Positions 1 to 64,000 of a stretch of DNA of 64,000 nucleotides are shown here, one piece after another (within the stretch, counting starts at the first letter, position 1; each line of letters opens with the position of its first letter). The notes under the pieces were generated by a model. The model saw only the letters and a program-made list of their open reading frames with translations, did not search any database and was not told where the DNA came from. Origin of the DNA: Saprospiraceae bacterium (GTDB taxonomy: Bacteria; Bacteroidota; Bacteroidia; Chitinophagales; Saprospiraceae); contig JANQLV010000016.1 of NCBI GenBank assembly GCA_028280415.1, positions 1 to 64,000 on the forward strand, read 5' to 3'. The position numbers and the translations under genes are program-made.

Positions 1-93
1 GTAATGAACTTTTTAGATAATTTTACATACATGTTGCAGAGGTTTTCGATTGTTAGTTGTGGTGACCAACAATTTAATGCTTTTGCAACATTT

Positions 94-216
94 TTATTCT
101 CCTCTCTTTTGAGGTGACTTTTTAAACAACTTCAGTTTTATCATCATACCATCATCATTCATCTCGTAGACCTTTCCCGTCCGTTCGTCAAATAAAATCG
201 TGCCTACAGGGGCTAT
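94..216 (-). other. Possible small ORF or gene remnant (40 codons)
   Basis: A minus-strand open frame of 40 codons ends with TAA at 94-96. Its conceptual peptide contains ILFDERTGKVYEMNDDG and a basic tail, and looks protein-like rather than random. In-frame stops (TGA, TAG) lie just upstream, and there is no ATG before residue 19; a full-length product would need an ATA or ATT start. It could be a truncated remnant, a short gene with a rare start, or chance. A direct repeat AGGGGCTAT (208-216 and 243-251) brackets its 5' side, and the second copy overlaps the start codon of the divergent SecA-like gene. I do not recognise the peptide. Confidence 0.2.
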
Positions 217-249
217 TTTCTATTTTCAAATATAGAAAAGCCAGGGGCT

Positions 250-2628
250 ATGACAACATTTAAAAGTATAGGCAATTATATAAAAGCATCTCAGGGAATT
301 CTTCAGCTTGATTTAAGTATTTACTATAAACAGGTAGCCGAAATACGAGCATTCCATAAAACTCTGGAAACAGATCGGGAGGAAGCCCTTCAAATCAGAG
401 CCTTCAACTTAAAAAAGAAAATCAGAAAAGGGATGGCCCCTAAACAGCTTTTGATCGAAGCTTATGCTCTTGTACTGGAAGTGTGTAAAAGAATACTCGG
501 ACTCGAATCTTATGATGTACAATTGATCGGAGCCATTGCTCTTCATGAGGGCAAGCTTATCGAAATGAAAACAGGAGAAGGGAAAACACTGGCAGCAGTT
601 TTTCCGGCATTTTTACAGGCATTATCCGGTAAGGGCGTCCATATTATGACCTTCAATGATTATCTGGCTCGCCGTGATGCCGAATGGATGGCCGGGGTCT
701 ATCAGTTTTTGGGCCTTTCGGTAGCTTCGATCAACGAGGGCATGACAATCGAAGAAAAACGCAAAGCCTATGCTGCCGATATCACTTATGGAACAGCCAA
801 GGAAATCGGCTTTGATTACCTCCGTTCGTTCATTGCTTATCAGGAATCCGAACTGGTTTTACGCCCCTTTCATTTTGCCATCATTGATGAAGCGGATGCG
901 CTGTTAATTGATGAAGCACGGAATCCTTTGGTACTGGCCGGTGATATTCTGGAAACAACTATTGATCCTCAGGAAATAGCCGCACTGGCCGCTGGTTTAA
1001 AAAAAGAGAAAGACTTTGAAATCAATAAATATTCACGCAATGTTTTCATTACAGAACAAGGAATGGAAACACTCGAAAAAAAACTGGATATCACGAATCT
1101 GGCTTCGGCAGAACATAATCCACTGCTTTCCGCAATCAATCTGGCTCTACACGCTCGGGAATTATTGAAAAAAGACATTGATTATGTAATCAGAGACAGC
1201 AGCATAAAACTGGTCGATGAACTAACCGGTCGTATTGTTGCGGATCGCAAATGGCGAAATGGGCTACAAACCGCCGTGGAGGCGAAAGAAGGTCTAAGTA
1301 TCCAAAATGAAGGGAATATTCTCAATTCGATTACGATTCAGCACTTCATTTTACAATATCCTAAAAGAGCGGGAATGACCGCCACAGCTCATCAATCTAT
1401 CGAGCATTTCCTGGATCATTACGGTATGAAAGTGTTAGTAATTCCTCCCAATAAGAGCAATCAGAGGATTGATTATCCCGATCGAATTTTTAATACTAAA
1501 AAAGCAAAATACGAAGCCTTAATAAAAGAAATAAAAACTGTCCACGAAACCGGCCGACCAATCCTTGTCGGCACTCTGACCGTAAAAGAATCAGAGGAAT
1601 TGGCTGACCTGATCAGGGAAAATGCGATTCCCTGTAATGTCCTCAATGCGAAAAATGATGAACTGGAAGCCGACATCATTTCCGAAGCAGGTAAGCTCGG
1701 CGCCGTAACCATTTCAACCAATATGGCAGGACGTGGAACCGACATCCTCTTGGGAGGAAAGGATCAAAAACAAAGAACTCAGGTCATTGAATTGGGCGGC
1801 TTATACGTGATTGGTACTAACCGGCACGAAAGCGAAAGAATCGACATGCAATTGCGAGGCCGTTCGGGCCGACAGGGAGATGTAGGTAGTAGCCGTTTTT
1901 TTATCAGTCTGGAAGACGATTTGATGTTACGCTATCAATTGGCTTCTGTTTTACCCAAGAAGTACAAAGCACTCAAAGGGGATATTGAAATCAGGGAAAA
2001 AGGCATTCGCAAATTTGTCAGTCATATCCAAAAAGTGATCGAAGATCAATCTTCGGAATTACGCCGGACACTTGGAGTTTATAATCAAATGACCGAACAA
2101 CAAAGGAAAATTGTTCAATCAGAACGGCAGCAATTGCTTTTAGAACAGGAAGTTTTAATATCAAAAATCAAAAGCAAAGCAAAGCAGGAACACCTCTCCC
2201 CAAACCTCACAGATAAAATCAAAACGGCGATTCTGTTTCATTACGACCGGACCTGGGCCATGCATCTGGATGATTTGCAACAGGTCAAAGAAGGAATTTA
2301 TATGGTTCGTTTTGGTGGGCAACATCCCCTGCATGAATTCCAGAAAATCAGCGATGAAATTTTTCAGATTTTCCTTGAAGAGTTAGATGAATCCATTGAA
2401 AACTGTATTAAAAAAATTCTAACGAACCCCGATATAACTGTCGAAGAGCTGGGAATCCGCAAACCTTCTTCCACCTGGACTTATGTTGTCAATGATAATC
2501 CTTTCGGAAACAAACTTGCAACGATGCTACTAGGTAACGGGAATATTGGTATGCAAATCGACTTTATTTCCAATTTCATTTTGGCATTAAGGGCTATTTT
2601 TATAAAGATCAAGGATAGGAAAAAATAA
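250..2628 (+). CDS. secA: Accessory-type SecA preprotein translocase ATPase
   Basis: This 792-residue protein is a SecA-family motor, which drives preproteins through SecYEG using ATP. Visible motifs are Walker A TGEGKT (about residues 108-113), the DEAD box IIDEADALLIDEAR (211-224; most SecAs have DEVD here), YGTAKEIGFDYLR in NBD1, and in NBD2 TNMAGRGTDI and RHESERIDMQLRGRSGRQGD. Helical wing and scaffold sequence follows. The C-terminal Cys-rich zinc/SecB-binding tail of housekeeping SecA is absent; the protein ends in a hydrophobic then basic tail. Bacteroidota housekeeping SecA is normally 1000 residues or more, so I infer a second, SecA2-like paralogue, but the rest of the genome is needed to confirm this. 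The ATG at 250 is the first start in a long open frame. It stands alone, followed by an RDD membrane protein. Confidence 0.85.
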   Translation: MTTFKSIGNYIKASQGILQLDLSIYYKQVAEIRAFHKTLETDREEALQIRAFNLKKKIRKGMAPKQLLIEAYALVLEVCKRILGLESYDVQLIGAIALHEGKLIEMKTGEGKTLAAVFPAFLQALSGKGVHIMTFNDYLARRDAEWMAGVYQFLGLSVASINEGMTIEEKRKAYAADITYGTAKEIGFDYLRSFIAYQESELVLRPFHFAIIDEADALLIDEARNPLVLAGDILETTIDPQEIAALAAGLKKEKDFEINKYSRNVFITEQGMETLEKKLDITNLASAEHNPLLSAINLALHARELLKKDIDYVIRDSSIKLVDELTGRIVADRKWRNGLQTAVEAKEGLSIQNEGNILNSITIQHFILQYPKRAGMTATAHQSIEHFLDHYGMKVLVIPPNKSNQRIDYPDRIFNTKKAKYEALIKEIKTVHETGRPILVGTLTVKESEELADLIRENAIPCNVLNAKNDELEADIISEAGKLGAVTISTNMAGRGTDILLGGKDQKQRTQVIELGGLYVIGTNRHESERIDMQLRGRSGRQGDVGSSRFFISLEDDLMLRYQLASVLPKKYKALKGDIEIREKGIRKFVSHIQKVIEDQSSELRRTLGVYNQMTEQQRKIVQSERQQLLLEQEVLISKIKSKAKQEHLSPNLTDKIKTAILFHYDRTWAMHLDDLQQVKEGIYMVRFGGQHPLHEFQKISDEIFQIFLEELDESIENCIKKILTNPDITVEELGIRKPSSTWTYVVNDNPFGNKLATMLLGNGNIGMQIDFISNFILALRAIFIKIKDRKK

Positions 2629-2951
2629 GGATCTGTCTTTTCCAAACCTCTTTAATGCTCCAAACCGAGTTTTCATCCCCTCCAAACGGCCCTTAACAAT
2701 AAACTTTATACAATATTAAAAATATCCATATATCTTGTTGGCATTATTTCTAGCAGGAATAAAGATAAATAAAGGAGTAGTTCTAAGAATTATTCCTGTT
2801 TTAGGGAGTTATGAAGGTTGTTTGGCATGCCGAACAGCCTTTATTTTTTCCAGCATTCCTTAGATTTATTTTATCACAAAAATAAGGTTACATTTAAGTT
2901 GGTAATGGTATTTAATCAAAATAACATTCAAAAACGAAAGCAACTCTAAAC
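2629..2951. other. Intergenic region with two hairpins
   Basis: No convincing gene lies in these 323 bases. A 9-bp inverted repeat (2754-2762 with 2790-2798, CAGGAATAA/TTATTCCTG) is followed by TTTT, and a stronger terminator hairpin follows at 2814-2849. The two hairpins could belong to the secA transcript or to a small untranslated RNA. Confidence 0.4.
2814..2849 (+). terminator. Rho-independent terminator
   Basis: A 13-bp stem (2814-2826 with 2829-2841) includes two G-U wobbles in the plus-strand RNA and is followed by a T-rich run (TTTATTTTTT). It lies about 190 nt past the secA-like stop codon. Confidence 0.6.
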
Positions 2952-3839
2952 ATGCAACAGAAAGACTTAAAAACGATATTAATCATCCTGACGATTATCC
3001 AATTGGGGGTAGGTGTTTACTATACTCCTAACAATTTGAGATATATTTTCCATTCCATAAGTAATTTCAACTATTTTGATACGCCTTTTTATTTTGCTAA
3101 TGTTCTTAAGCAATTGTTGTTTACGGGCATGACCATAATTGGTCTGGTGGGAGTTGGTATCTACTTTTTCAAAGGAAATAAACTTTCTAACAGAGCCCTT
3201 AAAATATTTCTTATTCATCATTTTTTCGGACTACTCTCCTATTTGCCCAATCGTTTAATCATGATGTTTAATCCTCCTAATGACTTTTCTATAGCCTGGT
3301 ATCATCATTTGATTTTTGTTCTGGGGATCATGTTGGTTATCGTTTCGTTTATCGTTTATTACAATCAAAGTATCCGCATCATCCCGGGCCCGGTTAATAA
3401 TAAAGGGATTCGATTCGTCCACTACTTAGTGGATTTGACTTATGTTAATATTATGATTTTGGGAAATGTTTTCTTTTTGATGAATGGATTTAATTTTAGT
3501 GTAGATAAATCAACAGGGCTTGGTTTGGTTTGGATAATAATAGTTTTATTTCCAATTCTCTATTATTTTTTCTCCGAGATGTTTTTCCGGCAAACGATCG
3601 GGAAAGTACTCACCAATACCTATCTCGCCTCTGCCAATGGTCAAAAAGCCGGTTTCGCTAAAATATTGGGCCGTAGCTTTTGTCGATTGATTCCTTTCGA
3701 TAACTTTTCTTTCCTTGTAGACGAAGGCAAATGGCATGATCGTTTTTCGGGCACAGATCTGTTCTACAAATCCAATACATTGACTGAAATAATTGATAAT
3801 CCTATGGAAGATGCTATACTCGATCGCCCGATAAGCTAA
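2952..3839 (+). CDS. RDD family membrane protein
   Basis: A 295-residue integral membrane protein. The N-terminal half shows about four hydrophobic segments (roughly residues 7-25, 50-72, 80-98 and 120-140). The C-terminal half, from about residue 150, fits an RDD domain: an Arg in the first helix region (KGIRFVHYLVDLTYVN), then a second membrane pair, then the typical QTIGKVLTNTYLAS loop and LGRSFCRLIPFDNFSF, with the final Asp in WHDRFSGT. RDD domains are named for these conserved Arg/Asp residues; some members are ion transporters, but substrates are unknown for most. It lies alone between the secA-like gene and a cytochrome peroxidase. The family call is fairly firm and the function is unknown. 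Confidence 0.7.
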   Translation: MQQKDLKTILIILTIIQLGVGVYYTPNNLRYIFHSISNFNYFDTPFYFANVLKQLLFTGMTIIGLVGVGIYFFKGNKLSNRALKIFLIHHFFGLLSYLPNRLIMMFNPPNDFSIAWYHHLIFVLGIMLVIVSFIVYYNQSIRIIPGPVNNKGIRFVHYLVDLTYVNIMILGNVFFLMNGFNFSVDKSTGLGLVWIIIVLFPILYYFFSEMFFRQTIGKVLTNTYLASANGQKAGFAKILGRSFCRLIPFDNFSFLVDEGKWHDRFSGTDLFYKSNTLTEIIDNPMEDAILDRPIS

Positions 3840-4227
3840 GGGCCCCTTTATAATTTGACATCTAACCGAAATATTCAGTGAAATTGATCAAAAACATATC
3901 TGCTTCTATCACAAGCATCTTAAAAACCATTAGTTATTTTTCGTATACTCAATGATCTGACACCGCTCTTTTCGGGCTAAAAAGTATTAAATTCTGAATC
4001 TTTTTAAAAAATTGACCAAAATTTGACTTTTTTAGGCGCTCGAACCAACGGATTGGTCTATTTCTACGTCTTAAAGACATAGGGAGTGTAGTAAATCAAT
4101 GTTAATATTGGATAAATTTTAATTTATTATTATCGATTTTCGTTACAAAACTATGACAAAACGTCGTTATATTTGAAAAACTAAAATTTCTAACTACTCG
4201 TCAATTCAGAGCAAACCCTTTTAAGTT
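3840..4227. other. Intergenic region upstream of cytochrome peroxidase
   Basis: These 388 AT-rich bases hold no credible ORF. Small palindromes are present (CCAACGGATTGG near 4047; GTCTTAAAGAC near 4070), as is a promoter-like -7 box at 4168-4175. Confidence 0.4.
4168..4175 (+). promoter_or_regulatory. Bacteroidota-type -7 promoter box
   Basis: TATATTTG matches the Bacteroidota sigma-A -7 consensus TAnnTTTG and lies 52 nt before the start codon of the peroxidase gene. I find no clear TTG/TTTG -33 element at the right distance, so this is tentative. Confidence 0.3.
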
Positions 4228-5391
4228 ATGAAAAACAAAATACTTTTCTTCTTAAGCCTTGCCGTAATTATCACTCTTGTTTCGTGTAACAAAAATAATG
4301 GTGTCGAAATCGATTATGAATACTACACCGATGCAGATTATCAAATGATGTCTCAGTATTTAGATATTCCTCCGGTTCCGATGGGCTATGAGGATAAATT
4401 TCCGGATTATTATGGCGTAGGTAACAGAACTTATAATCGTGACCTGGCGACCCTTGGTCGTGTATTATTTTATGATAAAAACCTTTCCGACGACAGAACA
4501 ATTTCCTGTGCTTCCTGCCATAGACAAGATATCGGATTTTCTGATGATGTAGCTTTTAGTGATGGGGTGAATGGTAGAAAAACTACCCGAAATTCTTTGG
4601 CTTTGGGTTCCGTATTTAGCTTCAATGAATATTACGGTTCTGCGATCATTGGCAGAGTTCCATTCTTCTGGGATAATCGCGCCAGTTCTGTGCAAGAGCA
4701 ATCCAAAGCCACTTTGGGCAATCCGGATGAAATGAATATGGCCATGCACGAAGTATTGGATCGTGTAAAAGAGCAGCCATATTATCGACCTTTATTCGAA
4801 AAAGCTTACGGACACGATGTACAGGATGAACAGGAAATCCTTGATGCCATCAGCATTTTTGTTAATAGTATTGGTTCTTTCAATTCCAAATACGATCAGG
4901 CAGTTGATCAGTATTTGAACTCTAATAATGGTTCATTATCCGGTATTAACAGTTCCGACTTAAGTAAATTGAGTGCCGTCGAGAATAAAGGCAGAAAACT
5001 ATTTGTAGCTAATTGTAGCAGTTGTCACGGTAATATCGAAGAAGGTGTTGCTGCACCGGGATTAATTCAGGCCAATAATGGTTTGGAAATGGTTTACGAA
5101 GACGATGGCATAGGGAACGGTATGTTTAAAGTCCCTACATTGAGAAATGTTGAAAAAACTGGTCCTTATATGCACGATGGTCGTTTTGCTACGCTTGAAG
5201 ATGTCGTTGATCACTATAATGAAGGAATTGTTAATCACAGTCATTTAAGTACTCAACTCAAAGTTGGTAATCAGCCTAAACGCATGAATATGAACAATCA
5301 GGAAAAAGCGGCATTGGTTACTTTCTTAAAAACTTATACCGATCAGGAATTCCTTTCTGCCAAGAAATATTCTGATCCTTTCAAATTATAA
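4228..5391 (+). CDS. Di-heme cytochrome c peroxidase (lipoprotein)
   Basis: A 387-residue member of the CcpA/MauG di-heme cytochrome c peroxidase family. It starts with a lipoprotein signal peptide (lipobox LVSC, Cys about residue 20), so it is probably membrane-anchored in the periplasm. Two c-type haem motifs are visible: CASCH (residues 94-98) in the N-terminal electron-accepting domain and CSSCH (263-267) in the C-terminal domain. The family-typical stretches FYDKNLSDDRTISCASCH and FKVPTLRNVEKTGPYMHDG are present. The classic role is reduction of H2O2 with electrons from small cytochromes, although relatives oxidise other substrates. It is monocistronic, with a promoter-like box upstream and a strong terminator immediately downstream. 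A second, longer paralogue lies at 13897-15252. Confidence 0.87.
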   Translation: MKNKILFFLSLAVIITLVSCNKNNGVEIDYEYYTDADYQMMSQYLDIPPVPMGYEDKFPDYYGVGNRTYNRDLATLGRVLFYDKNLSDDRTISCASCHRQDIGFSDDVAFSDGVNGRKTTRNSLALGSVFSFNEYYGSAIIGRVPFFWDNRASSVQEQSKATLGNPDEMNMAMHEVLDRVKEQPYYRPLFEKAYGHDVQDEQEILDAISIFVNSIGSFNSKYDQAVDQYLNSNNGSLSGINSSDLSKLSAVENKGRKLFVANCSSCHGNIEEGVAAPGLIQANNGLEMVYEDDGIGNGMFKVPTLRNVEKTGPYMHDGRFATLEDVVDHYNEGIVNHSHLSTQLKVGNQPKRMNMNNQEKAALVTFLKTYTDQEFLSAKKYSDPFKL

Positions 5392-5409
5392 TAATCTCCT
5401 TTTATCTAT

Positions 5410-5448
5410 AAGAACCACTTCTGATCTCTGGAAGTGGTTCTTAATTTT
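5410..5448 (+). terminator. Rho-independent terminator
   Basis: A perfect 12-bp stem (5410-5421 with 5431-5442) with a 9-nt loop is followed by AATTTT. It lies 18 nt after the cytochrome peroxidase stop codon. Confidence 0.7.
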
Positions 5449-5659
5449 CAGTTTTATTTTAGCCTGGCAGGAGGTCAAAATGGTATTCTTTTAAGCGCCA
5501 ACCAAAATTACCGCTTGTATAATATACATTCGTTCGAAGTGGTCTAAGTAGTTGAAATCCCAGAATTTATGCAGGATTTTTTAAGCAAACATAAAAAATA
5601 ATTAAACCAACTTTTGGGCATACTATCTCCATTAAGCTGAAGCTGATCTTTCATTTATC

Positions 5660-6430
5660 ATGTTTTCCAAATCAACCTATATCTTCCTTTTTATCCTTTA
5701 TGTTTTGGGTTTGTGTTCCTGCAGCCATTATTATTATTATGCACCGGATGAGGGTAATTTGATAGCATTAAAAGAAAAGGATGATCTCAAGTTTTCCGCT
5801 GCCCTGCCCGATGGTGAAGGCCCTAATTATTCTCTGCAACTGGGCTATAGCCCGATTAAGCGTGTAGGTTTACAAGGCAGCTATTACCGTTATGCACAAG
5901 AGGGGAATTATTCCAGGAGTTTTGGAGAGGGAAGCATAGGAAGTATAGCGATTGGTGCCTATCATACTTATTTTCTGGATCATCGGGATTCTATCCGCAA
6001 AAATGCCATGCGGAGCAGCATCATGTTTGATCTGTATGCCGGTTATGGTAAAGGAAATGTAGATAATTATTATGCACCGGGATTAAGTTCTCATTTTGAC
6101 TTCAACAAAAAATATATCCAATTGGGTATACACTGGCAAAACGACTTACTGGGCTTCGATCTCGTTTCCAAATTGGGAATACTTGACTTTGAACAGGGAA
6201 GCGTAATCGGTGAATTGGATTTAGAAGATTTTCAGGATATCGAGAATCTGCAACTGTACGATACTTATTTTATAAGGGAAACTTCTTTTCGTTTTTTTAT
6301 CGGAATACGCCAAATAAGATGTTTTATGACCATTACCCGATTGAATTCTCCCGAAATCGATAAGGTGCGTTTTATTGACCAGACTTTTCAGTTAGGAGCA
6401 ATCATAGATATTGACGAACTTTTCAAATAA
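5660..6430 (+). CDS. Putative envelope lipoprotein, paralogue of the next gene
   Basis: A 256-residue protein not recognised as a named family. The N-terminus has a hydrophobic signal with a likely lipobox (LGLCSC, Cys about residue 19), followed by a Tyr/His-rich stretch SHYYYYAPDEGN. The rest is rich in alternating aromatic/glycine strands (LQLGYSPIKRVGLQGSYY, LYAGYGKGNVDNYY, FRFFIGIRQIR), as expected for an outer-membrane beta-barrel. It shares several blocks with the downstream gene: Y-F/A-P-x-EGx-L, Q(L/I)GYSP(I/V)K, FDLYAGY, and SFR(F/Y)xIGIRQ(I/V)R. The two are therefore a tandem duplicate. Function is unknown; a surface or transport-associated barrel is inference. Confidence 0.6.
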   Translation: MFSKSTYIFLFILYVLGLCSCSHYYYYAPDEGNLIALKEKDDLKFSAALPDGEGPNYSLQLGYSPIKRVGLQGSYYRYAQEGNYSRSFGEGSIGSIAIGAYHTYFLDHRDSIRKNAMRSSIMFDLYAGYGKGNVDNYYAPGLSSHFDFNKKYIQLGIHWQNDLLGFDLVSKLGILDFEQGSVIGELDLEDFQDIENLQLYDTYFIRETSFRFFIGIRQIRCFMTITRLNSPEIDKVRFIDQTFQLGAIIDIDELFK

Positions 6431-6554
6431 GCGGGATATTAAAGCAGCTTTTTTTAACTTTAAAATAGCTTTAAAGCAAGTCCCGGAGCTCTTTGCTCAT
6501 TTTAAAATATATACTTAAGAGCCAATGAATACAGAAAATTATAAATGCTATAAA

Positions 6555-7415
6555 ATGAACCGAATTATCAGATTTTTAATTCTGGCACTTGCCTTAGCCT
6601 CATCCAGTGATAATCTTGATGCTCAGCGTTATTATTTTCCAAATGAAGGAGATATGCTGATGCTCGCAGATAAAGGTGATATTAAACTGTCCAGTGTCTT
6701 TCCAGGAGAAGGACTCTATACGACTCAAATTGGCTATAGCCCTGTCAAATATTTAAGTGTAAGCGGAACCTTCCTAAGCAGCAGATTTGATAGCGGGATT
6801 GACAGTAATCCTTTTGGATTCTCTCAAACTTCTTACAAAGGACACAATTTTACAGGCTCGGTAGGCGGGTATTATATGATCAAAATGAAAAACACTGCTC
6901 CTACCAAACTGTTTATTTCCAGAAATGTCACCCTTGAGCAAGGTTTTTTATTCGACCTCTATGCCGGTTATAGTTTCGGCGAAGTGCATAATACCTATTC
7001 AAAAGATCCCAATATTTATTCAAGATTCAAAACCGGTCGAACACACATACAGGCAGGTGTACACTGGACTTTCAGGCTGGGAACGCTCAGCTATACCTTC
7101 CGGTATATCAACCTTGACTTTAAAAAAGGGAAAGTGGAAGGGGAGCTTAATGAACCACAATTATTCGATATTTTTGATGGTATTCAGGCTAATGACCCTT
7201 TTAATTTTACAGAATCTTCCTTTCGATATCAAATCGGAATCCGTCAGGTAAGAATATATACGGGGATGACCTTTCGAAAAGCCCGGGAGAATATGGTCCC
7301 TCTTGACGAAAGGCAAGTAATTGTAACGGCAGGCCTGGTTTTTGAACTGGATGAAATCTTCGGTAAAAAAAATGTGGCAGAACAAGTATCGGATGATGAA
7401 GGCATAAGCGACTGA
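6555..7415 (+). CDS. Putative outer-membrane beta-barrel protein, tandem paralogue
   Basis: I choose the ATG at 6555 (286 residues) because it begins directly at the signal peptide (MNRIIRFLILALALASSS, cleavage near LDAQ); an in-frame ATG at 6525 would add ten polar residues. After the signal the protein has Gly/aromatic alternating strands, and shares with the preceding gene the blocks YYFPNEGDMLML, QIGYSPVKYL, FDLYAGYSFG and SFRYQIGIRQVR. It differs by a longer C-terminus ending in an acidic tail (VSDDEGISD). It lacks the upstream protein's lipobox. Its stop codon abuts the mutS stop codon on the other strand with no spacer. No function is recognised. Confidence 0.6.
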   Translation: MNRIIRFLILALALASSSDNLDAQRYYFPNEGDMLMLADKGDIKLSSVFPGEGLYTTQIGYSPVKYLSVSGTFLSSRFDSGIDSNPFGFSQTSYKGHNFTGSVGGYYMIKMKNTAPTKLFISRNVTLEQGFLFDLYAGYSFGEVHNTYSKDPNIYSRFKTGRTHIQAGVHWTFRLGTLSYTFRYINLDFKKGKVEGELNEPQLFDIFDGIQANDPFNFTESSFRYQIGIRQVRIYTGMTFRKARENMVPLDERQVIVTAGLVFELDEIFGKKNVAEQVSDDEGISD

Positions 7416-10067
7416 TCAATCTTCCAGCAATTGCTTTAATTCGTTTAATTTCATCATGCATTCAATGGGGGTCATTGAATTGATCTCAATGTCCTGAAGC
7501 ATTTCTTTTAGCTTTCCGGCAAGGGGATCAACCGTTTCAAAAATACTGAGCTGCAGATTGGATTCTGCCGGCATTTTTTGTAAAGTATCTTTGATTTCTT
7601 CCTGTGTTGCACCGCTATTTTCAATAGATTTTTGCTCCAGTTGATGTAAAATATTATTAGCCCGTTCGACAATTACCCTGGGCATTCCCGCCATTTTAGC
7701 TACATAAATTCCAAAACTATGATTGCTGCCTCCCGGCACCAGTTTTCTCAAAAAGATAACCTTCTGCCCTACTTCTTTCGTAGCAATATTGAAATTCTTA
7801 ATTCGTGGAAACTTGTTCGCTAATTCATTGAGTTCATGATAATGTGTCGCAAAAAGCGTTTTAGGACGATAAATACCATTACCGTGTAAATACTCCGCAA
7901 TTGACCAGGCTATGGAAATACCATCATAGGTACTTGTCCCCCGGCCGATCTCATCCAAGAGGATCAGGGAACGATCCGAAATATTATTCATAATACTCGC
8001 GGTTTCGTTCATCTCAACCATAAAGGTAGATTCACCGGAAGAAATATTGTCGGAAGCCCCTACCCTGGTAAATACTTTATCGATCAGGCCAAGCGTAGCG
8101 GATTCCGCCGGTACATAACAGCCCATCTGAGCCATCAGACAAATCAATGCAGTTTGCCTCAGCACAGCCGATTTACCAGCCATATTAGGGCCCGTAATCA
8201 TTAGTATTTGCTGATTTTCATTATCCAGATATACATCATTGGGAACGTATTCCATTCCCAGTTCAAGATGCTGCTCGATAACCGGATGTCTTCCGGCTTT
8301 GATATCTATAGCCAGTCCTTGATTAATCTCCGGTTTGCAATAATTATTTTTCGAAGCTACTCTGGCAAAAGACTGCAGGCAATCTATCCTCGCAATCAAG
8401 GAAGCATTTTGCTGGATTGGTGCGATATAATCGGCAATCGTAGCAATCAGTGTATGGTATAGCTGTTCTTCGAGTGCCAGGATTTTTTCCTCAGCACCAA
8501 GAATTTTAGCTTCCAGCTTTTTCAGCTCATCGGTGATATACCTCTCCGAACCCGTCAGGGTTTGCTTTCGTACCCAGTTGTCCGGAATCAAGCCCTGATT
8601 TTTATATTTATTCGTTACTTCAAGATAATATCCAAAGACATTATTAAAGCCTATTTTCAAATTCGTAATACCTGTTTTCTCCGCTTCTGTTTTTTGAATA
8701 TCCAGCAATAAGTCTTTGGAATTATTGACTACATTCCGCAGGTCATCCAGTTCCTCATTTACCCCATCAGCCATTACCCCCCCTTTGGCAACATTTACCG
8801 CAGGTTCTTCAAAGACTTCTTTTTCAATCTGATCGCTCAATACTTTGCAAGGATTTAAACGATCTGCAATTTTCAGTAAGTAACTGTTACCACTCTGTCC
8901 CAAAATCACTTTGATCGGTTCTATCGCTCTCAGGGCTTTTTTGAGTTGAATCACCTCCCTGGGATTAATTTTCCCCATAGGCACTTTGGAAATTAATCGC
9001 TCAAGATCACCGATTAATTTCACTTGCTGCTCGATCTCATGATCCAGTTCTTTTTGTTCTAAAAAGTATTCTACCATATCCAGCCTGGCATCAATGGCGG
9101 CTTTTTCTTTCAGAGGCAGGACCACCCATTTTTTCAACAGCCTCGCTCCCATCGGAGAAACAGTTTTATCGATCACATCAATCAGGGGAACCCCCGATGG
9201 CTGTGCACTGTATATCAATTCCAGATTTCTGATGGTAAACCGGTCCAGCCATACATAGCGATCTGGCTGTAATCGCTGGATCGAATTGATGTGTTTGAGG
9301 TTATTATTTTCGGTAGTGGCAAGGTAATGCAATATTCCCCCTGCGGCAATCTGAGCCAATTCCAACTCTTCTATCCCAAATCCCTTGAGATTTTGCACTT
9401 CAAACTGACTGGTAAGTTTCTCTCTGGAATAATCAAAGGTATAAATCCATTCATCCAGCGGGAAAGTATAAAATTGCATACCAAAAAGGCCTTCAAAATC
9501 TTTTACCTTACCTTTCGAAAAAATGACTTCTGAGGGTTTAAAGCTCTGCAACAGTTTATCAATGTAGGACTGATTTCCTTCACTTACCAGGAATTCTCCC
9601 GTTGATACGTCCAAAAAGGCAATTCCGATTTGCTGTTTTTTCCCCAAAAAGAGAGAAGCCAGGAAGTTATTGGTTTTATGATCGAGTAATTTATCATTAA
9701 TGGCGACTCCGGGAGTTACAATTTCTGTCACACCACGCCGCACCACCTTTTTCTCTTTCGAAGGTTTCTCCAGTTGTTCACAGACTGCAACCCGATAGCC
9801 TGCACGTACCATCCTCGGAAGGTAGGTATCCAGAGAGTGATAGGGAAATCCGGCCAGTTCTATATCGCTTCCTCCATTATTTCTTTTGGTAAGGATAATC
9901 CCTAACACTTTCGATGTCGTGATGGCATCCTCACCAAAAGTTTCGTAAAAATCTCCTACTCTAAACAGCAAAATAGTATCCGGGTGTTTGGATTTCACCT
10001 TAAAATATTGCTGCATTAATGGAGTAATTTTTTTGCTCTTTTTTGCTTTTGTCCCTTTTTTATCCAA
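7416..10067 (-). CDS. mutS: DNA mismatch repair protein MutS
   Basis: An 883-residue MutS1 protein that recognises base mismatches and small loops and starts methyl-independent repair with MutL. The N-terminal mismatch-binding domain carries the F-x-E motif (GDFYETFGEDA, Phe40/Glu42), which separates MutS1 from MutS2. Connector, lever and clamp regions follow. The ATPase domain has Walker A GPNMAGKS (626-633), Walker B ILLDEIGRGTSTYDG, and the downstream TLFATHYHEL. The length is normal for the family. Transcription is convergent with the preceding envelope gene and the two stop codons touch (7413-7415 and 7416-7418), so no terminator fits between them. A weak minus-strand promoter (10153-10180) lies about 85 nt upstream of the start. 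Confidence 0.97.
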   Translation of the reverse strand: MDKKGTKAKKSKKITPLMQQYFKVKSKHPDTILLFRVGDFYETFGEDAITTSKVLGIILTKRNNGGSDIELAGFPYHSLDTYLPRMVRAGYRVAVCEQLEKPSKEKKVVRRGVTEIVTPGVAINDKLLDHKTNNFLASLFLGKKQQIGIAFLDVSTGEFLVSEGNQSYIDKLLQSFKPSEVIFSKGKVKDFEGLFGMQFYTFPLDEWIYTFDYSREKLTSQFEVQNLKGFGIEELELAQIAAGGILHYLATTENNNLKHINSIQRLQPDRYVWLDRFTIRNLELIYSAQPSGVPLIDVIDKTVSPMGARLLKKWVVLPLKEKAAIDARLDMVEYFLEQKELDHEIEQQVKLIGDLERLISKVPMGKINPREVIQLKKALRAIEPIKVILGQSGNSYLLKIADRLNPCKVLSDQIEKEVFEEPAVNVAKGGVMADGVNEELDDLRNVVNNSKDLLLDIQKTEAEKTGITNLKIGFNNVFGYYLEVTNKYKNQGLIPDNWVRKQTLTGSERYITDELKKLEAKILGAEEKILALEEQLYHTLIATIADYIAPIQQNASLIARIDCLQSFARVASKNNYCKPEINQGLAIDIKAGRHPVIEQHLELGMEYVPNDVYLDNENQQILMITGPNMAGKSAVLRQTALICLMAQMGCYVPAESATLGLIDKVFTRVGASDNISSGESTFMVEMNETASIMNNISDRSLILLDEIGRGTSTYDGISIAWSIAEYLHGNGIYRPKTLFATHYHELNELANKFPRIKNFNIATKEVGQKVIFLRKLVPGGSNHSFGIYVAKMAGMPRVIVERANNILHQLEQKSIENSGATQEEIKDTLQKMPAESNLQLSIFETVDPLAGKLKEMLQDIEINSMTPIECMMKLNELKQLLED

Positions 10068-10152
10068 AATATTAAACTAATTTTCTCAATAGTATTTCAA
10101 CTAATAACCAATAACTCAAGCCTCCGGTCTGACTGCCCTTTAGCCTAGTTTG

Positions 10153-10180
10153 TAAAGATACTTTTTTTATATCTATTCAA
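10153..10180 (-). promoter_or_regulatory. Possible mutS promoter
   Basis: On the minus strand, TTG (10178-10180) is followed after 17 nt by TATCTTTA (10153-10160), one base off the TAnnTTTG box. The position suits mutS. Confidence 0.3.
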
Positions 10181-10274
10181 CAGTGGTTTGAGAAAATTAT
10201 ATAATAAAACAATACTACTCAAAACCGAATTTTGAAAACCGCATATCGAGTATCAAAAAATTGTCTCTATTCCT

Positions 10275-10282
10275 TATCTTTG
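10275..10282 (+). promoter_or_regulatory. Bacteroidota-type -7 promoter box
   Basis: TATCTTTG matches TAnnTTTG exactly and lies 31 nt before the ATG of the TerB-like gene. The nearest upstream TTG (10261) is only 11 nt away, so the -33 element is unclear. Confidence 0.35.
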
Positions 10283-10313
10283 CTGCCATTATTTAAACCA
10301 ATTCAAAAATTAC

Positions 10314-10811
10314 ATGACACCACAATTCGAATCACTGTCTGAGGATCAAAAAGAGTTGATGTATGATACAATTCCTTTGCTCACCGTTTACATTGCCGGA
10401 GCCGACGGGAATATTGATGCAGAAGAAACGGCCTGGGCTGAAAAAGTAACTCAAATCAGAAGCTACTCATACCACGAAGACCTTAGAGATTACTACGCAA
10501 AAGTGGGAGAAATTTACGCTGCTAAATTAGAGCATTATATTGATTTACTTCCTCAGGATGTAGCACGAAGGACTGTTGCCATTGAAGAAAAACTGGGTGA
10601 TCTTAATGCGATACTCGCCAAATTGGATGTCAATTTCGCCGCCAGATTTTACAAAAGTTTACTGAGTTTTGCCAAACACGTTGCAAAGGCTTCAGGAGGC
10701 TTTTTGGGATTTGGTAGCATTAACAGAGCCGAAGAAAAACTCCTTGGTCTAAATTTCCTCAATCCTATCGAATTAGAAGAGGAGGAAGATGATTTTGAAG
10801 AAGAAATATAA
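10314..10811 (+). CDS. TerB-like helical protein
   Basis: A 165-residue soluble, mainly helical protein. The segment TVYIAGADGNIDAEETAWAEKV (about 24-45) resembles the signature of TerB-fold proteins, in which the Asp/Glu residues around ADGxID coordinate metal. A paired second helical half includes LSFAKHVAKASGGFLGFGS. The C-terminus is a run of acidic residues (LEEEEDDFEEEI). TerB proteins take part in poorly understood stress responses first linked to tellurite; the exact role here is unknown. It appears monocistronic, with a -7 box upstream and an 11-bp inverted repeat directly after the stop codon. The fold assignment is moderate and rests on one motif and overall length. Confidence 0.6.
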   Translation: MTPQFESLSEDQKELMYDTIPLLTVYIAGADGNIDAEETAWAEKVTQIRSYSYHEDLRDYYAKVGEIYAAKLEHYIDLLPQDVARRTVAIEEKLGDLNAILAKLDVNFAARFYKSLLSFAKHVAKASGGFLGFGSINRAEEKLLGLNFLNPIELEEEEDDFEEEI

Positions 10812-10814
10812 AAT

Positions 10815-10853
10815 ATATGAGGTGTTGAGTACCAGAAGCCTGACACCTCATAT
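10815..10853. repeat. Inverted repeat after TerB-like gene
   Basis: Perfect 11-bp arms ATATGAGGTGT (10815-10825) and ACACCTCATAT (10843-10853) enclose a 17-nt loop, four bases after the stop codon. There is no T-run, so it is either a weak terminator or a member of the small intergenic repeat family also seen at 28898-28974 and 43653-43691; it shares ATGAGGTG with the latter. Confidence 0.5.
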
Positions 10854-10980
10854 CTCCTACCAATTCTTACCCTAAATTTGTCGCCAATTTGTTTCCTTTG
10901 ACAATAAGAGATTTTATTTTTTGATATCAATGTGAAAAATACGAAATTCACATAAGTCAAAATTCAAAAAGTAATGCTCT

Positions 10981-13404
10981 ATGAAAAAAGCCATACTCTT
11001 CCTTCTCTTTGTTTCTTTCTGGTTAACACCAAATCTCATTCTGGCTCAGCCAATTGGTTGTATGGAAGCCAAGCAAAAAATTAAACTAAGCCCTCCAACG
11101 ACAGAGGAATTAGCCTTTATCCAGGCTTCTAATGAAAGAAGTGACACGATTGATATTCTCAATTATGAAATCACCCTGGATGTTGACTTTAATATTCAGG
11201 AAATCGATGCTAATTGCATTGTGACTTTTAGTCCGAAAATGATGAATATTGATTATTTAGCACTTGATCTCTTAGACCTCGATGTTGATTCTGTCTTTTT
11301 TAACGGTAATCCGGTTAATTACGATTTCGATGGTCTTTTATTGGAAATTTTCTTTACTGACCCACTGAATATGGGAAGTGAAGAGAATGTGCAGGTTTTT
11401 TATCATGGTAAACCGACCGTTGATCCCAGTGGATTCGGAGGTTTCGACTTCAATGGAGGCTATGCCTATAACCTTGGAATTGGGCTGGCTTCCAACCCCT
11501 ATAATTTCGGAAGATCGTGGTTTCCATGCTTTGATAATTTTGTAGAGCGTTCGACTTATGATTTCAATGTTATCAGTCCCAGTAATCGCAAAGGCTATTG
11601 TGTTGGAACATTTATGGGAGAAACTGAACTTCCTAGTGGTAAAATCCTGCGTCGATACGAATTGGATCAGCCGATACCGACCTATCTGGCAGGTGTAGCA
11701 GTATCTACTTACGGGGAATACAATGAAGTGCATCAGGGGCAATATGGTCCGGTAGATATTCAACTGGTGGCCAAAACTGATGACCTCAACAATATGATTA
11801 CCTCATTTGCTTCCCTTGGAGAAGCGATCGATGCATTGGAATACTGGTATGGTCCCTACGTTTGGGATAGAGTTGGCTTCGTGTCCACGGTAGTCGGGGC
11901 AATGGAACATCCCGCTAATATCGCCTATCCTGACTTTGTAGGTTTGGGTGGCGATGATTTCGGCCAAAAGAGATTAATGGCTCATGAATTGGCACATTGC
12001 TGGTTTGGCAATATCGTTACCCTCAGTTCGGCAGCAGATATGTGGTTTAAAGAAGGCAATGCCGAATACGGTGCGCATTTATTTACAGAATGGATTGGAG
12101 GGCAAGAGGCTTTTATTGATCATGTAAAGGATAATTTTTTAGAAGAAGTATTGCGAAGCGCACATTATGATGATGATGGATTCCAGCAGCTCTCGGGTAT
12201 TCCTTTCGAACATACCTACGGAACGCATACTTATCGCAAAGGCGCCTCCATGATTCACAACCTGAGAGGCTACCTCGGAGATTCGCTTTTTAGAGTAGGG
12301 CAAAGGCAAGTATTAGCAAATCACGCTTATAGTGCCGTGGACGGGGCTACTTACCGTGACGAATTAATCGATGCTACCGGGCAAACAGATATCATTACGT
12401 CTTTCTTTGATGACTGGATTTTTGCACCTGGTTATGCCGCTTATGAGATCGATTCTGTGAAGCTTGTTCCAAGTGGCAGCGAATACGAAGCTACCGTTCA
12501 TATTCAACAAAAACTTCGAGCTGCACCTCATTTCCACACCAATACACCAATTGAAATCACCTTTATGGACAATGACTGGAATCACCATACCTCTACCATC
12601 ATGGTTTCTGATGAATTTACAACAGTTGAGGTCCTGGTTCCTTTCGAGCCGGCAATCTGGTTTTTGAATGGAAACGGAAAGCTAAATATTGCAAAATTGC
12701 AAAATGAATTGGTAATCGATAGCCCCATCAACAGGAATTTGGCGCATTCCGAATTTCGGATCAGAGTTAACGAAATTGTCGATTCTGCTTACTTCAGAGT
12801 TGAACATTATTGGGTAGGGCCAGATGAAATAGGTAATAATCCTGATCTGGCGCAAATCTCTCAAAATCATTTCTGGCGTGTTGATGGTATCTGGCCGGAT
12901 GTTTTCGACGCACAGGGCTCAGTTAACTATCGCGCCTCTGCTCCTGAATTAGATGCTGATCTTACTTCAAATACCGAAGATAGCCTGATACTTATCTATC
13001 GTCCTTATCCGGGTTATCCCTGGACGGAGTACGACAATTATGTAATTATCAATACACTTCCCGGCGACGGGCAAGGTACAATTGCAATCGGAGATCTCAA
13101 GAAAGGAGATTATGCTTTTGCCAATGGAACTCTGGATGTAGTCAGTACGGTCGATATTTTTAAAGAAGACCTGGTGGATATTTATCCTAATCCAGCTACA
13201 GAATATCTGAATTTAAAAGGGGATTTGATTAATGAGCAAATAATTAATTATCAAATATTTGATGCCAAAGGCGCAAGTTTACGCAAAGATCAGGTTGACG
13301 GAGATATTGATGTCTCTAATTTGAACACCGGTATTTATTTTATCCAATTAATTGATGAAAATGGCAAATCTCTTGGTGCAGAACAATTTGAAGTAATTCG
13401 ATAA
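10981..13404 (+). CDS. M1 family zinc aminopeptidase with T9SS sorting domain
   Basis: An 807-residue secreted metallopeptidase. A Sec signal peptide covers roughly residues 1-22 (ending ILAQ). The M1 fold carries a substrate-site motif GAMEHP (the family's GAMEN-type loop) and the zinc site HELAH (335-339) with the third ligand Glu358 in WFKEG, giving the HExxH-18-E pattern. Family members remove N-terminal residues from peptides. The last 75 or so residues (FKEDLVDIYPNPATEYLNL to the end) form a Por-type T9SS C-terminal sorting domain, so export across the outer membrane to the surface is expected. The role in peptide scavenging is inferred. A strong terminator follows. Confidence 0.88.
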   Translation: MKKAILFLLFVSFWLTPNLILAQPIGCMEAKQKIKLSPPTTEELAFIQASNERSDTIDILNYEITLDVDFNIQEIDANCIVTFSPKMMNIDYLALDLLDLDVDSVFFNGNPVNYDFDGLLLEIFFTDPLNMGSEENVQVFYHGKPTVDPSGFGGFDFNGGYAYNLGIGLASNPYNFGRSWFPCFDNFVERSTYDFNVISPSNRKGYCVGTFMGETELPSGKILRRYELDQPIPTYLAGVAVSTYGEYNEVHQGQYGPVDIQLVAKTDDLNNMITSFASLGEAIDALEYWYGPYVWDRVGFVSTVVGAMEHPANIAYPDFVGLGGDDFGQKRLMAHELAHCWFGNIVTLSSAADMWFKEGNAEYGAHLFTEWIGGQEAFIDHVKDNFLEEVLRSAHYDDDGFQQLSGIPFEHTYGTHTYRKGASMIHNLRGYLGDSLFRVGQRQVLANHAYSAVDGATYRDELIDATGQTDIITSFFDDWIFAPGYAAYEIDSVKLVPSGSEYEATVHIQQKLRAAPHFHTNTPIEITFMDNDWNHHTSTIMVSDEFTTVEVLVPFEPAIWFLNGNGKLNIAKLQNELVIDSPINRNLAHSEFRIRVNEIVDSAYFRVEHYWVGPDEIGNNPDLAQISQNHFWRVDGIWPDVFDAQGSVNYRASAPELDADLTSNTEDSLILIYRPYPGYPWTEYDNYVIINTLPGDGQGTIAIGDLKKGDYAFANGTLDVVSTVDIFKEDLVDIYPNPATEYLNLKGDLINEQIINYQIFDAKGASLRKDQVDGDIDVSNLNTGIYFIQLIDENGKSLGAEQFEVIR

Positions 13405-13423
13405 AAATTCATAAAATAATTGG

Positions 13424-13464
13424 AAACGTACCATGGGAAATTTTCTTATGGTACGTTTTTTATT
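13424..13464 (+). terminator. Rho-independent terminator
   Basis: An 11-bp perfect stem (13424-13434 with 13448-13458, core ACGTACCAT/ATGGTACGT) is followed by a T-run. It lies 20 nt after the aminopeptidase stop codon. Confidence 0.75.
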
Positions 13465-13770
13465 ATAAAAACATAATAAAACACTTTTGAAAAAACGTTA
13501 TTAAGGCCTACAATCGCAATTTTCACGTCTAGAAGCTTTCCTATTCGGCCTTTTGGTGAAAATTTTCAGACAGGGGCCAGGCAAATAATAATTTATTTAA
13601 AAATTAATTTGTAAAGAATTTATTTAATTTTTTTGCCCGTTTTAAATGCCTAAATAAATATTCCATATTATCGGTCAAGAGTCCCGAAAAGTCTAAAAAA
13701 ACATTTTTTGCAGCTAAAGCTCCTCTTAAAATGGAAAATTGGCTACAGATTTGTTGATAATTGTTAAAAA

Positions 13771-13802
13771 GTCCGTCGAAAGACATTTTTACCTTATTTT
13801 TG
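13771..13802 (+). promoter_or_regulatory. Bacteroidota-type promoter
   Basis: TTG at 13771-13773 is followed after 21 nt by TATTTTTG (13795-13802), matching the TTG-N17-23-TAnnTTTG consensus described for Bacteroidota. The expected start of transcription is near 13808, about 90 nt before the chosen start codon of the peroxidase. Confidence 0.5.
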
Positions 13803-13896
13803 TATCATAAACTCTAATGAGATGAGAGTACCCCGGATCAATACAATAACCGGGAATAATCCTATACCCCTTTTTCACAAAAAAACATATCTAATT

Positions 13897-15252
13897 ATGG
13901 ATTTCAGAAAAATTCTTCCGCTCTGTTTACTGGCCTTTAGCCTTATCATTAGTTCTTGTCGCAAAGATGATGATGATTCTGCTATTGATGAACAATTGAA
14001 TACTGCCCTTTTAGCTGCTTCCGATGGTGTTGGCAAGTCTTATTATACCATGCCCGCCAGTAATGATCTCAGTGCGATTCCTCAAGATCCCAATAACCCA
14101 CTTACTACTGCTAAAATAGAACTTGGAAAGTTACTTTATCACGAAACCGGAATTGGTATTTCTCCAATGGATAATTCGAATACTGGTGAATTTTCCTGTG
14201 CAAGTTGCCATTTTGCTTCTGCCGGATTTCAAGCTAACCGTTTTCAGGGCATTTCCGAAGGTGGTCAGGGCTTTGGAATCAATGGTGAAGGCCGGGAAAA
14301 AGATCCTTCTTTTGATGAAGAAATGATGGATGTTCAGCCAGTGCGCACCCCTAGTTCCATGAATAATGTTTATCAGACCAACCTTTTGTGGAATGGGCAA
14401 TTCGGTGCTACGGGAGTAAATACCGGAACGGATGCCTACTGGACAGAAGATACACCAAAAGAAGTAAACGAATTAGGATTTGAAGGGCTTGAAACGCAGG
14501 CTATCGCGGGTTTGGCAGTTCATCGAATGGACGTTGACGCGCTACCTAATATTCTTGAAAATCTGGGTTATAAAGCAATGTTCGATGCTGCTTTTAGTGA
14601 TTTTCCCGAAACAGAAAGATATACTACGATCACTACCGGCCTGGCCATTGCAGCTTTTGAACGTACGCTTTTTTCCAATGAATCTCCTTTTCAACGATAC
14701 CTTCACGGAGATAATGACGCAATGACCGAGCAGGAAAAAAGAGGTGCTATATTGTTTTTTGAAGATGCCAACTGCGCCAGTTGTCATAACGGGCCAGGTT
14801 TAAACAATATGGAATTCCATGCTATAGGACTGAAAGACTTACACGAATGCCCCGAGGAAGTTTTCAAGACATCAGTGGACGATCTTGAACATCTTGGAAG
14901 AGGTGGCTTTACCGGTCAAGCTGAAGACATGTATAAATTCAAAGTTCCACAGCTTTATAATATGAAAGATTCCCCTTTCCTCGGACATGGAGCCAGCTTT
15001 AGATCAATCCGGGCTATGATCGAATATAAAAACCTGGCGGTTCCGGAAAACAGCAATGTTCCTGTTTCTCAACTGGCAGAAGAATTTGTCCCGCTGAATT
15101 TGACAGATGCTCAGATTGATGATATTGTAGCCTTTCTCGGAGAAGCGCTTTACGATCCCAATCTCAAAAGATACGAGCCGGAAAGCTTACCTTCCGGAAA
15201 TTGTTTCCCTTTCAATGATCCGCAAGCGAGAATTGATCTGGGATGTGATTAA
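13897..15252 (+). CDS. Di-heme cytochrome c peroxidase (lipoprotein), long form
   Basis: A 451-residue protein from the ATG at 13897. I prefer this start to the upstream ATG at 13822 because it begins at the lipoprotein signal peptide (MDFRKILPLCLLAFSL, lipobox ISSC). Haem motifs are CASCH at residues 101-105 and 293-297. Conserved family stretches are LGKLLYHETGIG, VRTPSSMNNVYQTN, ALAAFER-like AIAAFERTLF and KVPQLYNMKDSPFLGHG. It belongs to the same CcpA/MauG family as the gene at 4228 but is longer and diverged, so a distinct substrate or redox partner is plausible. It is monocistronic, between a clear promoter and a bidirectional terminator. Confidence 0.86.
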   Translation: MDFRKILPLCLLAFSLIISSCRKDDDDSAIDEQLNTALLAASDGVGKSYYTMPASNDLSAIPQDPNNPLTTAKIELGKLLYHETGIGISPMDNSNTGEFSCASCHFASAGFQANRFQGISEGGQGFGINGEGREKDPSFDEEMMDVQPVRTPSSMNNVYQTNLLWNGQFGATGVNTGTDAYWTEDTPKEVNELGFEGLETQAIAGLAVHRMDVDALPNILENLGYKAMFDAAFSDFPETERYTTITTGLAIAAFERTLFSNESPFQRYLHGDNDAMTEQEKRGAILFFEDANCASCHNGPGLNNMEFHAIGLKDLHECPEEVFKTSVDDLEHLGRGGFTGQAEDMYKFKVPQLYNMKDSPFLGHGASFRSIRAMIEYKNLAVPENSNVPVSQLAEEFVPLNLTDAQIDDIVAFLGEALYDPNLKRYEPESLPSGNCFPFNDPQARIDLGCD

Positions 15253-15265
15253 TTATTTATAAGCT

Positions 15266-15304
15266 AAAAAGGCGCTTTGAAATATACTTCAAAGCGCCTT
15301 TTTA
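15266..15304. terminator. Bidirectional terminator
   Basis: A 16-bp stem (AAAAAGGCGCTTTGAA at 15266-15281 with its complement at 15288-15303) has a 6-nt loop. A-run and T-run flanks make it work on both strands, serving the peroxidase (+) and the T9SS protein gene (-) that converge here. Confidence 0.8.
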
Positions 15305-15367
15305 ACTTTTCGTCATTTCTTCGAATTTCAAGTCCCGAAATACGAATTTCAAGTTAGTACATGATCA

Positions 15368-17188
15368 TCAGTTTTTCAAAAACTTTCTTACGATTCTTTC
15401 TTCTTCAATTTTTAATTCCAGGAGATAAATTCCCGAAAGAAGACCGGAGACAGAAATTTGTTCTATATATCTTCCAAATACTTCTTGTTCTATTATTTCG
15501 GCGTTTACACGTTTACCCAAAACATCATAAATACTGATTTCCAAAACTTTCGGTTCATTTACTTCCAGTTCAACATTAATCCAGTTTATAGCAGGATTGG
15601 GATATATTTGCAAGGAAATGTGATCTTCCAGTTCCTCTGTAGAAGTAGTGCAAGCCAGATTTTCATCATAATCAATCGTTTCAGTATAAATACTTATACA
15701 ACCCGTTTCTAAATCCATAACCTCCAAAGTATAAATACCATCTTCCATCGCGCAATAGCTTTCTGAATTTTCTCCTTCAATTTCAACTCCATCCAATAGC
15801 CATTGTAAAACATAACTTTCGTCAAAAGTAATTCCATCCATCAATGATAAGAGATTGTTTACATTATCAAACTCCGGAATTTCCGGATTCTCGTAAATGA
15901 TAATCTCTCTGACTTCAGAAATAGCTTTACAACCTTCCAAAGAAGTGTATTCTACCTGATAATCCCCTGATTCCGCTACGTCCAGGGTACTTTCGGTCTC
16001 TCCCGGGATTAGTTCACCACCTGAATACCACTGATTGTTTTCTTCATAGGAAGAAGTCAGTACAACCATTTCTCCATCACAAAATTCATCTGCTCCGGAA
16101 TTAAAGATGGATGGTTGCTCTGGAATTTCATATACAAATACCGTATCGGTCGAAAGAATGGTATCAACCGGATGGAATATCTCAAGTTCCAGTTCAAAAT
16201 CATCAAAAGAAATAGTCCCATTTGATAATTGATTAAATGTGATCTCAGCACAAACGTCATCCGCCCCATTTATTCCGCTATCTTCATCAATAACCTTCAT
16301 TTGATATTGCCCTGCTTCCAGTGTGATATTCGGAAATACTTCAATGGGCGGATCAGTATTCCAAACGGTTTCTGATTCAAAAATCAGATCACCATTAGGG
16401 TCCGTAATTTCCACATGCAAATCCGGATTATTGGAAAAATCCGGAAAGGTAGGAATATCAAAACAACTGACATCATTCACGCCTACTCTAGTCAAGACAT
16501 ATCCACTGGTATCAATAATAGCCTGATATTCAATCAAATAAATCCCTGGCTGATCGTAAGTTTGACTAGAGGGGTTTTCATCTAATGAGGACTGCCCATT
16601 TCCAAAGTCCCAGGAATAACTAAAACCTGTATCACCATTACTGGGCACATTATTTTCAAAACTTGCCACTACTTCACCACAACCTGATGCATTGATCAGA
16701 GAAAAGCCATCATTTACACTGGTGGCCGGTTCGATCAGAATCGCCATTGGAAAAGTCACCGTCTGGGTCAACACAAAAACTGTTGCTTCAACCGTCACTT
16801 CCATTTCATACAAGCCAGGTGCCAAAGGTGTTCCACAAAACTTAAAACAGCCATCTGTTTCAGATTGCGGATCAAAAGAAGTTGCACTGGCTTCCCAGGA
16901 TAGGCCCGGAGGAAGATTGGAAATGCCGATGAGCGTTATGTTGTTAATATTCAAGCCAGCCGGTACATCTGGATCCATTTCATTAACAGGATCAGTAGTC
17001 ATCGGCATTCGAAAACTGACATCTTCATCATAATAAGTACCTACGGTACCATTAGGCAACATCCCCAGGAAAAGCGTATCCTCTGACATTCCTGCGGGTA
17101 AATCAATTATACAGCCCGGGCAATTAGCCGAAGCCTGTTGAATTGAAAAACTAATTAACAAAATCAAGGAGTAGAAATATTTACCCAT
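15368..17188 (-). CDS. Secreted PKD-domain protein with T9SS sorting domain
   Basis: A 606-residue exported protein. A signal peptide of about 21 residues (ending QQASA) precedes a Cys-containing start (NCPGC). Ig-like beta-sandwich segments follow, including a PKD-type repeat around residues 190-225 (FSYSWDFGNGQSS, then SQTYDQPGIYLIEY). Later segments alternate short beta motifs typical of gliding-motility and adhesin-like T9SS cargo. The last 80 or so residues (LQIYPNPAINWINV to IVRKFLKN) form a Por-type C-terminal sorting domain. No catalytic motif is visible, so an adhesive or structural surface role is inference. A related T9SS gene lies upstream on the same strand, separated by a strong hairpin. 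Confidence 0.75.
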   Translation of the reverse strand: MGKYFYSLILLISFSIQQASANCPGCIIDLPAGMSEDTLFLGMLPNGTVGTYYDEDVSFRMPMTTDPVNEMDPDVPAGLNINNITLIGISNLPPGLSWEASATSFDPQSETDGCFKFCGTPLAPGLYEMEVTVEATVFVLTQTVTFPMAILIEPATSVNDGFSLINASGCGEVVASFENNVPSNGDTGFSYSWDFGNGQSSLDENPSSQTYDQPGIYLIEYQAIIDTSGYVLTRVGVNDVSCFDIPTFPDFSNNPDLHVEITDPNGDLIFESETVWNTDPPIEVFPNITLEAGQYQMKVIDEDSGINGADDVCAEITFNQLSNGTISFDDFELELEIFHPVDTILSTDTVFVYEIPEQPSIFNSGADEFCDGEMVVLTSSYEENNQWYSGGELIPGETESTLDVAESGDYQVEYTSLEGCKAISEVREIIIYENPEIPEFDNVNNLLSLMDGITFDESYVLQWLLDGVEIEGENSESYCAMEDGIYTLEVMDLETGCISIYTETIDYDENLACTTSTEELEDHISLQIYPNPAINWINVELEVNEPKVLEISIYDVLGKRVNAEIIEQEVFGRYIEQISVSGLLSGIYLLELKIEEERIVRKFLKN

Positions 17189-17309
17189 ATTGTTGTTTTT
17201 TGAGTAGTTAGATCATTCTCGGCAACTACTAAATGAAAAAATTCACCGTTGTATAACAATTAATACGGCGATAGTAATAATGGGAATATGTTCTCAAGAA
17301 AAGATATAG

Positions 17310-17356
17310 CTATGTGATTATATAGTTCACTTAATACTCACTATATAATCACATAG
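17310..17356. repeat. Perfect 17-bp inverted repeat
   Basis: Arms CTATGTGATTATATAGT (17310-17326) and the exact complement (17340-17356) flank a 13-nt loop. It lies 12 nt past the stop of the 17369-18169 gene, read on the minus strand. A terminator or mRNA-end stabiliser is likely; the stem is AT-rich and only a weak T-rich stretch follows on the minus strand. Confidence 0.6.
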
Positions 17357-17368
17357 ACCAATAAGCAT

Positions 17369-18169
17369 TTATCTACTTACAACAATCTTGCGGCTGATTG
17401 CACCGAGATTATTGCTCATGCTAAACGTATAAATCCCGTTAGCCAGATGTGTACCATCGAATTCGAAATTGTTTTCGCCCTGGAATACATCGATTACATC
17501 CTGGTGTACAATATTTCCTAAAAGATCAAAGACCCTGAAATCCAGTGTCTCGTCAACCTGAGAATACACCTGAATATTGGTAATTGTACTAAATGGATTC
17601 GGACTGTTTGTAACCCGGATATTTCTGGTAATATAATCGTTCGTACTGGTCACAAAACAATCGGGATTACCTTCTTCATGCAAGGTCAGGATATAATTAC
17701 CATCCGCTCCGGGAATAATGGGAGTCGGGAAAGTAATATCCTGTGAACCAAGACTGGTATAGATTTTTGTATCAATTGTCAAATCATATTCTCCGGGAGT
17801 GTTTTCGGAGGTAGCAGTACCCAAAATTACCAAACAAGCCAAAGTATCATCCGGAGTAAACAGACAATTGGGAGGATTGCAATCATAATCCAATCCAATA
17901 GGTAAATTGTTTACCGCGCCTTCTGGCTGGATAACGATAGAATCCAGACTAATCCCACTAAGATTATCCGGAACCTTAAATGTCAAAACAAATTCGTAGC
18001 CGGAATTAATACAGGCACTTTCGGTTATTCCTGCATCCGGATTATCATCACTCATAGGAGGAGGATAAACCCCGATTGCAGAGTCCCGGTAGGTCTCATC
18101 AGGCGTACATTGCGAAAAAGCAGGAATAGAAAGTATTGAAAATAAACAAAGAAGTAGCGCTTGCTTCAT
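17369..18169 (-). CDS. Secreted protein with T9SS sorting domain
   Basis: A 266-residue protein with a clean Sec signal peptide (MKQALLLCLFSILSIPAFSQ). The mature part is beta-rich with several Cys (CTPDETYRDS, CINSGYEF, CNPPNCLF), compatible with disulphides in a surface protein. The last 80 or so residues (TNSPNPFSTITNIQVYS to SRKIVVSR) form a Por-type T9SS sorting domain with the NGIYTFSM strand. No enzymatic signature is visible. It is encoded just upstream of the PKD-domain T9SS gene on the same strand, and the similar N-terminal logic (Cys-rich start, comparison of domain values) suggests related surface proteins. A promoter-like pair lies about 200 nt upstream. Confidence 0.7.
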   Translation of the reverse strand: MKQALLLCLFSILSIPAFSQCTPDETYRDSAIGVYPPPMSDDNPDAGITESACINSGYEFVLTFKVPDNLSGISLDSIVIQPEGAVNNLPIGLDYDCNPPNCLFTPDDTLACLVILGTATSENTPGEYDLTIDTKIYTSLGSQDITFPTPIIPGADGNYILTLHEEGNPDCFVTSTNDYITRNIRVTNSPNPFSTITNIQVYSQVDETLDFRVFDLLGNIVHQDVIDVFQGENNFEFDGTHLANGIYTFSMSNNLGAISRKIVVSR

Positions 18170-18771
18170 AATTCGATTTTTAAGTTAAATAATTTTCTCT
18201 CTGATCTTTCACCTAATCTATCGGAGGTGAGTTATTATAATATTTAGCTGCTCAGCAACCATTATATCCTGTATAAATTTTGAAATTTGAACTAAAAAGA
18301 TGTTTGAATCTAAGTAAAGCTCAACTAATAGGTGTGTTCTCTGACTATTGTGCTGTAGTTCTATTCTGTGCCTTCAAAGATAAACCAAGCACAAGGTAGT
18401 CAATTTTATGTATTTTGCCTCAGTCTCTAATTCTTAAAATTGTGTCTTTGGCGTCAGACAAACGATTGTAGTTTTCCACATATTGTTTTTTGATTTGTTA
18501 ATTTTATACTAAATAGATCCCATATGTAAGATTCTATAGGGCTAAAATGCTTTTGTTTGCGTATTCGAATGATAGAACCTTTTTAGTTAAAAAAAGCATT
18601 GCCTAATTCTTTTATTAGCATTTTTCCAAACAATAAACTAATTTTAACCAGCGTTTTCACAGCGCTTCTTTCCCACACTGAACTATATTATAGCACACCC
18701 TAGCAAAAGAATGATTCTTTGAATACTCAAATTTGAGCAGAGAACAATTAAAAGAACAAACCTGTATTTGC
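18170..18771. other. Long intergenic region between divergent genes
   Basis: About 600 bases separate the minus-strand T9SS gene from the plus-strand TonB receptor. I see a minus-strand promoter (18375-18403) and a 9-bp inverted repeat with a long loop (18546-18554 with 18592-18600), but no ORF and no recognisable riboswitch; in particular, no cobalamin-type conserved core. A regulatory region for the receptor is likely. Confidence 0.4.
18375..18403 (-). promoter_or_regulatory. Bacteroidota-type promoter (minus strand)
   Basis: On the minus strand, TTG (18401-18403) is followed after 18 nt by TATCTTTG (18375-18382), matching TAnnTTTG. It would give a leader of about 200 nt for the 17369-18169 gene. 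Confidence 0.4.
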
Positions 18772-21075
18772 ATGAAATTCACTTTTACCAAGCTGCTGAC
18801 TCTCGGCTTTTTATTTTGTATAAGCTACTCGAATCTTATTGCTCAAAACGCAACAATTACTGGTAAAATTACTGATTTGAATACCGGCGAAGAGCTAATT
18901 GGAGCGACTATAAAATCCGGAGACAAAGGTGTTGTCAGCGATTTTGAAGGAAAGTATAAAATCACACTCCCCGAAGGCAAACATAAGCTAATTGTCAATT
19001 TTGTCGGATACCAATCCACTTCCAAGGAAATAACCCTCAAAACCGGAGAAACGCTGCAAATTGATTTTGTGCTTGAAGAGCAGGTAACGCTCTTGAATAC
19101 GGCCACCGTTACCAGTGGAAAATATGAAAAGCCCCTGGGAGAAGTAACCGTCTCTCTGGAAGTTTTGAAACCACGCCTGATCAATGCGATTAATTCAACT
19201 TCCGTATCGGAAGGATTGGGAAAAATTCCAGGTCTCACCATCGTTGGTGGTCAGGCGAATATCCGTGGTGGCTCGGGTTGGTCTTATGGAGCCGGAAGCC
19301 GGGTATTACTGCTTGTTGACGATATACCGGCCCTGCAAGCAGATGCCGGCCGACCCAATTGGAGCGATTATCCGGTCGAAAATATCGATCAAATCGAAAT
19401 TGTAAAAGGAGCAGCATCGGCACTTTATGGTTCTTCCGCTATGAACGGGATCATTAATATCCGTACAGGCTATGCCAAGAGCAAGCCAGAAACGAAGATA
19501 TCAACTTTTTATACTGCTTATCTCGACCCGAAAGACAAGGATAAAATATGGTATGATGATCAGCCTTTTCAAACCGGATTGAGCTTTTCGCACAAGCAGA
19601 AAATAAAACAGTTTGATCTGGTTCTTAGTGGTTTTGGTATCTATCGGAATAGCTTTCGGGAAGACACCTGGACCAGAGCCGGAAGGTTGACGGCCAATCT
19701 CCGTTACCGTTTTTCCGATAATCTGTCAATTGGTCTTAACAGTAATTTTAACAAAAGAAGCAGTTCCAGCTATTTCTACTGGAAAGGCTGGGGAACAGAT
19801 GCATTACGTGGAGATACGACTTCTTTCGGGACATCAAAACCCACGCGGATCAATATAGACCCGTTTTTGACTTATTTTGATAAAAATGGAAATAAGCATA
19901 AAGTCCTGACCCGTCTATATTTCATTGATAATGACAATGATAATAACCAATCCAATCAATCCCAGCTTTATTATGGAGAATATCAATTCCAAAAAGAAGT
20001 GGAATCGCTGGGCCTGGTTACTACAGCAGGAATTGTCGGTATACATACCGGGATTCAGGCTGCAATCTATGGAGATACGACTTATACCACCAGCAATCTG
20101 GCCGGATACATTCAGTTTGACAAAAAGCTCGGCGAATTCTTAAACTTCTCCGGAGGAATGCGTTATGAGCGAAATACCATCAATAGTCCAGCTGTAGTCA
20201 ATGGTGATACCATTCCCGATGGAAGAACGGTAGAAGCAAAGCCGGTTTTTCGACTTGGACTCAATTATCAAGTTGCCACTGCTACTTATCTGAGGTCATC
20301 CTGGGGACAGGGATACCGGTTTCCAACTATTGCGGAAAAATTCGTAGCTACTAATGCCGGCTTGATCAATGTTTTCCCTAATCCGAATTTAGAATCTGAA
20401 ACCGGATGGACCGCAGAAATTGGCATTAAACAAGGTTTCAGAATCGGTTCGTGGAACGGTTTTGCAGATTTAGCCGCTTTTTGGTCCGAATATGATAATA
20501 TGATGGAATTCACCTTTGCCAGTTTTGCCGGTTTCCAATCTCAAAATGTCGGAGGAACAATTATCAAAGGAATAGATTTTACGATAGGCGGAGAAGGAAA
20601 AATCGGGGAGATCACGCTTAATGTTTATGGCGGTTATACTTTTAATGATCCAAAATTTAAAGAATTTGACGAAACCGGGAATGATATCACTATCGATATT
20701 GAAACAGAAGGCCAGAAAAATGCAAGAAACTCATCTGCAGATCATAATGTGTTAAAATACCGCAATCGGCACTCCGCAAAACTTGATGTTGAAGGCCAGT
20801 ACAAATCATTCTCCCTTGGGCTTGCCGGTAATTATAATAGCCATATGGAAGCTGTTGATTTTGTATTCGAAGAAGCAATCCCCGGTATTAAAGAGCATCG
20901 TACCGAAGATACAAATGGTTCGAGAGTATTCGATATACGCTTTGGTTATCAAGTCAATGAGCATGGTAAAATTGCTTTGATCGTAAATAATATTTTCAAT
21001 GAAGAATATGTAAGCCGTCCAGCACTGCTCGAAGCCCCGCGGAATGTTACGCTAAGACTCGACTGGACTTTCTAG
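18772..21075 (+). CDS. TonB-dependent outer-membrane receptor
   Basis: A 767-residue receptor from the ATG at 18772, which directly starts a signal peptide (MKFTFTKLLTLGFLFCIS, cleavage near LIAQ); an in-frame TTG at 18733 is less likely. Domains in order: a carboxypeptidase-regulatory-like Ig fold (about 22-105, TGKITDLNTGEELIGATI); a plug domain (about 120-235) with LGKIPGLTIVGGQANIRGG and IEIVKGAASALYGSSAMNG; then a 22-strand-type barrel to the terminal Phe (RLDWTF). Such receptors import ligands too big for porins, using TonB/ExbB energy. The ligand is not evident: there is no adjacent SusD gene, so it is not a typical glycan system; siderophore, vitamin or metal uptake is possible. Confidence 0.88.
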   Translation: MKFTFTKLLTLGFLFCISYSNLIAQNATITGKITDLNTGEELIGATIKSGDKGVVSDFEGKYKITLPEGKHKLIVNFVGYQSTSKEITLKTGETLQIDFVLEEQVTLLNTATVTSGKYEKPLGEVTVSLEVLKPRLINAINSTSVSEGLGKIPGLTIVGGQANIRGGSGWSYGAGSRVLLLVDDIPALQADAGRPNWSDYPVENIDQIEIVKGAASALYGSSAMNGIINIRTGYAKSKPETKISTFYTAYLDPKDKDKIWYDDQPFQTGLSFSHKQKIKQFDLVLSGFGIYRNSFREDTWTRAGRLTANLRYRFSDNLSIGLNSNFNKRSSSSYFYWKGWGTDALRGDTTSFGTSKPTRINIDPFLTYFDKNGNKHKVLTRLYFIDNDNDNNQSNQSQLYYGEYQFQKEVESLGLVTTAGIVGIHTGIQAAIYGDTTYTTSNLAGYIQFDKKLGEFLNFSGGMRYERNTINSPAVVNGDTIPDGRTVEAKPVFRLGLNYQVATATYLRSSWGQGYRFPTIAEKFVATNAGLINVFPNPNLESETGWTAEIGIKQGFRIGSWNGFADLAAFWSEYDNMMEFTFASFAGFQSQNVGGTIIKGIDFTIGGEGKIGEITLNVYGGYTFNDPKFKEFDETGNDITIDIETEGQKNARNSSADHNVLKYRNRHSAKLDVEGQYKSFSLGLAGNYNSHMEAVDFVFEEAIPGIKEHRTEDTNGSRVFDIRFGYQVNEHGKIALIVNNIFNEEYVSRPALLEAPRNVTLRLDWTF

Positions 21076-21119
21076 AATGCCCATAGAAGAGTTTGTAATA
21101 CTTATCTTTCTTCTGCCAT

Positions 21120-21154
21120 TTTGTCACATCTTTCTTTAAAAAAGTGTATCTTTG
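21120..21154 (+). promoter_or_regulatory. Promoter of the miaB cluster
   Basis: TTTG (21120-21123) is followed after 23 nt by TATCTTTG (21147-21154), a full match to the Bacteroidota -33/-7 pattern. It lies 33 nt before the miaB start codon. Confidence 0.5.
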
Positions 21155-21187
21155 CGTCGTTTTTTTTAAGATAGAAATAGTGACCTT

Positions 21188-22615
21188 ATGTACAATAATA
21201 ATCCAACGCTGGAAGGAATAGGAAATATAGATGAAAGCAAGCAGGGCGATGTTTTCTATAAAGAGCAAATGGAAAGCGATAGTAATGGCAAGCAGTTTTA
21301 TATAGAAAGTTATGGCTGTCAAATGAATTTTAGTGATAGTGAAATTGTAGCGTCTATACTTAGTGACATTGGATTTAACCCTACCAAAAATGCTGAAAAT
21401 GCAGATTTGATCCTGATCAATACCTGTTCGATTCGCGAAAAAGCAGAAGATACCGTTCGGCAAAGACTTCGTGTTTTTGATAAAATGAAAAACAATCGTC
21501 CCGGAACTTTAGTCGGGGTATTGGGTTGTATGGCTGAGCGTTTAAAAGCCAAATTGCTGGATCAGGAAAAACTGGTAGACCTCGTTGTCGGACCGGATGC
21601 CTACCGGGATTTACCCAAATTGGTCGCAAGTGCAAGTGATGGAGACAAAGGCATCAATGTAATCCTGAGCAGAGAAGAGACCTATGCCGATATAAGCCCT
21701 TTGCGACTGGACTCCAATGGTGTATGTGCTTTTATTTCGATTATGCGAGGCTGCGATAATATGTGCTCATTTTGCGTAGTGCCCTTTACCAGAGGCAGAG
21801 AGCGGAGCCGTAATGCCTTTTCAATTGTTGCGGAAGCGACTGATCTTTTTGAAAAAGGCTATCGGGAAGTCACTTTGCTTGGTCAAAACGTTGATTCCTA
21901 CAAATGGGAGAACCCGGAAACCAAAGAAGTTATCACCTTTGCCAAACTGATGATCATGGTGGCCGAAATTCATCCGGATTTAAGAATTCGCTTTTCCACT
22001 TCTCATCCAAAAGACATTACCGATGATGTGCTTTATGCCATTCGGGATTATGAAAACATTTGTAAATACATCCACCTGCCTGTTCAATCCGGTAATAGCC
22101 GGGTTTTAAAACTCATGAATCGAACCTACGACCGGGAATGGTATAAAAACAAGATCGACCGGATTTACGAAATCATACCGGATTGTGCCGTTTCTTCGGA
22201 TATCATCAGTGGTTTTTGTACGGAAACAGAAGCAGAACATCAAGACTCTCTCTCAATTATTGAGTACTCCAATTACAGTATGTCTTATATGTTCTACTAT
22301 TCGGAAAGACCCGGTACGCTTGCTGCAAGAAAATATGAAGATGATATTCCTTTGGAAATCAAAAAAAGGCGTTTGACTGAAGTAATCAGGTTACAGAATC
22401 AAATTTCATATAATCACAATCAAAAGGATATTGGAAAAACGTTCAAGGTTTTGATTGAAGGGGATTCCAAGAAATCAGATCAGGAATTCAAAGGAAGAAA
22501 TTCGCAAAACAAAATGATCGTTTTCCCTAAAAAAGAGCATTTAAAAGCAGGGGACTATGTTATGGTGAAAGTGAACAGTGCCTCTTCTGCTACTTTAAGA
22601 GGCGAACTGATTTAA
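21188..22615 (+). CDS. miaB: tRNA-2-methylthio-N6-dimethylallyladenosine synthase
   Basis: A 475-residue radical-SAM methylthiotransferase that adds the 2-methylthio group to i6A37 of tRNAs reading UNN codons. The N-terminal UPF0004 domain shows its three cluster cysteines ([23 protein letters not shown]). The radical-SAM motif is CDNMCSFC (Cys189, 193 and 196), followed by RGRERSR. A TRAM domain at the C-terminus (about 405-475) binds tRNA. The roughly 35 residues before the first domain are a lineage-type extension. It is first in a run of same-strand genes, with the next gene only 16 nt away. This order, miaB to groEL, recurs in Bacteroidota. Confidence 0.96.
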
Positions 22616-22631
22616 AAGCCCAGAGTAATAC

Positions 22632-23906
22632 ATGGCCAATTTACAATCAATAAAACAACGCTATGGGATTATCGGCTCTTCGGAGTTGCTAGACCGTGCG
22701 CTCGATACAGCGATCAGGGTATCGAATACTGACCTATCGGTTTTAATCAGCGGAGAAAGTGGTGTGGGTAAAGAAGTATTTTCAAAAGTAATTCACTCCC
22801 TTAGTTCGAGAAAACATAATAATTTCATTGCTATTAACTGTGGTGCAATCCCGGAAGGCACTATCAATTCCGAGCTATTCGGGCATGAGAAGGGAGCATT
22901 TACCGGAGCGAATACCGAACGGAAGGGTTATTTTGAGACCGTCAACGGAGGGACGATTTTTCTGGATGAAATTGGAGAAATGCCTCTGGATACCCAGTCC
23001 TATCTTTTGCGAATTCTGGAGAATGGTGAATTTATCCGGGTAGGTTCTTCAAAGTTATTAAAAACCGATGTACGAGTGATCGCAGCGACGAATGTAGACC
23101 TACTGAAAAGAGTTCAGAAAGGGAAATTCAGAGAAGACCTGTATTATCGTCTGAATACTGTCCCGATTCGGGTCCCTTCTTTGAAAGAACGCCGGGAAGA
23201 TATTTTTCTGCTCTTTCGAAAATTTGCCAATGATTTTGCAGAGAAGTACCGAACACCTCATTTACAGCTCGATCAGCATGCCAGGCTATTACTCGAAAGC
23301 TATTCCTGGCCAGGTAATATACGGGAACTGAAAAATATCGCTGAGCAATTATCCGTTCTTGCCGAAGACCGGCTGGTTACTGCCGAAACACTGGTTAAGC
23401 ATATCCCCAATATTCGTAGGCGAAACCTGCCTGCAATCCCGGCTGAAGAAGGAGAAGATTTAAAAGAACGGGAAATTTTGTACAAATTGCTTTTTGAGAT
23501 GAAACATGATCTCAACGATCTAAAGTCATTGGTTTTTGAGTTGATCAACAATAATGACCTGAACGTATCAACAGATATCAAAAGTCTCCGCCAGTTGCAA
23601 GTCCCGGATTTGCCCGGCAATTTATCAAGTCGTCCGGCAATAAGAGAAAATTTTCCGGAATATTTCGAAAATGAGGATATGCCATTGCAGGAAGAAAGCG
23701 GGCAACCTATTATTATCGAACGAGCAGATAGCAAATCTTTTGATCGAATGGAAGTCGTTGAAGAAAATCTCTCTATCGAGGATATGGAAAAGGATTTAAT
23801 TTCAAAAGCCTTGAAAAAACATAAAGGCAGAAGAAAAGACGCAGCGGAAGAACTCGGTATCTCAGAGCGTACGCTTTATCGAAAAATTAAGCAGTATGAA
23901 TTATAA
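22632..23906 (+). CDS. Sigma-54-dependent transcriptional activator
   Basis: A 424-residue enhancer-binding protein. An AAA+ domain fills the first 245 or so residues, with Walker A GESGVGKE (41-48), the sigma-54-contacting GAFTGA loop intact (88-93), Walker B GTIFLDEIGEMPLD and the arginine-finger region REDLYYRLN. A 100-residue acidic linker follows. The end carries a Fis-type helix-turn-helix (RRKDAAEELGISERTLYRKI). There is no N-terminal receiver or GAF domain, so it is not obviously a two-component regulator; activity may be set by expression or a partner protein. Its place between miaB and lptE in Bacteroidota suggests a link with envelope control, but targets are unknown. Confidence 0.9.
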   Translation: MANLQSIKQRYGIIGSSELLDRALDTAIRVSNTDLSVLISGESGVGKEVFSKVIHSLSSRKHNNFIAINCGAIPEGTINSELFGHEKGAFTGANTERKGYFETVNGGTIFLDEIGEMPLDTQSYLLRILENGEFIRVGSSKLLKTDVRVIAATNVDLLKRVQKGKFREDLYYRLNTVPIRVPSLKERREDIFLLFRKFANDFAEKYRTPHLQLDQHARLLLESYSWPGNIRELKNIAEQLSVLAEDRLVTAETLVKHIPNIRRRNLPAIPAEEGEDLKEREILYKLLFEMKHDLNDLKSLVFELINNNDLNVSTDIKSLRQLQVPDLPGNLSSRPAIRENFPEYFENEDMPLQEESGQPIIIERADSKSFDRMEVVEENLSIEDMEKDLISKALKKHKGRRKDAAEELGISERTLYRKIKQYEL

Positions 23907-24006
23907 GGCTCCATTCTTACAGCTTGACAGACGATTAAGAACGTTAATTCCGGCTCAAAGAATCACAAAAGCCCTACTTCATCGTTTAAGAACAAATGCC
24001 TTCTGA

Positions 24007-24516
24007 ATGAAAGTTGCCAGCAATAGTATTATCGGATTTTTATGGCTTTGTTTTTTAAGCCTCTCAGCTTGTAAATATTCGTTTACAGGAATTAGCATTC
24101 CTCCAGAGGTTCGTACATTTTATGTAGCACCTTTCGAGGTAGAAGCACTCAATGCGGAACCGGTTCTTAGTCAAACCTTTTCCGATGCTTTGAGAGACAA
24201 GATTCAAACTGAATCCCGCTTAACCCAATCCCAGACCGATCCGCATTGTGAATTTAAAGGGGTGATTACCCGCTTTGATATCAACTCGGTCGCTCCACAA
24301 CCCGGAGAAACCGTTGCATTCAACAGACTTGATGTAACAGTCAATGTAGAGTTTATAAATCACCGGGATGAATCACAAAGCTGGAAAAACAACTTCTCCT
24401 ACTTTAGTGATTTTCCCAGCGAACAAAACTTCCTGGATCTACAAGATGAATTGATTACGATTATTAATGATCAGTTGGTCGAAGACATTTTCAATAAAGC
24501 CTTTACAAATTGGTAA
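24007..24516 (+). CDS. lptE: LptE-family LPS assembly lipoprotein
   Basis: A 169-residue protein with a lipoprotein signal (lipobox LSAC, Cys about residue 22). The start KYSFTGISIPPEVRTFYVAPFEV and the LxxxLRDKIQ helix match the LptE family as annotated in Bacteroidota. LptE plugs and stabilises the LptD translocon that inserts lipopolysaccharide into the outer leaflet of the outer membrane. No lptD is nearby. It lies 100 nt after the sigma-54 activator, within the conserved miaB-to-groEL cluster. The call rests on the motif plus this context. Confidence 0.8.
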   Translation: MKVASNSIIGFLWLCFLSLSACKYSFTGISIPPEVRTFYVAPFEVEALNAEPVLSQTFSDALRDKIQTESRLTQSQTDPHCEFKGVITRFDINSVAPQPGETVAFNRLDVTVNVEFINHRDESQSWKNNFSYFSDFPSEQNFLDLQDELITIINDQLVEDIFNKAFTNW

Positions 24517-24688
24517 TTTAGCCCTTTCCCCGATTATGATCTTAGCCAGTAGCCTTCACCAGGCGACGAATATATCTTAATACCTTTACCACCTTTTTTG
24601 CGCTTGTTATCTTGCAAGCCCCTGACACTGTTTCTATTTTTCCGAATTGACATTTTTTTGGTAAATTGCAACCATTAACAGCAGTAAA

Positions 24689-26044
24689 ATGAATGCCGAA
24701 AGATTTACTTTTTATATAAAAAATCCGGCTCACCTCTATCAAATTACCTATACCGAACTCAAAAGTCTGGTATTGCAATATCCTTATTGTCAAAACCTGC
24801 GTTATCTGCTGTTAAAAAAAAGTATTCTGGAAAATCACAAGGAACTCGATCAGAACTTGCAATTAGCTGCTACTTTTAGCACAGATCGCGACTATCTGTA
24901 TCGACAAATCAAAGACGGAGAATCCTATGTCAGCGAAGCGGATAGTTTCTTACTCAAAGAAGATTATCTGGAATTAAAAGAACTGAGATCGGATACCAGC
25001 CCTGATACTCCTGAGGAAACCGGCGCTATTGTAAAAACCGATGTTTCCGAAGAAAGGGAGCAAAATAATCCGGCAGATGAACCGCTCGAACCTGTAGAGC
25101 TTCCAAGCTCACCGGAAACGCATGTTAATCCTCCGGTTTTAGAAACTGAATCACCTCCTGCCTTATCAGCGGAAGAAGAGGACCTCAGTACAATTGAAGA
25201 AGAAGATTTTGAAGATATTACAGACGAAATAAAAGATTTATTTGAAGAAGAACCGCTTGCGGAAGAAGCGCCCCTAACCAATACCAATATCCCGGAAGAA
25301 GCAGAAAAACCAGAGGAACCCGAACCCGAACAAACGGACCAGCCGGAAAGCAGAGCAGATGAAGCTATTTCAATTGAAGAACTTATTGCATTAGATAATA
25401 TGACTCCATTGGAAAGAATGGAGAAAATCAGAATGCAAAGAAAGTCTTTGGAAAACAAACCTATAGAGAAAACAAATACAAACGAAGAACCCTTGGAAGA
25501 TTTAAAAAAGAAAACTTTTGATTTTTCTGATCTGGATGAACTGATAGAACAGACAAAGAAAGATATCCATGTGGAAATTACGAATGATGACTTCCTGGAA
25601 GTTACAAAAGAAGAAAAAGCAAATCAGCCTTCTCCCAAGACTACTTTTGGAAGTTGGTTAAAGCAGTTTCAGAGCAGTGAACCCATTCCTGATCCGGAAG
25701 AAAAGCTTGATCTTTTGGACAATAAAAAGGCCAGCAAGCCCAAAAAGAAGAAAAAGAAGAAAAAAACTTCGGAAAAGACCAGGAAGGAAAATAATGCTAA
25801 TAGCTCCAAAGGAAAAAAGAAAAACAAGATATCTGAAGTTACATCAGGAACTAATAAACCCAAACGAATTGCCGAAAAAAGCCTGAAAGAAAATGAAGAA
25901 ATCGTTTCGGAAACATTGGCTGCCTTATTGGTCAAACAGGAAAATTATAAGAAAGCCATAAAAATGTATGAAAAGCTAATCTTGATTTTTCCCGAAAAAA
26001 GTAGTTTCTTTGCGGAGCAAATTAAAAAACTAAAAAATTTATAA
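24689..26044 (+). CDS. Conserved TPR-like protein with acidic and Lys-rich linkers
   Basis: A 451-residue protein of unknown function, typically found before secG in Bacteroidota. The N-terminal 75 or so residues form a helical domain (FTFYIKNPAHLYQITYTELK, YPYCQNLRYLLLKKS). A long acidic, Pro-rich linker (about 105-235) follows, then a short helical block (LIALDNMTPLERMEKIRMQRK), then a strongly basic stretch with eight consecutive Lys (about 352-380). The last 50 residues look like a TPR helix pair (LAALLVKQENYKKAIKMYEKLILIFPEKSSFFAEQI). Charge-segregated linkers suggest a cytoplasmic scaffold. The secG start is only one base after its stop, so the two are probably translationally coupled. 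Confidence 0.65.
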   Translation: MNAERFTFYIKNPAHLYQITYTELKSLVLQYPYCQNLRYLLLKKSILENHKELDQNLQLAATFSTDRDYLYRQIKDGESYVSEADSFLLKEDYLELKELRSDTSPDTPEETGAIVKTDVSEEREQNNPADEPLEPVELPSSPETHVNPPVLETESPPALSAEEEDLSTIEEEDFEDITDEIKDLFEEEPLAEEAPLTNTNIPEEAEKPEEPEPEQTDQPESRADEAISIEELIALDNMTPLERMEKIRMQRKSLENKPIEKTNTNEEPLEDLKKKTFDFSDLDELIEQTKKDIHVEITNDDFLEVTKEEKANQPSPKTTFGSWLKQFQSSEPIPDPEEKLDLLDNKKASKPKKKKKKKKTSEKTRKENNANSSKGKKKNKISEVTSGTNKPKRIAEKSLKENEEIVSETLAALLVKQENYKKAIKMYEKLILIFPEKSSFFAEQIKKLKNL

Positions 26045-26045
26045 G

Positions 26046-26273
26046 ATGATCTTAATGCTAACTATATTGATCGCCCTAGTATCTGTTCTTTTGATGGCGG
26101 TTATTCTTATCCAAAATCCAAAAGGAGGAGGAGTTGATTCGACTTTTGGAGGTAATGCAACCAATCAAATGTTCGGAGCTGCCAAATCAACCGACTTTAT
26201 AGAAAAGGCAACCTGGGGTCTGGGTGCAGCATTATTTATTCTTTGCATCATTACAGCGATCGTCGTAGGGTAG
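26046..26273 (+). CDS. secG: Protein-export membrane protein SecG
   Basis: A 75-residue inner-membrane protein with two hydrophobic helices (about 3-22 and 54-74) separated by the typical glycine-rich loop (QNPKGGGVDSTFGGNATNQMFGA). SecG assists SecYEG translocation by aiding the SecA cycle. Length and loop are normal for Bacteroidota. Its ATG begins one base after the preceding stop codon, pointing to an operon, and a strong terminator follows. Confidence 0.93.
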   Translation: MILMLTILIALVSVLLMAVILIQNPKGGGVDSTFGGNATNQMFGAAKSTDFIEKATWGLGAALFILCIITAIVVG

Positions 26274-26304
26274 GTGCTTAATTGACATTTGAATCATATA
26301 TTTG

Positions 26305-26342
26305 AAAAAACCTTGATGATACGTAGATCATCAAGGTTTTTT
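26305..26342 (+). terminator. Rho-independent terminator after secG
   Basis: A 16-bp perfect stem (26305-26320 with 26327-26342; core CCTTGATGAT/ATCATCAAGG) has a 6-nt loop and ends in TTTTTT. It separates secG from groES transcription. Confidence 0.8.
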
Positions 26343-26526
26343 CGTTTGGGCTATTAAAGACTATATCCTGCTATTTTCTATCTCTCCTGTCTGACTTTCT
26401 TTAATTTTGCACTCTTCCAAGCTATTCTGAGATGAATAAACCCCAATCTCCCTGGTTACTAGCAATATAAGTACATAAACATGACGCTATATTGTTTTAT
26501 CCTTATGTTTTTCATACAAAAATGTC

Positions 26527-26534
26527 TACTTTTG
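26527..26534 (+). promoter_or_regulatory. Possible groESL -7 promoter box
   Basis: TACTTTTG fits TAnnTTTG. A leader of about 180 nt would result. The -33 region has no clear TTG at the expected spacing, so confidence is low. Confidence 0.3.
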
Positions 26535-26717
26535 CTTGCCAATTTGACAAGCGACTGAAATTTTTACATTTCACAAGGGACATACTATAGAAAGCAGCTT
26601 ACAAATCCTGTAAAAATGTCATGTAATCCGGCTTGGCACAATCAATGATCGTAGATAAATCAGGGTATATTGCCCTTTTGTTTTTTATAAATTATTTTAA
26701 TCAAAACTATTATATCA

Positions 26718-28683
<1,966 letters not shown>

Positions 28684-28715
28684 AAGCATACTTCTCTGCG
28701 AAGTTCAAATAAAAT

Positions 28716-28750
28716 AGTCCCGGGTTTTGTGAAAGCCCGGGACTTTTTTT
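28716..28750 (+). terminator. Rho-independent terminator after groEL
   Basis: The 9-bp GC-rich stem AGTCCCGGG/CCCGGGACT (28716-28724 with 28736-28744) is followed by seven T. Confidence 0.85.
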
Positions 28751-28897
28751 GCAAGCCCGAAGCATTCTTAGTATGAGTAGCTGTTGTCGACTTATCAATG
28801 TTTTATAAAAAAGTGCTCCAGCATGCATGTATTGGAATGAGACCAGATCAGCTCCCTCCTACTCTGCTTTGAAAAGCTGATCTTAGGCGCCAGGCTA

Positions 28898-28974
28898 GGC
28901 ATCAGGTATGAGGTTTTGGGCATCAGATATGGAGTTTGCCAAAAAACCTAAAACCCTAAGACCTGATACCTCTC
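28898..28974. repeat. Degenerate intergenic repeat tract
   Basis: Two direct copies of a GGCATCAG(G/A)TATG-type word (28898-28913 and 28919-28934) and an inverted copy (28961-28974) are clustered here. The word TTGGGCATCAG (28916-28926) recurs exactly, on the minus strand, in the hairpin after tsaD (43677-43687), which points to a small dispersed intergenic element. Confidence 0.45.
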
Positions 28975-29030
28975 TCAGTTTTAATATTCTGTCCCCCCTC
29001 AGAGATGCTAAAATTCGGGGTGGCTCCTAC

Positions 29031-30467
29031 CTATTTACTATCCTTAGCCTCTTTTTCTCTTTTGATTTTTTCGAGATGAAAATCAAGCACTTCTTTGAGT
29101 TGATCGCTACCAATACCTTTGGAAATAATCTTTTTATCTTTATCCAGGACAAAAATACGCGGATTGGATTTTACATTATATTTGGATTTCCCCTGTAGGA
29201 AGGGGTCGGTTACATTGATCCAGTTATCCATTTTTCTCTCTTCGATCGCATCCCAGCACATTTTTCTTTCATCTTTACGCCGATTACAAATGCCAAGAAT
29301 TTTCACTCCTTTATCTGCGTATTCATTATAAAATTCCACGGCTTTGGGAATCGATTTTTTACAGTGGCCACAATCGGGATCCCAGAAATAGATCACCGTA
29401 AAATCGGCTTCCACATCATGAATGTACATCCACTCATTATCCGGCTTTTGTAAACGAACATTAGGGGCTTTCTTACCGATCAGGATGGGCGCAAACTCAT
29501 CTGCATTTTTACAGATTTTCTTGCGCTGCTCTTCTTCGACCCAGTCCGTTTTTCCACTACAATAATAAGTATGGGCAAGATGTACATAAACCGCATCCAT
29601 GCCAACAATTTCTGCCGATTGCTTGGCATAGTGATTTAAAAAGTGCGTTACCCAATACTGATAGGTATTTTTATCAGGTTGCGCTTTGGTGATAATTTTA
29701 TCAATCTCAACAATAATAGAATCCGGCACTTTATAGACCAGATTTTCGAAGTAGGAATTCACTTTATTAAAAAGTACCGGGCTACGGATCAAACGGGCAT
29801 CTGCGAAATCCACATGATCGAAATAGTGGCTTTTATAATACGCATACCTCTTTTGTTTCACCTCATCTTCCGCACCCGTATATTCAGGAATATCCACGCC
29901 CCAGGAAGTTTTAATAATGGCCGAGGTTAAAGATTTCGGATGTTTTTTTACAATTCCCTTTTGAAAAGCTTTGACCTCTTCATCTATATCCAACAGTTGT
30001 TGTGTCAATTTTTCTTTTTCCGGACCTTCGGCGGCCTCATCTCTGCTTTTTCTAATCTCCGCTACTATCTTTCCTTTGGATCGCAGGAATTTGGAATACT
30101 CCAGGAAAATGGCATTCTCCTCAGAATCGCTGAATTGTAATTTATTCGTTAGATCGTCTGCTGAACTTTGAACGGAAAAATGCTGGTCTGCCGGATCAAT
30201 CAACATCTCGAAATAGTTATTGGAGGGTACCAGTAATACCATATAGACGCCAGCTTCCAGCTTTTCTTCTCCCTCGTAGACAAATTCTCCGGCTGCATTA
30301 GCCTGAATAGTGTCTTTGACCAGTTGCTTTCCATTGTAGTGATAGCCCAAAACGATCTCCTTTTGATCGTAATTATCTATTTTAATCTTAATGTTATAAC
30401 CATTTTCTGCCAAAAGAGCGAAAAATGAAAGGCAGAGAAAAGAGATTAACAAGCTTAATTTCTTCAT
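29031..30467 (-). CDS. Thioredoxin-like (TlpA/ResA-type) periplasmic protein with DUF4369-like N-terminus
   Basis: A 478-residue exported protein with a signal peptide (MKKLSLLISFLCLSFFALLA). The N-terminal 115 or so residues form a beta-rich domain like the DUF4369 module common before Bacteroidota thioredoxins (IDNYDQKEIVLGYHYNG, LEAGVYMVLLVPSNNYFEMLI). A helical middle region (about 120-320, DUF5106-like) follows. The C-terminal thioredoxin fold carries the active site DPDCGHCKKS, preceded by FTVIYFW. Such proteins reduce or isomerise thiols in the periplasm, for example in cytochrome c maturation; the specific partner is unknown. It converges with groEL. Confidence 0.82.
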   Translation of the reverse strand: MKKLSLLISFLCLSFFALLAENGYNIKIKIDNYDQKEIVLGYHYNGKQLVKDTIQANAAGEFVYEGEEKLEAGVYMVLLVPSNNYFEMLIDPADQHFSVQSSADDLTNKLQFSDSEENAIFLEYSKFLRSKGKIVAEIRKSRDEAAEGPEKEKLTQQLLDIDEEVKAFQKGIVKKHPKSLTSAIIKTSWGVDIPEYTGAEDEVKQKRYAYYKSHYFDHVDFADARLIRSPVLFNKVNSYFENLVYKVPDSIIVEIDKIITKAQPDKNTYQYWVTHFLNHYAKQSAEIVGMDAVYVHLAHTYYCSGKTDWVEEEQRKKICKNADEFAPILIGKKAPNVRLQKPDNEWMYIHDVEADFTVIYFWDPDCGHCKKSIPKAVEFYNEYADKGVKILGICNRRKDERKMCWDAIEERKMDNWINVTDPFLQGKSKYNVKSNPRIFVLDKDKKIISKGIGSDQLKEVLDFHLEKIKREKEAKDSK

Positions 30468-30682
30468 CGTGTTCTTTTGTATTCAAACGAAATTTGTAAT
30501 TGGCATAATATTATTCCACCGACAAATTTCAGTCCTTTACAGCATATTATAAAGCAAGATCGAGACTATTAACCAATCTTTAACAAACATTAATAGATGA
30601 ATCGACCTGCATAATTTGTGATCGCCTCTTCAAATATCCAAGCTTCCAGGAGGTCAGGATTAAAAGAAATAGAGAAAATTGC

Positions 30683-33600
30683 TTATTCTTTTTTCCCTTC
30701 TCCTTCTTTTACTTTTTCTTCCTTTGCTTTTTCTTCCAATTCTTTGATGCGTTTTTCAGCAGCTTCTATTTGCTTATTAAGTTCCTCCAATTGCTTTTGT
30801 TTTTCGGCCAGGCGAGCTTCTTCCGCTTTAATTTTATTTTTCTCCTCAGAGATACGCTCGGCAGTCTCCTGTTTTACCGCATTAATTTGCTCCTTCGCTT
30901 CTTGCCTGGATTGAAAAACAGCATCGGAAGCCTCTTTTTGAGCGGTACTGATCTCTTCCAGAGAAGTTTTGCGGGCTTCCTCCGCATCGGCCAGGTATTT
31001 AGCTTTTTTCTCTTTGGCATCCTTGCGAGCTGTAGCTATTTCTTCCCGGGCAGATTTGCGAGCATCCTCTATTTCCTTTCTGCTTTTCGTTTCTTCTTCA
31101 GCAACTTCTTTTTCCAGCTCACTAATACGATTATCTCTATCCTGTTTTGCCAGGGCCATTGCTTCGGCAGCCTGTTGTTTTGTAGCGGCAACTTCCTGAG
31201 CCGCTGCTTCCTGAGTCATGGCAATTTCTTCAGCCGCCTCTTCTCTGATTTTTAAAACTTCCAGAGCCGAATCTTCTTTGGCTTTGGCAGCAACTTCTTT
31301 GGCTTCCTTGATTTCTGTAGCGACCTGCTCCTGAATAGCGGCAATTTCCGTAGCAGCCTGATCACGGGCAGTAGCTACATTGTTAGCAATAGACTGTTTT
31401 TCCAATGCCGCGTCCTCTTTAATTTGTCTAACAGATTCAGCCTCTTCGCTTTGTACCCTGGAAATCTGCTCGGCAGCATTGCGTTTAGCTTCGGAAATCG
31501 CATTGCTGGATTCCTGAGCCGCTAGTGCTGCAGCTTCTTTGGAGCGGGCTATCTCCCGGGCACTCTCTTCCCGGATCCGGGTAAGTTCCTGAGTAGCTTT
31601 TTCCCGGGCTGCAATTACCTCTTCTGCACTCATTCTCTGAGTTTCCGATTCCTTATTTTTGGCTTCTTCTATTTTTTTGGCTACCTCGGCTTGAATATCC
31701 TTGATTCTGGCTTGTGCTTTCGACTGTGCATCAGCCACATTTTCAGCGTATTCCCCTTTTGCTTTTTCAGCATTGGAGTTTGCTTCCTGTACGCGTTTGG
31801 CAGCTTCTTCCTGAGCCTGCTTAATCTCATTGGCCGATCGCTCTTTTGCTTTAACTACTTCCTGAGCAGATTCATTTTTCACACTTGTTTCCGTTTGTTT
31901 AGCCTTCTCAATGGCCGCTGCCAAATCCGCTTGTACTTTGGCTATTTCCTCGGCTGCTCTTTGTCTGGCAGTTTTGACATCATTAGCAATGCGTTCTTTC
32001 TCCTGAGCAGCTTTGGCTCTGGAATCTGCCACTTTTTTAGCTTCTTCCTGAGTAATTTCCTGAATGGTCTGAGCCGCTCTTTTTCTGGCATCAGAAACCT
32101 CACCGGCCAGTGCAGCTTTTTCTTCTTCTGCTTTTTGTTTAGCGGCTGCAATCTCTTCTGCGGATTGATTTTGGGTGGACAGAATTTCTTTGCTTGCCCT
32201 TTCTTTTTCAGAAGTTACTTGCTGTTGTGTTTTGGAAATTTCTTCGGCCGCTCTTTGTTTTGTTTCGGCTACCAGTTTAGCCTGAACCTCTTTCTCTTTC
32301 GCGGCGTTCTCTCTTAATTCAGCTACCTCATTGGCATTACTTTCCTGGATCAGGGCTTTCTCCTCTGCTCCTTTTCGGCGAGTTTCTGCTATTTCAAAAG
32401 CAATCTTTTCTTTTTCTATAACAGCATTCTCTCTAACCTGCGCAATTTCTTCCGCTGTTTCTTCTTTTATTTTTAAAATTTGCTCCGAAGCACTGCGTTT
32501 GCTATTGATTACATCCTCGGTTGTTTTATTCTTCTCTGTCTTCGCTTTTTCTCTTGCTTCGGCAATCAGGCTAGCAGTTTCCTCGCGAATTTTGCTCAAC
32601 TCACTCTGAGAGTTCTCCCGGGCTGAAGATACTTCATCAGCGTATTCCAGTTTGGCTAATTCGAGGCTTTCTTTCACTTTTTTAATCTCTTTAGCAGCAT
32701 TTTCCCGGGCATCTGCTACTTCTTTCGCAGATTCTACTTTTGCTCTTTGTACTTCTTCATTTGCTCTTTTTCGAGATTCAATTACATTGGTATTTAATTT
32801 TTCAATTTCCTTATCTGCATTAGCTCGTGCATCAGAGACAGCCATGGCAATAGCTTGCTTCTCTTTATCGATTTCGCCCTGAGAATTTTGCCGTGCTTCC
32901 AATACTTCTTTTGCATATTGTGCTTTCTTTTCGGCAGCCTGTTCCTGCGCTGCCGCTACCTCTTCCCTTAATTTTGCCTTTATTTGATCTGCCTTCTGCC
33001 TTTCAGCTTCGATTTCTTCCCGCAAACTCGCTTTCGTATCTGCCAATTCCTTCTTTAGTCTGGCTAATTCTTCATCATTTAACAAACTGATATCTGCCAC
33101 TTTCCGTACACCGGAAGGAGTAGCACTAATCGGACGATCCTTATTAGTTCCGGTTTTACTTGGAGTGAAATCATTTCCTTTCAGTATCGTATCGTTGACT
33201 TTATTTTTATCCAAAGAGCTGCTAAAGCAAGTAATCAATCTTTTAAACTCGGATTGACGGCTACCATTAACAGTAAACTTTCGCATCTCATTGCTAATAT
33301 TATTTTTAATATAGATTGTTGTAATAATCGAACTGGTAAACCAATTAATCGCAGCGAGATCAAGTTGCAGAATATTTTGATAGACAGGTGTTCCACCACC
33401 TCTATTCACTTCCCCCATGCCGATAAAGCGATAACTTTTTCGGGTACTGGTGTTATCCATAAAAATAATCTCATCGTCCTGATTGAATTCTACCCCGTTT
33501 TTGGAATACACTTTAGCGATGACCCCTTTTTTATCATTCATAAACTCAATCGAGTAGCTGTAATTTCCCCTGACAACCAAAGTTTGTGCTTTTGTCCGAA

Positions 33601-33724
33601 GCTGTTGAAAATCACCGACTACCTTATTCTCAGCAATCAGATTACTACAATTTTGTGCATTGGAAGATTGAACACACAGGAATAGCAGGGAAATAATGAG
33701 AAAGGATAAGCAATTGTGCTTCAT
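30683..33724 (-). CDS. Exported giant coiled-coil rod protein with 40-residue super-repeat
   Basis: A 1013-residue protein. A Sec signal peptide (1-24, ending NAQ) precedes a beta-rich N-terminal domain (about 25-175) and a polar linker (176-216). From about 217 to 1005 it is one long Ala/Glu/Lys/Arg helix with no Pro. Residues 324-861 are in an exact repeat register: four 40-residue units, two 29-residue units, then eight more 40-residue units. Each 40-mer reads 11+11+18 and starts with a word like E(V/I)xxAR. The 11-residue phase marks a hendecad coiled coil rather than the usual heptad. There is no T9SS domain, lipobox or membrane anchor. I do not recognise a family; an extended structural rod or tether in the periplasm or outside the cell is inference. 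Confidence 0.75.
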   Translation of the reverse strand: MKHNCLSFLIISLLFLCVQSSNAQNCSNLIAENKVVGDFQQLRTKAQTLVVRGNYSYSIEFMNDKKGVIAKVYSKNGVEFNQDDEIIFMDNTSTRKSYRFIGMGEVNRGGGTPVYQNILQLDLAAINWFTSSIITTIYIKNNISNEMRKFTVNGSRQSEFKRLITCFSSSLDKNKVNDTILKGNDFTPSKTGTNKDRPISATPSGVRKVADISLLNDEELARLKKELADTKASLREEIEAERQKADQIKAKLREEVAAAQEQAAEKKAQYAKEVLEARQNSQGEIDKEKQAIAMAVSDARANADKEIEKLNTNVIESRKRANEEVQRAKVESAKEVADARENAAKEIKKVKESLELAKLEYADEVSSARENSQSELSKIREETASLIAEAREKAKTEKNKTTEDVINSKRSASEQILKIKEETAEEIAQVRENAVIEKEKIAFEIAETRRKGAEEKALIQESNANEVAELRENAAKEKEVQAKLVAETKQRAAEEISKTQQQVTSEKERASKEILSTQNQSAEEIAAAKQKAEEEKAALAGEVSDARKRAAQTIQEITQEEAKKVADSRAKAAQEKERIANDVKTARQRAAEEIAKVQADLAAAIEKAKQTETSVKNESAQEVVKAKERSANEIKQAQEEAAKRVQEANSNAEKAKGEYAENVADAQSKAQARIKDIQAEVAKKIEEAKNKESETQRMSAEEVIAAREKATQELTRIREESAREIARSKEAAALAAQESSNAISEAKRNAAEQISRVQSEEAESVRQIKEDAALEKQSIANNVATARDQAATEIAAIQEQVATEIKEAKEVAAKAKEDSALEVLKIREEAAEEIAMTQEAAAQEVAATKQQAAEAMALAKQDRDNRISELEKEVAEEETKSRKEIEDARKSAREEIATARKDAKEKKAKYLADAEEARKTSLEEISTAQKEASDAVFQSRQEAKEQINAVKQETAERISEEKNKIKAEEARLAEKQKQLEELNKQIEAAEKRIKELEEKAKEEKVKEGEGKKE
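31142..32755 (-). repeat. 120-bp-period coding repeat (coiled-coil super-repeat)
   Basis: This segment encodes residues 324-861 of the rod protein: units of 120, 87 or again 120 bp in the order 4x120, 2x87, 8x120. The DNA copies are well diverged; the period is kept at the amino-acid level, implying old duplication and selection on helix phase. Confidence 0.7.
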
Positions 33725-33986
33725 AAGACAGATTTTTTACACTGAAAAGTATTTGTCAAGATCAATTTCATCCCCAAAACGCTAAAATTAAGCTCAAAAA
33801 AAACGCTTTAAGTTGTTAACAAACTTAATCGGCGTTCTGTAGATTTCAATCAATTATTTGACTATTACTATGCAGAACAAGTTACATAAAACAATCACAA
33901 ATGTGTAACCAAATTCTCAAAATATTCGCTGGAAAAACGCAAAATAACTTATTTTTATTTGTTTTACGCTAGTAAAACGCGGGAGT

Positions 33987-34916
33987 TTAACGCTTAGCTG
34001 CCAACAAAAACAGTATTGCCATCCGAATTGCCACGCCATTTTCTACTTGCTGCAGTATGATTGACTGATCTGAATCCGCTACATCACTGGTTATTTCGAC
34101 GCCTCTATTGATAGGTCCTGGATGCATAATTACTACTTCACTATTCAAACTGTCCAGTAATGCTTTATTTATCCCAAAGTACTGCGCATATTCCCGCAAG
34201 GAAGGAAAATACTTAATATCCTGACGTTCTAGCTGGATTCGCAGCACATTTGCCACATCACACCATTCGAGACTTTCACGGACATCATAACTCACTTCGA
34301 CACCCAATTCATTAATATATTTGGGAATCAGAGTAGGTGGACCGCAAACTCGTACTTTTGCACCCAGTTTTTGTAAGCAAAAAATATTACTTAGTGCCAC
34401 TCGGGAGTGTAAAATATCCCCGAAAATAGCGATGTGTTTACCTTTGAGATTTCCCACTGCTTCGCGCATGGAAAAAGCATCGAGTAATGCCTGGGTAGGA
34501 TGCTCATGTGTTCCATCCCCCGCATTAATAATATTTGCGTCTATATGATTCGCCAGAAAGGCCGGCGCCCCGGGAGCCGGATGCCGCATGACGACCATAT
34601 CTACTTTCATGGAGAGAATATTATTCACGGTGTCCAATAAGGTTTCTCCTTTTTTTACGGAAGAAGAAGAAGCCGAAAAATTAACTACGTCAGCAGAAAG
34701 TCTCTTCTCAGCAAGCTCGAAAGAAATGCGGGTTCGGGTAGAATTTTCAAAAAATAAATTAGCGACGGTTACATCCCTAAGAGAAGGAACTTTTTTGATC
34801 GGGCGATTAATTACTTCTTTAAAGTTTTCCGCCGTTTCAAAAATAAGATTAATGTCATTGACCGTTAAGTACTTAATTCCTAGGACATGTTTTGTACTGA
34901 GCTGTGATTTGGTCAT
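33987..34916 (-). CDS. pyrB: Aspartate carbamoyltransferase catalytic subunit
   Basis: A 309-residue enzyme that condenses carbamoyl phosphate with aspartate, the committed step of pyrimidine synthesis. The carbamoyl-phosphate loop FFENSTRTRISFELAEKRL (about 55-73), the HPTQALLD motif and the MHPGPINRGVEI aspartate-site loop are intact. There is no pyrI regulatory-chain gene next to it. It follows pyrR by 39 nt on the same strand, so the two form an operon, presumably under PyrR control. A short 7-bp hairpin (33961-33978) lies after the stop codon, without a T-run. Confidence 0.96.
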   Translation of the reverse strand: MTKSQLSTKHVLGIKYLTVNDINLIFETAENFKEVINRPIKKVPSLRDVTVANLFFENSTRTRISFELAEKRLSADVVNFSASSSSVKKGETLLDTVNNILSMKVDMVVMRHPAPGAPAFLANHIDANIINAGDGTHEHPTQALLDAFSMREAVGNLKGKHIAIFGDILHSRVALSNIFCLQKLGAKVRVCGPPTLIPKYINELGVEVSYDVRESLEWCDVANVLRIQLERQDIKYFPSLREYAQYFGINKALLDSLNSEVVIMHPGPINRGVEITSDVADSDQSIILQQVENGVAIRMAILFLLAAKR

Positions 34917-34955
34917 TTTCTATCTCTATCTTCTGATAAGTCTATTAATTTTTTC

Positions 34956-35501
34956 TCATTTATTAGGGTAAAGCAGAACCCGGTCATCTCCGTCTTCTTC
35001 AAGCCACTCCACTTTAACATAGGCTTCATCAATCGCATCGATGGTAAGACCAACATAATCCGACTGAATCGGTAAATGCCGATTGAAACGTCGATCAATC
35101 AGAGCTACCAATTCTACTTTTTCGGGCCGGCCATAGTGCTGCAAAGCACTCATCGCTGCCTGAATCGTACGTCCGGTGTAAAGCACATCATCTACCAGAA
35201 CGACTCTTTTGTTTTCTACCAAAAAATCCATCTCCGTGACATTGGCCTTGATTGGAGTATCTCTCGTTCTGAAATCATCCCGGTGGAAAGTAATATCCAA
35301 CTTTCCGTATTCTATATTCTTGATTTTTAAAATCGATTGAAGTCTCTGATGTATGCGATTTGCGAAATAGACACCACGGGGCTGGACACCGATCAGACAG
35401 GTATTTTCAAACTTGTGATAATTTTCAATCAGTTGATGACAAAGCCGTTCAATCATCAAATTGAATCTTTTATTCCCGAGTATTACGCGTCCTTTTGGCA
35501 T
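34956..35501 (-). CDS. pyrR: PyrR bifunctional pyrimidine regulator / uracil phosphoribosyltransferase
   Basis: A 181-residue PRTase-fold protein. The PRPP-binding signature VVLVDDVLYTGRTIQAAM (about 100-117) and the family words GVQPRGVYFANRI and LIDRRFNRHLPIQSDYVG are present. PyrR proteins bind pyr mRNA or act as uracil phosphoribosyltransferases, sensing UMP/PRPP. It precedes pyrB directly. A TAnnTTTG box lies only 7 nt from its start codon, so its mRNA may be leaderless; I see no attenuator upstream, so the mode of regulation here is open. Confidence 0.93.
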   Translation of the reverse strand: MPKGRVILGNKRFNLMIERLCHQLIENYHKFENTCLIGVQPRGVYFANRIHQRLQSILKIKNIEYGKLDITFHRDDFRTRDTPIKANVTEMDFLVENKRVVLVDDVLYTGRTIQAAMSALQHYGRPEKVELVALIDRRFNRHLPIQSDYVGLTIDAIDEAYVKVEWLEEDGDDRVLLYPNK

Positions 35502-35508
35502 GATGGCT

Positions 35509-35516
35509 CAAAGATA
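35509..35516 (-). promoter_or_regulatory. -7 promoter box of pyrR-pyrB, probably leaderless
   Basis: On the minus strand, TATCTTTG is followed by 7 nt and then the pyrR ATG. A transcript starting at the usual distance would begin at or next to the start codon. No TTG sits at the normal -33 spacing. Confidence 0.35.
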
Positions 35517-35583
35517 AAAATTAGATTTTGATTTTTGATATTCACTCTTTGATTTTCAAAATTCGAAGATAAATCTCCATTCT

Positions 35584-37248
35584 TTATTTTGGTTTATAAC
35601 TGCTTTTCAGATCAACCGTTTGATTGAAAATCAGTTTTTCAGAAGAAGAATCCGGATCAACGCAGAAGTAAGCTTTTCTCATAAATTGTATTTGCGTACC
35701 GGGAGCAATATCCCGCAGGCTTGGCTCTACATAAATTTTAGGCAATACTTTGAGCGATTCATGATTAAAGAATTCCATAAAATCCCTTCCTTCATGAGCA
35801 GTAGGTGTTTCATCTGTAAAAAGCCGGCCGTACATCCGTGCCTCCGCCTCGATCGCATGCGCCAGGGAAACCCAATGTAAAGTTCCCTTGGCTTTGATAC
35901 CGGAAGTATCAGAACCACTTTTGCTATCCGGATAATAGATGCATCTGATTTCGGTGATTTCCCCTTCATCATTTTTTACAAAGTCTTCACAGTGAATAAT
36001 GTAGGCGTTTTTCAGGCGCACGGTTTTTCCAGGCCCCAGGCGAAAGAATTTCTTTGGAGCATCTTCCATAAAATCTTCTCGCTCAATGTAAATCTCTCTG
36101 GAGAAAGGCATTGAACGACTTCCCATCGTTTCATCTTCGGGATTATTAAGGGCTGTCAATTCTTCGGATTTTCCTTCCGGATAATTCGTAATGACTACTT
36201 TTACCGGATTCAAAACGCCCATAACGCGGGCAGATGTTTTGTTCAGTTCATCCCGAACACAGGACTCCAGCAGTTCAACTTCGATCAGGTTATCCCTTTT
36301 GGCAACCCCTACCTTATCACAAAATATGCGTAAGGCAGCAGCCGGATAACCTTTTCTTCTCATTCCGGAAATAGTGGGCATGCGCGGATCATCCCATCCG
36401 GAAACCAGTTTTTCTTCCACTAGTTTTTTCAGCCTGCGTTTACTGGTAATCATATAGGCGACATTCATCCGGGCGAACTCAATCTGGCGAGAAGGGAATA
36501 TCTCCAATTTTTCAATAAACCAATTGTACAATGGCCGGTGATTCATAAACTCTAATGAACACAAAGAGTAGGTAATATTTTCAATAGAATCGGACTGACC
36601 ATGGGCAAAATCGTATAAGGGATAAATACACCAGTCATCTCCCGTACGGTGATGATGCTCATGTTTGATCCGATAAAGCACGGGGTCACGCATCAGCATA
36701 TTAGGCGAGGCCATATCTATTTTTGCTCTTAAAACTCTGGAACCATCCGGGAAGTCTCCGTTTTTCATTTTTTCGAAAAGCCCGAGATTTTCTTCGATGC
36801 TTCTGGAACGGTATTGATTAGCCACACCCGGTTTTGTCGGACTGCCTTTTTGCTCGGCAATCTCTTCGGGAGTAGAATCATCAACATAAGCCAGGTCCTT
36901 TTTAATGAGCTCGACAGCAAATTCGTATAATTGTCCGAAATAATCGGAAGCAAAATATTCCCGCTCTTCCCAATCATAACCCAGCCACTTAATATCTTTT
37001 TTAATATTTTCTACAAACTCCGTGTCTTCGGTCGTCGGATTGGTATCATCAAAACGGAGGTTAGTTTTTCCGCCGTATTTTTTTGCAATTTCAAAATTGA
37101 CGCAAATAGCTTTGACATGTCCAATATGCAGATATCCGTTGGGCTCGGGAGGAAAACGGGTCAGCACTTTTCCATCATTCACATTATTCTTGAGATCATC
37201 TTCGATGATTTGTTCGATAAAATTTAGAGACTCGACTTTTTCAGACAT
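35584..37248 (-). CDS. glnS: Glutaminyl-tRNA synthetase
   Basis: A 554-residue class I synthetase charging tRNA-Gln. The HIGH motif is in RFPPEPNGYLHIGHVKAI (about 30-47), and the KMSKS-type loop reads ITSKRRLKKLV, as in GlnRS enzymes (VMSKR in E. coli), followed by GWDDPRMPTISGMRRKGYP. The anticodon-binding beta-barrels fill the C-terminal third. These words separate it from GluRS. Length is normal and there is no C-terminal YqeY fusion. It lies between argS and pyrR on the same strand, with about 80 nt gaps. Confidence 0.95.
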   Translation of the reverse strand: MSEKVESLNFIEQIIEDDLKNNVNDGKVLTRFPPEPNGYLHIGHVKAICVNFEIAKKYGGKTNLRFDDTNPTTEDTEFVENIKKDIKWLGYDWEEREYFASDYFGQLYEFAVELIKKDLAYVDDSTPEEIAEQKGSPTKPGVANQYRSRSIEENLGLFEKMKNGDFPDGSRVLRAKIDMASPNMLMRDPVLYRIKHEHHHRTGDDWCIYPLYDFAHGQSDSIENITYSLCSLEFMNHRPLYNWFIEKLEIFPSRQIEFARMNVAYMITSKRRLKKLVEEKLVSGWDDPRMPTISGMRRKGYPAAALRIFCDKVGVAKRDNLIEVELLESCVRDELNKTSARVMGVLNPVKVVITNYPEGKSEELTALNNPEDETMGSRSMPFSREIYIEREDFMEDAPKKFFRLGPGKTVRLKNAYIIHCEDFVKNDEGEITEIRCIYYPDSKSGSDTSGIKAKGTLHWVSLAHAIEAEARMYGRLFTDETPTAHEGRDFMEFFNHESLKVLPKIYVEPSLRDIAPGTQIQFMRKAYFCVDPDSSSEKLIFNQTVDLKSSYKPK

Positions 37249-37327
37249 TTATATTGGGTTTAGCTTTCTTTCTTGGGATACTGACAGGAAACAGTCATCT
37301 CAAAAACTGAAAATATTGTATTAAAAA

Positions 37328-39172
37328 TTACATTCGTTCGGGCATTTCAATGCCCAGTAAATCCATTGCTTTTTGTAAAACACTCCCGACCATTTTGCTC
37401 AACTTAAGTCTAAAGCTTCTTGCCGCAGGACTTTCAGCTGTAATAATTTTGCATTCGTGCCAGAATCGATGATAACTTCGGGCCAGGTCAAAACTAAAAC
37501 TGGCAATGATAGAAGGATCAAGCTGTTCGGCAGCCTGACTGATCATTTCCGGAAATTTGTATAATTGTACCAAAAGTTCTCTTTCCGCATTAGCCAAGGC
37601 GTCATAATCTACTGAGTCCGAAAAATCTGATTGATCGGCTTTTCGCAAAACACTCTTGATCCGAACAAAGGCATTCTGAATGTAGGGTCCGGTATCTCCC
37701 TGCAAGTCAACCGATTCCTGGGGATTGAAAACCATTCGTTTTTGAGGGTTTACCTTTAAGATAAAATATTTCAAGGCAGCAAGACCAATTTTCCGATAAA
37801 TGCCTTCTCTTTCTACCTTTGGCAGGTCATCCAGATCCCCTCTTTCCAAAGAACCATTCCGGGCCTCTCCGATCACTTCGGCAATTAAATCATCTGCATC
37901 TACTACGGTCCCTTCTCTGGATTTCATTTTACCCGTCGGTAAATCTATCATCCCGTAGGACAAATGGTGCAGACCCTCGGAATATGGTGCCTTCAATCTT
38001 TTCATAATTTCGAAAAGCACTTTGAAGTGATAATTCTGCTCATCCCCCACAACATAAACCATCTGTTTAGTTCCAAAATCTTTATATCTCAATTCGGCTG
38101 TCCCAATATCCTGCGTCATATAAACAGAGGTTCCGTCACTCCGCAATACCAGTTTGTGATCCAGTTTTGCATCTTCCAGATCAATCCAGACAGAATTATC
38201 ATCTTTTTTATAAAAAATTCCATCCTCTAGTCCTTTTTCAATGAAATCTTTTCCCAAAAGATAGGTATCCGATTCGTAATAAAGCTTGTCAAAACTAACT
38301 CCCAGGCTTTTATAGGTCTGTTCAAAACCACTATATACCCAGTTATTCATCTGAGCCCATAGAGCTCTTGCCTCTGGTTCATTAGCTTCCCAGGCGAGTA
38401 ATAAATCCTTGGCGGCTCTACCCAGTTCGCTGTATTCGTTGAAATATTGCTTTTCGTATTTTTTAAAAAAATCGGCTATTTCTTGTCCCTCTTTCTTTTT
38501 GGATTCAAAAAGCTTTTCAGCAGTTTCGCTCTTTTGCCATTCGGTGTATTCTTCGGTCAATTTCTGCTGAAAAAGCACATAGTATTTTCCGACCAGAGAA
38601 TCCCCTTTGGTTCCTGATGATTCGGGAGTCTCTCCATTTCCAAATTTTTGCCAGGCAATCATCGACTTGCAAATCGCAATGCCTCTATCATTGATGATCT
38701 GAACCTTAACAACTTCGTTGCCAGCAGCCTCGTGGATTTTGGAGCAGGACCAACCGAGCAGTATATTCCTGATATGACCAAGGTGAAGGGGTTTATTGGT
38801 ATTGGGTGAAGAAAATTCAACCATCACTTTATTTCCGGTAGCGAGTTGTGTTCCATAATCCGCCTTCCCGGCAGAATCCTCTAAAAAAGATTTCCAATAG
38901 GCATCATCAATGACGAGATTCAGAAATCCTTTGATCACATTAAAAGCAGCAAGTTCATTAATATTTTCTACCAGATACCGTCCCAGTTCTTCGGCAATTT
39001 CATCGGGTTTTTTCTTCGCAATTTTGGCAAAGGGAAATGTAACAACCGTAAAGTCTCCCTCAAATTCTTTTCTCGTTGCATTCAATGTAATTTGTTGCTC
39101 ATTGATTTTGGCATCATAGAGCTCCGCTATTCCATTGATTACTCCCTGTTGTATGATTGTTATAATGTTCAT
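37328..39172 (-). CDS. argS: Arginyl-tRNA synthetase
   Basis: A 614-residue class Ia synthetase. The N-terminal Add-1 domain (about 1-110) is followed by VEFSSPNTNKPLHLGHIRN with the HLGH form of the HIGH motif, the KMKSREGTVV loop in place of KMSKS, and a DALR anticodon-binding domain with the final LGIEMPERM. The enzyme ligates arginine to tRNA-Arg and needs the tRNA for activation. Length and domain order are normal for Bacteroidota. Confidence 0.96.
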   Translation of the reverse strand: MNIITIIQQGVINGIAELYDAKINEQQITLNATRKEFEGDFTVVTFPFAKIAKKKPDEIAEELGRYLVENINELAAFNVIKGFLNLVIDDAYWKSFLEDSAGKADYGTQLATGNKVMVEFSSPNTNKPLHLGHIRNILLGWSCSKIHEAAGNEVVKVQIINDRGIAICKSMIAWQKFGNGETPESSGTKGDSLVGKYYVLFQQKLTEEYTEWQKSETAEKLFESKKKEGQEIADFFKKYEKQYFNEYSELGRAAKDLLLAWEANEPEARALWAQMNNWVYSGFEQTYKSLGVSFDKLYYESDTYLLGKDFIEKGLEDGIFYKKDDNSVWIDLEDAKLDHKLVLRSDGTSVYMTQDIGTAELRYKDFGTKQMVYVVGDEQNYHFKVLFEIMKRLKAPYSEGLHHLSYGMIDLPTGKMKSREGTVVDADDLIAEVIGEARNGSLERGDLDDLPKVEREGIYRKIGLAALKYFILKVNPQKRMVFNPQESVDLQGDTGPYIQNAFVRIKSVLRKADQSDFSDSVDYDALANAERELLVQLYKFPEMISQAAEQLDPSIIASFSFDLARSYHRFWHECKIITAESPAARSFRLKLSKMVGSVLQKAMDLLGIEMPERM

Positions 39173-39319
39173 TTTGAGTTTCTTCTTGTTCAGTTTTCGT
39201 AAAAACGATTTACAGGCTTTGTGCAGCTACGGATATAGGTAGTTGAGATAAATTCGAAATTCTGCGCAAATTTATCTTTTATACTTGACAGGAAGAAGTT
39301 TTGAGAACACTTTCTAGGC

Positions 39320-39757
39320 TCAGGCCCGGGGGATCGATTTTTTGAGAAAGATTTTCCCGGGAATACAACTGGAAAAGCTAGTTACTCCTTGCCAATGTCC
39401 TTCCAACCTCAGCGCACTGCCGGTTTGTTTCAACAATAGTTGATAGGACTTAATACACCATTCCATTCCTTCCAGTTCCTCGTGGCTAATAATTCTATCA
39501 TCTTTAATTTGCAAGTATACATCGCTGAACAGCGTTCCGGAAATTTCCATTTCAGCATAAATACTATCCACGAATACGTAGGATTTCCCGATAATAGAAT
39601 CTCCTTTTTGATAAATCCAGAGTTCGAGAATATATTCGGAACGGTATCCACCTTCATCCTGCGTAATAGTCCCTCTCCAATAGCCATTGATATCCTGGGC
39701 GGAAGCAAGAAAGAAAAGAAAACAGAATATGATGGAGCAAAATAAAGTTCTAATCAT
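39320..39757 (-). CDS. Small secreted protein, function unknown
   Basis: A 145-residue protein from the ATG at 39757, which starts the signal peptide (MIRTLFCSIIFCFLFFLASAQ); an ATG six codons upstream is also possible. The mature part looks like a small beta-barrel (GYWRGTITQDEGGYRSEY, LELWIYQKGDSIIGKSY, LRLEGHWQGV), reminiscent of lipocalin-like or PepSY-free domains that bind small molecules, but I recognise no family. Two Cys (WCIK, SSCIPG) could pair. It lies alone between argS and rsmD on the same strand. Confidence 0.55.
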   Translation of the reverse strand: MIRTLFCSIIFCFLFFLASAQDINGYWRGTITQDEGGYRSEYILELWIYQKGDSIIGKSYVFVDSIYAEMEISGTLFSDVYLQIKDDRIISHEELEGMEWCIKSYQLLLKQTGSALRLEGHWQGVTSFSSCIPGKIFLKKSIPRA

Positions 39758-39870
39758 AAGATAGCCAGGATACATTTAAGTTATAAAAATAACTGAAATC
39801 CGTAATAAATGTTGTTAAAAGAAGAATTGTTTTTGGAAGAACCAATAGATAAAAAGGAAAGCGCTGTTTA

Positions 39871-40413
39871 TTAAGTCTTTGTAAAAATGCTAAAGATGGT
39901 TTTTCCGTAGTTGCGTTCCTTATGGTAATTGGGATGATCTTTGAAATCGTGGTTCGGATTATGTTCCAGGACCAACCATCCATCTTCTTTTAAAAGATCA
40001 TTTTCAAAAATCACATCGGGAATGGTATCGAGATTTGGCAATGGATAAGGTGGTCCGGCAAAGATGTAATCGTATTGGCGAGTGGTAGTTTTGATAAACT
40101 TAAATACATCGGCCTTATAGATTTTCAAAAAGGGCTCAATCTCCAGCAGTTTAGCTGTTTTTTTGACAAAAGCTACACAAGGGCCAAATTTATCGACATA
40201 AGTAACATCCTTACAACCTCTGGATATAAATTCGTAGCTATGGCTTCCCGTTCCTCCGAAAAGATCCAAAACGCTAATGTCTTCTATCTCAAAATTATTA
40301 TAAATGATGTTGAAAAGTCCTTCCTTTGCAAAATCAGTAGTCGGTCTGGTGGGCCAGTTTTTTGCCGGTGGATTAAATCTTCTTCCCTTGAATTTCCCCC
40401 CAATTATACGCAT
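39871..40413 (-). CDS. rsmD: RsmD-family 16S rRNA (guanine-966-N2) methyltransferase
   Basis: A 180-residue SAM-dependent methyltransferase that modifies G966 of 16S rRNA. The start MRIIGGKFKGRRFNPP and RPTTDFAKEGLFNII are typical of RsmD; motif I is LDLFGGTGSHSYEF (about 49-62). The catalytic (D/N)PP(Y/F) motif reads GPPY: Gly120 replaces the usual Asp/Asn. The codon GGA differs from both Asp codons at two positions, so a single sequencing error does not explain it. It overlaps the upstream DUF3822 gene by 10 nt and is in a three-gene minus-strand operon. Confidence 0.85.
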   Translation of the reverse strand: MRIIGGKFKGRRFNPPAKNWPTRPTTDFAKEGLFNIIYNNFEIEDISVLDLFGGTGSHSYEFISRGCKDVTYVDKFGPCVAFVKKTAKLLEIEPFLKIYKADVFKFIKTTTRQYDYIFAGPPYPLPNLDTIPDVIFENDLLKEDGWLVLEHNPNHDFKDHPNYHKERNYGKTIFSIFTKT

Positions 40414-41255
40414 AACTTTGAGCAGTATAAGTTAAAATAATGATGGCTCGTTTGTTTTTTCAATCTCGGACCAAAATTAAGAAAACTGGGAAGTTGAATA
40501 AAATGAATATGCCGGATATAACGATAGATCAACCTGTAAATCTCAGAGTTTTCCGTAATTTGTCCGCAGAGATATAATGGAACCGTTTCCGGTTTCAACT
40601 TAAACTGATCAAATACCAGCATTGTAAAATAAATAAAATCATTAGAAGTCTTGAAAGAATAGATATTGCTAAAAAGCAAATCCTGATCTTCGAAAAGTAC
40701 AATTTGAAACTGATTTCCAATGATATTGAGATAAACCTGAAAACCCTGCCGGTGTTTAGACAATTCGTGAGTCCCGCTAATGAATAGAGTAGCCGTATGT
40801 AATATACGCGCTCCGGGGAAATAACTATCCAGCATGTTTTTGAGTCCCTGATCAATCCGGTAAATATTTTTGATATCCAGTTCGCGAATATCATCTACCT
40901 GAATTGTACTTTCAGGGATATCTGCTATGAGTTTCTCCAGGTATATAGCTTGTTGTGCCGGGTCATACAAGCGAGCGGGAACCAGGGTATTATGATCATT
41001 AATAATTGCGACCAATTTTTGCCGGAAAGTGGATTTGAGCAGTGCATCCCGGGTATAAACATCATGTACCAGGGTTTTGGAAGTATTCGTTTCCCGGGAA
41101 GGATGTACATAGCTTTTAAGAAGCTGAACTTTCTGCTGATCCTGATCAAAAGCCAGAAAAGAAAATCTGTCTGCACCTACAAGTGCAGACAGATTATAGG
41201 AGGAGATTGCATTTTTTACAAAGGATTCTTCGTATATATCGATGCTTATTCCCAA
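40404..41255 (-). CDS. DUF3822 family protein
   Basis: A 283-residue cytoplasmic protein of a Bacteroidota-specific family (DUF3822) usually encoded next to rsmD. The fold resembles the actin/FtsA ATPase superfamily in overall layout: short beta-strands and helices such as LSALVGADRFSFLAFDQD and FQVYLNIIGNQFQIVLFED. I see no catalytic motif. Both ends overlap neighbours by 10 nt (rsmD downstream, a membrane protein upstream), so the three are translationally coupled. A role linked to ribosome or wall assembly is only guessed from context. Confidence 0.7.
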   Translation of the reverse strand: MGISIDIYEESFVKNAISSYNLSALVGADRFSFLAFDQDQQKVQLLKSYVHPSRETNTSKTLVHDVYTRDALLKSTFRQKLVAIINDHNTLVPARLYDPAQQAIYLEKLIADIPESTIQVDDIRELDIKNIYRIDQGLKNMLDSYFPGARILHTATLFISGTHELSKHRQGFQVYLNIIGNQFQIVLFEDQDLLFSNIYSFKTSNDFIYFTMLVFDQFKLKPETVPLYLCGQITENSEIYRLIYRYIRHIHFIQLPSFLNFGPRLKKQTSHHYFNLYCSKLCV

Positions 41256-41854
41256 TTTCCGGTCAGGTTAGGAGCATTTAAGTCACCAAACTTGATATAT
41301 GATTTAGGATCATAAGTAGCATCATAGCGAGAGAATCGCGCATCAGAATACTTCTCTCCCATATAGTTCTCTTTTCGAGTTTTAACCTCCAAAACATTTA
41401 CCAGGGTTTGCTGGTAGGTAATGGTATCAGCTGTAATCTCAAAAGTTTCTCCATTTCCATAAGGGACATAGCGTAAAGAATCCAGGCTAATCTTGTAATC
41501 TTTACTTTTACTGTTGAACTCTGCGATACGATCCATCACTGGAGTATAAGAAGTATCATAAGTAATGGTAGGATCATTTGGATCATCCGGATTTCCCAAA
41601 ACGGAAATAGTCATTATTTTTCCATTTCTTAGAACATATTCCAAACTGTCGAAATCAGGCGCATAACCTTCTCCGTTACTAGCTTCTCTAAAAAGTTCCT
41701 GTGCAGACCTGATAGCTTTTAAACGGTTGATTACCGCATTATCTCTTTTTGTTTTTTCGGCATTGAAGGCGATAGGTTCCTGAATACTGGAAGTAAGCGT
41801 CCATACCAATACACAAATAACTAGGAATAAAACTAAGTTGATGATTACTCTCAT
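41246..41854 (-). CDS. Membrane-anchored protein of unknown function
   Basis: A 202-residue protein with one N-terminal membrane helix (IINLVLFLVICVLVWTL, about 4-20) and a periplasmic-type remainder. The segment AINRLKAIRSAQELFREASNGEGYAPDFDSL (in part, about 43-70) is a helix-plus-loop reminiscent of pilin-like or cell-division periplasmic proteins in Bacteroidota. It is first in the operon with DUF3822 and rsmD, overlapping DUF3822 by 10 nt. I do not recognise a named family. Confidence 0.6.
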   Translation of the reverse strand: MRVIINLVLFLVICVLVWTLTSSIQEPIAFNAEKTKRDNAVINRLKAIRSAQELFREASNGEGYAPDFDSLEYVLRNGKIMTISVLGNPDDPNDPTITYDTSYTPVMDRIAEFNSKSKDYKISLDSLRYVPYGNGETFEITADTITYQQTLVNVLEVKTRKENYMGEKYSDARFSRYDATYDPKSYIKFGDLNAPNLTGNWE

Positions 41855-41902
41855 ATTGATTAGAAATTTTCGTTTGTTACACGCAATAATACTATTTTTT
41901 CT

Positions 41903-42118
41903 TTAAAAAATAATAGGCATGAAGAGAATATTGATATAGAAATAACATTGAGGATTCAGGAAATCAATATTCTTTTTCACATAAACGGCAATCACAGAAG
42001 AAGCAATCAGGAAATAATTTGATGCGCCTTGAAAGGTTGATGATGAAAAAGGTGATTTTGGTGTGTAAAGGGAAGAAATGGTATTAAACGACCTCTTTTT
42101 TAAAATGGTGTTCACCAA
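41903..42118 (-). CDS. Possible AtpZ/AtpI-like small membrane protein
   Basis: A 71-codon frame starting with TTG at 42118, overlapping the end of bactofilin by 35 nt. The peptide has the shape of the AtpZ family: a PKSPFSSSTFQGASNYFLIASS opening, a membrane helix, a VKKNIDFL turn (AtpZ often has GKKLDEWL) and a second hydrophobic stretch (YFYINILFMPIIF). In many Bacteroidota, bactofilin precedes atpZ and the ATP synthase genes, but atpB is not here. It may be a degenerate copy or chance. Confidence is low. Confidence 0.3.
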   Translation of the reverse strand: MVNTILKKRSFNTISSLYTPKSPFSSSTFQGASNYFLIASSVIAVYVKKNIDFLNPQCYFYINILFMPIIF

Positions 42119-42485
42119 TCAGGCATTCACCGCTATAGGATGCGCCCTCGTCAACAACCATTTTTTTGGCCCTGATTTTACCTTTGATAAAGGCACTGCT
42201 TAAAAGGTGCAATAAACCTCGAACGTTTAATTCTCCTTCGATCTTCCCTTTAATACTGGATTCGGAACAGTTAACAGTCCCTTCGATTTTTCCGGTTTCT
42301 CCCATTACAAGTTTTCGGGATTTTACTTCTCCATTGATGATACCATCAATGCGCAAATCCATGGTACTGGAAAAAGTGCCTTCGATCACTGTACCTTTAG
42401 CGATAATGCAGGATGTCTCATCAATTGGAGGAGTAGTTGAAGCTGTAGTTTTTGGACTTTCGTACTTATTTTTACCTTTGAACAT
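42084..42485 (-). CDS. Bactofilin (polymer-forming cytoskeletal protein)
   Basis: A 133-residue bactofilin. A short variable N-terminus precedes the central DUF583 beta-helix (about 23-125), visible as repeated short strands with Gly every turn (IIAKGTVIEGTFSSTMDLRI, VMGETGKIEGTVNCSESSIK, GKIEGELNVRG). Bactofilins assemble nucleotide-independent filaments that position wall or appendage machinery. Length is typical. It is divergent from tsaD across 166 bp. Confidence 0.88.
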   Translation of the reverse strand: MFKGKNKYESPKTTASTTPPIDETSCIIAKGTVIEGTFSSTMDLRIDGIINGEVKSRKLVMGETGKIEGTVNCSESSIKGKIEGELNVRGLLHLLSSAFIKGKIRAKKMVVDEGASYSGECLIGEHHFKKEVV

Positions 42486-42651
42486 GTAAAGGTTGTTAAA
42501 GGGTTAGAAAATGAAATTCAGTGGTGTGTGTGTAAAAAACAAAAAGCTGTTTTTATGTATTAGTAATAATTTTCATTCTTCAAGCCAAATTTAAAAAAAT
42601 ATTATTTAAAAAAAGGCAAAGTGTCTAATAAAAATTAAAAATATTTTTAAT

Positions 42652-43653
42652 ATGAGCATTATCCTGCTAGGGATCGAGTCTTCCTGTGATGATACCTCGG
42701 CTGCAATCATAAAAGATGGAGAAATACTAAGCAATTGCGTAGCGAATCAAACGATTCATCAAAAGTATGGGGGTGTGGTCCCAGAGGTGGCCTCAAGGGC
42801 TCATCAGGTCAATATCATACCGGTGGTTGATCAAGCTATTCAGCAAGCAGGTATTGAGAAGCAGGATATCTCGGCCATTGCCTTTACCAGAGGACCGGGG
42901 CTGATTGGTTCGCTGATCGTTGGCGTATCTTTCGCAAAATCCCTTGCCCTGAGTCTTGGCGTTCCAATTATCGAAGTTAATCATATGCAAGCCCATGTAC
43001 TTGCGCATTTTGCCGAAGACCCAAAACCCAATTTTCCCTTCCTTTGCCTGACCGTCTCCGGTGGACATACTCAGATCGTGTTGGTGAAAAGCCATCTGGA
43101 AATGGAAGTCCTTGGAGAAACCATTGATGATGCCGCTGGTGAAGCATTTGACAAAACCGGAAAACTGATGGGGCTGAGTTATCCAGCCGGACCTCTAATC
43201 GATAAATTAGCCAAAAATAGAAAGGCCATTTATGATTTTCCCGAGCCTAATATTCCCGGACTCAACTTTAGCTTTAGTGGTTTGAAAACTTCTATTCTTT
43301 ATTTCCTGAAGAAAAACCTGAAAGATGATCCCGACTTCATTGATAATAACAAGGAAGATATTTGTGCTTCGGTACAGGAACGGATTGTCAGTATATTGAT
43401 GAAGAAACTGGAGCGGGCCGCCAAACAAACCGGTATAAAAGAAATTGCCATTGCAGGAGGTGTTTCGGCCAATTCAGGTTTGCGAAATACATTAACTAGT
43501 TTTGGAGAGCGCCTGGGATGGAACACCTATATTCCCAAATTCGAATTCTGTACCGATAATGCTGCAATGATTGCCGTTACGGGCTATTATAAATATATGA
43601 ATGATGAATTTGCGGAACAGGATATTGCACCAACCGCAAGATATAGATTCTAG
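42652..43653 (+). CDS. tsaD: tRNA threonylcarbamoyladenosine synthase TsaD
   Basis: A 333-residue ASKHA-fold enzyme that, with TsaB/TsaE, transfers threonylcarbamoyl to A37 of ANN-decoding tRNAs. The opening LGIESSCDDTSAAI, the metal-binding HMQAHVLAH (His about 110 and 114), LTVSGGHTQIVLV and the C-terminal FCTDNAAMIA are characteristic. Full length. A bracketed imperfect hairpin (43653-43691) follows the stop codon. Confidence 0.97.
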   Translation: MSIILLGIESSCDDTSAAIIKDGEILSNCVANQTIHQKYGGVVPEVASRAHQVNIIPVVDQAIQQAGIEKQDISAIAFTRGPGLIGSLIVGVSFAKSLALSLGVPIIEVNHMQAHVLAHFAEDPKPNFPFLCLTVSGGHTQIVLVKSHLEMEVLGETIDDAAGEAFDKTGKLMGLSYPAGPLIDKLAKNRKAIYDFPEPNIPGLNFSFSGLKTSILYFLKKNLKDDPDFIDNNKEDICASVQERIVSILMKKLERAAKQTGIKEIAIAGGVSANSGLRNTLTSFGERLGWNTYIPKFEFCTDNAAMIAVTGYYKYMNDEFAEQDIAPTARYRF

Positions 43654-43691
43654 GCATTGGGGATGAGGTGATTCACCTGATGCCCAATACC
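43653..43691. repeat. Imperfect hairpin / dispersed intergenic repeat after tsaD
   Basis: Arms of about 19 nt (43653-43671 and 43673-43691) pair with three mismatches. The right arm, on the minus strand, contains TTGGGCATCAG, identical to part of the repeat tract at 28916-28926, and the left arm contains ATGAGGTG, as at 10815. There is no T-run. Confidence 0.45.
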
Positions 43692-43826
43692 TGAATGTAC
43701 TAAACGAGATTCGAAAATTGAGGTTCGAAATTCGAAAAAACGACGAAAAGCGTTCCGAATGATTTTTTAATTTCTAGTGATCATTGCCCCTGTGTTGTTT
43801 GGTCAGTACAGCTAAACCTTAAAGCC

Positions 43827-44555
43827 TCAAAATTCTTCGAGGAGTTTTTTCTTCATAGCCTGGAACTCTTCTTCGGTAATAACTCCAGTGGCTTTCAGGT
43901 CACCTAATTCTCTAAGTTTTCCAAGTACATCATTCGAATCTTCCTCTTCTACTTTAGGTACCGGTGGAGGGCTAACATCTTTCGCGGAACTTGGCTCGGA
44001 AAATCCGGCGGTCTTGGCTTCTTCCACATCTTCCTTTTTTGCCTTTTTATTCATCTCCTTTGCAACTTTTTTGCCTTTTTCGAATTTCTCCGTATAGTAC
44101 TTTCTCAATCGCTCGGGATCAAAATCGAGGATAGTACCGCCGGAACTAAAGTGCTTTTTGAAAACTTCTCCCAAAGCATAAGTAGACGCACCCGCAAAAA
44201 TAGAAACTGTAGCTCCGCCGATCATTGAGCCTACTCCGGGGATCAATTTAATAACACTCCCCGCCCCTATTCTGGCTAAAGTAGAACTGGTTAGAGAAGT
44301 TACAATAGCTTTACCCTGAGTTTCTTTAAAATCTACATCATAAACCCGACAAAGCTGTCGGATCATATCCAGCTGAAGCGCACTTACGGCAAAAATATCT
44401 GCGATAAGTACCGGGATCAAACCAGCGCCCATTGACCAAATGACATGATTTCGGATTATAGTATCTGCATGCTTGTTTCGATCATTATTACTATTACTCA
44501 TAACTGTCTTTTTTACTTGTTTTAATGCGGAATAAACAATTTTACGTTTTTTCAT
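43827..44555 (-). CDS. DUF697 membrane protein with C-terminal SHOCT domain
   Basis: A 242-residue protein. A DUF697/YcjF-like membrane region (about 33-140) contains IWSMGAGLIPVLIADIFAVSALQLDMIRQL and glycine-rich helices (IKLIPGVGSMIGGATVSIFAG). A charged linker with Pro-rich SPPPVPK follows. The last 30 residues are a SHOCT module (LRELGDLKATGVITEEEFQAMKKKLL). SHOCT domains usually mark membrane-associated oligomers; DUF697 proteins often accompany dynamin-like GTPases, but none is next to it. Function unknown. Confidence 0.75.
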   Translation of the reverse strand: MKKRKIVYSALKQVKKTVMSNSNNDRNKHADTIIRNHVIWSMGAGLIPVLIADIFAVSALQLDMIRQLCRVYDVDFKETQGKAIVTSLTSSTLARIGAGSVIKLIPGVGSMIGGATVSIFAGASTYALGEVFKKHFSSGGTILDFDPERLRKYYTEKFEKGKKVAKEMNKKAKKEDVEEAKTAGFSEPSSAKDVSPPPVPKVEEEDSNDVLGKLRELGDLKATGVITEEEFQAMKKKLLEEF

Positions 44556-44663
44556 TGTAAAAATGGATTTTTAACGCCAACAATATAGGTCCCGAATGCT
44601 TTGATAACCGCTTTTTCTCGACAACGGACGAAGATATTTCGACAGGTCTTTAACAATCAAAGA

Positions 44664-44707
44664 AATTCCAAATCCCAAGGCAGCAAGCTGCCTTGGGATT
44701 TGGAATT
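44664..44707 (-). terminator. Perfect 21-bp hairpin after the macroglobulin gene
   Basis: Arms 44664-44684 and 44687-44707 are exactly complementary with only two bases between them. It lies 14 nt past the stop codon of the macroglobulin gene, read on the minus strand, and is followed there by a U-rich stretch (UCUUUGAUUGUU), so termination is likely. Confidence 0.7.
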
Positions 44708-44721
44708 CAACATTTCCGGTT

Positions 44722-47700
44722 TTATTCTCCCACCTGTACCCGGATACCTTCCGAGTGGCTGGTAAATTCCGGAGCATACATGCTTTGAATAGTGGTTATT
44801 CCATTAGAGAAATCGCCATTATGAATTACTCTTAGCGGATATTCGAAAACGTATGTCCCTTTTGGCAAATAGCTAAAAAAGAAATTCGTAGCTATATCTC
44901 CGGTACTCTCGTAGTAACCTAGCCCACCTTGCCATTTGTAGGTACTCAGTACATTAATCGGCTCAAAACCACTGGCCCGCATATCCTTCATATGTACATA
45001 CTCCATAGCACGATCTACTCTAATTTCAATACGAACCTGTAATTTGTCCCCCGGCTGCAATTGAGCGCCTTCTTTTAGTAAACTCATCTTAGGTCCGGTA
45101 TCCGTATTGGTGACCTTGAATAGTTTTTTATTAATCTTTAAAGGTGTATCCTCAAAAGTTTCAATTTTATCCAGTTGCTCAAAATACTGCCAGTAAAGCG
45201 CTCCCCAGGCCACTACTTTGTTGGGGTTTTCTACTTTCACTTTGCTCATTTCACTTTTTACTTCAGCCCCATCCCAGCGTTTTTTGAAATAGCCCGTTCC
45301 CGCTTCCGTCTTCAATTTACTTTGATCAATTAGCTCATTACCCAAAGTAATTTTTACAGGTTGATCCTCTAAAAGCCAGTTATCTCCATTCATCAGCAAA
45401 GCATATACTGCAGAAGCTGTAGCTTTGGTTGTTTTCCAGTGATTGGTCTGCTTGTTTTTTAATAACCAAACTCTTAAATCATCTACCGCTTGTGCATCCT
45501 GAGCAACTTCATCAAAAACTTCAATCATCAGTGCATGCGTTTCAATCGGCATTTGATACCAGTAAAAACCTGAATTGTATTTCCAGTACATTCCAAACTC
45601 TTCATTATTAATTGATCGCTCTTTTAAAGACTTTACGATATCGGTAGGAACCGCGTCTCCTTTTTTAAAGCGCTTTAGGGCCAATGCGATCATTCCTTCA
45701 GAATAATTACCTTTTCGCAACCAGTATTTTTCGGCCTGACCGAGATAATAATCAAGGGCTTCTCCTGAAGCCTGATCAATCGGTTTATCCATGAAAAATG
45801 AGCGCGTATACAAATAATGAATAGCGATGTAATCCAAATGATCTTTTTCCAAATTCCCCTTATTGCGCCTTAGTCTTTCCTTCAACTCTTCATAATGGCT
45901 TTTGATTTCAAAATCGATATAGGTCAATGCCCGGTCAATAACCTTTGCTGTTTCAGGATCATCTTTCAGAGCCTGTACTCCCAGGCGGTCAAGATGCCCC
46001 ATCCCTTCGACAATATACTGCGTAATGTACCAATTGTCTCGCCCGCCGGGAAACCAGGCAAAACCTCCATTAGCAAGTTGTCGATCAGAAATTATTTTGA
46101 TCGCCGCTTCGAATTCATTATTCATTCGGTTGAGATCGAAAAGCAAAGCAATATTTCGGCGCTGTTGTTCTTCACTTTGTGCCTGTAATACCCATGGCGT
46201 TTCTTCCAAGAGGGCAGATTTAAGTTCCTGATTTTTAGTTAATTTGCTATCCATCGCATCCGTTCCCTTCCACTGTTCAAACACACGTTTAATCTTTGGA
46301 TGCGAATTAGCTACTGAGCTGGCCAGGGCATTAGCATAGTAGCGGCTAAAAATTTGCTCCGTACATTCGTAGGGATATTCCATCAGATAGGGCAATGCCT
46401 GTACCGCATACCAGGCTGGATTAGAAGTAAATTCCAGGGTCATGGCATGTTGGGTCAAAGTATTGGATCGACTTGCTTTTTCCATTGCCTTAAAGTCAAA
46501 GTTTTTGGTTTGACCTCCCCTTACCGGCAAAGGCATCGTTTCTGTAACCATCATTCGATTAGTAATGACAGGCAAGGCACTTTCCTCACCATCGGAGAAA
46601 TTAGCAGCTTTAGCTACTATCCGATGCGTCACTGCCCCCAACTGTCCAATCGGAATCTTCAGCTTCCAGGCTAAGCGATCAGATTGTCCGGCTCTTGCCG
46701 TAAAAGGAATTTCCATTTTGTTATTGCCGAGCTTTTGATCGATTGCTTGCATGGAAACAGCATCAAAAAGCTGTAAAGTAGCAATACCACTGATCTCTTT
46801 ATCGGTAAGGTTACTCACTTTTGCAGTAAATTCAATCTCATCTCCTTCGCGGAAAAAACGCGGAGGATTTGGAAGCACCATAAGGTCTTTTTGCGTCACT
46901 ACCTCTTTAGTTGTAAATCCGAGTTTCAAATCCTTAGTATGTGCAAAACCCATAAACTTCCAGCGGGTAAGTGCCTCGTTCATTTTAAACTGAAGAATCA
47001 CATTACCTTCTTCATCCGTTTTGACATTTGGAAAGAAGAAAACCGTTTCGTTGAGATTCGTACGGATTTGGGGTGGATTATCCTGCTCTTCCGCACTTGT
47101 TTTCCCTTCCTCATCATCCTCCGAACTTAAACCAGCCGTTTCTGCAGCTAAAGCTGAAACATCCTTAGTAGGCAGATTCCTAATTTGCTCACTGGTTATA
47201 GTACCACCAGTGGTAGTGTTATCCTGTGCTATAGTAGGTGCAGGTGCTTCGCGTTTTTTCCCTCTTGCACCATCCATTTCTACTATTTCTGCTTCTTCCA
47301 ATGCATAATCTTTGTAGACGTAACCGAAGTATTGGAAGTTGTTGAAGCCAAACCAGTTAAGACTTTCGAAAACCCGATAAGGAAGCCCCGGAGCGCTTAC
47401 TCGCCCCCAGTTATAATGCGCTTCGTTTCCATTACGCGTACCATAGCCATGATGACGCCAGCCCAAACGCTTGTACATGTATGGATGCGGGTTTAAGGAC
47501 CAATTATTTGGCGCAAAGGCGTCCAGAGAAGCATCGTACATCCCGGCTACCATTTCCGCCATCACTTTTTCTTTCTTTGGCCCACTGATTTTCAACTCCC
47601 AGGTTTCATCCTGACCAGGGTATAATTTATCCCGGAAGGTACTGTATTCAATGCTTAATTCCTTATTCGTCCAGGGTACATTAATCGTATAAGCATTATT

Positions 47701-50700
47701 GTAAAAGCGACTGTCTTTTGTGAAATAAATATTGTAAAACAGATTTCCACGGTGAACTTCTTCAATTGCTTGAGATTCTTTTCTTAATTCATTGATAGTC
47801 AACCAATCACTTTTAATCAATTTATTATCATGTTCTACTTCAAAAAGCATTTTCACATTGGGATCAAAAGAACCGAAATAAATATCGGCCACTTCTCCAG
47901 GTTCGAAGGTATTTTGCTCGACAACGTGGAAATAGATTTCATTAGTTGGCACTCTTTTACTATCCAAATCGTAAACGGTGACAAATCTTTTGATTTCTAT
48001 TTTTTCGCCAAAAGCATCCTGCGTACTAAGGTGAAAAGCGTATTTTCCAGGTACTAATTTTATATTATCGAAAGAAAGTTCCTTTGATTGCTCCGTATCA
48101 AAATCAGCGTTAAAAACCGTCTGCTCTACAGTCCAGTTAGCAACCTGATCTTCATCTTTATAGGCAAATCGAGGAAAATCACGTACAAAATCGGCTTTAT
48201 TTATAATGGGTTTATCCGGTACCGGCCAATAACGCGCGACATAAGACTGAGCGGGTGTTTTCAGTTTTTCTATTTTAAAATTCCCTTTCGCTGCTTCAAA
48301 CTCACCATTCAGATTCTTGGTACTAATATTAGTAGATTGAAGGCTGTCGGAATTGACTTGTGAGCCCACATCAAAGTTAACCGATAAAGCAACTGTACCA
48401 ACGATAACTTTCCTTTGAGCAGAATGTGTTTCTCCCGTGATATCGATAACATCGGCATATACTGTGTAATAATACTGAGGTTTCGTAGAAGGATCGATGC
48501 TTAGATCGGGAATCGCTTCAAACTCAATCTCGAATTCTCCTTTCTCATCCGTTTTCAATTCCCCATTAGTAATTTCCATAGCCGGAACACTTGGTCGCCA
48601 ACCGCCATAGCGCCACCAGGGATAATAGGGAAATCTGGCTTCGCGTACTACGCGATAAACTACTTTCGCCCCATCAATATTACTACCGGCATAAGCTTTA
48701 GCCTTACCTTTTACAATTACCTCTTCTCCTAATTTAAAGCTCCCCTTCACAGGATCAAAAGTCGCTTCGAACTTAGGTCGTTTATATTCTTCTACTCTTA
48801 CATACTTAGTTGAACTTTGGCCGGACCATTGAATACTGATTCGCATATTCCCGGCAAGTCCACTGGTTGGAGCGGTAAAAGCTCCGTTAATGGTTCCGTA
48901 CTCATTGGTTCGTAATTCCAGTTTTTCAATTTCCTGATTATTAACATCCCTAAACTCAACCGTTACTTTTTCATTAGTGATGATCGTTGGTCTGCGCTTG
49001 GTATCGTAGGCAATGGCCAGACCTTTGAAATAAATTGTCTGCCCCGGTCGGTAAATCGCTCTATCCAGATACAGGCTCATTGTCTTACGAGCCTGGGAAT
49101 CGTAGTTTCGCACCACATCCGAAGACCATACATTCAAATCCAGCACATCATCCCCTTTTGAAAGTACTGTTTTGAATCTAGGCTCTCCTTTACCGGGTTT
49201 AACTACAAATCCATTCTTATCCGTAAGTGCTTCGCCTATTTTAGTTTCTTCATTGCGGCGCAAGATTGAATTATAGTTCTGTCTATAAAAGGTCGCTTTT
49301 ACACCAGCCATAGGTTCGCTGGTTTTGCGATTGGTCACTACAAATTCTGCCTTTTTATTATCATTAATACGATTGGCAAATGCGATATTGGTCACATTGA
49401 AAAAAGCATATTGCAGGGCATTGGATTTATCTTTCAAATTGCTATCATTGGAAAGCACCATCATATAATGTCCAACTGCGAGGGGGGCCACTTTGATTTC
49501 AGTACTGTGTCCCCGATAATCATCTGTCACCTGAAGATCAAAAGCAAAACCTTTTATCGGATCGAGCTTTCTTATGTAATCAGCTCTTTCATCCCATCTG
49601 AGCTGCTGGAATTTTTTAATTTGCTTATCGGTCATCTTAATGATGCGCCCGTGTACTTTTTCAATATTCCGATAATTTACATTCATTAAAATCGCCTCGT
49701 TTGGAATATTAAAACTCTCTATTATAAAACTGAGACTCTTGCTTAGAATACTAGCTTTCAATCCACCGCATTGAGCTGCACCGTAGGACTCTGGAAAAGC
49801 TTCGATGGCCCTGTCACATATTTCCAGTGCCTTTTTCCAATACAATCTCTTTTCATCACTATCTCCCAGCTTGTAGGAGTTGCCGGATTGATAGTAGTAT
49901 TCGGCTATTTTATAATCTACCTCGGTAGAAAAAACTTTGCCTTCATATTGCTTTTTAAGCTTTTCGAGTGTTTCCAGGTATATTTTATCTTTTTCGGGAA
50001 GTATCGTATTTTGATAAACGAAAGCAATTCTACGCATATTAGCATAGTTCAAAGCTAAATCCTGCTCATCATTTTTATGAAAATCCAGCAATTTTTGCAG
50101 AAGCTGCAGTACCAGCAATTTCCCGGAAGTGGAATCCCTTGAAGTGAAAGAATAATTGATAAAAGTCTCCAGATCGGCAAGTGCTTCCGGCTGGTTGATA
50201 TAAAATTGATAAGCTGGTTTTGTTAAATAATTACGATCATTGGAAAAATGATTAATCGCCCGGTAGGTTAGAAAATCGTAAAGCGTCGGTTGAAAGGATT
50301 CTTCGCCTACTTTTCCAGAAAGAATAGCTTGAAAATCTTTGAGTGCGAGTCGCTTCGTATTTTCATCATTAATTGAAGAAAGGTATAATTCACGAGAGCG
50401 ATCCGTCAATTGCTCAATGGTCCAGGTTTCGAAATCATAAGGTTCGAAATCGACCATTCCGGTACGGTTTTGAAATTTCCAGTAATTCTGATCCAAATAA
50501 CGGGTATAAAGCTCCGCCATCATAGATTCCAGTATCTTATTATGTGGAAAAGCCGCTTTGTCAATATGAGATTCCATTTCGCGCAATGTATTTGCAAAAC
50601 CATCTTCCTCAAGCGTAGTTTGATACTTTCCCTTATACATCAGGCATTTGACAATTTGGGGAGCATTATTTTCGGCTACTACTTTTTCGTAGAGCTTATC

Positions 50701-50919
50701 GACTTTTTCCAGGGCAGATTTAGGTAAACCTTTACGATCCAGGGAATCAATGGTTTTCCACTCTTTCGTATAATCCTGATTATTGAGTTTGAGCATATCT
50801 TTTGTAGTAATTGTGGCTTGGGAGTCTTGATTAAGAGTTAGTGTTTTTTTCTTTTTATTACAAGCAAAAAGAAATAACATAAGTAAAAACGAAGGAGCGA
50901 TCAAAAATAATTTTTTCAT
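44722..50919 (-). CDS. Alpha-2-macroglobulin family lipoprotein
   Basis: A 2065-residue protease-trapping protein of the bacterial alpha-2-macroglobulin family. A lipoprotein signal (lipobox LFAC, Cys20) anchors it in the envelope. A long N-terminal helical region (about 30-420) precedes the macroglobulin (MG) domains; the MG2 core YRPGQTIYFKGLA is near residue 615. The A2M core NLNETVFFFPNVKTDEEGNV (about 1290) and the thioester motif CTEQ (Cys1519) are present, so covalent capture of proteases is possible. The presumed bait region (about 1230-1270) carries a segment resembling the TonB-receptor plug linker. Related E. coli proteins have about 1650 residues, so the N-terminal extension is long. 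No penicillin-binding protein gene (pbpC) is adjacent. Confidence 0.88.
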   Translation of the reverse strand: MKKLFLIAPSFLLMLFLFACNKKKKTLTLNQDSQATITTKDMLKLNNQDYTKEWKTIDSLDRKGLPKSALEKVDKLYEKVVAENNAPQIVKCLMYKGKYQTTLEEDGFANTLREMESHIDKAAFPHNKILESMMAELYTRYLDQNYWKFQNRTGMVDFEPYDFETWTIEQLTDRSRELYLSSINDENTKRLALKDFQAILSGKVGEESFQPTLYDFLTYRAINHFSNDRNYLTKPAYQFYINQPEALADLETFINYSFTSRDSTSGKLLVLQLLQKLLDFHKNDEQDLALNYANMRRIAFVYQNTILPEKDKIYLETLEKLKKQYEGKVFSTEVDYKIAEYYYQSGNSYKLGDSDEKRLYWKKALEICDRAIEAFPESYGAAQCGGLKASILSKSLSFIIESFNIPNEAILMNVNYRNIEKVHGRIIKMTDKQIKKFQQLRWDERADYIRKLDPIKGFAFDLQVTDDYRGHSTEIKVAPLAVGHYMMVLSNDSNLKDKSNALQYAFFNVTNIAFANRINDNKKAEFVVTNRKTSEPMAGVKATFYRQNYNSILRRNEETKIGEALTDKNGFVVKPGKGEPRFKTVLSKGDDVLDLNVWSSDVVRNYDSQARKTMSLYLDRAIYRPGQTIYFKGLAIAYDTKRRPTIITNEKVTVEFRDVNNQEIEKLELRTNEYGTINGAFTAPTSGLAGNMRISIQWSGQSSTKYVRVEEYKRPKFEATFDPVKGSFKLGEEVIVKGKAKAYAGSNIDGAKVVYRVVREARFPYYPWWRYGGWRPSVPAMEITNGELKTDEKGEFEIEFEAIPDLSIDPSTKPQYYYTVYADVIDITGETHSAQRKVIVGTVALSVNFDVGSQVNSDSLQSTNISTKNLNGEFEAAKGNFKIEKLKTPAQSYVARYWPVPDKPIINKADFVRDFPRFAYKDEDQVANWTVEQTVFNADFDTEQSKELSFDNIKLVPGKYAFHLSTQDAFGEKIEIKRFVTVYDLDSKRVPTNEIYFHVVEQNTFEPGEVADIYFGSFDPNVKMLFEVEHDNKLIKSDWLTINELRKESQAIEEVHRGNLFYNIYFTKDSRFYNNAYTINVPWTNKELSIEYSTFRDKLYPGQDETWELKISGPKKEKVMAEMVAGMYDASLDAFAPNNWSLNPHPYMYKRLGWRHHGYGTRNGNEAHYNWGRVSAPGLPYRVFESLNWFGFNNFQYFGYVYKDYALEEAEIVEMDGARGKKREAPAPTIAQDNTTTGGTITSEQIRNLPTKDVSALAAETAGLSSEDDEEGKTSAEEQDNPPQIRTNLNETVFFFPNVKTDEEGNVILQFKMNEALTRWKFMGFAHTKDLKLGFTTKEVVTQKDLMVLPNPPRFFREGDEIEFTAKVSNLTDKEISGIATLQLFDAVSMQAIDQKLGNNKMEIPFTARAGQSDRLAWKLKIPIGQLGAVTHRIVAKAANFSDGEESALPVITNRMMVTETMPLPVRGGQTKNFDFKAMEKASRSNTLTQHAMTLEFTSNPAWYAVQALPYLMEYPYECTEQIFSRYYANALASSVANSHPKIKRVFEQWKGTDAMDSKLTKNQELKSALLEETPWVLQAQSEEQQRRNIALLFDLNRMNNEFEAAIKIISDRQLANGGFAWFPGGRDNWYITQYIVEGMGHLDRLGVQALKDDPETAKVIDRALTYIDFEIKSHYEELKERLRRNKGNLEKDHLDYIAIHYLYTRSFFMDKPIDQASGEALDYYLGQAEKYWLRKGNYSEGMIALALKRFKKGDAVPTDIVKSLKERSINNEEFGMYWKYNSGFYWYQMPIETHALMIEVFDEVAQDAQAVDDLRVWLLKNKQTNHWKTTKATASAVYALLMNGDNWLLEDQPVKITLGNELIDQSKLKTEAGTGYFKKRWDGAEVKSEMSKVKVENPNKVVAWGALYWQYFEQLDKIETFEDTPLKINKKLFKVTNTDTGPKMSLLKEGAQLQPGDKLQVRIEIRVDRAMEYVHMKDMRASGFEPINVLSTYKWQGGLGYYESTGDIATNFFFSYLPKGTYVFEYPLRVIHNGDFSNGITTIQSMYAPEFTSHSEGIRVQVGE

Positions 50920-51074
50920 AATGGAAAGTTTAATTCCGGTGTAAATGATTGTTTTGTTAGGTTGTTTCTACTAATGGATGAAATTAGACCTTATTTTACA
51001 TAAATGGCGAGGGTTTTTAAGATTTTTTTAACGGATGACAAAAGTTAGAAACCGAAACATAAAAAGAAGTGAAC

Positions 51075-52124
51075 TTAGCAGAATCTTTGAAGGTCAGCCT
51101 CGGGATGTATAGCTTGTTGATGCAGCAGATATTGCAGCATTTCATTGGACCAGAAGGGGGCTAAAGAAGCACCTTTCGTACCCAGACCATTAAAAATGCT
51201 CAGACGGGGATGAACGGGATGCGTCCCCAATACCGGGCGGCGATCTTTGATCGTAGGACGTATCGCTGCTTTATGTTCAATGACTTCAAAAGGTATTTTG
51301 ATAGTCCGTTTTATTTTTTGAATAAAATCTCTTTTAAAAGATTCCGTCGGGAGATCATTAGGTGCATTCCATTCGTAGTTGCTGCCAAGCCAGTAGTGAT
51401 CATCTCCTAATGGTGCAATCATTAGTTTGTTTTTAATAAAATCCTTTTGATTTAAGCCCGGAATCTTTAAAATCAGAACTTCGCCTTTTGCGGGTTCAAA
51501 AGGAACCATACTAAACCAGGGATTAAAGCGGCCCTGATAACCTTCACAAAAAACGATCTGCCGGGCATTAAAGGTATGATAGGATATTCCTTCTTCTTGT
51601 ATACTCAGTTTTTCATAATCAAATCTCTCAGAAAGCATAAGAGCATTTTTTGTAAAATAGACCTTTAAAAGATTGATCAAAAGTGGCAAATCTACCTGAG
51701 CAGCAGGTTTTATTGCTCCAATATCAAAAGGCAGATGATAGAACTGGCTAAAGTTTTCGGGGATTTGATATTCTTGCATGTATTCCCCAAAGCCATCCCA
51801 GGCGGAACGCGCATACCAATCATTGATGTCTTTATTACCAGCTAAAAAACGGAGAACGGAACGTTCGTAGAAAAAGGTTTCGCCAAGCTCTAATTCGAGC
51901 TGCTGATAAAAGGATTTTGCATAAGGAAGGAATTCATCGATCCGCCAGCTTTTAGCAAAGCGTCGACCAGTAATGGGATTAATAATACCAGCAGCCACAG
52001 CCGAAGCCGCTCCTTTCTGTTGATCATCAATAATGAGTACAGATTTATTAGCCTTCAACAAACGATAAGCTAAGAGGCTACCTGCCAGCCCCTGCCCTAC
52101 AATCAAAAAATCAAACCTTTCCAC
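51075..52124 (-). CDS. FAD-dependent oxidoreductase (DAO family)
   Basis: A 349-residue flavoprotein. The dinucleotide-binding start FLIVGQGLAGSLLAYRLLKA (GxGxxG) and the long DAO-type sequence to the C-terminal FNGLGTKGASLAPFWSNEML identify the D-amino-acid oxidase/glycine oxidase superfamily. Substrate unknown; relatives act on amino or imino acids, or modify tRNA (MnmC-type). It is 5 nt downstream of a YjbR-family gene on the same strand, so they share an operon. Confidence 0.8.
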   Translation of the reverse strand: MERFDFLIVGQGLAGSLLAYRLLKANKSVLIIDDQQKGAASAVAAGIINPITGRRFAKSWRIDEFLPYAKSFYQQLELELGETFFYERSVLRFLAGNKDINDWYARSAWDGFGEYMQEYQIPENFSQFYHLPFDIGAIKPAAQVDLPLLINLLKVYFTKNALMLSERFDYEKLSIQEEGISYHTFNARQIVFCEGYQGRFNPWFSMVPFEPAKGEVLILKIPGLNQKDFIKNKLMIAPLGDDHYWLGSNYEWNAPNDLPTESFKRDFIQKIKRTIKIPFEVIEHKAAIRPTIKDRRPVLGTHPVHPRLSIFNGLGTKGASLAPFWSNEMLQYLLHQQAIHPEADLQRFC

Positions 52125-52129
52125 AATCC

Positions 52130-52486
52130 CTATAGGTTTTTAAGAAATTCGCGATCCGCTTTTTTTAGTTTTGCAACTACCAGATCATAAGAATGATCAA
52201 TCAGTTTAATCAACAAGTCATCTCTTAAGCCATTTTCGAAATGTACCGTATTCCAGTGTTTTTTGCTCATATGAAAACCCGGCTGGATATCCTCATATTC
52301 TTCCCGTAATTCAATTGCGTATTCCGGGTCGCATTTTAAATTCACGGAAAACTCTTCATTATCCAATCCGGTAATAGCAAAGACTTTACCCATCACTTTG
52401 AAAACAAGGGTAACCTCATCGAAGGGAAAGGTTTCTTCGACCGCTTTTTTAGACAAACAATAATCCCGAAAAGCTTCAATATTCAT
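52130..52486 (-). CDS. MmcQ/YjbR family protein
   Basis: A 118-residue cytoplasmic protein of the MmcQ/YjbR fold. The family words are FPFDEVTLVFKVMGKVFAI, FSVNLKCDPEYAIELREEY, and the C-terminal HMSKKHWNTVHFE and LIDHSYDLVVAKL. The fold is like the double-wing DNA-binding shape, but no activity is proven for most members. It is upstream of the FAD oxidoreductase, with 5 nt between them. Confidence 0.85.
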   Translation of the reverse strand: MNIEAFRDYCLSKKAVEETFPFDEVTLVFKVMGKVFAITGLDNEEFSVNLKCDPEYAIELREEYEDIQPGFHMSKKHWNTVHFENGLRDDLLIKLIDHSYDLVVAKLKKADREFLKNL

Positions 52487-52610
52487 TTTTATCTAATGAT
52501 TGATCCTTTAATAGACAACAACTTTGTAAAGGTATTGAATTTGAATAATCAAAGGCCTATTTTTTCGAAACTATTGCACAAGATAATAAACGATATTAGC
52601 AAGCCGCTAA

Positions 52611-53087
52611 CTACTCTTTGGCTTCTTTTTTAAACCGAATCGCCCGGGCCTCCAATTCAAGTGCATCATATTCGCCCCCCATTTCGAGATAATCATCATC
52701 GCAGGTATCCTCACTAAAAGCGGTCGCAAGATTGGCCGCAAAAGCAAAGCCATTAAAAGTAGATCGAAATACTTCTCTGATTTCAACAAATATAAGGGCA
52801 TCGGCTTCGTAGCGACCAGCCTCCTTTCGCGCTTTTCGGAGCAAACTACTCTCCGTTGTTCCGCTACTTCCGGTCACGACAATTTCCGCTAAGACTTCAT
52901 AAGGCCGTTCAGGCTGTTCATCTTCGTAAACCCGAAGCATTTCCCAGCCCTTCGCCGGTGCGCTTTTTTTATAACTTCGATAATTTTTTGTAGCAAAAGA
53001 AGAAGTCTGTATTGCATAACCAAAACAAGCGCTTAACTGTACCGCTACTAAAAAAAGAAATGACAGCTTGAAAAAGGAGTTTAGCAT
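52611..53087 (-). CDS. Putative lipoprotein
   Basis: A 158-residue protein with a lipoprotein signal (lipobox LSAC, Cys about 21). The mature part has one clear alpha/beta block (YEVLAEIVVTGSSGTTESSLLRKARKEAGRYEADALIFVEI) that resembles small periplasmic YbjQ/Rcs-type domains in which an ADA loop follows a helix, but I cannot name the family. Later Cys (CDDDYLE) may be structural. Not in an evident operon. Confidence 0.6.
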   Translation of the reverse strand: MLNSFFKLSFLFLVAVQLSACFGYAIQTSSFATKNYRSYKKSAPAKGWEMLRVYEDEQPERPYEVLAEIVVTGSSGTTESSLLRKARKEAGRYEADALIFVEIREVFRSTFNGFAFAANLATAFSEDTCDDDYLEMGGEYDALELEARAIRFKKEAKE

Positions 53088-53396
<309 letters not shown>

Positions 53397-54167
53397 ATGA
53401 AATATTTTCTTCATCTGGCTTATAAGGGAACAAATTACCACGGCTGGCAAAGGCAGGAAAAAGTTGCATCGGTACAAGCAACTATTGAAGATGATTTGCG
53501 AAAATTATTTCACAAGGATTTGACGATTCATGGATGCGGGCGTACGGATGCGGGCGTACATGCCAATAATTATTATGCGCATTTCAAAGTAGAAAAAATC
53601 ATTGATTTTGATCTGGTCTACAAGCTCAACCGAATGTTACCGGATGATATAGTTGTTTATCGTTTGCTGCCGGTGGTGGAAAAAGCCAATGCTCAATTGG
53701 ATGTTATTCAACGAACCTATGATTATCACATCCATTTAAAGAAAGATCCCTTTGTAGTTGATAAAAGTGCCTGTTATGATATGTTATCGCTTGATCTACA
53801 GAAAATGCAGACAGCAACTAATCTATTTACAAATTATACGGATTTCAGATATTTTTGCCTTCAGCCCGATGCACACAATCATACCCGGTGTCAATTGCAG
53901 GAGGCAGCTATGAGGCTTAGTGAAAATAAGCAGCGAATCCATTTTCGTTTTACTGCAGATCGTTTTCTACGAGCTATGATTCGCTTAATAGTTGCGAGAA
54001 TTCTGGATGTGGGCCGAGGACAAATCAGTTTGGCAGAATTACAAGCTGGTTTAGAAAAAGAAAAGCCTCTGAAATTCATCAATCAGGCTTACCCGCAAGG
54101 TCTTTACCTGAGTGAAGTAGTTTATCCGGAAAAAATCTTTAAACAGGATATAAAGTTGTCAAAATGA
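53397..54167 (+). CDS. truA: tRNA pseudouridine(38-40) synthase TruA
   Basis: A 256-residue TruA from the ATG at 53397, chosen because MKYFLHLAYKGTNYHGWQRQ is the usual TruA start; the ATG at 53307 adds 30 unconserved residues. The catalytic Asp lies in CGRTDAGVHA (about 58), and the family words RTYDYHIHLKKDPF and FRFTADRFLRAMIR are present. It isomerises uridines 38-40 of many tRNAs. A TATCTTG box is only 5 nt before the ATG, suggesting a leaderless mRNA. Confidence 0.93.
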   Translation: MKYFLHLAYKGTNYHGWQRQEKVASVQATIEDDLRKLFHKDLTIHGCGRTDAGVHANNYYAHFKVEKIIDFDLVYKLNRMLPDDIVVYRLLPVVEKANAQLDVIQRTYDYHIHLKKDPFVVDKSACYDMLSLDLQKMQTATNLFTNYTDFRYFCLQPDAHNHTRCQLQEAAMRLSENKQRIHFRFTADRFLRAMIRLIVARILDVGRGQISLAELQAGLEKEKPLKFINQAYPQGLYLSEVVYPEKIFKQDIKLSK

Positions 54168-54201
54168 AAAGTCAGGCTCTATTTCTCTTTTCCAAATCTT
54201 T

Positions 54202-54909
54202 TCAGTCCCCTTCTACTACTTCCAGCTCTCGCCATAGTTGAGTATTGGGTGGATCGGCTTCGATAATCAGCGGCTCCTGTTTTACGGGATGGATAAAGGA
54301 CAAACTCCGGCAATGTAAATGGATAGAAGCATCTTCATTAGGTTTCCTGAAGCCATATTTTACATCACCCCAGATTGGACAGCCAATTTTTGCAAGTTGT
54401 ACTCTGATTTGATGCGGTCGCCCTGTTTTGGGTTTAACCTCTAACAAATGCAAATTCCCGATCTCTTTAATCAGTTGATAAGACAATTCGCTTCTTTTGG
54501 CATGTTTGGTTCGATTGCCCGTCCGATCATAGGCTTTAGCCTGATTTTTCTGAACATCCTTTAAAATATAGTGTATCAGGTCCCCTTCGATAGGCTGCGG
54601 TCTTTCGCCAACAATTGCCCAGTAGGTTTTCTCAACTTTTCGCTCTTGAAACAGTTTATTCATACGAGCTAGGCCTTTACTGGTTCGGGCATAGATTACG
54701 GTACCACTGACCGGGCGATCGAGGCGATGAATCGTTCCCAGAAATACATCCCCCGGTTTCTTATAGCGCAGTTTAATATATTGCTTTACATATTCTGAAA
54801 GTGGTGTATCACCGGTTTGATCTCCGTGAACCAACCATCCGGCAGGCTTGTTGACCGCGATCAAATGATTATCTTCGTAAATGATTTTTAGACCTCTGAT
54901 GTCTAGCAT
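54202..54909 (-). CDS. RluA-family pseudouridine synthase
   Basis: A 235-residue pseudouridine synthase without an S4 domain. The catalytic motif HRLDRPVSGTVIYARTSKGL holds the Asp, followed by KTYWAIV and the TGRPHQIRVQLAKIGCPIWGD block. Typical targets are 23S rRNA or tRNA uridines; the exact site cannot be assigned without comparison. It converges with truA and is divergent from mqnD by 32 nt. Confidence 0.9.
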   Translation of the reverse strand: MLDIRGLKIIYEDNHLIAVNKPAGWLVHGDQTGDTPLSEYVKQYIKLRYKKPGDVFLGTIHRLDRPVSGTVIYARTSKGLARMNKLFQERKVEKTYWAIVGERPQPIEGDLIHYILKDVQKNQAKAYDRTGNRTKHAKRSELSYQLIKEIGNLHLLEVKPKTGRPHQIRVQLAKIGCPIWGDVKYGFRKPNEDASIHLHCRSLSFIHPVKQEPLIIEADPPNTQLWRELEVVEGD

Positions 54910-54941
54910 TTTGAATTAATTTAAAGTACAACACAAACTTA

Positions 54942-55775
54942 ATGAAATTATCTCTTGGATTTTCACCCTGCCCCAATGATACTTATATTTTTGATGCCAT
55001 GATTCACGGAAAAGTGGATACCGAAGGGCTCGAATTTGATGTAGTACTCGGCGATGTGGAAAAACTTAATCAGGGCGCATTTAATAAAGAACTAGATATT
55101 ACCAAGCTCAGTTATCATGCGTATGCGTATGCTTTAGAGGATTATGTCCTGTTAAACAGTGGCAGCGCTCTGGGCAATAATTGTGGCCCTTTGCTCATTG
55201 CCAGGCGTCCTATGAGCCCCGAAGAGATTAACAGGGCCCGTATTGCTATCCCGGGAAAATATACCACTGCTAATTTTTTGCTAAGCCTTGCCTATCCGAA
55301 AGCTATACACAAAACCGAAATGCTTTTTTCAGATATTGAAAACGCTGTATTAAATGAAAGTATAGATGCCGGATTAATTATTCACGAAAACCGGTTTACC
55401 TATCGCGAAAAAGGACTCATTAAATTACGTGATCTCGGAGAATACTGGGAAGAAGGATTTCATCTACCGATTCCCCTGGGTGGAATAGTGATCAAGCGAG
55501 ATATACCTCTTGAAATTCAACAAAAAGTTGATCGGGTTTTGCGAAGAAGTGTAAGCTATGCGCTCCAGAACCCTGAACAAAGCATGGATTATGTTTCCAG
55601 ACATGCTCAGGAAATGTCACCGGAAGTCATGATGCAACATATTAATCTTTATGTTAATCACTTCACGGAAGACCTGGGAAGGGAAGGAAAAAACGCGGTA
55701 AAAAAACTTTTTGATACAGCAACAAAATCAGGTATCATTCAAGCTTCTGATTATGATTTATTTTTATCTAACTAA
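54942..55775 (+). CDS. mqnD: 1,4-dihydroxy-6-naphthoate synthase MqnD
   Basis: A 277-residue enzyme of the futalosine route to menaquinone, splitting cyclic dehypoxanthine futalosine. The start LGFSPCPNDTYIFDAMIHG, LDITKLSYHAYAYALEDYVLLNSGSALG, IDAGLIIHENRFTYREKGL and the periplasmic-binding-protein-like fold are characteristic. No other mqn gene is in the window, so the pathway is scattered here. The gene implies menaquinone-based respiration. Confidence 0.93.
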   Translation: MKLSLGFSPCPNDTYIFDAMIHGKVDTEGLEFDVVLGDVEKLNQGAFNKELDITKLSYHAYAYALEDYVLLNSGSALGNNCGPLLIARRPMSPEEINRARIAIPGKYTTANFLLSLAYPKAIHKTEMLFSDIENAVLNESIDAGLIIHENRFTYREKGLIKLRDLGEYWEEGFHLPIPLGGIVIKRDIPLEIQQKVDRVLRRSVSYALQNPEQSMDYVSRHAQEMSPEVMMQHINLYVNHFTEDLGREGKNAVKKLFDTATKSGIIQASDYDLFLSN

Positions 55776-56045
55776 ATATTCCTCTGTAAGAATATCAAAT
55801 CGTCAAATGTTTTTCCTCTTCGGATAGATTAATCTCAAATTTTCTGTCCTCTTTCAGTCACGTTTGGACTTTTCAAAAGTTTTTAAGATAGAAGTTGTTT
55901 AAAAATAGATTATGATTATCCGCTAATTTTACCTTGCCAAAAAGGTACTTATCGATAATTAAACCCTCCATTTTCAAACAATCTCTCGAATTCGATTAGC
56001 CGGCTATTCCACAGCACAAAATTTTAAACCTTAAACCCTATTTAC

Positions 56046-57761
56046 ATGAAAAAAACAATTTTTTTCACAGCCCTTGTTGTGTTATTAGCTGATGTAACCT
56101 ATAGCCAAATCCTTCCGAATATTATTGACTTTGAAGAAGGAACATATATGGGAACTCATACTCCCTCTGATAATACATCAATAGATAATGCATACTTTAG
56201 TTCCGTTTACGGGATTAGCTTTTCTTGTATTGATAATGCTGGAAACTTCGTTGCTTTACCAAGATATGCAAGAGTAGGTGGTGCCCAAACTGCTTTCTAT
56301 GCTGGTATTGGCAATACTACTCCATATATTACTAATAAAGGAGGAGCTGAATGTAATGGCTATCTTGGTAATTCTGATCACCCTGTAAATACTCCATTAG
56401 ATGAAGGCTGTTGGTTTTTGACAGATGATGATGGAGCGGTCCTACAAAATCCTAATACCTTAAGGATTGATTATAATCTGGACATTCAAAGCTGTGTAGT
56501 TGCTTCTGGTTATCTAATTGATGTAGATGGTCAGGAAGCTTTCCATATTAAAGCTTTTACAAATGGTAATTTTAGTACTCCAGAAGAAGAAATATTATTA
56601 GTCTCTCCTACTTATTCAGGAGGTTCTTTACCTAATGTACCTGTATATAGTGATCTAAATAATCCAACAGGAGAATCTTCCTCGGCATACTGGGAAATCA
56701 ATACCAATAATTTTATAGAGCGTATTGAAATCGATTATATCGGTAGCACAAGTTCATTTGTTGGAATTGCTTTTGATGAATTCAGTTATTGTAGCAGTTC
56801 TAATTGCTCCGTTGATGCTAAATTTCATTTGATTAATGAAAATGATGGTTCCGGTAGAATCAGAACATTTGATCAAAGCTCTACTAATTCTATTTCCACA
56901 ATTGTCAGCCGCACCTGGACGGTTGAAACGATCGAAACAGATAGAATTTATTATCCCGGAGGGACCACATTTGATTACAGGGTTCCCATCGCTGATCATT
57001 ATCTAATTTGTCTGGAAATAATTGCCATTAATGAAGAGACTGGAGAATGTTGTAAAGATCGACATTGTGAATGGCTTTTTATTGAAGTTAGTGAAGAAGC
57101 CTGTTTCATGGATCCCAGCTTTACTTACAATTGTTTTTCAGATGATTGTATTTTCCAGTTTAATGGAAGTCAAGGCAATTCCAACCGAAATGTAAGAAGT
57201 TGGTACTGGTCTTTTGGAGATGGCAGTAGTAGCTTCGATCAACGACCGATTCATACCTACAGCTCGCCAGGGCAATACGAGATTTGTTTGACAATTACCG
57301 GTGAAACCGGTACCGATGGGGAATGCTGTACGGAGACTGCCTGTCGAACGATCAATTTTAACTGCCAAGGGATTGATTTCATAGAAATTTGTGATCATCA
57401 GCCAGATAATCCGGGACCCAATACACCAGGAGGCATGATTGAGCAGCCAGATAATACCATTGAAAGTCAAAGACCAGCTTTAGAACAGGCACCAGATAAA
57501 ATGATCCTCGCTCCGAATCCGGTCACGAATACTTCTGTGTTAAGCTTTTCATTCGACGAAGCTCAAAAAAATGTACGACTATTTTTGATTGAAGCTGCTA
57601 GCGGTAAGCAACATTTATTAATGAATAATGCACAAATGAGCAAAGGTCAACACAATGTTTCAATTGATGGAAATAGGCTGAATGCCGGTACTTATATTTT
57701 ACAGCTGCAAACGGATAAAGAAAATCGAAGTTTGCGGATGATAAATTTTGCAAATCAATAA
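56046..57761 (+). CDS. Secreted PKD-domain protein with T9SS sorting domain
   Basis: A 571-residue exported protein. The signal peptide (MKKTIFFTALVVLLADVTYS) precedes a large beta-sandwich region rich in Asn, Gly and Cys (about 25-260), then Ig-like segments and a PKD repeat (WYWSFGDGSSS with HTYSSPGQYEICLTI, about 384-420). The C-terminal 85 residues (LAPNPVTNTSVLSFSF to the end) form a T9SS Por-type sorting domain. Several Cys pairs (CCKDRHC, ECCTETAC) suggest disulphides. No catalytic residues are recognised. It lies upstream of a T9SS metalloprotease, separated by 107 nt with a hairpin. Confidence 0.72.
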   Translation: MKKTIFFTALVVLLADVTYSQILPNIIDFEEGTYMGTHTPSDNTSIDNAYFSSVYGISFSCIDNAGNFVALPRYARVGGAQTAFYAGIGNTTPYITNKGGAECNGYLGNSDHPVNTPLDEGCWFLTDDDGAVLQNPNTLRIDYNLDIQSCVVASGYLIDVDGQEAFHIKAFTNGNFSTPEEEILLVSPTYSGGSLPNVPVYSDLNNPTGESSSAYWEINTNNFIERIEIDYIGSTSSFVGIAFDEFSYCSSSNCSVDAKFHLINENDGSGRIRTFDQSSTNSISTIVSRTWTVETIETDRIYYPGGTTFDYRVPIADHYLICLEIIAINEETGECCKDRHCEWLFIEVSEEACFMDPSFTYNCFSDDCIFQFNGSQGNSNRNVRSWYWSFGDGSSSFDQRPIHTYSSPGQYEICLTITGETGTDGECCTETACRTINFNCQGIDFIEICDHQPDNPGPNTPGGMIEQPDNTIESQRPALEQAPDKMILAPNPVTNTSVLSFSFDEAQKNVRLFLIEAASGKQHLLMNNAQMSKGQHNVSIDGNRLNAGTYILQLQTDKENRSLRMINFANQ

Positions 57762-57815
57762 TAATGCTATGCATTTCTATACTTTTCAAATAAGATAATC
57801 CATAATAAAAATAAA

Positions 57816-57851
57816 GGGCAGGAAGAGCCTTTTGATAGTTCTTCCCTGCCC
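57816..57851. repeat. Bulged hairpin between the two T9SS genes
   Basis: GGGCAGGAAGA (57816-57826) pairs with TCTTCCCTGCCC (57840-57851) with one bulged base. It ends 17 nt before the next start codon and has no T-run. It may terminate the upstream transcript, or it may act as a 5' structure on the protease mRNA. Confidence 0.45.
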
Positions 57852-57868
57852 CCTAAAATTCAAAATAT

Positions 57869-60800
57869 ATGAAAACATATATTAATATCTCCTTAAAAGC
57901 GCTGACCCTAATTGCGCTTATATTTACATCCGGTCATGTATCTGCTCAATGCGGTACTGATTTAATATTACCTCCCAATGACTTCAATCCTCCAATGCAG
58001 AATATTCGGGTAAACATACATTTCATGCTTGCTAACGGTGGTAACAATTTCAGAGCTAATGACGATGGTACCGGAAATACATCCTATACCGGTTTTGATT
58101 ATGCTCAGGACCTGGTTACAGCTATCAATAATAATATTCTGGCTCAAACGGAGCCTATGAATCTATATGTCGGTGCTCAACCTCCCGCTGTATATCCTAA
58201 AAAATGGCGCGTCAACCTTAACGGAATTTATTTCCACGACGACCCTACGTATAAATGGTATGCAGATGTACACGCAAATCCTACAGCAGTTACTTATTTG
58301 AATAGTACCTATGGACAGGATTTGAATAATACGGTGAATATTTACCTCTTCAGTGATGATCCCAATAATTCAGTATGTTGTGGATACGGCCCGGGCACCA
58401 CGATCTTTATTGCTCACGCCTGGGATAGCTACGTCAACCAAGGTTGGGGAGCCTGGTCCAAAGCAGCGATTACAGCCCACGAACTTGGACATAATTTAAG
58501 CTTGCACCATACCATCACTAGTAATTGCATGGGTAATTGCGATGATGGTTGTAGCGATACACCCACTTATAATCAGGCTATTGCAGCTGGATTTACAAAT
58601 CCTTTACAGTGGAATTCTCCAACCGGAGAAAATAATATGATGGGCTATAACGCAAGTAGTAAAGCCGTGACGCCTTGTCAATTGAGAAAAGTCTATAAAA
58701 GACTGTTGAATAGCATGTCTGCTTATACTATGAATAGTGGTTGTGAATATACTGGAATTGATTTGCAGGTTTCCCAAAATGAAATCTGGGATAAAAAGAC
58801 TCGAACGTTTGGTGATATTATTGTAAAATCAGGTGCACATCTTATTGTAAAATGCTCTCTTATAATGTCTACTAATGCACATATAATCGTCGAAGAAGGG
58901 GCTACCCTGACCGTAGATGGAGGTATCATTACGACGACCTGTGGTTCGCAGTGGAGCGGCATAAATGTACTCGGAGATTCCCAGGCTAGTCAATATCCAC
59001 AAGGAGGCAATTTTGCACAAGGACGGGTTATTCTTAAAAATAATGCCATCATTGAGCACGCAAAAGTAGGCGTCGAAGCCTTCAGCGGAGGGATGATACA
59101 AGCCAATAGCGCACAGTTTTTGAATAATGAGCGAGATGCAGAAGTGAAGTTTTATACGAATACATACCCGAGCAATGCTGGTTACCTAGCAGGCTTACCA
59201 GCTCCAAATCTAAGTTATTTCACAAATTGCGATTTTCTTACTACACAAACGCTCAATAATTCTTCCGGTCATCCGGATAAACACCTTTTCTTTCAATATG
59301 TTGATGGGATCACGATTTCCAATTGTCGTTTTAAAAATACTCTTACTACGAATAATAGTCCGATCACTAATCGCGGATACGGAATCTATAGCGAAAACGC
59401 TTCTTTAAAAGTACGGGGTACCTGTACTTCTATCCCTCAACTCGGTAGTCCTTGTTTAAATTATAATGAGACGGTATTTGATGGACTGGGATACGGTATT
59501 TTTGCGATCAGTTCTAATCCTATGCATAATATTGAAGTAAGTAATTGCTTATTCAATACCAATTGGAGAGGTGTCTATATTAATGGGATGGATCACTCTA
59601 GCGTAACTCAGAGTACTTTCCATATCAATGAGCCTCCCGGTTGGACCTGGCCATTTCATCCTTATGAATATAATTATGGCATCTATATCAGAGCTTCCAC
59701 CGGATTTGATATTTCCGAAAATAATCTGGATACACAAACTGACGCAAATTACGGTATTGTAACAGCCTATACCAATATCAATGTAGAATCAACGGAAGAG
59801 ATTTATAAAAACAAATTCGATGGAGTCAGTGCCGCTACTGTTGCTTATGGAAGAAATGATGGTTTGTTAATTCGCTGTAATGAATATTTCAATAATCCAG
59901 CTGTCAGTATTGCCATAGAAAATTATAACGGAAGCCTGGCGAATCCACAAGGGACTTGCTCTGATGTAGCAGCACCAGCAGGAAATTTCTTCGACCATAC
60001 ACCTTGTAATTCAAACAGTTATGAAATGTGGAACAACTCTACTCAATTCTACATCAACTATAATCATCATGCTGCACCTTCAGGTTATGTGCCGGTATGT
60101 ACCTGGAATTTTGGTGTTAATACTTGTAATAACCTGACTTATGATCCAGCGCTATCCTGTCCTTCCAGATTCAGTTTCTTTTTTAATATAGATAAAGAAA
60201 CCATGGTAGAGCAGGTGAGAGTAGAACAAGCCGGGCATCTGGTCAATTTGAATGATTGGAGTCTATTCATAGACGGAGGAGATCAGGCACATCTTTTAAA
60301 TGAAATTCATTTTCAGCATAATTCAACCGTTCTCCTGGAAACCTTAAACAATGCTTCGCCCTATCTGTCGGACGTAGTTATGACCGAACTTTTAACTACG
60401 GAAAATGCACTTAACGAATCAGAAATCACCGCTGTACTGCTTAGTAATTCACCGCTGACTGAAACCGTTATGAATGTAGTTCAGACAATGGAACCGCCTA
60501 TGGATCAAAGCAATTTAGATTTATTGTACAGTCGTCAGTCCGGTCAATCCGAACGAAGCAAACTAGAAGACGATATCCTGACGACAAGAAGAGAGGTAGA
60601 GTTGATGACTGCTCAGATCATTCGAAGTTATCGATCCATAGAAGAATTTACGGACGGCGATATCTGGCAAAATAAAGTACTCAATTATTTGAATGATTTA
60701 ACTGCTTATTCAGAACAAGGATTACATTCTGATTTAAAAATCAGAATAGCGAGTACGTACATGGCAAATGGCGATTTGAATACTGCCGATCAGATGCTTG

Positions 60801-61312
60801 AAGAATTCGAAAACAGTACGAACAATAATCGCCAAAGTGGTATCATGAGAATGGAAATTGCTCAACTTCAACAGGGAAATACCATTTATGACGTATCAGC
60901 TCCGGAGATTGACCAATTGATCCTTTGGTCCGAAGATTTGGAACAGCAGGGGCACGCTAATGCTTCCGGAACTTTAGAACTCCTTGGACAGATTGATTAT
61001 CCCGAAGAATTCTCACCTGTCTCCATTGATCAAAGAGAAGAAAGAGAAACAGCCGAAGAGCAAGAATTAGTTATCCAACAGGACAAACCTTTTAGTTTAT
61101 TCCCAAATCCGTCTAAAGGAGTGATCACCGTTAAGAGTAATAATCTGGGCAGAACGAACCAAGTTTTACATGTTTACTCCATTTCTGGTCAGTTGATGGA
61201 CGAAATTTTAATCCAAGATTTCAATCAAAATATCAATCTCAGCAGATTGGAGAATGGTTTTTATTTTATCCATTACAAAGGCCATACGGAGAAGCTGATT
61301 ATTACGAAGTAA
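57869..61312 (+). CDS. M43-like metalloprotease with beta-helix and T9SS sorting domain
   Basis: A 1147-residue surface enzyme. Order: signal peptide (1-27, ending HVSAQ); metalloprotease with the zinc motif HELGHNLSLHH (204-214), a Cys-rich loop (NCMGNCDDGCSDTP) and the Met-turn NNMMGYN typical of pappalysin (M43) enzymes; a right-handed parallel beta-helix region (about 310-700, many GVYINGMDHSSVTQSTF-type rungs); a helical segment (about 830-1050); and a C-terminal T9SS sorting domain (SLFPNPSKGVITVKS to the end). In the HExxHxxGxxH motif Ser211 takes the place of Gly. Targets are unknown; a surface protease that binds polymers by the helix is inference. Confidence 0.82.
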   Translation: MKTYINISLKALTLIALIFTSGHVSAQCGTDLILPPNDFNPPMQNIRVNIHFMLANGGNNFRANDDGTGNTSYTGFDYAQDLVTAINNNILAQTEPMNLYVGAQPPAVYPKKWRVNLNGIYFHDDPTYKWYADVHANPTAVTYLNSTYGQDLNNTVNIYLFSDDPNNSVCCGYGPGTTIFIAHAWDSYVNQGWGAWSKAAITAHELGHNLSLHHTITSNCMGNCDDGCSDTPTYNQAIAAGFTNPLQWNSPTGENNMMGYNASSKAVTPCQLRKVYKRLLNSMSAYTMNSGCEYTGIDLQVSQNEIWDKKTRTFGDIIVKSGAHLIVKCSLIMSTNAHIIVEEGATLTVDGGIITTTCGSQWSGINVLGDSQASQYPQGGNFAQGRVILKNNAIIEHAKVGVEAFSGGMIQANSAQFLNNERDAEVKFYTNTYPSNAGYLAGLPAPNLSYFTNCDFLTTQTLNNSSGHPDKHLFFQYVDGITISNCRFKNTLTTNNSPITNRGYGIYSENASLKVRGTCTSIPQLGSPCLNYNETVFDGLGYGIFAISSNPMHNIEVSNCLFNTNWRGVYINGMDHSSVTQSTFHINEPPGWTWPFHPYEYNYGIYIRASTGFDISENNLDTQTDANYGIVTAYTNINVESTEEIYKNKFDGVSAATVAYGRNDGLLIRCNEYFNNPAVSIAIENYNGSLANPQGTCSDVAAPAGNFFDHTPCNSNSYEMWNNSTQFYINYNHHAAPSGYVPVCTWNFGVNTCNNLTYDPALSCPSRFSFFFNIDKETMVEQVRVEQAGHLVNLNDWSLFIDGGDQAHLLNEIHFQHNSTVLLETLNNASPYLSDVVMTELLTTENALNESEITAVLLSNSPLTETVMNVVQTMEPPMDQSNLDLLYSRQSGQSERSKLEDDILTTRREVELMTAQIIRSYRSIEEFTDGDIWQNKVLNYLNDLTAYSEQGLHSDLKIRIASTYMANGDLNTADQMLEEFENSTNNNRQSGIMRMEIAQLQQGNTIYDVSAPEIDQLILWSEDLEQQGHANASGTLELLGQIDYPEEFSPVSIDQREERETAEEQELVIQQDKPFSLFPNPSKGVITVKSNNLGRTNQVLHVYSISGQLMDEILIQDFNQNINLSRLENGFYFIHYKGHTEKLIITK

Positions 61313-61361
61313 GAAATTACTGCAAGATCAAACTTACTTTATATCAGTGATCATGTTATTC

Positions 61362-61394
61362 AAGGGTATCCAAAATTTTGGGTGCCCTTTTTTT
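61362..61394 (+). terminator. Rho-independent terminator
   Basis: A 14-bp stem (61362-61375 with 61376-61389) includes two G-U wobbles and leads into a T-run of eight. It lies 49 nt after the protease stop codon. The tight centre (AAAATTTT) will leave a small open loop. Confidence 0.7.
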
Positions 61395-61496
61395 CCTTCA
61401 ATAAGGTCTCAAGGCCCATCCTGCCAACAAATTGACATCCGTCGTTATTACTGGATTTTTCTTTAGTTTTTTTAGAATGCTATCTGCTTAAAAGCC

Positions 61497-61504
61497 TATA
61501 TTTG
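61497..61504 (+). promoter_or_regulatory. -7 promoter box of alanine dehydrogenase
   Basis: TATATTTG is an exact TAnnTTTG match. TTTAG at 61471-61475 is a weak -33 candidate at the proper distance. The predicted leader is about 90 nt. Confidence 0.4.
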
Positions 61505-61601
61505 CCAGCAATTAAATTCGACTGTACCAATATCTGCATAACAGTCCTGTTTAATCCAAAACAAACAGACATTAACCAAACCATTTAAAACTCATCCTAG
61601 T

Positions 61602-62714
61602 ATGATTATTGGCGTTCCTAAAGAAATTAAAAATAACGAAAATCGCGTTGCATTAACCCCTGCCGGGGCATTGGAATTAACCAAAAGGGGGCATAAAGTA
61701 TTTGTTCAGTCAACGGCCGGAATAGGCAGTGGCTTTTCTGATGAAGAGTATCGGGAATCAGGGGCAAAAATTCTGAAAACGATCGAAGACGTCTATAAAA
61801 AAGGACAGATGATCATCAAGGTCAAAGAACCTATCCGTAAAGAATACAAACTGATTCGCGAAGATCAATTGTTATTCACCTATTTTCATTTTGCTTCCTA
61901 TAAGCCGCTAACTCAGGCAATGATCAGAAGTAAAGCGGTTTGTCTGGCTTATGAGACCGTTGAGCTTCCGGATAGAAGTTTACCGCTTTTGATACCAATG
62001 TCGGAGATAGCGGGTCGTATGGCAACTCAGGAAGGTGCAAAGTATCTGGAAAAACCAATGGGGGGTATAGGTATCCTCCTAGGAGGTGTTCCCGGTGTAC
62101 AACCGGCAAAAGTGATGGTAATCGGAGGGGGTGTCGTCGGGACACAGGCGGCTAAAATGGCTGCCGGTCTTGGAGCCAATGTAAAAATCCTCGATATCAA
62201 CCTCAATCGTTTAAGATATCTGGCAGATGTAATGCCACCGAATGTAGAAACGATCCACTCTAATGAATTGATGATTCGCAGATTGGTGCAAAGATCTGAC
62301 TTGATCATCGGAGCCGTACTAATCCCCGGAGCAAAAGCACCAAGCCTGATCACCAGAGATATGCTCAAAACGATGCGCCCGGGTACAGTGATCGTTGATG
62401 TTGCAGTAGATCAGGGTGGTTGTATCGAAACCTGTAAGCCAACTACCCACGCCAAACCAACTTATGTAGTTGACGGAGTAGTTCACTACTGTGTCGCCAA
62501 TATGCCGGGAGCCGTACCTTATACCTCTACAATTGCATTGACCAACGCTACTTTACCCTACGCAATAAAACTAGCCGACAAAGGGTGGAAAAAAGCTTGT
62601 ATAGAAGATGAATCTTTAAAGCTCGGACTCAATGTTGTAAAAGGAAAAGTCGTTTATAAAGCAGTAGCGGATGCTTTCGGCATGGACTTAACCGATGTTA
62701 ATACTTTTTTATAA
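61602..62714 (+). CDS. ald: Alanine dehydrogenase
   Basis: A 370-residue NAD-dependent L-alanine dehydrogenase that interconverts alanine with pyruvate and ammonia. The start IGVPKEIKNNENRVALTPAG, the conserved Lys and His of KVKEPIRKEY and FTYFHFAS, the nucleotide-binding VMVIGGGVVGTQAAKMAAGLG and the C-terminal NMPGAVPYTSTIALTNATLPYA match the family. It is 52 nt before ornithine aminotransferase on the same strand, so an amino-acid catabolic operon is likely. Confidence 0.96.
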   Translation: MIIGVPKEIKNNENRVALTPAGALELTKRGHKVFVQSTAGIGSGFSDEEYRESGAKILKTIEDVYKKGQMIIKVKEPIRKEYKLIREDQLLFTYFHFASYKPLTQAMIRSKAVCLAYETVELPDRSLPLLIPMSEIAGRMATQEGAKYLEKPMGGIGILLGGVPGVQPAKVMVIGGGVVGTQAAKMAAGLGANVKILDINLNRLRYLADVMPPNVETIHSNELMIRRLVQRSDLIIGAVLIPGAKAPSLITRDMLKTMRPGTVIVDVAVDQGGCIETCKPTTHAKPTYVVDGVVHYCVANMPGAVPYTSTIALTNATLPYAIKLADKGWKKACIEDESLKLGLNVVKGKVVYKAVADAFGMDLTDVNTFL

Positions 62715-62766
62715 TAGCCGGGAACAGATTCCGCATTAATTCGTATACCAAATAAAAATCAGGGTC

Positions 62767-64000
62767 ATGATAGAACAAAGTACATTATCTTCGAAAGAAC
62801 TGATGCAAATGGAAGATCGTTATGGGGCACATAATTATCATCCGCTTCCGGTAGTACTCTCACGTGGAGAAGGTGTCCATGTCTGGGATGTTGAAGGCAA
62901 AAGATATTATGATTTTCTCTCTGCTTATTCTGCAGTTAATCAGGGGCATTGTCATCCAAAAATCATCAATGCTTTGAAAGAACAGGCCGAAACGCTCACG
63001 CTCACCAGCCGGGCTTTCTATAATGATATGCTTGGGCCTTATGAAAAGTATATGACCGAGTATTTCGGATATGACAAGGTATTGCCGATGAATACCGGAG
63101 TGGAAGGTGTAGAAACGGCACTTAAGCTTTGCAGAAAATGGGCTTATGATGTAAAAGGTATCCCGGCTAATGAAGCAAAGATCATTTTTGCCTCCGGTAA
63201 TTTTCACGGCAGGACCATGGGCGTCATTTCTGCTTCGGTGGATCCCTCCAGTACAAAAGGCTTTGGGCCCTATATGCCCGGTTATGTAATTATTCCATAT
63301 AATGATCTGGAAGCGCTGAAAAAAGAACTGGAAGACCCGAATGTTGCTGGTTTTATTGTTGAACCGATTCAGGGAGAAGCAGGTGTGGTTGTTCCGGATG
63401 AAAATTATCTGCCAGATGCCTATCACCTTTGCAAAGCGCATAATGTGCTTTTCATTGCCGATGAGGTTCAAACCGGCATTGCAAGAACAGGGCGTTTGCT
63501 GGCTACCTGTGGTAATTGTAATTGCGAAAATGGCTGTGAGAATAAACCAGAAGTACGACCGGACGTTCTGATTCTTGGCAAGGCTCTTTCCGGAGGTGTT
63601 TTTCCGGTATCGGCTGTCCTGGCAGATGATGAAATCATGCTGGCAATCAAACCGGGAGAGCATGGTTCGACCTTTGGTGGTAATCCTTTGGCCTGTGCCG
63701 TTGCGATGGCTGCTTTGGAGGTAGTGAAAGAGGAAAGGTTAGCCGAAAACGCTGATCGCCTTGGTAAAATGTTTAGAGCACGGATGCAGGAACTAGTCGA
63801 GAAATCAGATTTAGTCCATCTCGTAAGAGGTAAAGGATTGCTCAATGCAATCGTCATCAACGATAGCGAAGAAAGCAAGACTGCCTGGAATATCTGCGTA
63901 GCATTGAAAGAAAATGGCCTTTTGGCAAAACCTACACATGGCAATATCATTCGTTTTGCACCACCTTTGGTAATGACGGAGGAACAATTGCAGGAATGTT
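62767..64000 (+). CDS. rocD: Ornithine aminotransferase, cut by the window end
   Basis: A PLP-dependent ornithine-oxo-acid transaminase that turns ornithine into glutamate-semialdehyde. It starts at the ATG at 62767 and runs off the window after about 411 codons, so only the last few residues are missing. Family words include [33 protein letters not shown], the PLP-binding Lys272 in [10 protein letters not shown], and [10 protein letters not shown]. Just before Lys272 an unusual Cys-rich insert ([10 protein letters not shown], Cys248, 251, 253 and 257) is present. It follows ald, suggesting joint use of amino acids. Confidence 0.93.

Follow-up and report, generated by a model that had tools for sequence, protein, structure and literature searches.

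A near-straight coiled-coil rod with an exact 40-residue super-repeat in Saprospiraceae, candidate component of an extracytoplasmic filament

What might a bacterium build from an export-type protein that is mostly one strictly periodic helix? The question is raised by the ORF at 30683-33724 (minus strand, 1013 aa; 13 stops fall in this interval when the plus strand is translated) of the window, i.e., the whole 64,000-nucleotide stretch of Saprospiraceae DNA that was analyzed. Searches of Pfam, NCBIfam and PDB gave no convincing match to this rod protein. The layout of the gene and its surroundings is as follows:

33653..33724, minus strand: signal-peptide-like segment, residues 1-24 (by eye; hydrophobic N-termini are alike in relatives)
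33197..33652, minus strand: beta-rich head domain, residues 25-176, with C26 and C166 (AF2)
33077..33196, minus strand: linker, residues 177-216 (pLDDT <50 at 186-216; small indels at 180-211 in relatives)
30707..33076, minus strand: helical rod, residues 217-1006 (AF2 helix; coherent period of 3.635-3.64 over 212-960)
31142..32755, minus strand: exact 40-residue super-repeat, residues 324-861
32372..32491, minus strand: most conserved rod stretch, residues 412-451 (entropy, 36 sequences)
32165..32221, minus strand: main length-change zone, residues ~502-520, within two 29-residue units (484-541)
30971..31111, minus strand: second length-change zone, residues ~872-918 (steps of 11, 18, 22 or 29)
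30710..30844, minus strand: C-terminal classical heptads, residues 961-1005 (layer path), followed by a variable charged tail
33987..34916, minus strand: upstream neighbour, which from its sequence we take to be aspartate carbamoyltransferase pyrB (match upstream in 18/27 loci)
29031..30467, minus strand: downstream neighbour, a TlpA-like thioredoxin protein with DUF4369 and DUF5106 (Pfam)

Residues 324-861 divide without remainder into 4x40, 2x29 and 8x40 residues, every 40 being 11+11+18, which bears out the gapless 11-11-18 division that an earlier note had read from the letters. The BLOSUM62 autocorrelation at lag 40, one of four lags (11, 18, 29 and 40) which that note had proposed as a check, was 1.08 versus -0.09 +/- 0.07 in 200 shuffles; in the window's protein it was high as well at lags 80, 120, 11, 29 and 18, and the maximum at lags 11/18/29/40 in a second set of 200 shuffles was 0.134. 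Furthermore, the hydrophobicity power over residues 212-960 peaked at 3.635 residues/turn (623.6; the highest value among shuffles was 115.8) and was 0.2 at 3.5. An ordinary heptad coiled coil is thus ruled out, heptads alone being confined to the last 45 residues. The core-layer path spans 209-1000, past the limits first given: up to ~960 it is made of hendecads and heptads, beyond which only plain heptads follow, six of which close it, and the family-mean period for 960-1005 is best at 3.475.

The hydrophobic stripe stays coherent for ~750 residues, the window's rod is free of Pro, Cys and Trp, and in the position profile of the 40-mer Ala is common at core sites and Ile/Val at ‘a’. The period of the rod is essentially that of an unwound alpha-helix: since 11 turns take 40 residues, no mutual winding of the helices would be needed and the rod would be straight. 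The nearly straight bundle predicted in the earlier note is therefore supported by the register and the 3.636 period, while its ‘slightly right-handed’ sense is indistinguishable from straight. No tandem array of 120-bp units was found in the DNA, which rules out an origin from tandem DNA repeats and argues that the super-repeat is old.

Two protein sets were used for comparison. The first held 42 proteins (the window's plus 23 plus 18); left out were 30 loci with an incomplete gene (L002-L031), four of 27 loci that stop inside the gene (L042, L047, L051, L058) and two of 20 regions that are without the rod (L065, L066; L079-L081 were cut). The second held 96 proteins, i.e., the 42 and 54 more, since 18 of 72 usable new frames were identical to sequences already in the set. 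Among 80 further members, seven were cut and 73 had a stop inside the sequence obtained: 70 of these measured 913-1077 aa, L131 and L141 of one genus measured 683 and 684 aa, and L151 (209 aa, foreign sequence having entered at the contig end) was left out; two proteins of a second genus are 913 aa each. Four of the 103 positive genomes (G060, G128, G180, G192) lie outside the sample, with contig ends or a broken frame.

The repeat, which was to be sought in relatives, recurs there: lag 40 was the top lag in 95 of the 96 distinct proteins (the window's and 95 relatives), with 11 in the remaining one, and the hydrophobic period was 3.628-3.640 residues/turn in 96/96 (40/11 = 3.636). A nearly fixed rod length, as suggested by the first 42 proteins, is ruled out by the 683- and 684-aa members; the length is not fixed but changes mostly in register. 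In the 42 proteins, 45 of 50 rod gaps were 11, 18, 22 or 29 residues; in the 96, these steps accounted for 74 of 105 gaps, or 82 of 105 with 7, 40 and 58 added (off-step gaps of 15, 26, 31, 39 and 59 are present), counts to be read knowing that the repetitive rod pushes the aligner toward in-register steps and that length-change events are partly common to related species. Merging by hand concerned 22 length-change events (11+4 counted as 15, 4+7 as 11), and P values from these are no more than indicative, given the events common to related species. Anchor-to-anchor lengths are less sensitive to gap placement, although the anchors are taken from the same alignment: the 219-933 length differs by 0, 11, 18, 22, 29, 33, 44, 98 (58+40) or 320 (8x40) in 88/96 proteins and falls outside these steps in 8/96. 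Moreover, 219-500 measures exactly 282 residues in 94/96 proteins and 604-780 measures 177 in 91/96. In the zone at ~502-520, 18, 22 or 29 residues were deleted and one 11 inserted among 41 relatives, and one genus has lost exactly 8x40 residues from the rod.

The ~790 helical residues correspond by calculation to ~117 nm, close to the ~790 residues and 118 nm claimed before the analysis, and the calculated length across the 42-protein set is 106-118 nm. Charges flank the core with opposite signs: the site preceding ‘a’ is net negative (39 negative, 14 positive; n=81) and the site four past ‘a’ is positive (54 positive, 6 negative; n=81), the signs expected of a parallel in-register pair. This pattern may partly sit within one helix, because pairs from i to i+4 exceed those from i to i+5 within the window's rod (z 5.4 vs 2.4). 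Residues 412-451 had a mean entropy of 1.40, with their non-core positions (1.39) conserved to the same degree as the core, versus 1.91 for the head (36 of the 42 sequences, after rows at least 80% identical were taken out).

At the other end, the beta-rich head of the earlier note is supported, AF2 of residues 25-205 giving 10 strands and two helices at a mean pLDDT of 84.4. As to its signal peptide, inspection by eye shows a signal-like N-terminus in the window's protein and in relatives, with cleavage probably after ...SSNAQ. C26 and C166 are invariant in 28 sequences; among 36 more diverse ones C166 is invariant and C26 is present in at least 90%. The signal-like N-terminus, as judged by eye, and the conserved Cys pair argue against a cytoplasmic location. 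For the head fold, Foldseek returned 0 matches at E <= 0.001, the best (4.7e-3) being Ig-like with a TM of 0.26. Solved structures gave nothing at E 0.001 against the full profile. Several candidate families were discarded: DUF899 and DUF3868 (below cut-off matches), ComGD (one match far below its cut-off; NCBIfam, 24 members, E 0.01), CCDC90-like (one match in one member; Pfam, 24 members, E 0.01), Selenoprotein S (two chains, E 0.13-0.16, residues 941-1006), LubX (one chain, E 0.73, head profile) and 16 families that matched one head each (best E 0.0073).

Our preferred reading, held tentatively at a probability of about 0.42, is that the protein is exported and acts as a structural rod in the manner of an intermediate-filament protein, with parallel in-register pairs assembling along the envelope into filaments or a lattice. 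It starts from what was computed (periodicity, register, in-step length change, predicted helix and the limits of the family in the samples searched) and would proceed as follows: i) the chain would open with the head, continue as the ~790-residue nearly straight coiled-coil rod (~117 nm) and end in a heptad zipper plus a short, charged tail; ii) chains, presumably two, would join in parallel and in register via the Ala-rich core, and the C-terminal heptads may begin the pairing; iii) as the core stripe must face its partner, rod length would be alterable only by phase-keeping steps; iv) rods would associate sideways and end to end via the conserved patches 332-371 and 412-491; v) the site would most likely be the periplasm, where the filaments may stiffen the cell or serve as a scaffold. 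The protein is probably a dimer in parallel register; its export route, periplasmic site, filaments and stiffening role are what we infer.

Among the alternatives, the one that survives best, though unlikely, is the tether or spacer of the earlier note: the head would bind one envelope layer and the rod's tail another, with the rod setting the distance. The head-rod-tail plan, the export-type N-terminus and the long stretches of exactly kept length suit this idea, which is nevertheless weakened on several counts: i) a second anchor was not matched, as Pfam gave no SLH domain or outer-membrane barrel in 24 members, NCBIfam gave no C-terminal T9SS sorting domain in 24 members at E 0.01, and no lipobox was seen by eye; ii) the mid-rod surface is conserved, which a mere spacer would not need; iii) the periplasm is narrower than a ~117-nm rod is long, and even the range of 106-118 nm in the 42 proteins exceeds its span; iv) a strict ruler would forbid the rod that is 320 residues shorter in one genus.

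A cell-surface or extracellular fibre (an adhesive stalk or a matrix strand) that would somehow cross the outer membrane is next, and we find it rather improbable. Surface stalks are often free to vary in length, whereas this rod changes mostly in step, and the T9SS signal is, again, unmatched in the 24 members, even if the signal-like N-terminus and the weakly Ig-like head would fit such a fibre.

The AF2 single-chain model of the rod (helix 217-1006, pTM 0.27) breaks at ~399-409, 540-553 and 696-700, with low pLDDT at these three breaks and at 828-856. These low-confidence breaks speak against a simple uninterrupted rod, and together with the low pTM they make a folded-back bundle possible, and Ala-rich helices are able to pack antiparallel. 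However, the stripe keeps its phase through the break sites near 400, 545 and 698, the stretch 219-500 is nearly invariant in length with the first break inside it, and the e/g charges suit parallel pairs; a free single helix would need no hydrophobic stripe. An antiparallel fold-back or a free helix in place of a 117-nm rod is therefore, in our view, improbable.

Least probable, and indeed very unlikely, is a part in the gliding machinery, with the rod as a building block of the bundle fibres (7.5 nm) or multirail found beneath the outer membrane in Saprospira grandis according to the available part of PMC9870892, which does not name their main protein: an exported rod with lateral conservation would fit, but the same part of that paper describes similar rails with GldJ in Flavobacterium, yet the head family occurs only in Saprospiraceae in the samples searched, and GldJ-family matches (E <= 0.001; 2 above the curated cut-off) occur in 198/198 genomes, rod-bearing or not, so that GldJ gives no co-occurrence signal with the rod. 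Matches weaker than 1e-40 were the only ones in 12 genomes, and the GldJ search was positive in 2/14 control genomes.

Returning to the intermediate-filament-like reading, the nearest precedent is the Scy rod of Streptomyces. The available parts of the literature describe Scy as a 51-residue/14-turn rod proposed to make ropes (PMC3718342), FilP and Scy as hendecad dimers with an Ala-rich core and Ile/Val at ‘a’ (PMC9858780), and FilP as self-assembling into striated filaments (PMC6599971). Likeness to FilP/Scy, as portrayed there, lies in a very long hendecad-rich rod, an Ala-rich core and a near-straight period (51/14 = 3.643 there, 40/11 = 3.636 here). The differences are that i) the unit is 40, not 51 (lag 40 was top in 42/42 proteins and 51 second in 20/42); ii) the N-terminus is signal-like and followed by a beta head, with no match to a DivIVA-like N-terminal motif (Pfam, 24 members, E 0.01); iii) this rod belongs to Bacteroidota, FilP/Scy to Actinomycetota.

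Head-rod-tail plan (here predicted and aligned) and conserved rod-length stretches are shared with intermediate filaments, crescentin and lamin, as far as the available part of PMC6599971 describes them, but no sequence relation to the rod was found. SlpA, OmpM and Omp-alpha resemble it, from partial sources, in being extracytoplasmic proteins of a diderm envelope, some with long coiled coils; unlike them, the rod protein has no SLH or barrel match. Those proteins combine an SLH end with a membrane barrel or hydrophobic end, and intermediate filaments and their bacterial look-alikes are intracellular and built mostly on heptads. Hendecad helices also occur in the b stalk of F-type ATP synthase and the H tube of phage phiX174, which differ in being shorter and membrane-anchored or viral and gave no solved-structure match at the E 0.001 used above.

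Of 198 Saprospiraceae genomes, 103 gave a match to the head, which turned up in no other family sampled; the carriers are marine and sludge bacteria, and Lewinella cohaerens DSM 23179 (L057) is one of them. The other 95 genomes had no head match, and the 80 of them searched again by profile were all negative; therefore the rod gene is dispensable. Among these 95, at least G107 carries a fragment. A search for the rod with a different head (residues 212-500 against 58 head-negative genomes; 3/3 positive controls matched, 39 candidates scored in many genomes) gave G107 as the sole match among the candidates scored, and this 613-aa frame is probably a cut copy. As for the neighbours, pyrB was found in 13/17 genomes queried, and the TlpA-like gene was matched downstream in 12/27 loci, several of which end before its place. 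Sigma-70-like sites numbered 12 in the window versus 9.8 +/- 2.9 in shuffles, and one, with 10/12 matches, lies directly upstream of the rod gene; Bacteroidota-type promoter patterns numbered 4 versus 3.07 expected, none at the rod gene. Terminator-like sites numbered 11 versus 5.9 +/- 2.2 in shuffles, the best of which, with a stem of 13 pairs, follows groEL at 28716-28744.

The rod is a natural coiled coil matched to the undistorted helix for ~750 residues, whose length evolved almost only in phase-keeping steps. Its family is thus a clean test case for the constraint that helix phase puts on the evolution of proteins, and possibly a source of a straight nanorod. To our knowledge, intermediate-filament-like systems are hardly known outside the cytoplasm; if the filaments do form there, this would add such a system to that compartment. 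It is a long shot that Saprospiraceae possess an extracytoplasmic cytoskeleton of their own of this kind, with rods bundled under the outer membrane and perhaps making up the bundle fibres along which gliding adhesins move in Saprospira. The rod gene is a testable candidate for the envelope fibres of Saprospira.

The periodicity of the rod protein was analyzed for the product of one gene:

30683-33724, minus strand: rod protein gene, product of 1013 aa

Residues 324-861 of this protein partition exactly into 4x40, 2x29 and 8x40 residues, just as the earlier note had proposed: every 40-mer reads as 11+11+18, and the 29-mers are the same unit minus one 11-mer. Autocorrelation at lag 40 was 1.08, versus -0.09 +/- 0.07 in shuffles; the DNA of the gene held no tandem array. 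Over residues 212-960 the hydrophobic stripe peaked at 3.635 residues per turn, and there was no power at 3.5. The core-layer path comprised 219 layers from residue 209 to 1000 (steps of 3 or 4), mostly with three hendecads to one heptad, with heptads closer near the start, two small irregularities, and six plain heptads at the end. The unit has 40/11 = 3.636 residues per turn, close to the 3.63 of an undistorted helix in an excerpt of PMC9858780, which also ascribes very minor supercoiling to hendecads; therefore the rod should be straight. An AF2 model of the whole chain predicted helix at 217-1006 (pTM 0.27) with three low-confidence breaks, which counts against a simple unbroken rod; single-chain coiled-coil models are said at times to bend spuriously (PMC11676326, excerpt).

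Length changes were compared in 42 full-length proteins (the window protein included; overall identity to it down to 21%) and in a larger set, 96 distinct proteins whose rods are down to 19% identical to that of the window protein. In the first set, rod gaps were of 11 (n=20), 18 (10), 22 (8) and 29 (7) residues, the others being 4 (n=2) and 7, 8 and 14 (1 each), and lay mostly at 502-520, within the pair of 29-residue units, and at 872-918; stretches 219-500 (282 residues) and 604-780 (177 residues) kept their length in 42/42. These two lengths recurred in 94 and 91 proteins of the larger set, respectively, where 604-870 measured 267 residues in 80 and 296 in nine. Within 212-960, 74 of the 105 gaps in the 96 proteins were of size 11, 18, 22 or 29, and the remainder were 7 (n=5), 2 (5), 3 (3), 15 (3), 26, 31, 39, 40 and 302 (2 each), and 4, 8, 56, 58 and 59 (1 each). 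Relative to the window protein, the anchor-to-anchor length 219-933 differed by 0 (n=31), -18 (12), -29 (11), +29 (9), -22 (8), -11 (7), -33 (3), +11 (2), -320 (2) or +22, -44 and -98 (1 each) in 88/96 proteins, and by +26 (3), -8 (2) or -4, +48 and -94 (1 each) in the others. Lag 40 was strongest in 95/96 proteins (exception: locus L167, lag 11) and the best period was 3.628-3.640 residues per turn in 96/96; thus the repeat pattern is kept in relatives, and this period, together with the 3.635 peak, favours the straight bundle predicted earlier. Two proteins from one genus (L131 in genome G183 and L141 in G100; 683 and 684 aa in total) have rods 320 residues shorter between 219 and 933, a loss of exactly eight units of 40, and retain period and lag 40. 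This in-step loss speaks for a phase-locked, modular rod and against a ruler of set length.

Relative to core 'a' sites, the position just before carries a net negative charge and the position four residues later is strongly positive; these would face each other if the pair were parallel and in register, while in an antiparallel pair like charges would face like. Charge pairs i to i+4 are stronger than i to i+5, which counts against the parallel-pair reading. Ala occupies many core sites, and an Ala core is linked to dimers among hendecad proteins (PMC9858780, excerpt). The rod is likely a parallel dimer.

An AF2 model of the head from 28 sequences was beta-rich with two helices (mean pLDDT 84.4), in keeping with the beta-rich head claimed earlier; no convincing structural match was found in the PDB. 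In sequence alignments C26 and C166 are fully or almost fully invariant, which would be consistent with a disulfide bridge if the domain is exported. Two proteins of genome G076 whose N-termini look signal-like (L065 and L066) carry this head joined to TPR repeats and a CHAT (caspase-like) domain, L065 having four head matches within its first 751 residues. The domain may serve as a docking module of general use.

Head (1-184) matches occurred in 103/198 family genomes, the window's own counted, and in 4/296 genomes across the phylum, while head profiles matched 8/149 genomes of the order and 4/296 of the phylum, every one outside the family search again Saprospiraceae. Profile search of 80 of the 95 genomes negative in the first search gave 0 matches, without an internal positive control; the same profile gave matches in the phylum search. 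Relatives with the gene include Phaeodactylibacter and Lewinella (e.g., Lewinella cohaerens DSM 23179), and it is single-copy in the window's genome. In G107, counted as head-negative, the rod matched within a 613-aa frame (contig C139:13063-14610), probably a cut copy. Of 27 loci, 18 have a pyrB match upstream and 12 have a TlpA-like one downstream; a TlpA-like neighbour would fit a head disulfide but proves nothing. At L032:11203-14348 and L050:11127-14129, the rod gene is followed by two adjoining genes that both match this TlpA-like neighbour. Elsewhere in the window are a 2065-aa alpha-2-macroglobulin-like protein (44722-50919, minus strand; MG2, A2M and bMG10 domains) and, directly past groEL, a strong terminator-like stem (28716-28744, plus strand; 13 pairs, then T6).

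The nearest known parallels are Scy, in which the C-terminal domain repeats 51 residues in 14 turns (PMC3718342, excerpt), and its relative FilP, which makes striated filaments (PMC6599971, excerpt). Membership was rejected: the 40-residue unit is 11 shorter than that of Scy and, unlike Scy/FilP, the rod protein has no DivIVA-type N-terminus and carries a signal-like one. No published account of it was found among the matches listed, in titles and abstract starts on hendecad coiled coils, periplasmic filaments and Saprospiraceae coiled-coils, with subscription journals thinly covered.

As to gliding, excerpts of PMC9870892 describe multirail structures beneath the outer membrane and bundle fibres of 7.5 +/- 0.8 nm in S. 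grandis, and Flavobacterium rails associated with GldJ. A link of the rod protein to these fibres or multirail is only a candidate, because no member of the rod family turned up in the other families that were sampled, and all 198 family genomes have GldJ matches.

Conservation among 36 sequences was higher at core positions than at outer ones (entropy 1.55 versus 2.33). Tyrosines 270, 361, 659 and 910, irregularly spaced in an otherwise Tyr-poor rod, sit in a loose, recurrent motif resembling YA.EV..AR, and the last three are kept in at least 80% of the 36. In stretch 412-451, non-core positions were as conserved as the core (1.39 versus 1.40 overall), and the stretch (1.40) was more conserved than the head (1.91), which speaks for binding along the rod side. 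A passive spacer (the earlier note suggested a tether or spacer) would not need such non-core conservation and is further disfavoured by the 320-residue-shorter rods of one genus. Besides the head, no second anchor was seen on the protein. Our tentative reading, with a probability of about 0.4, is that the rod protein is an intermediate-filament-like envelope rod, whose side would bind itself, as in filaments, or bind a partner.
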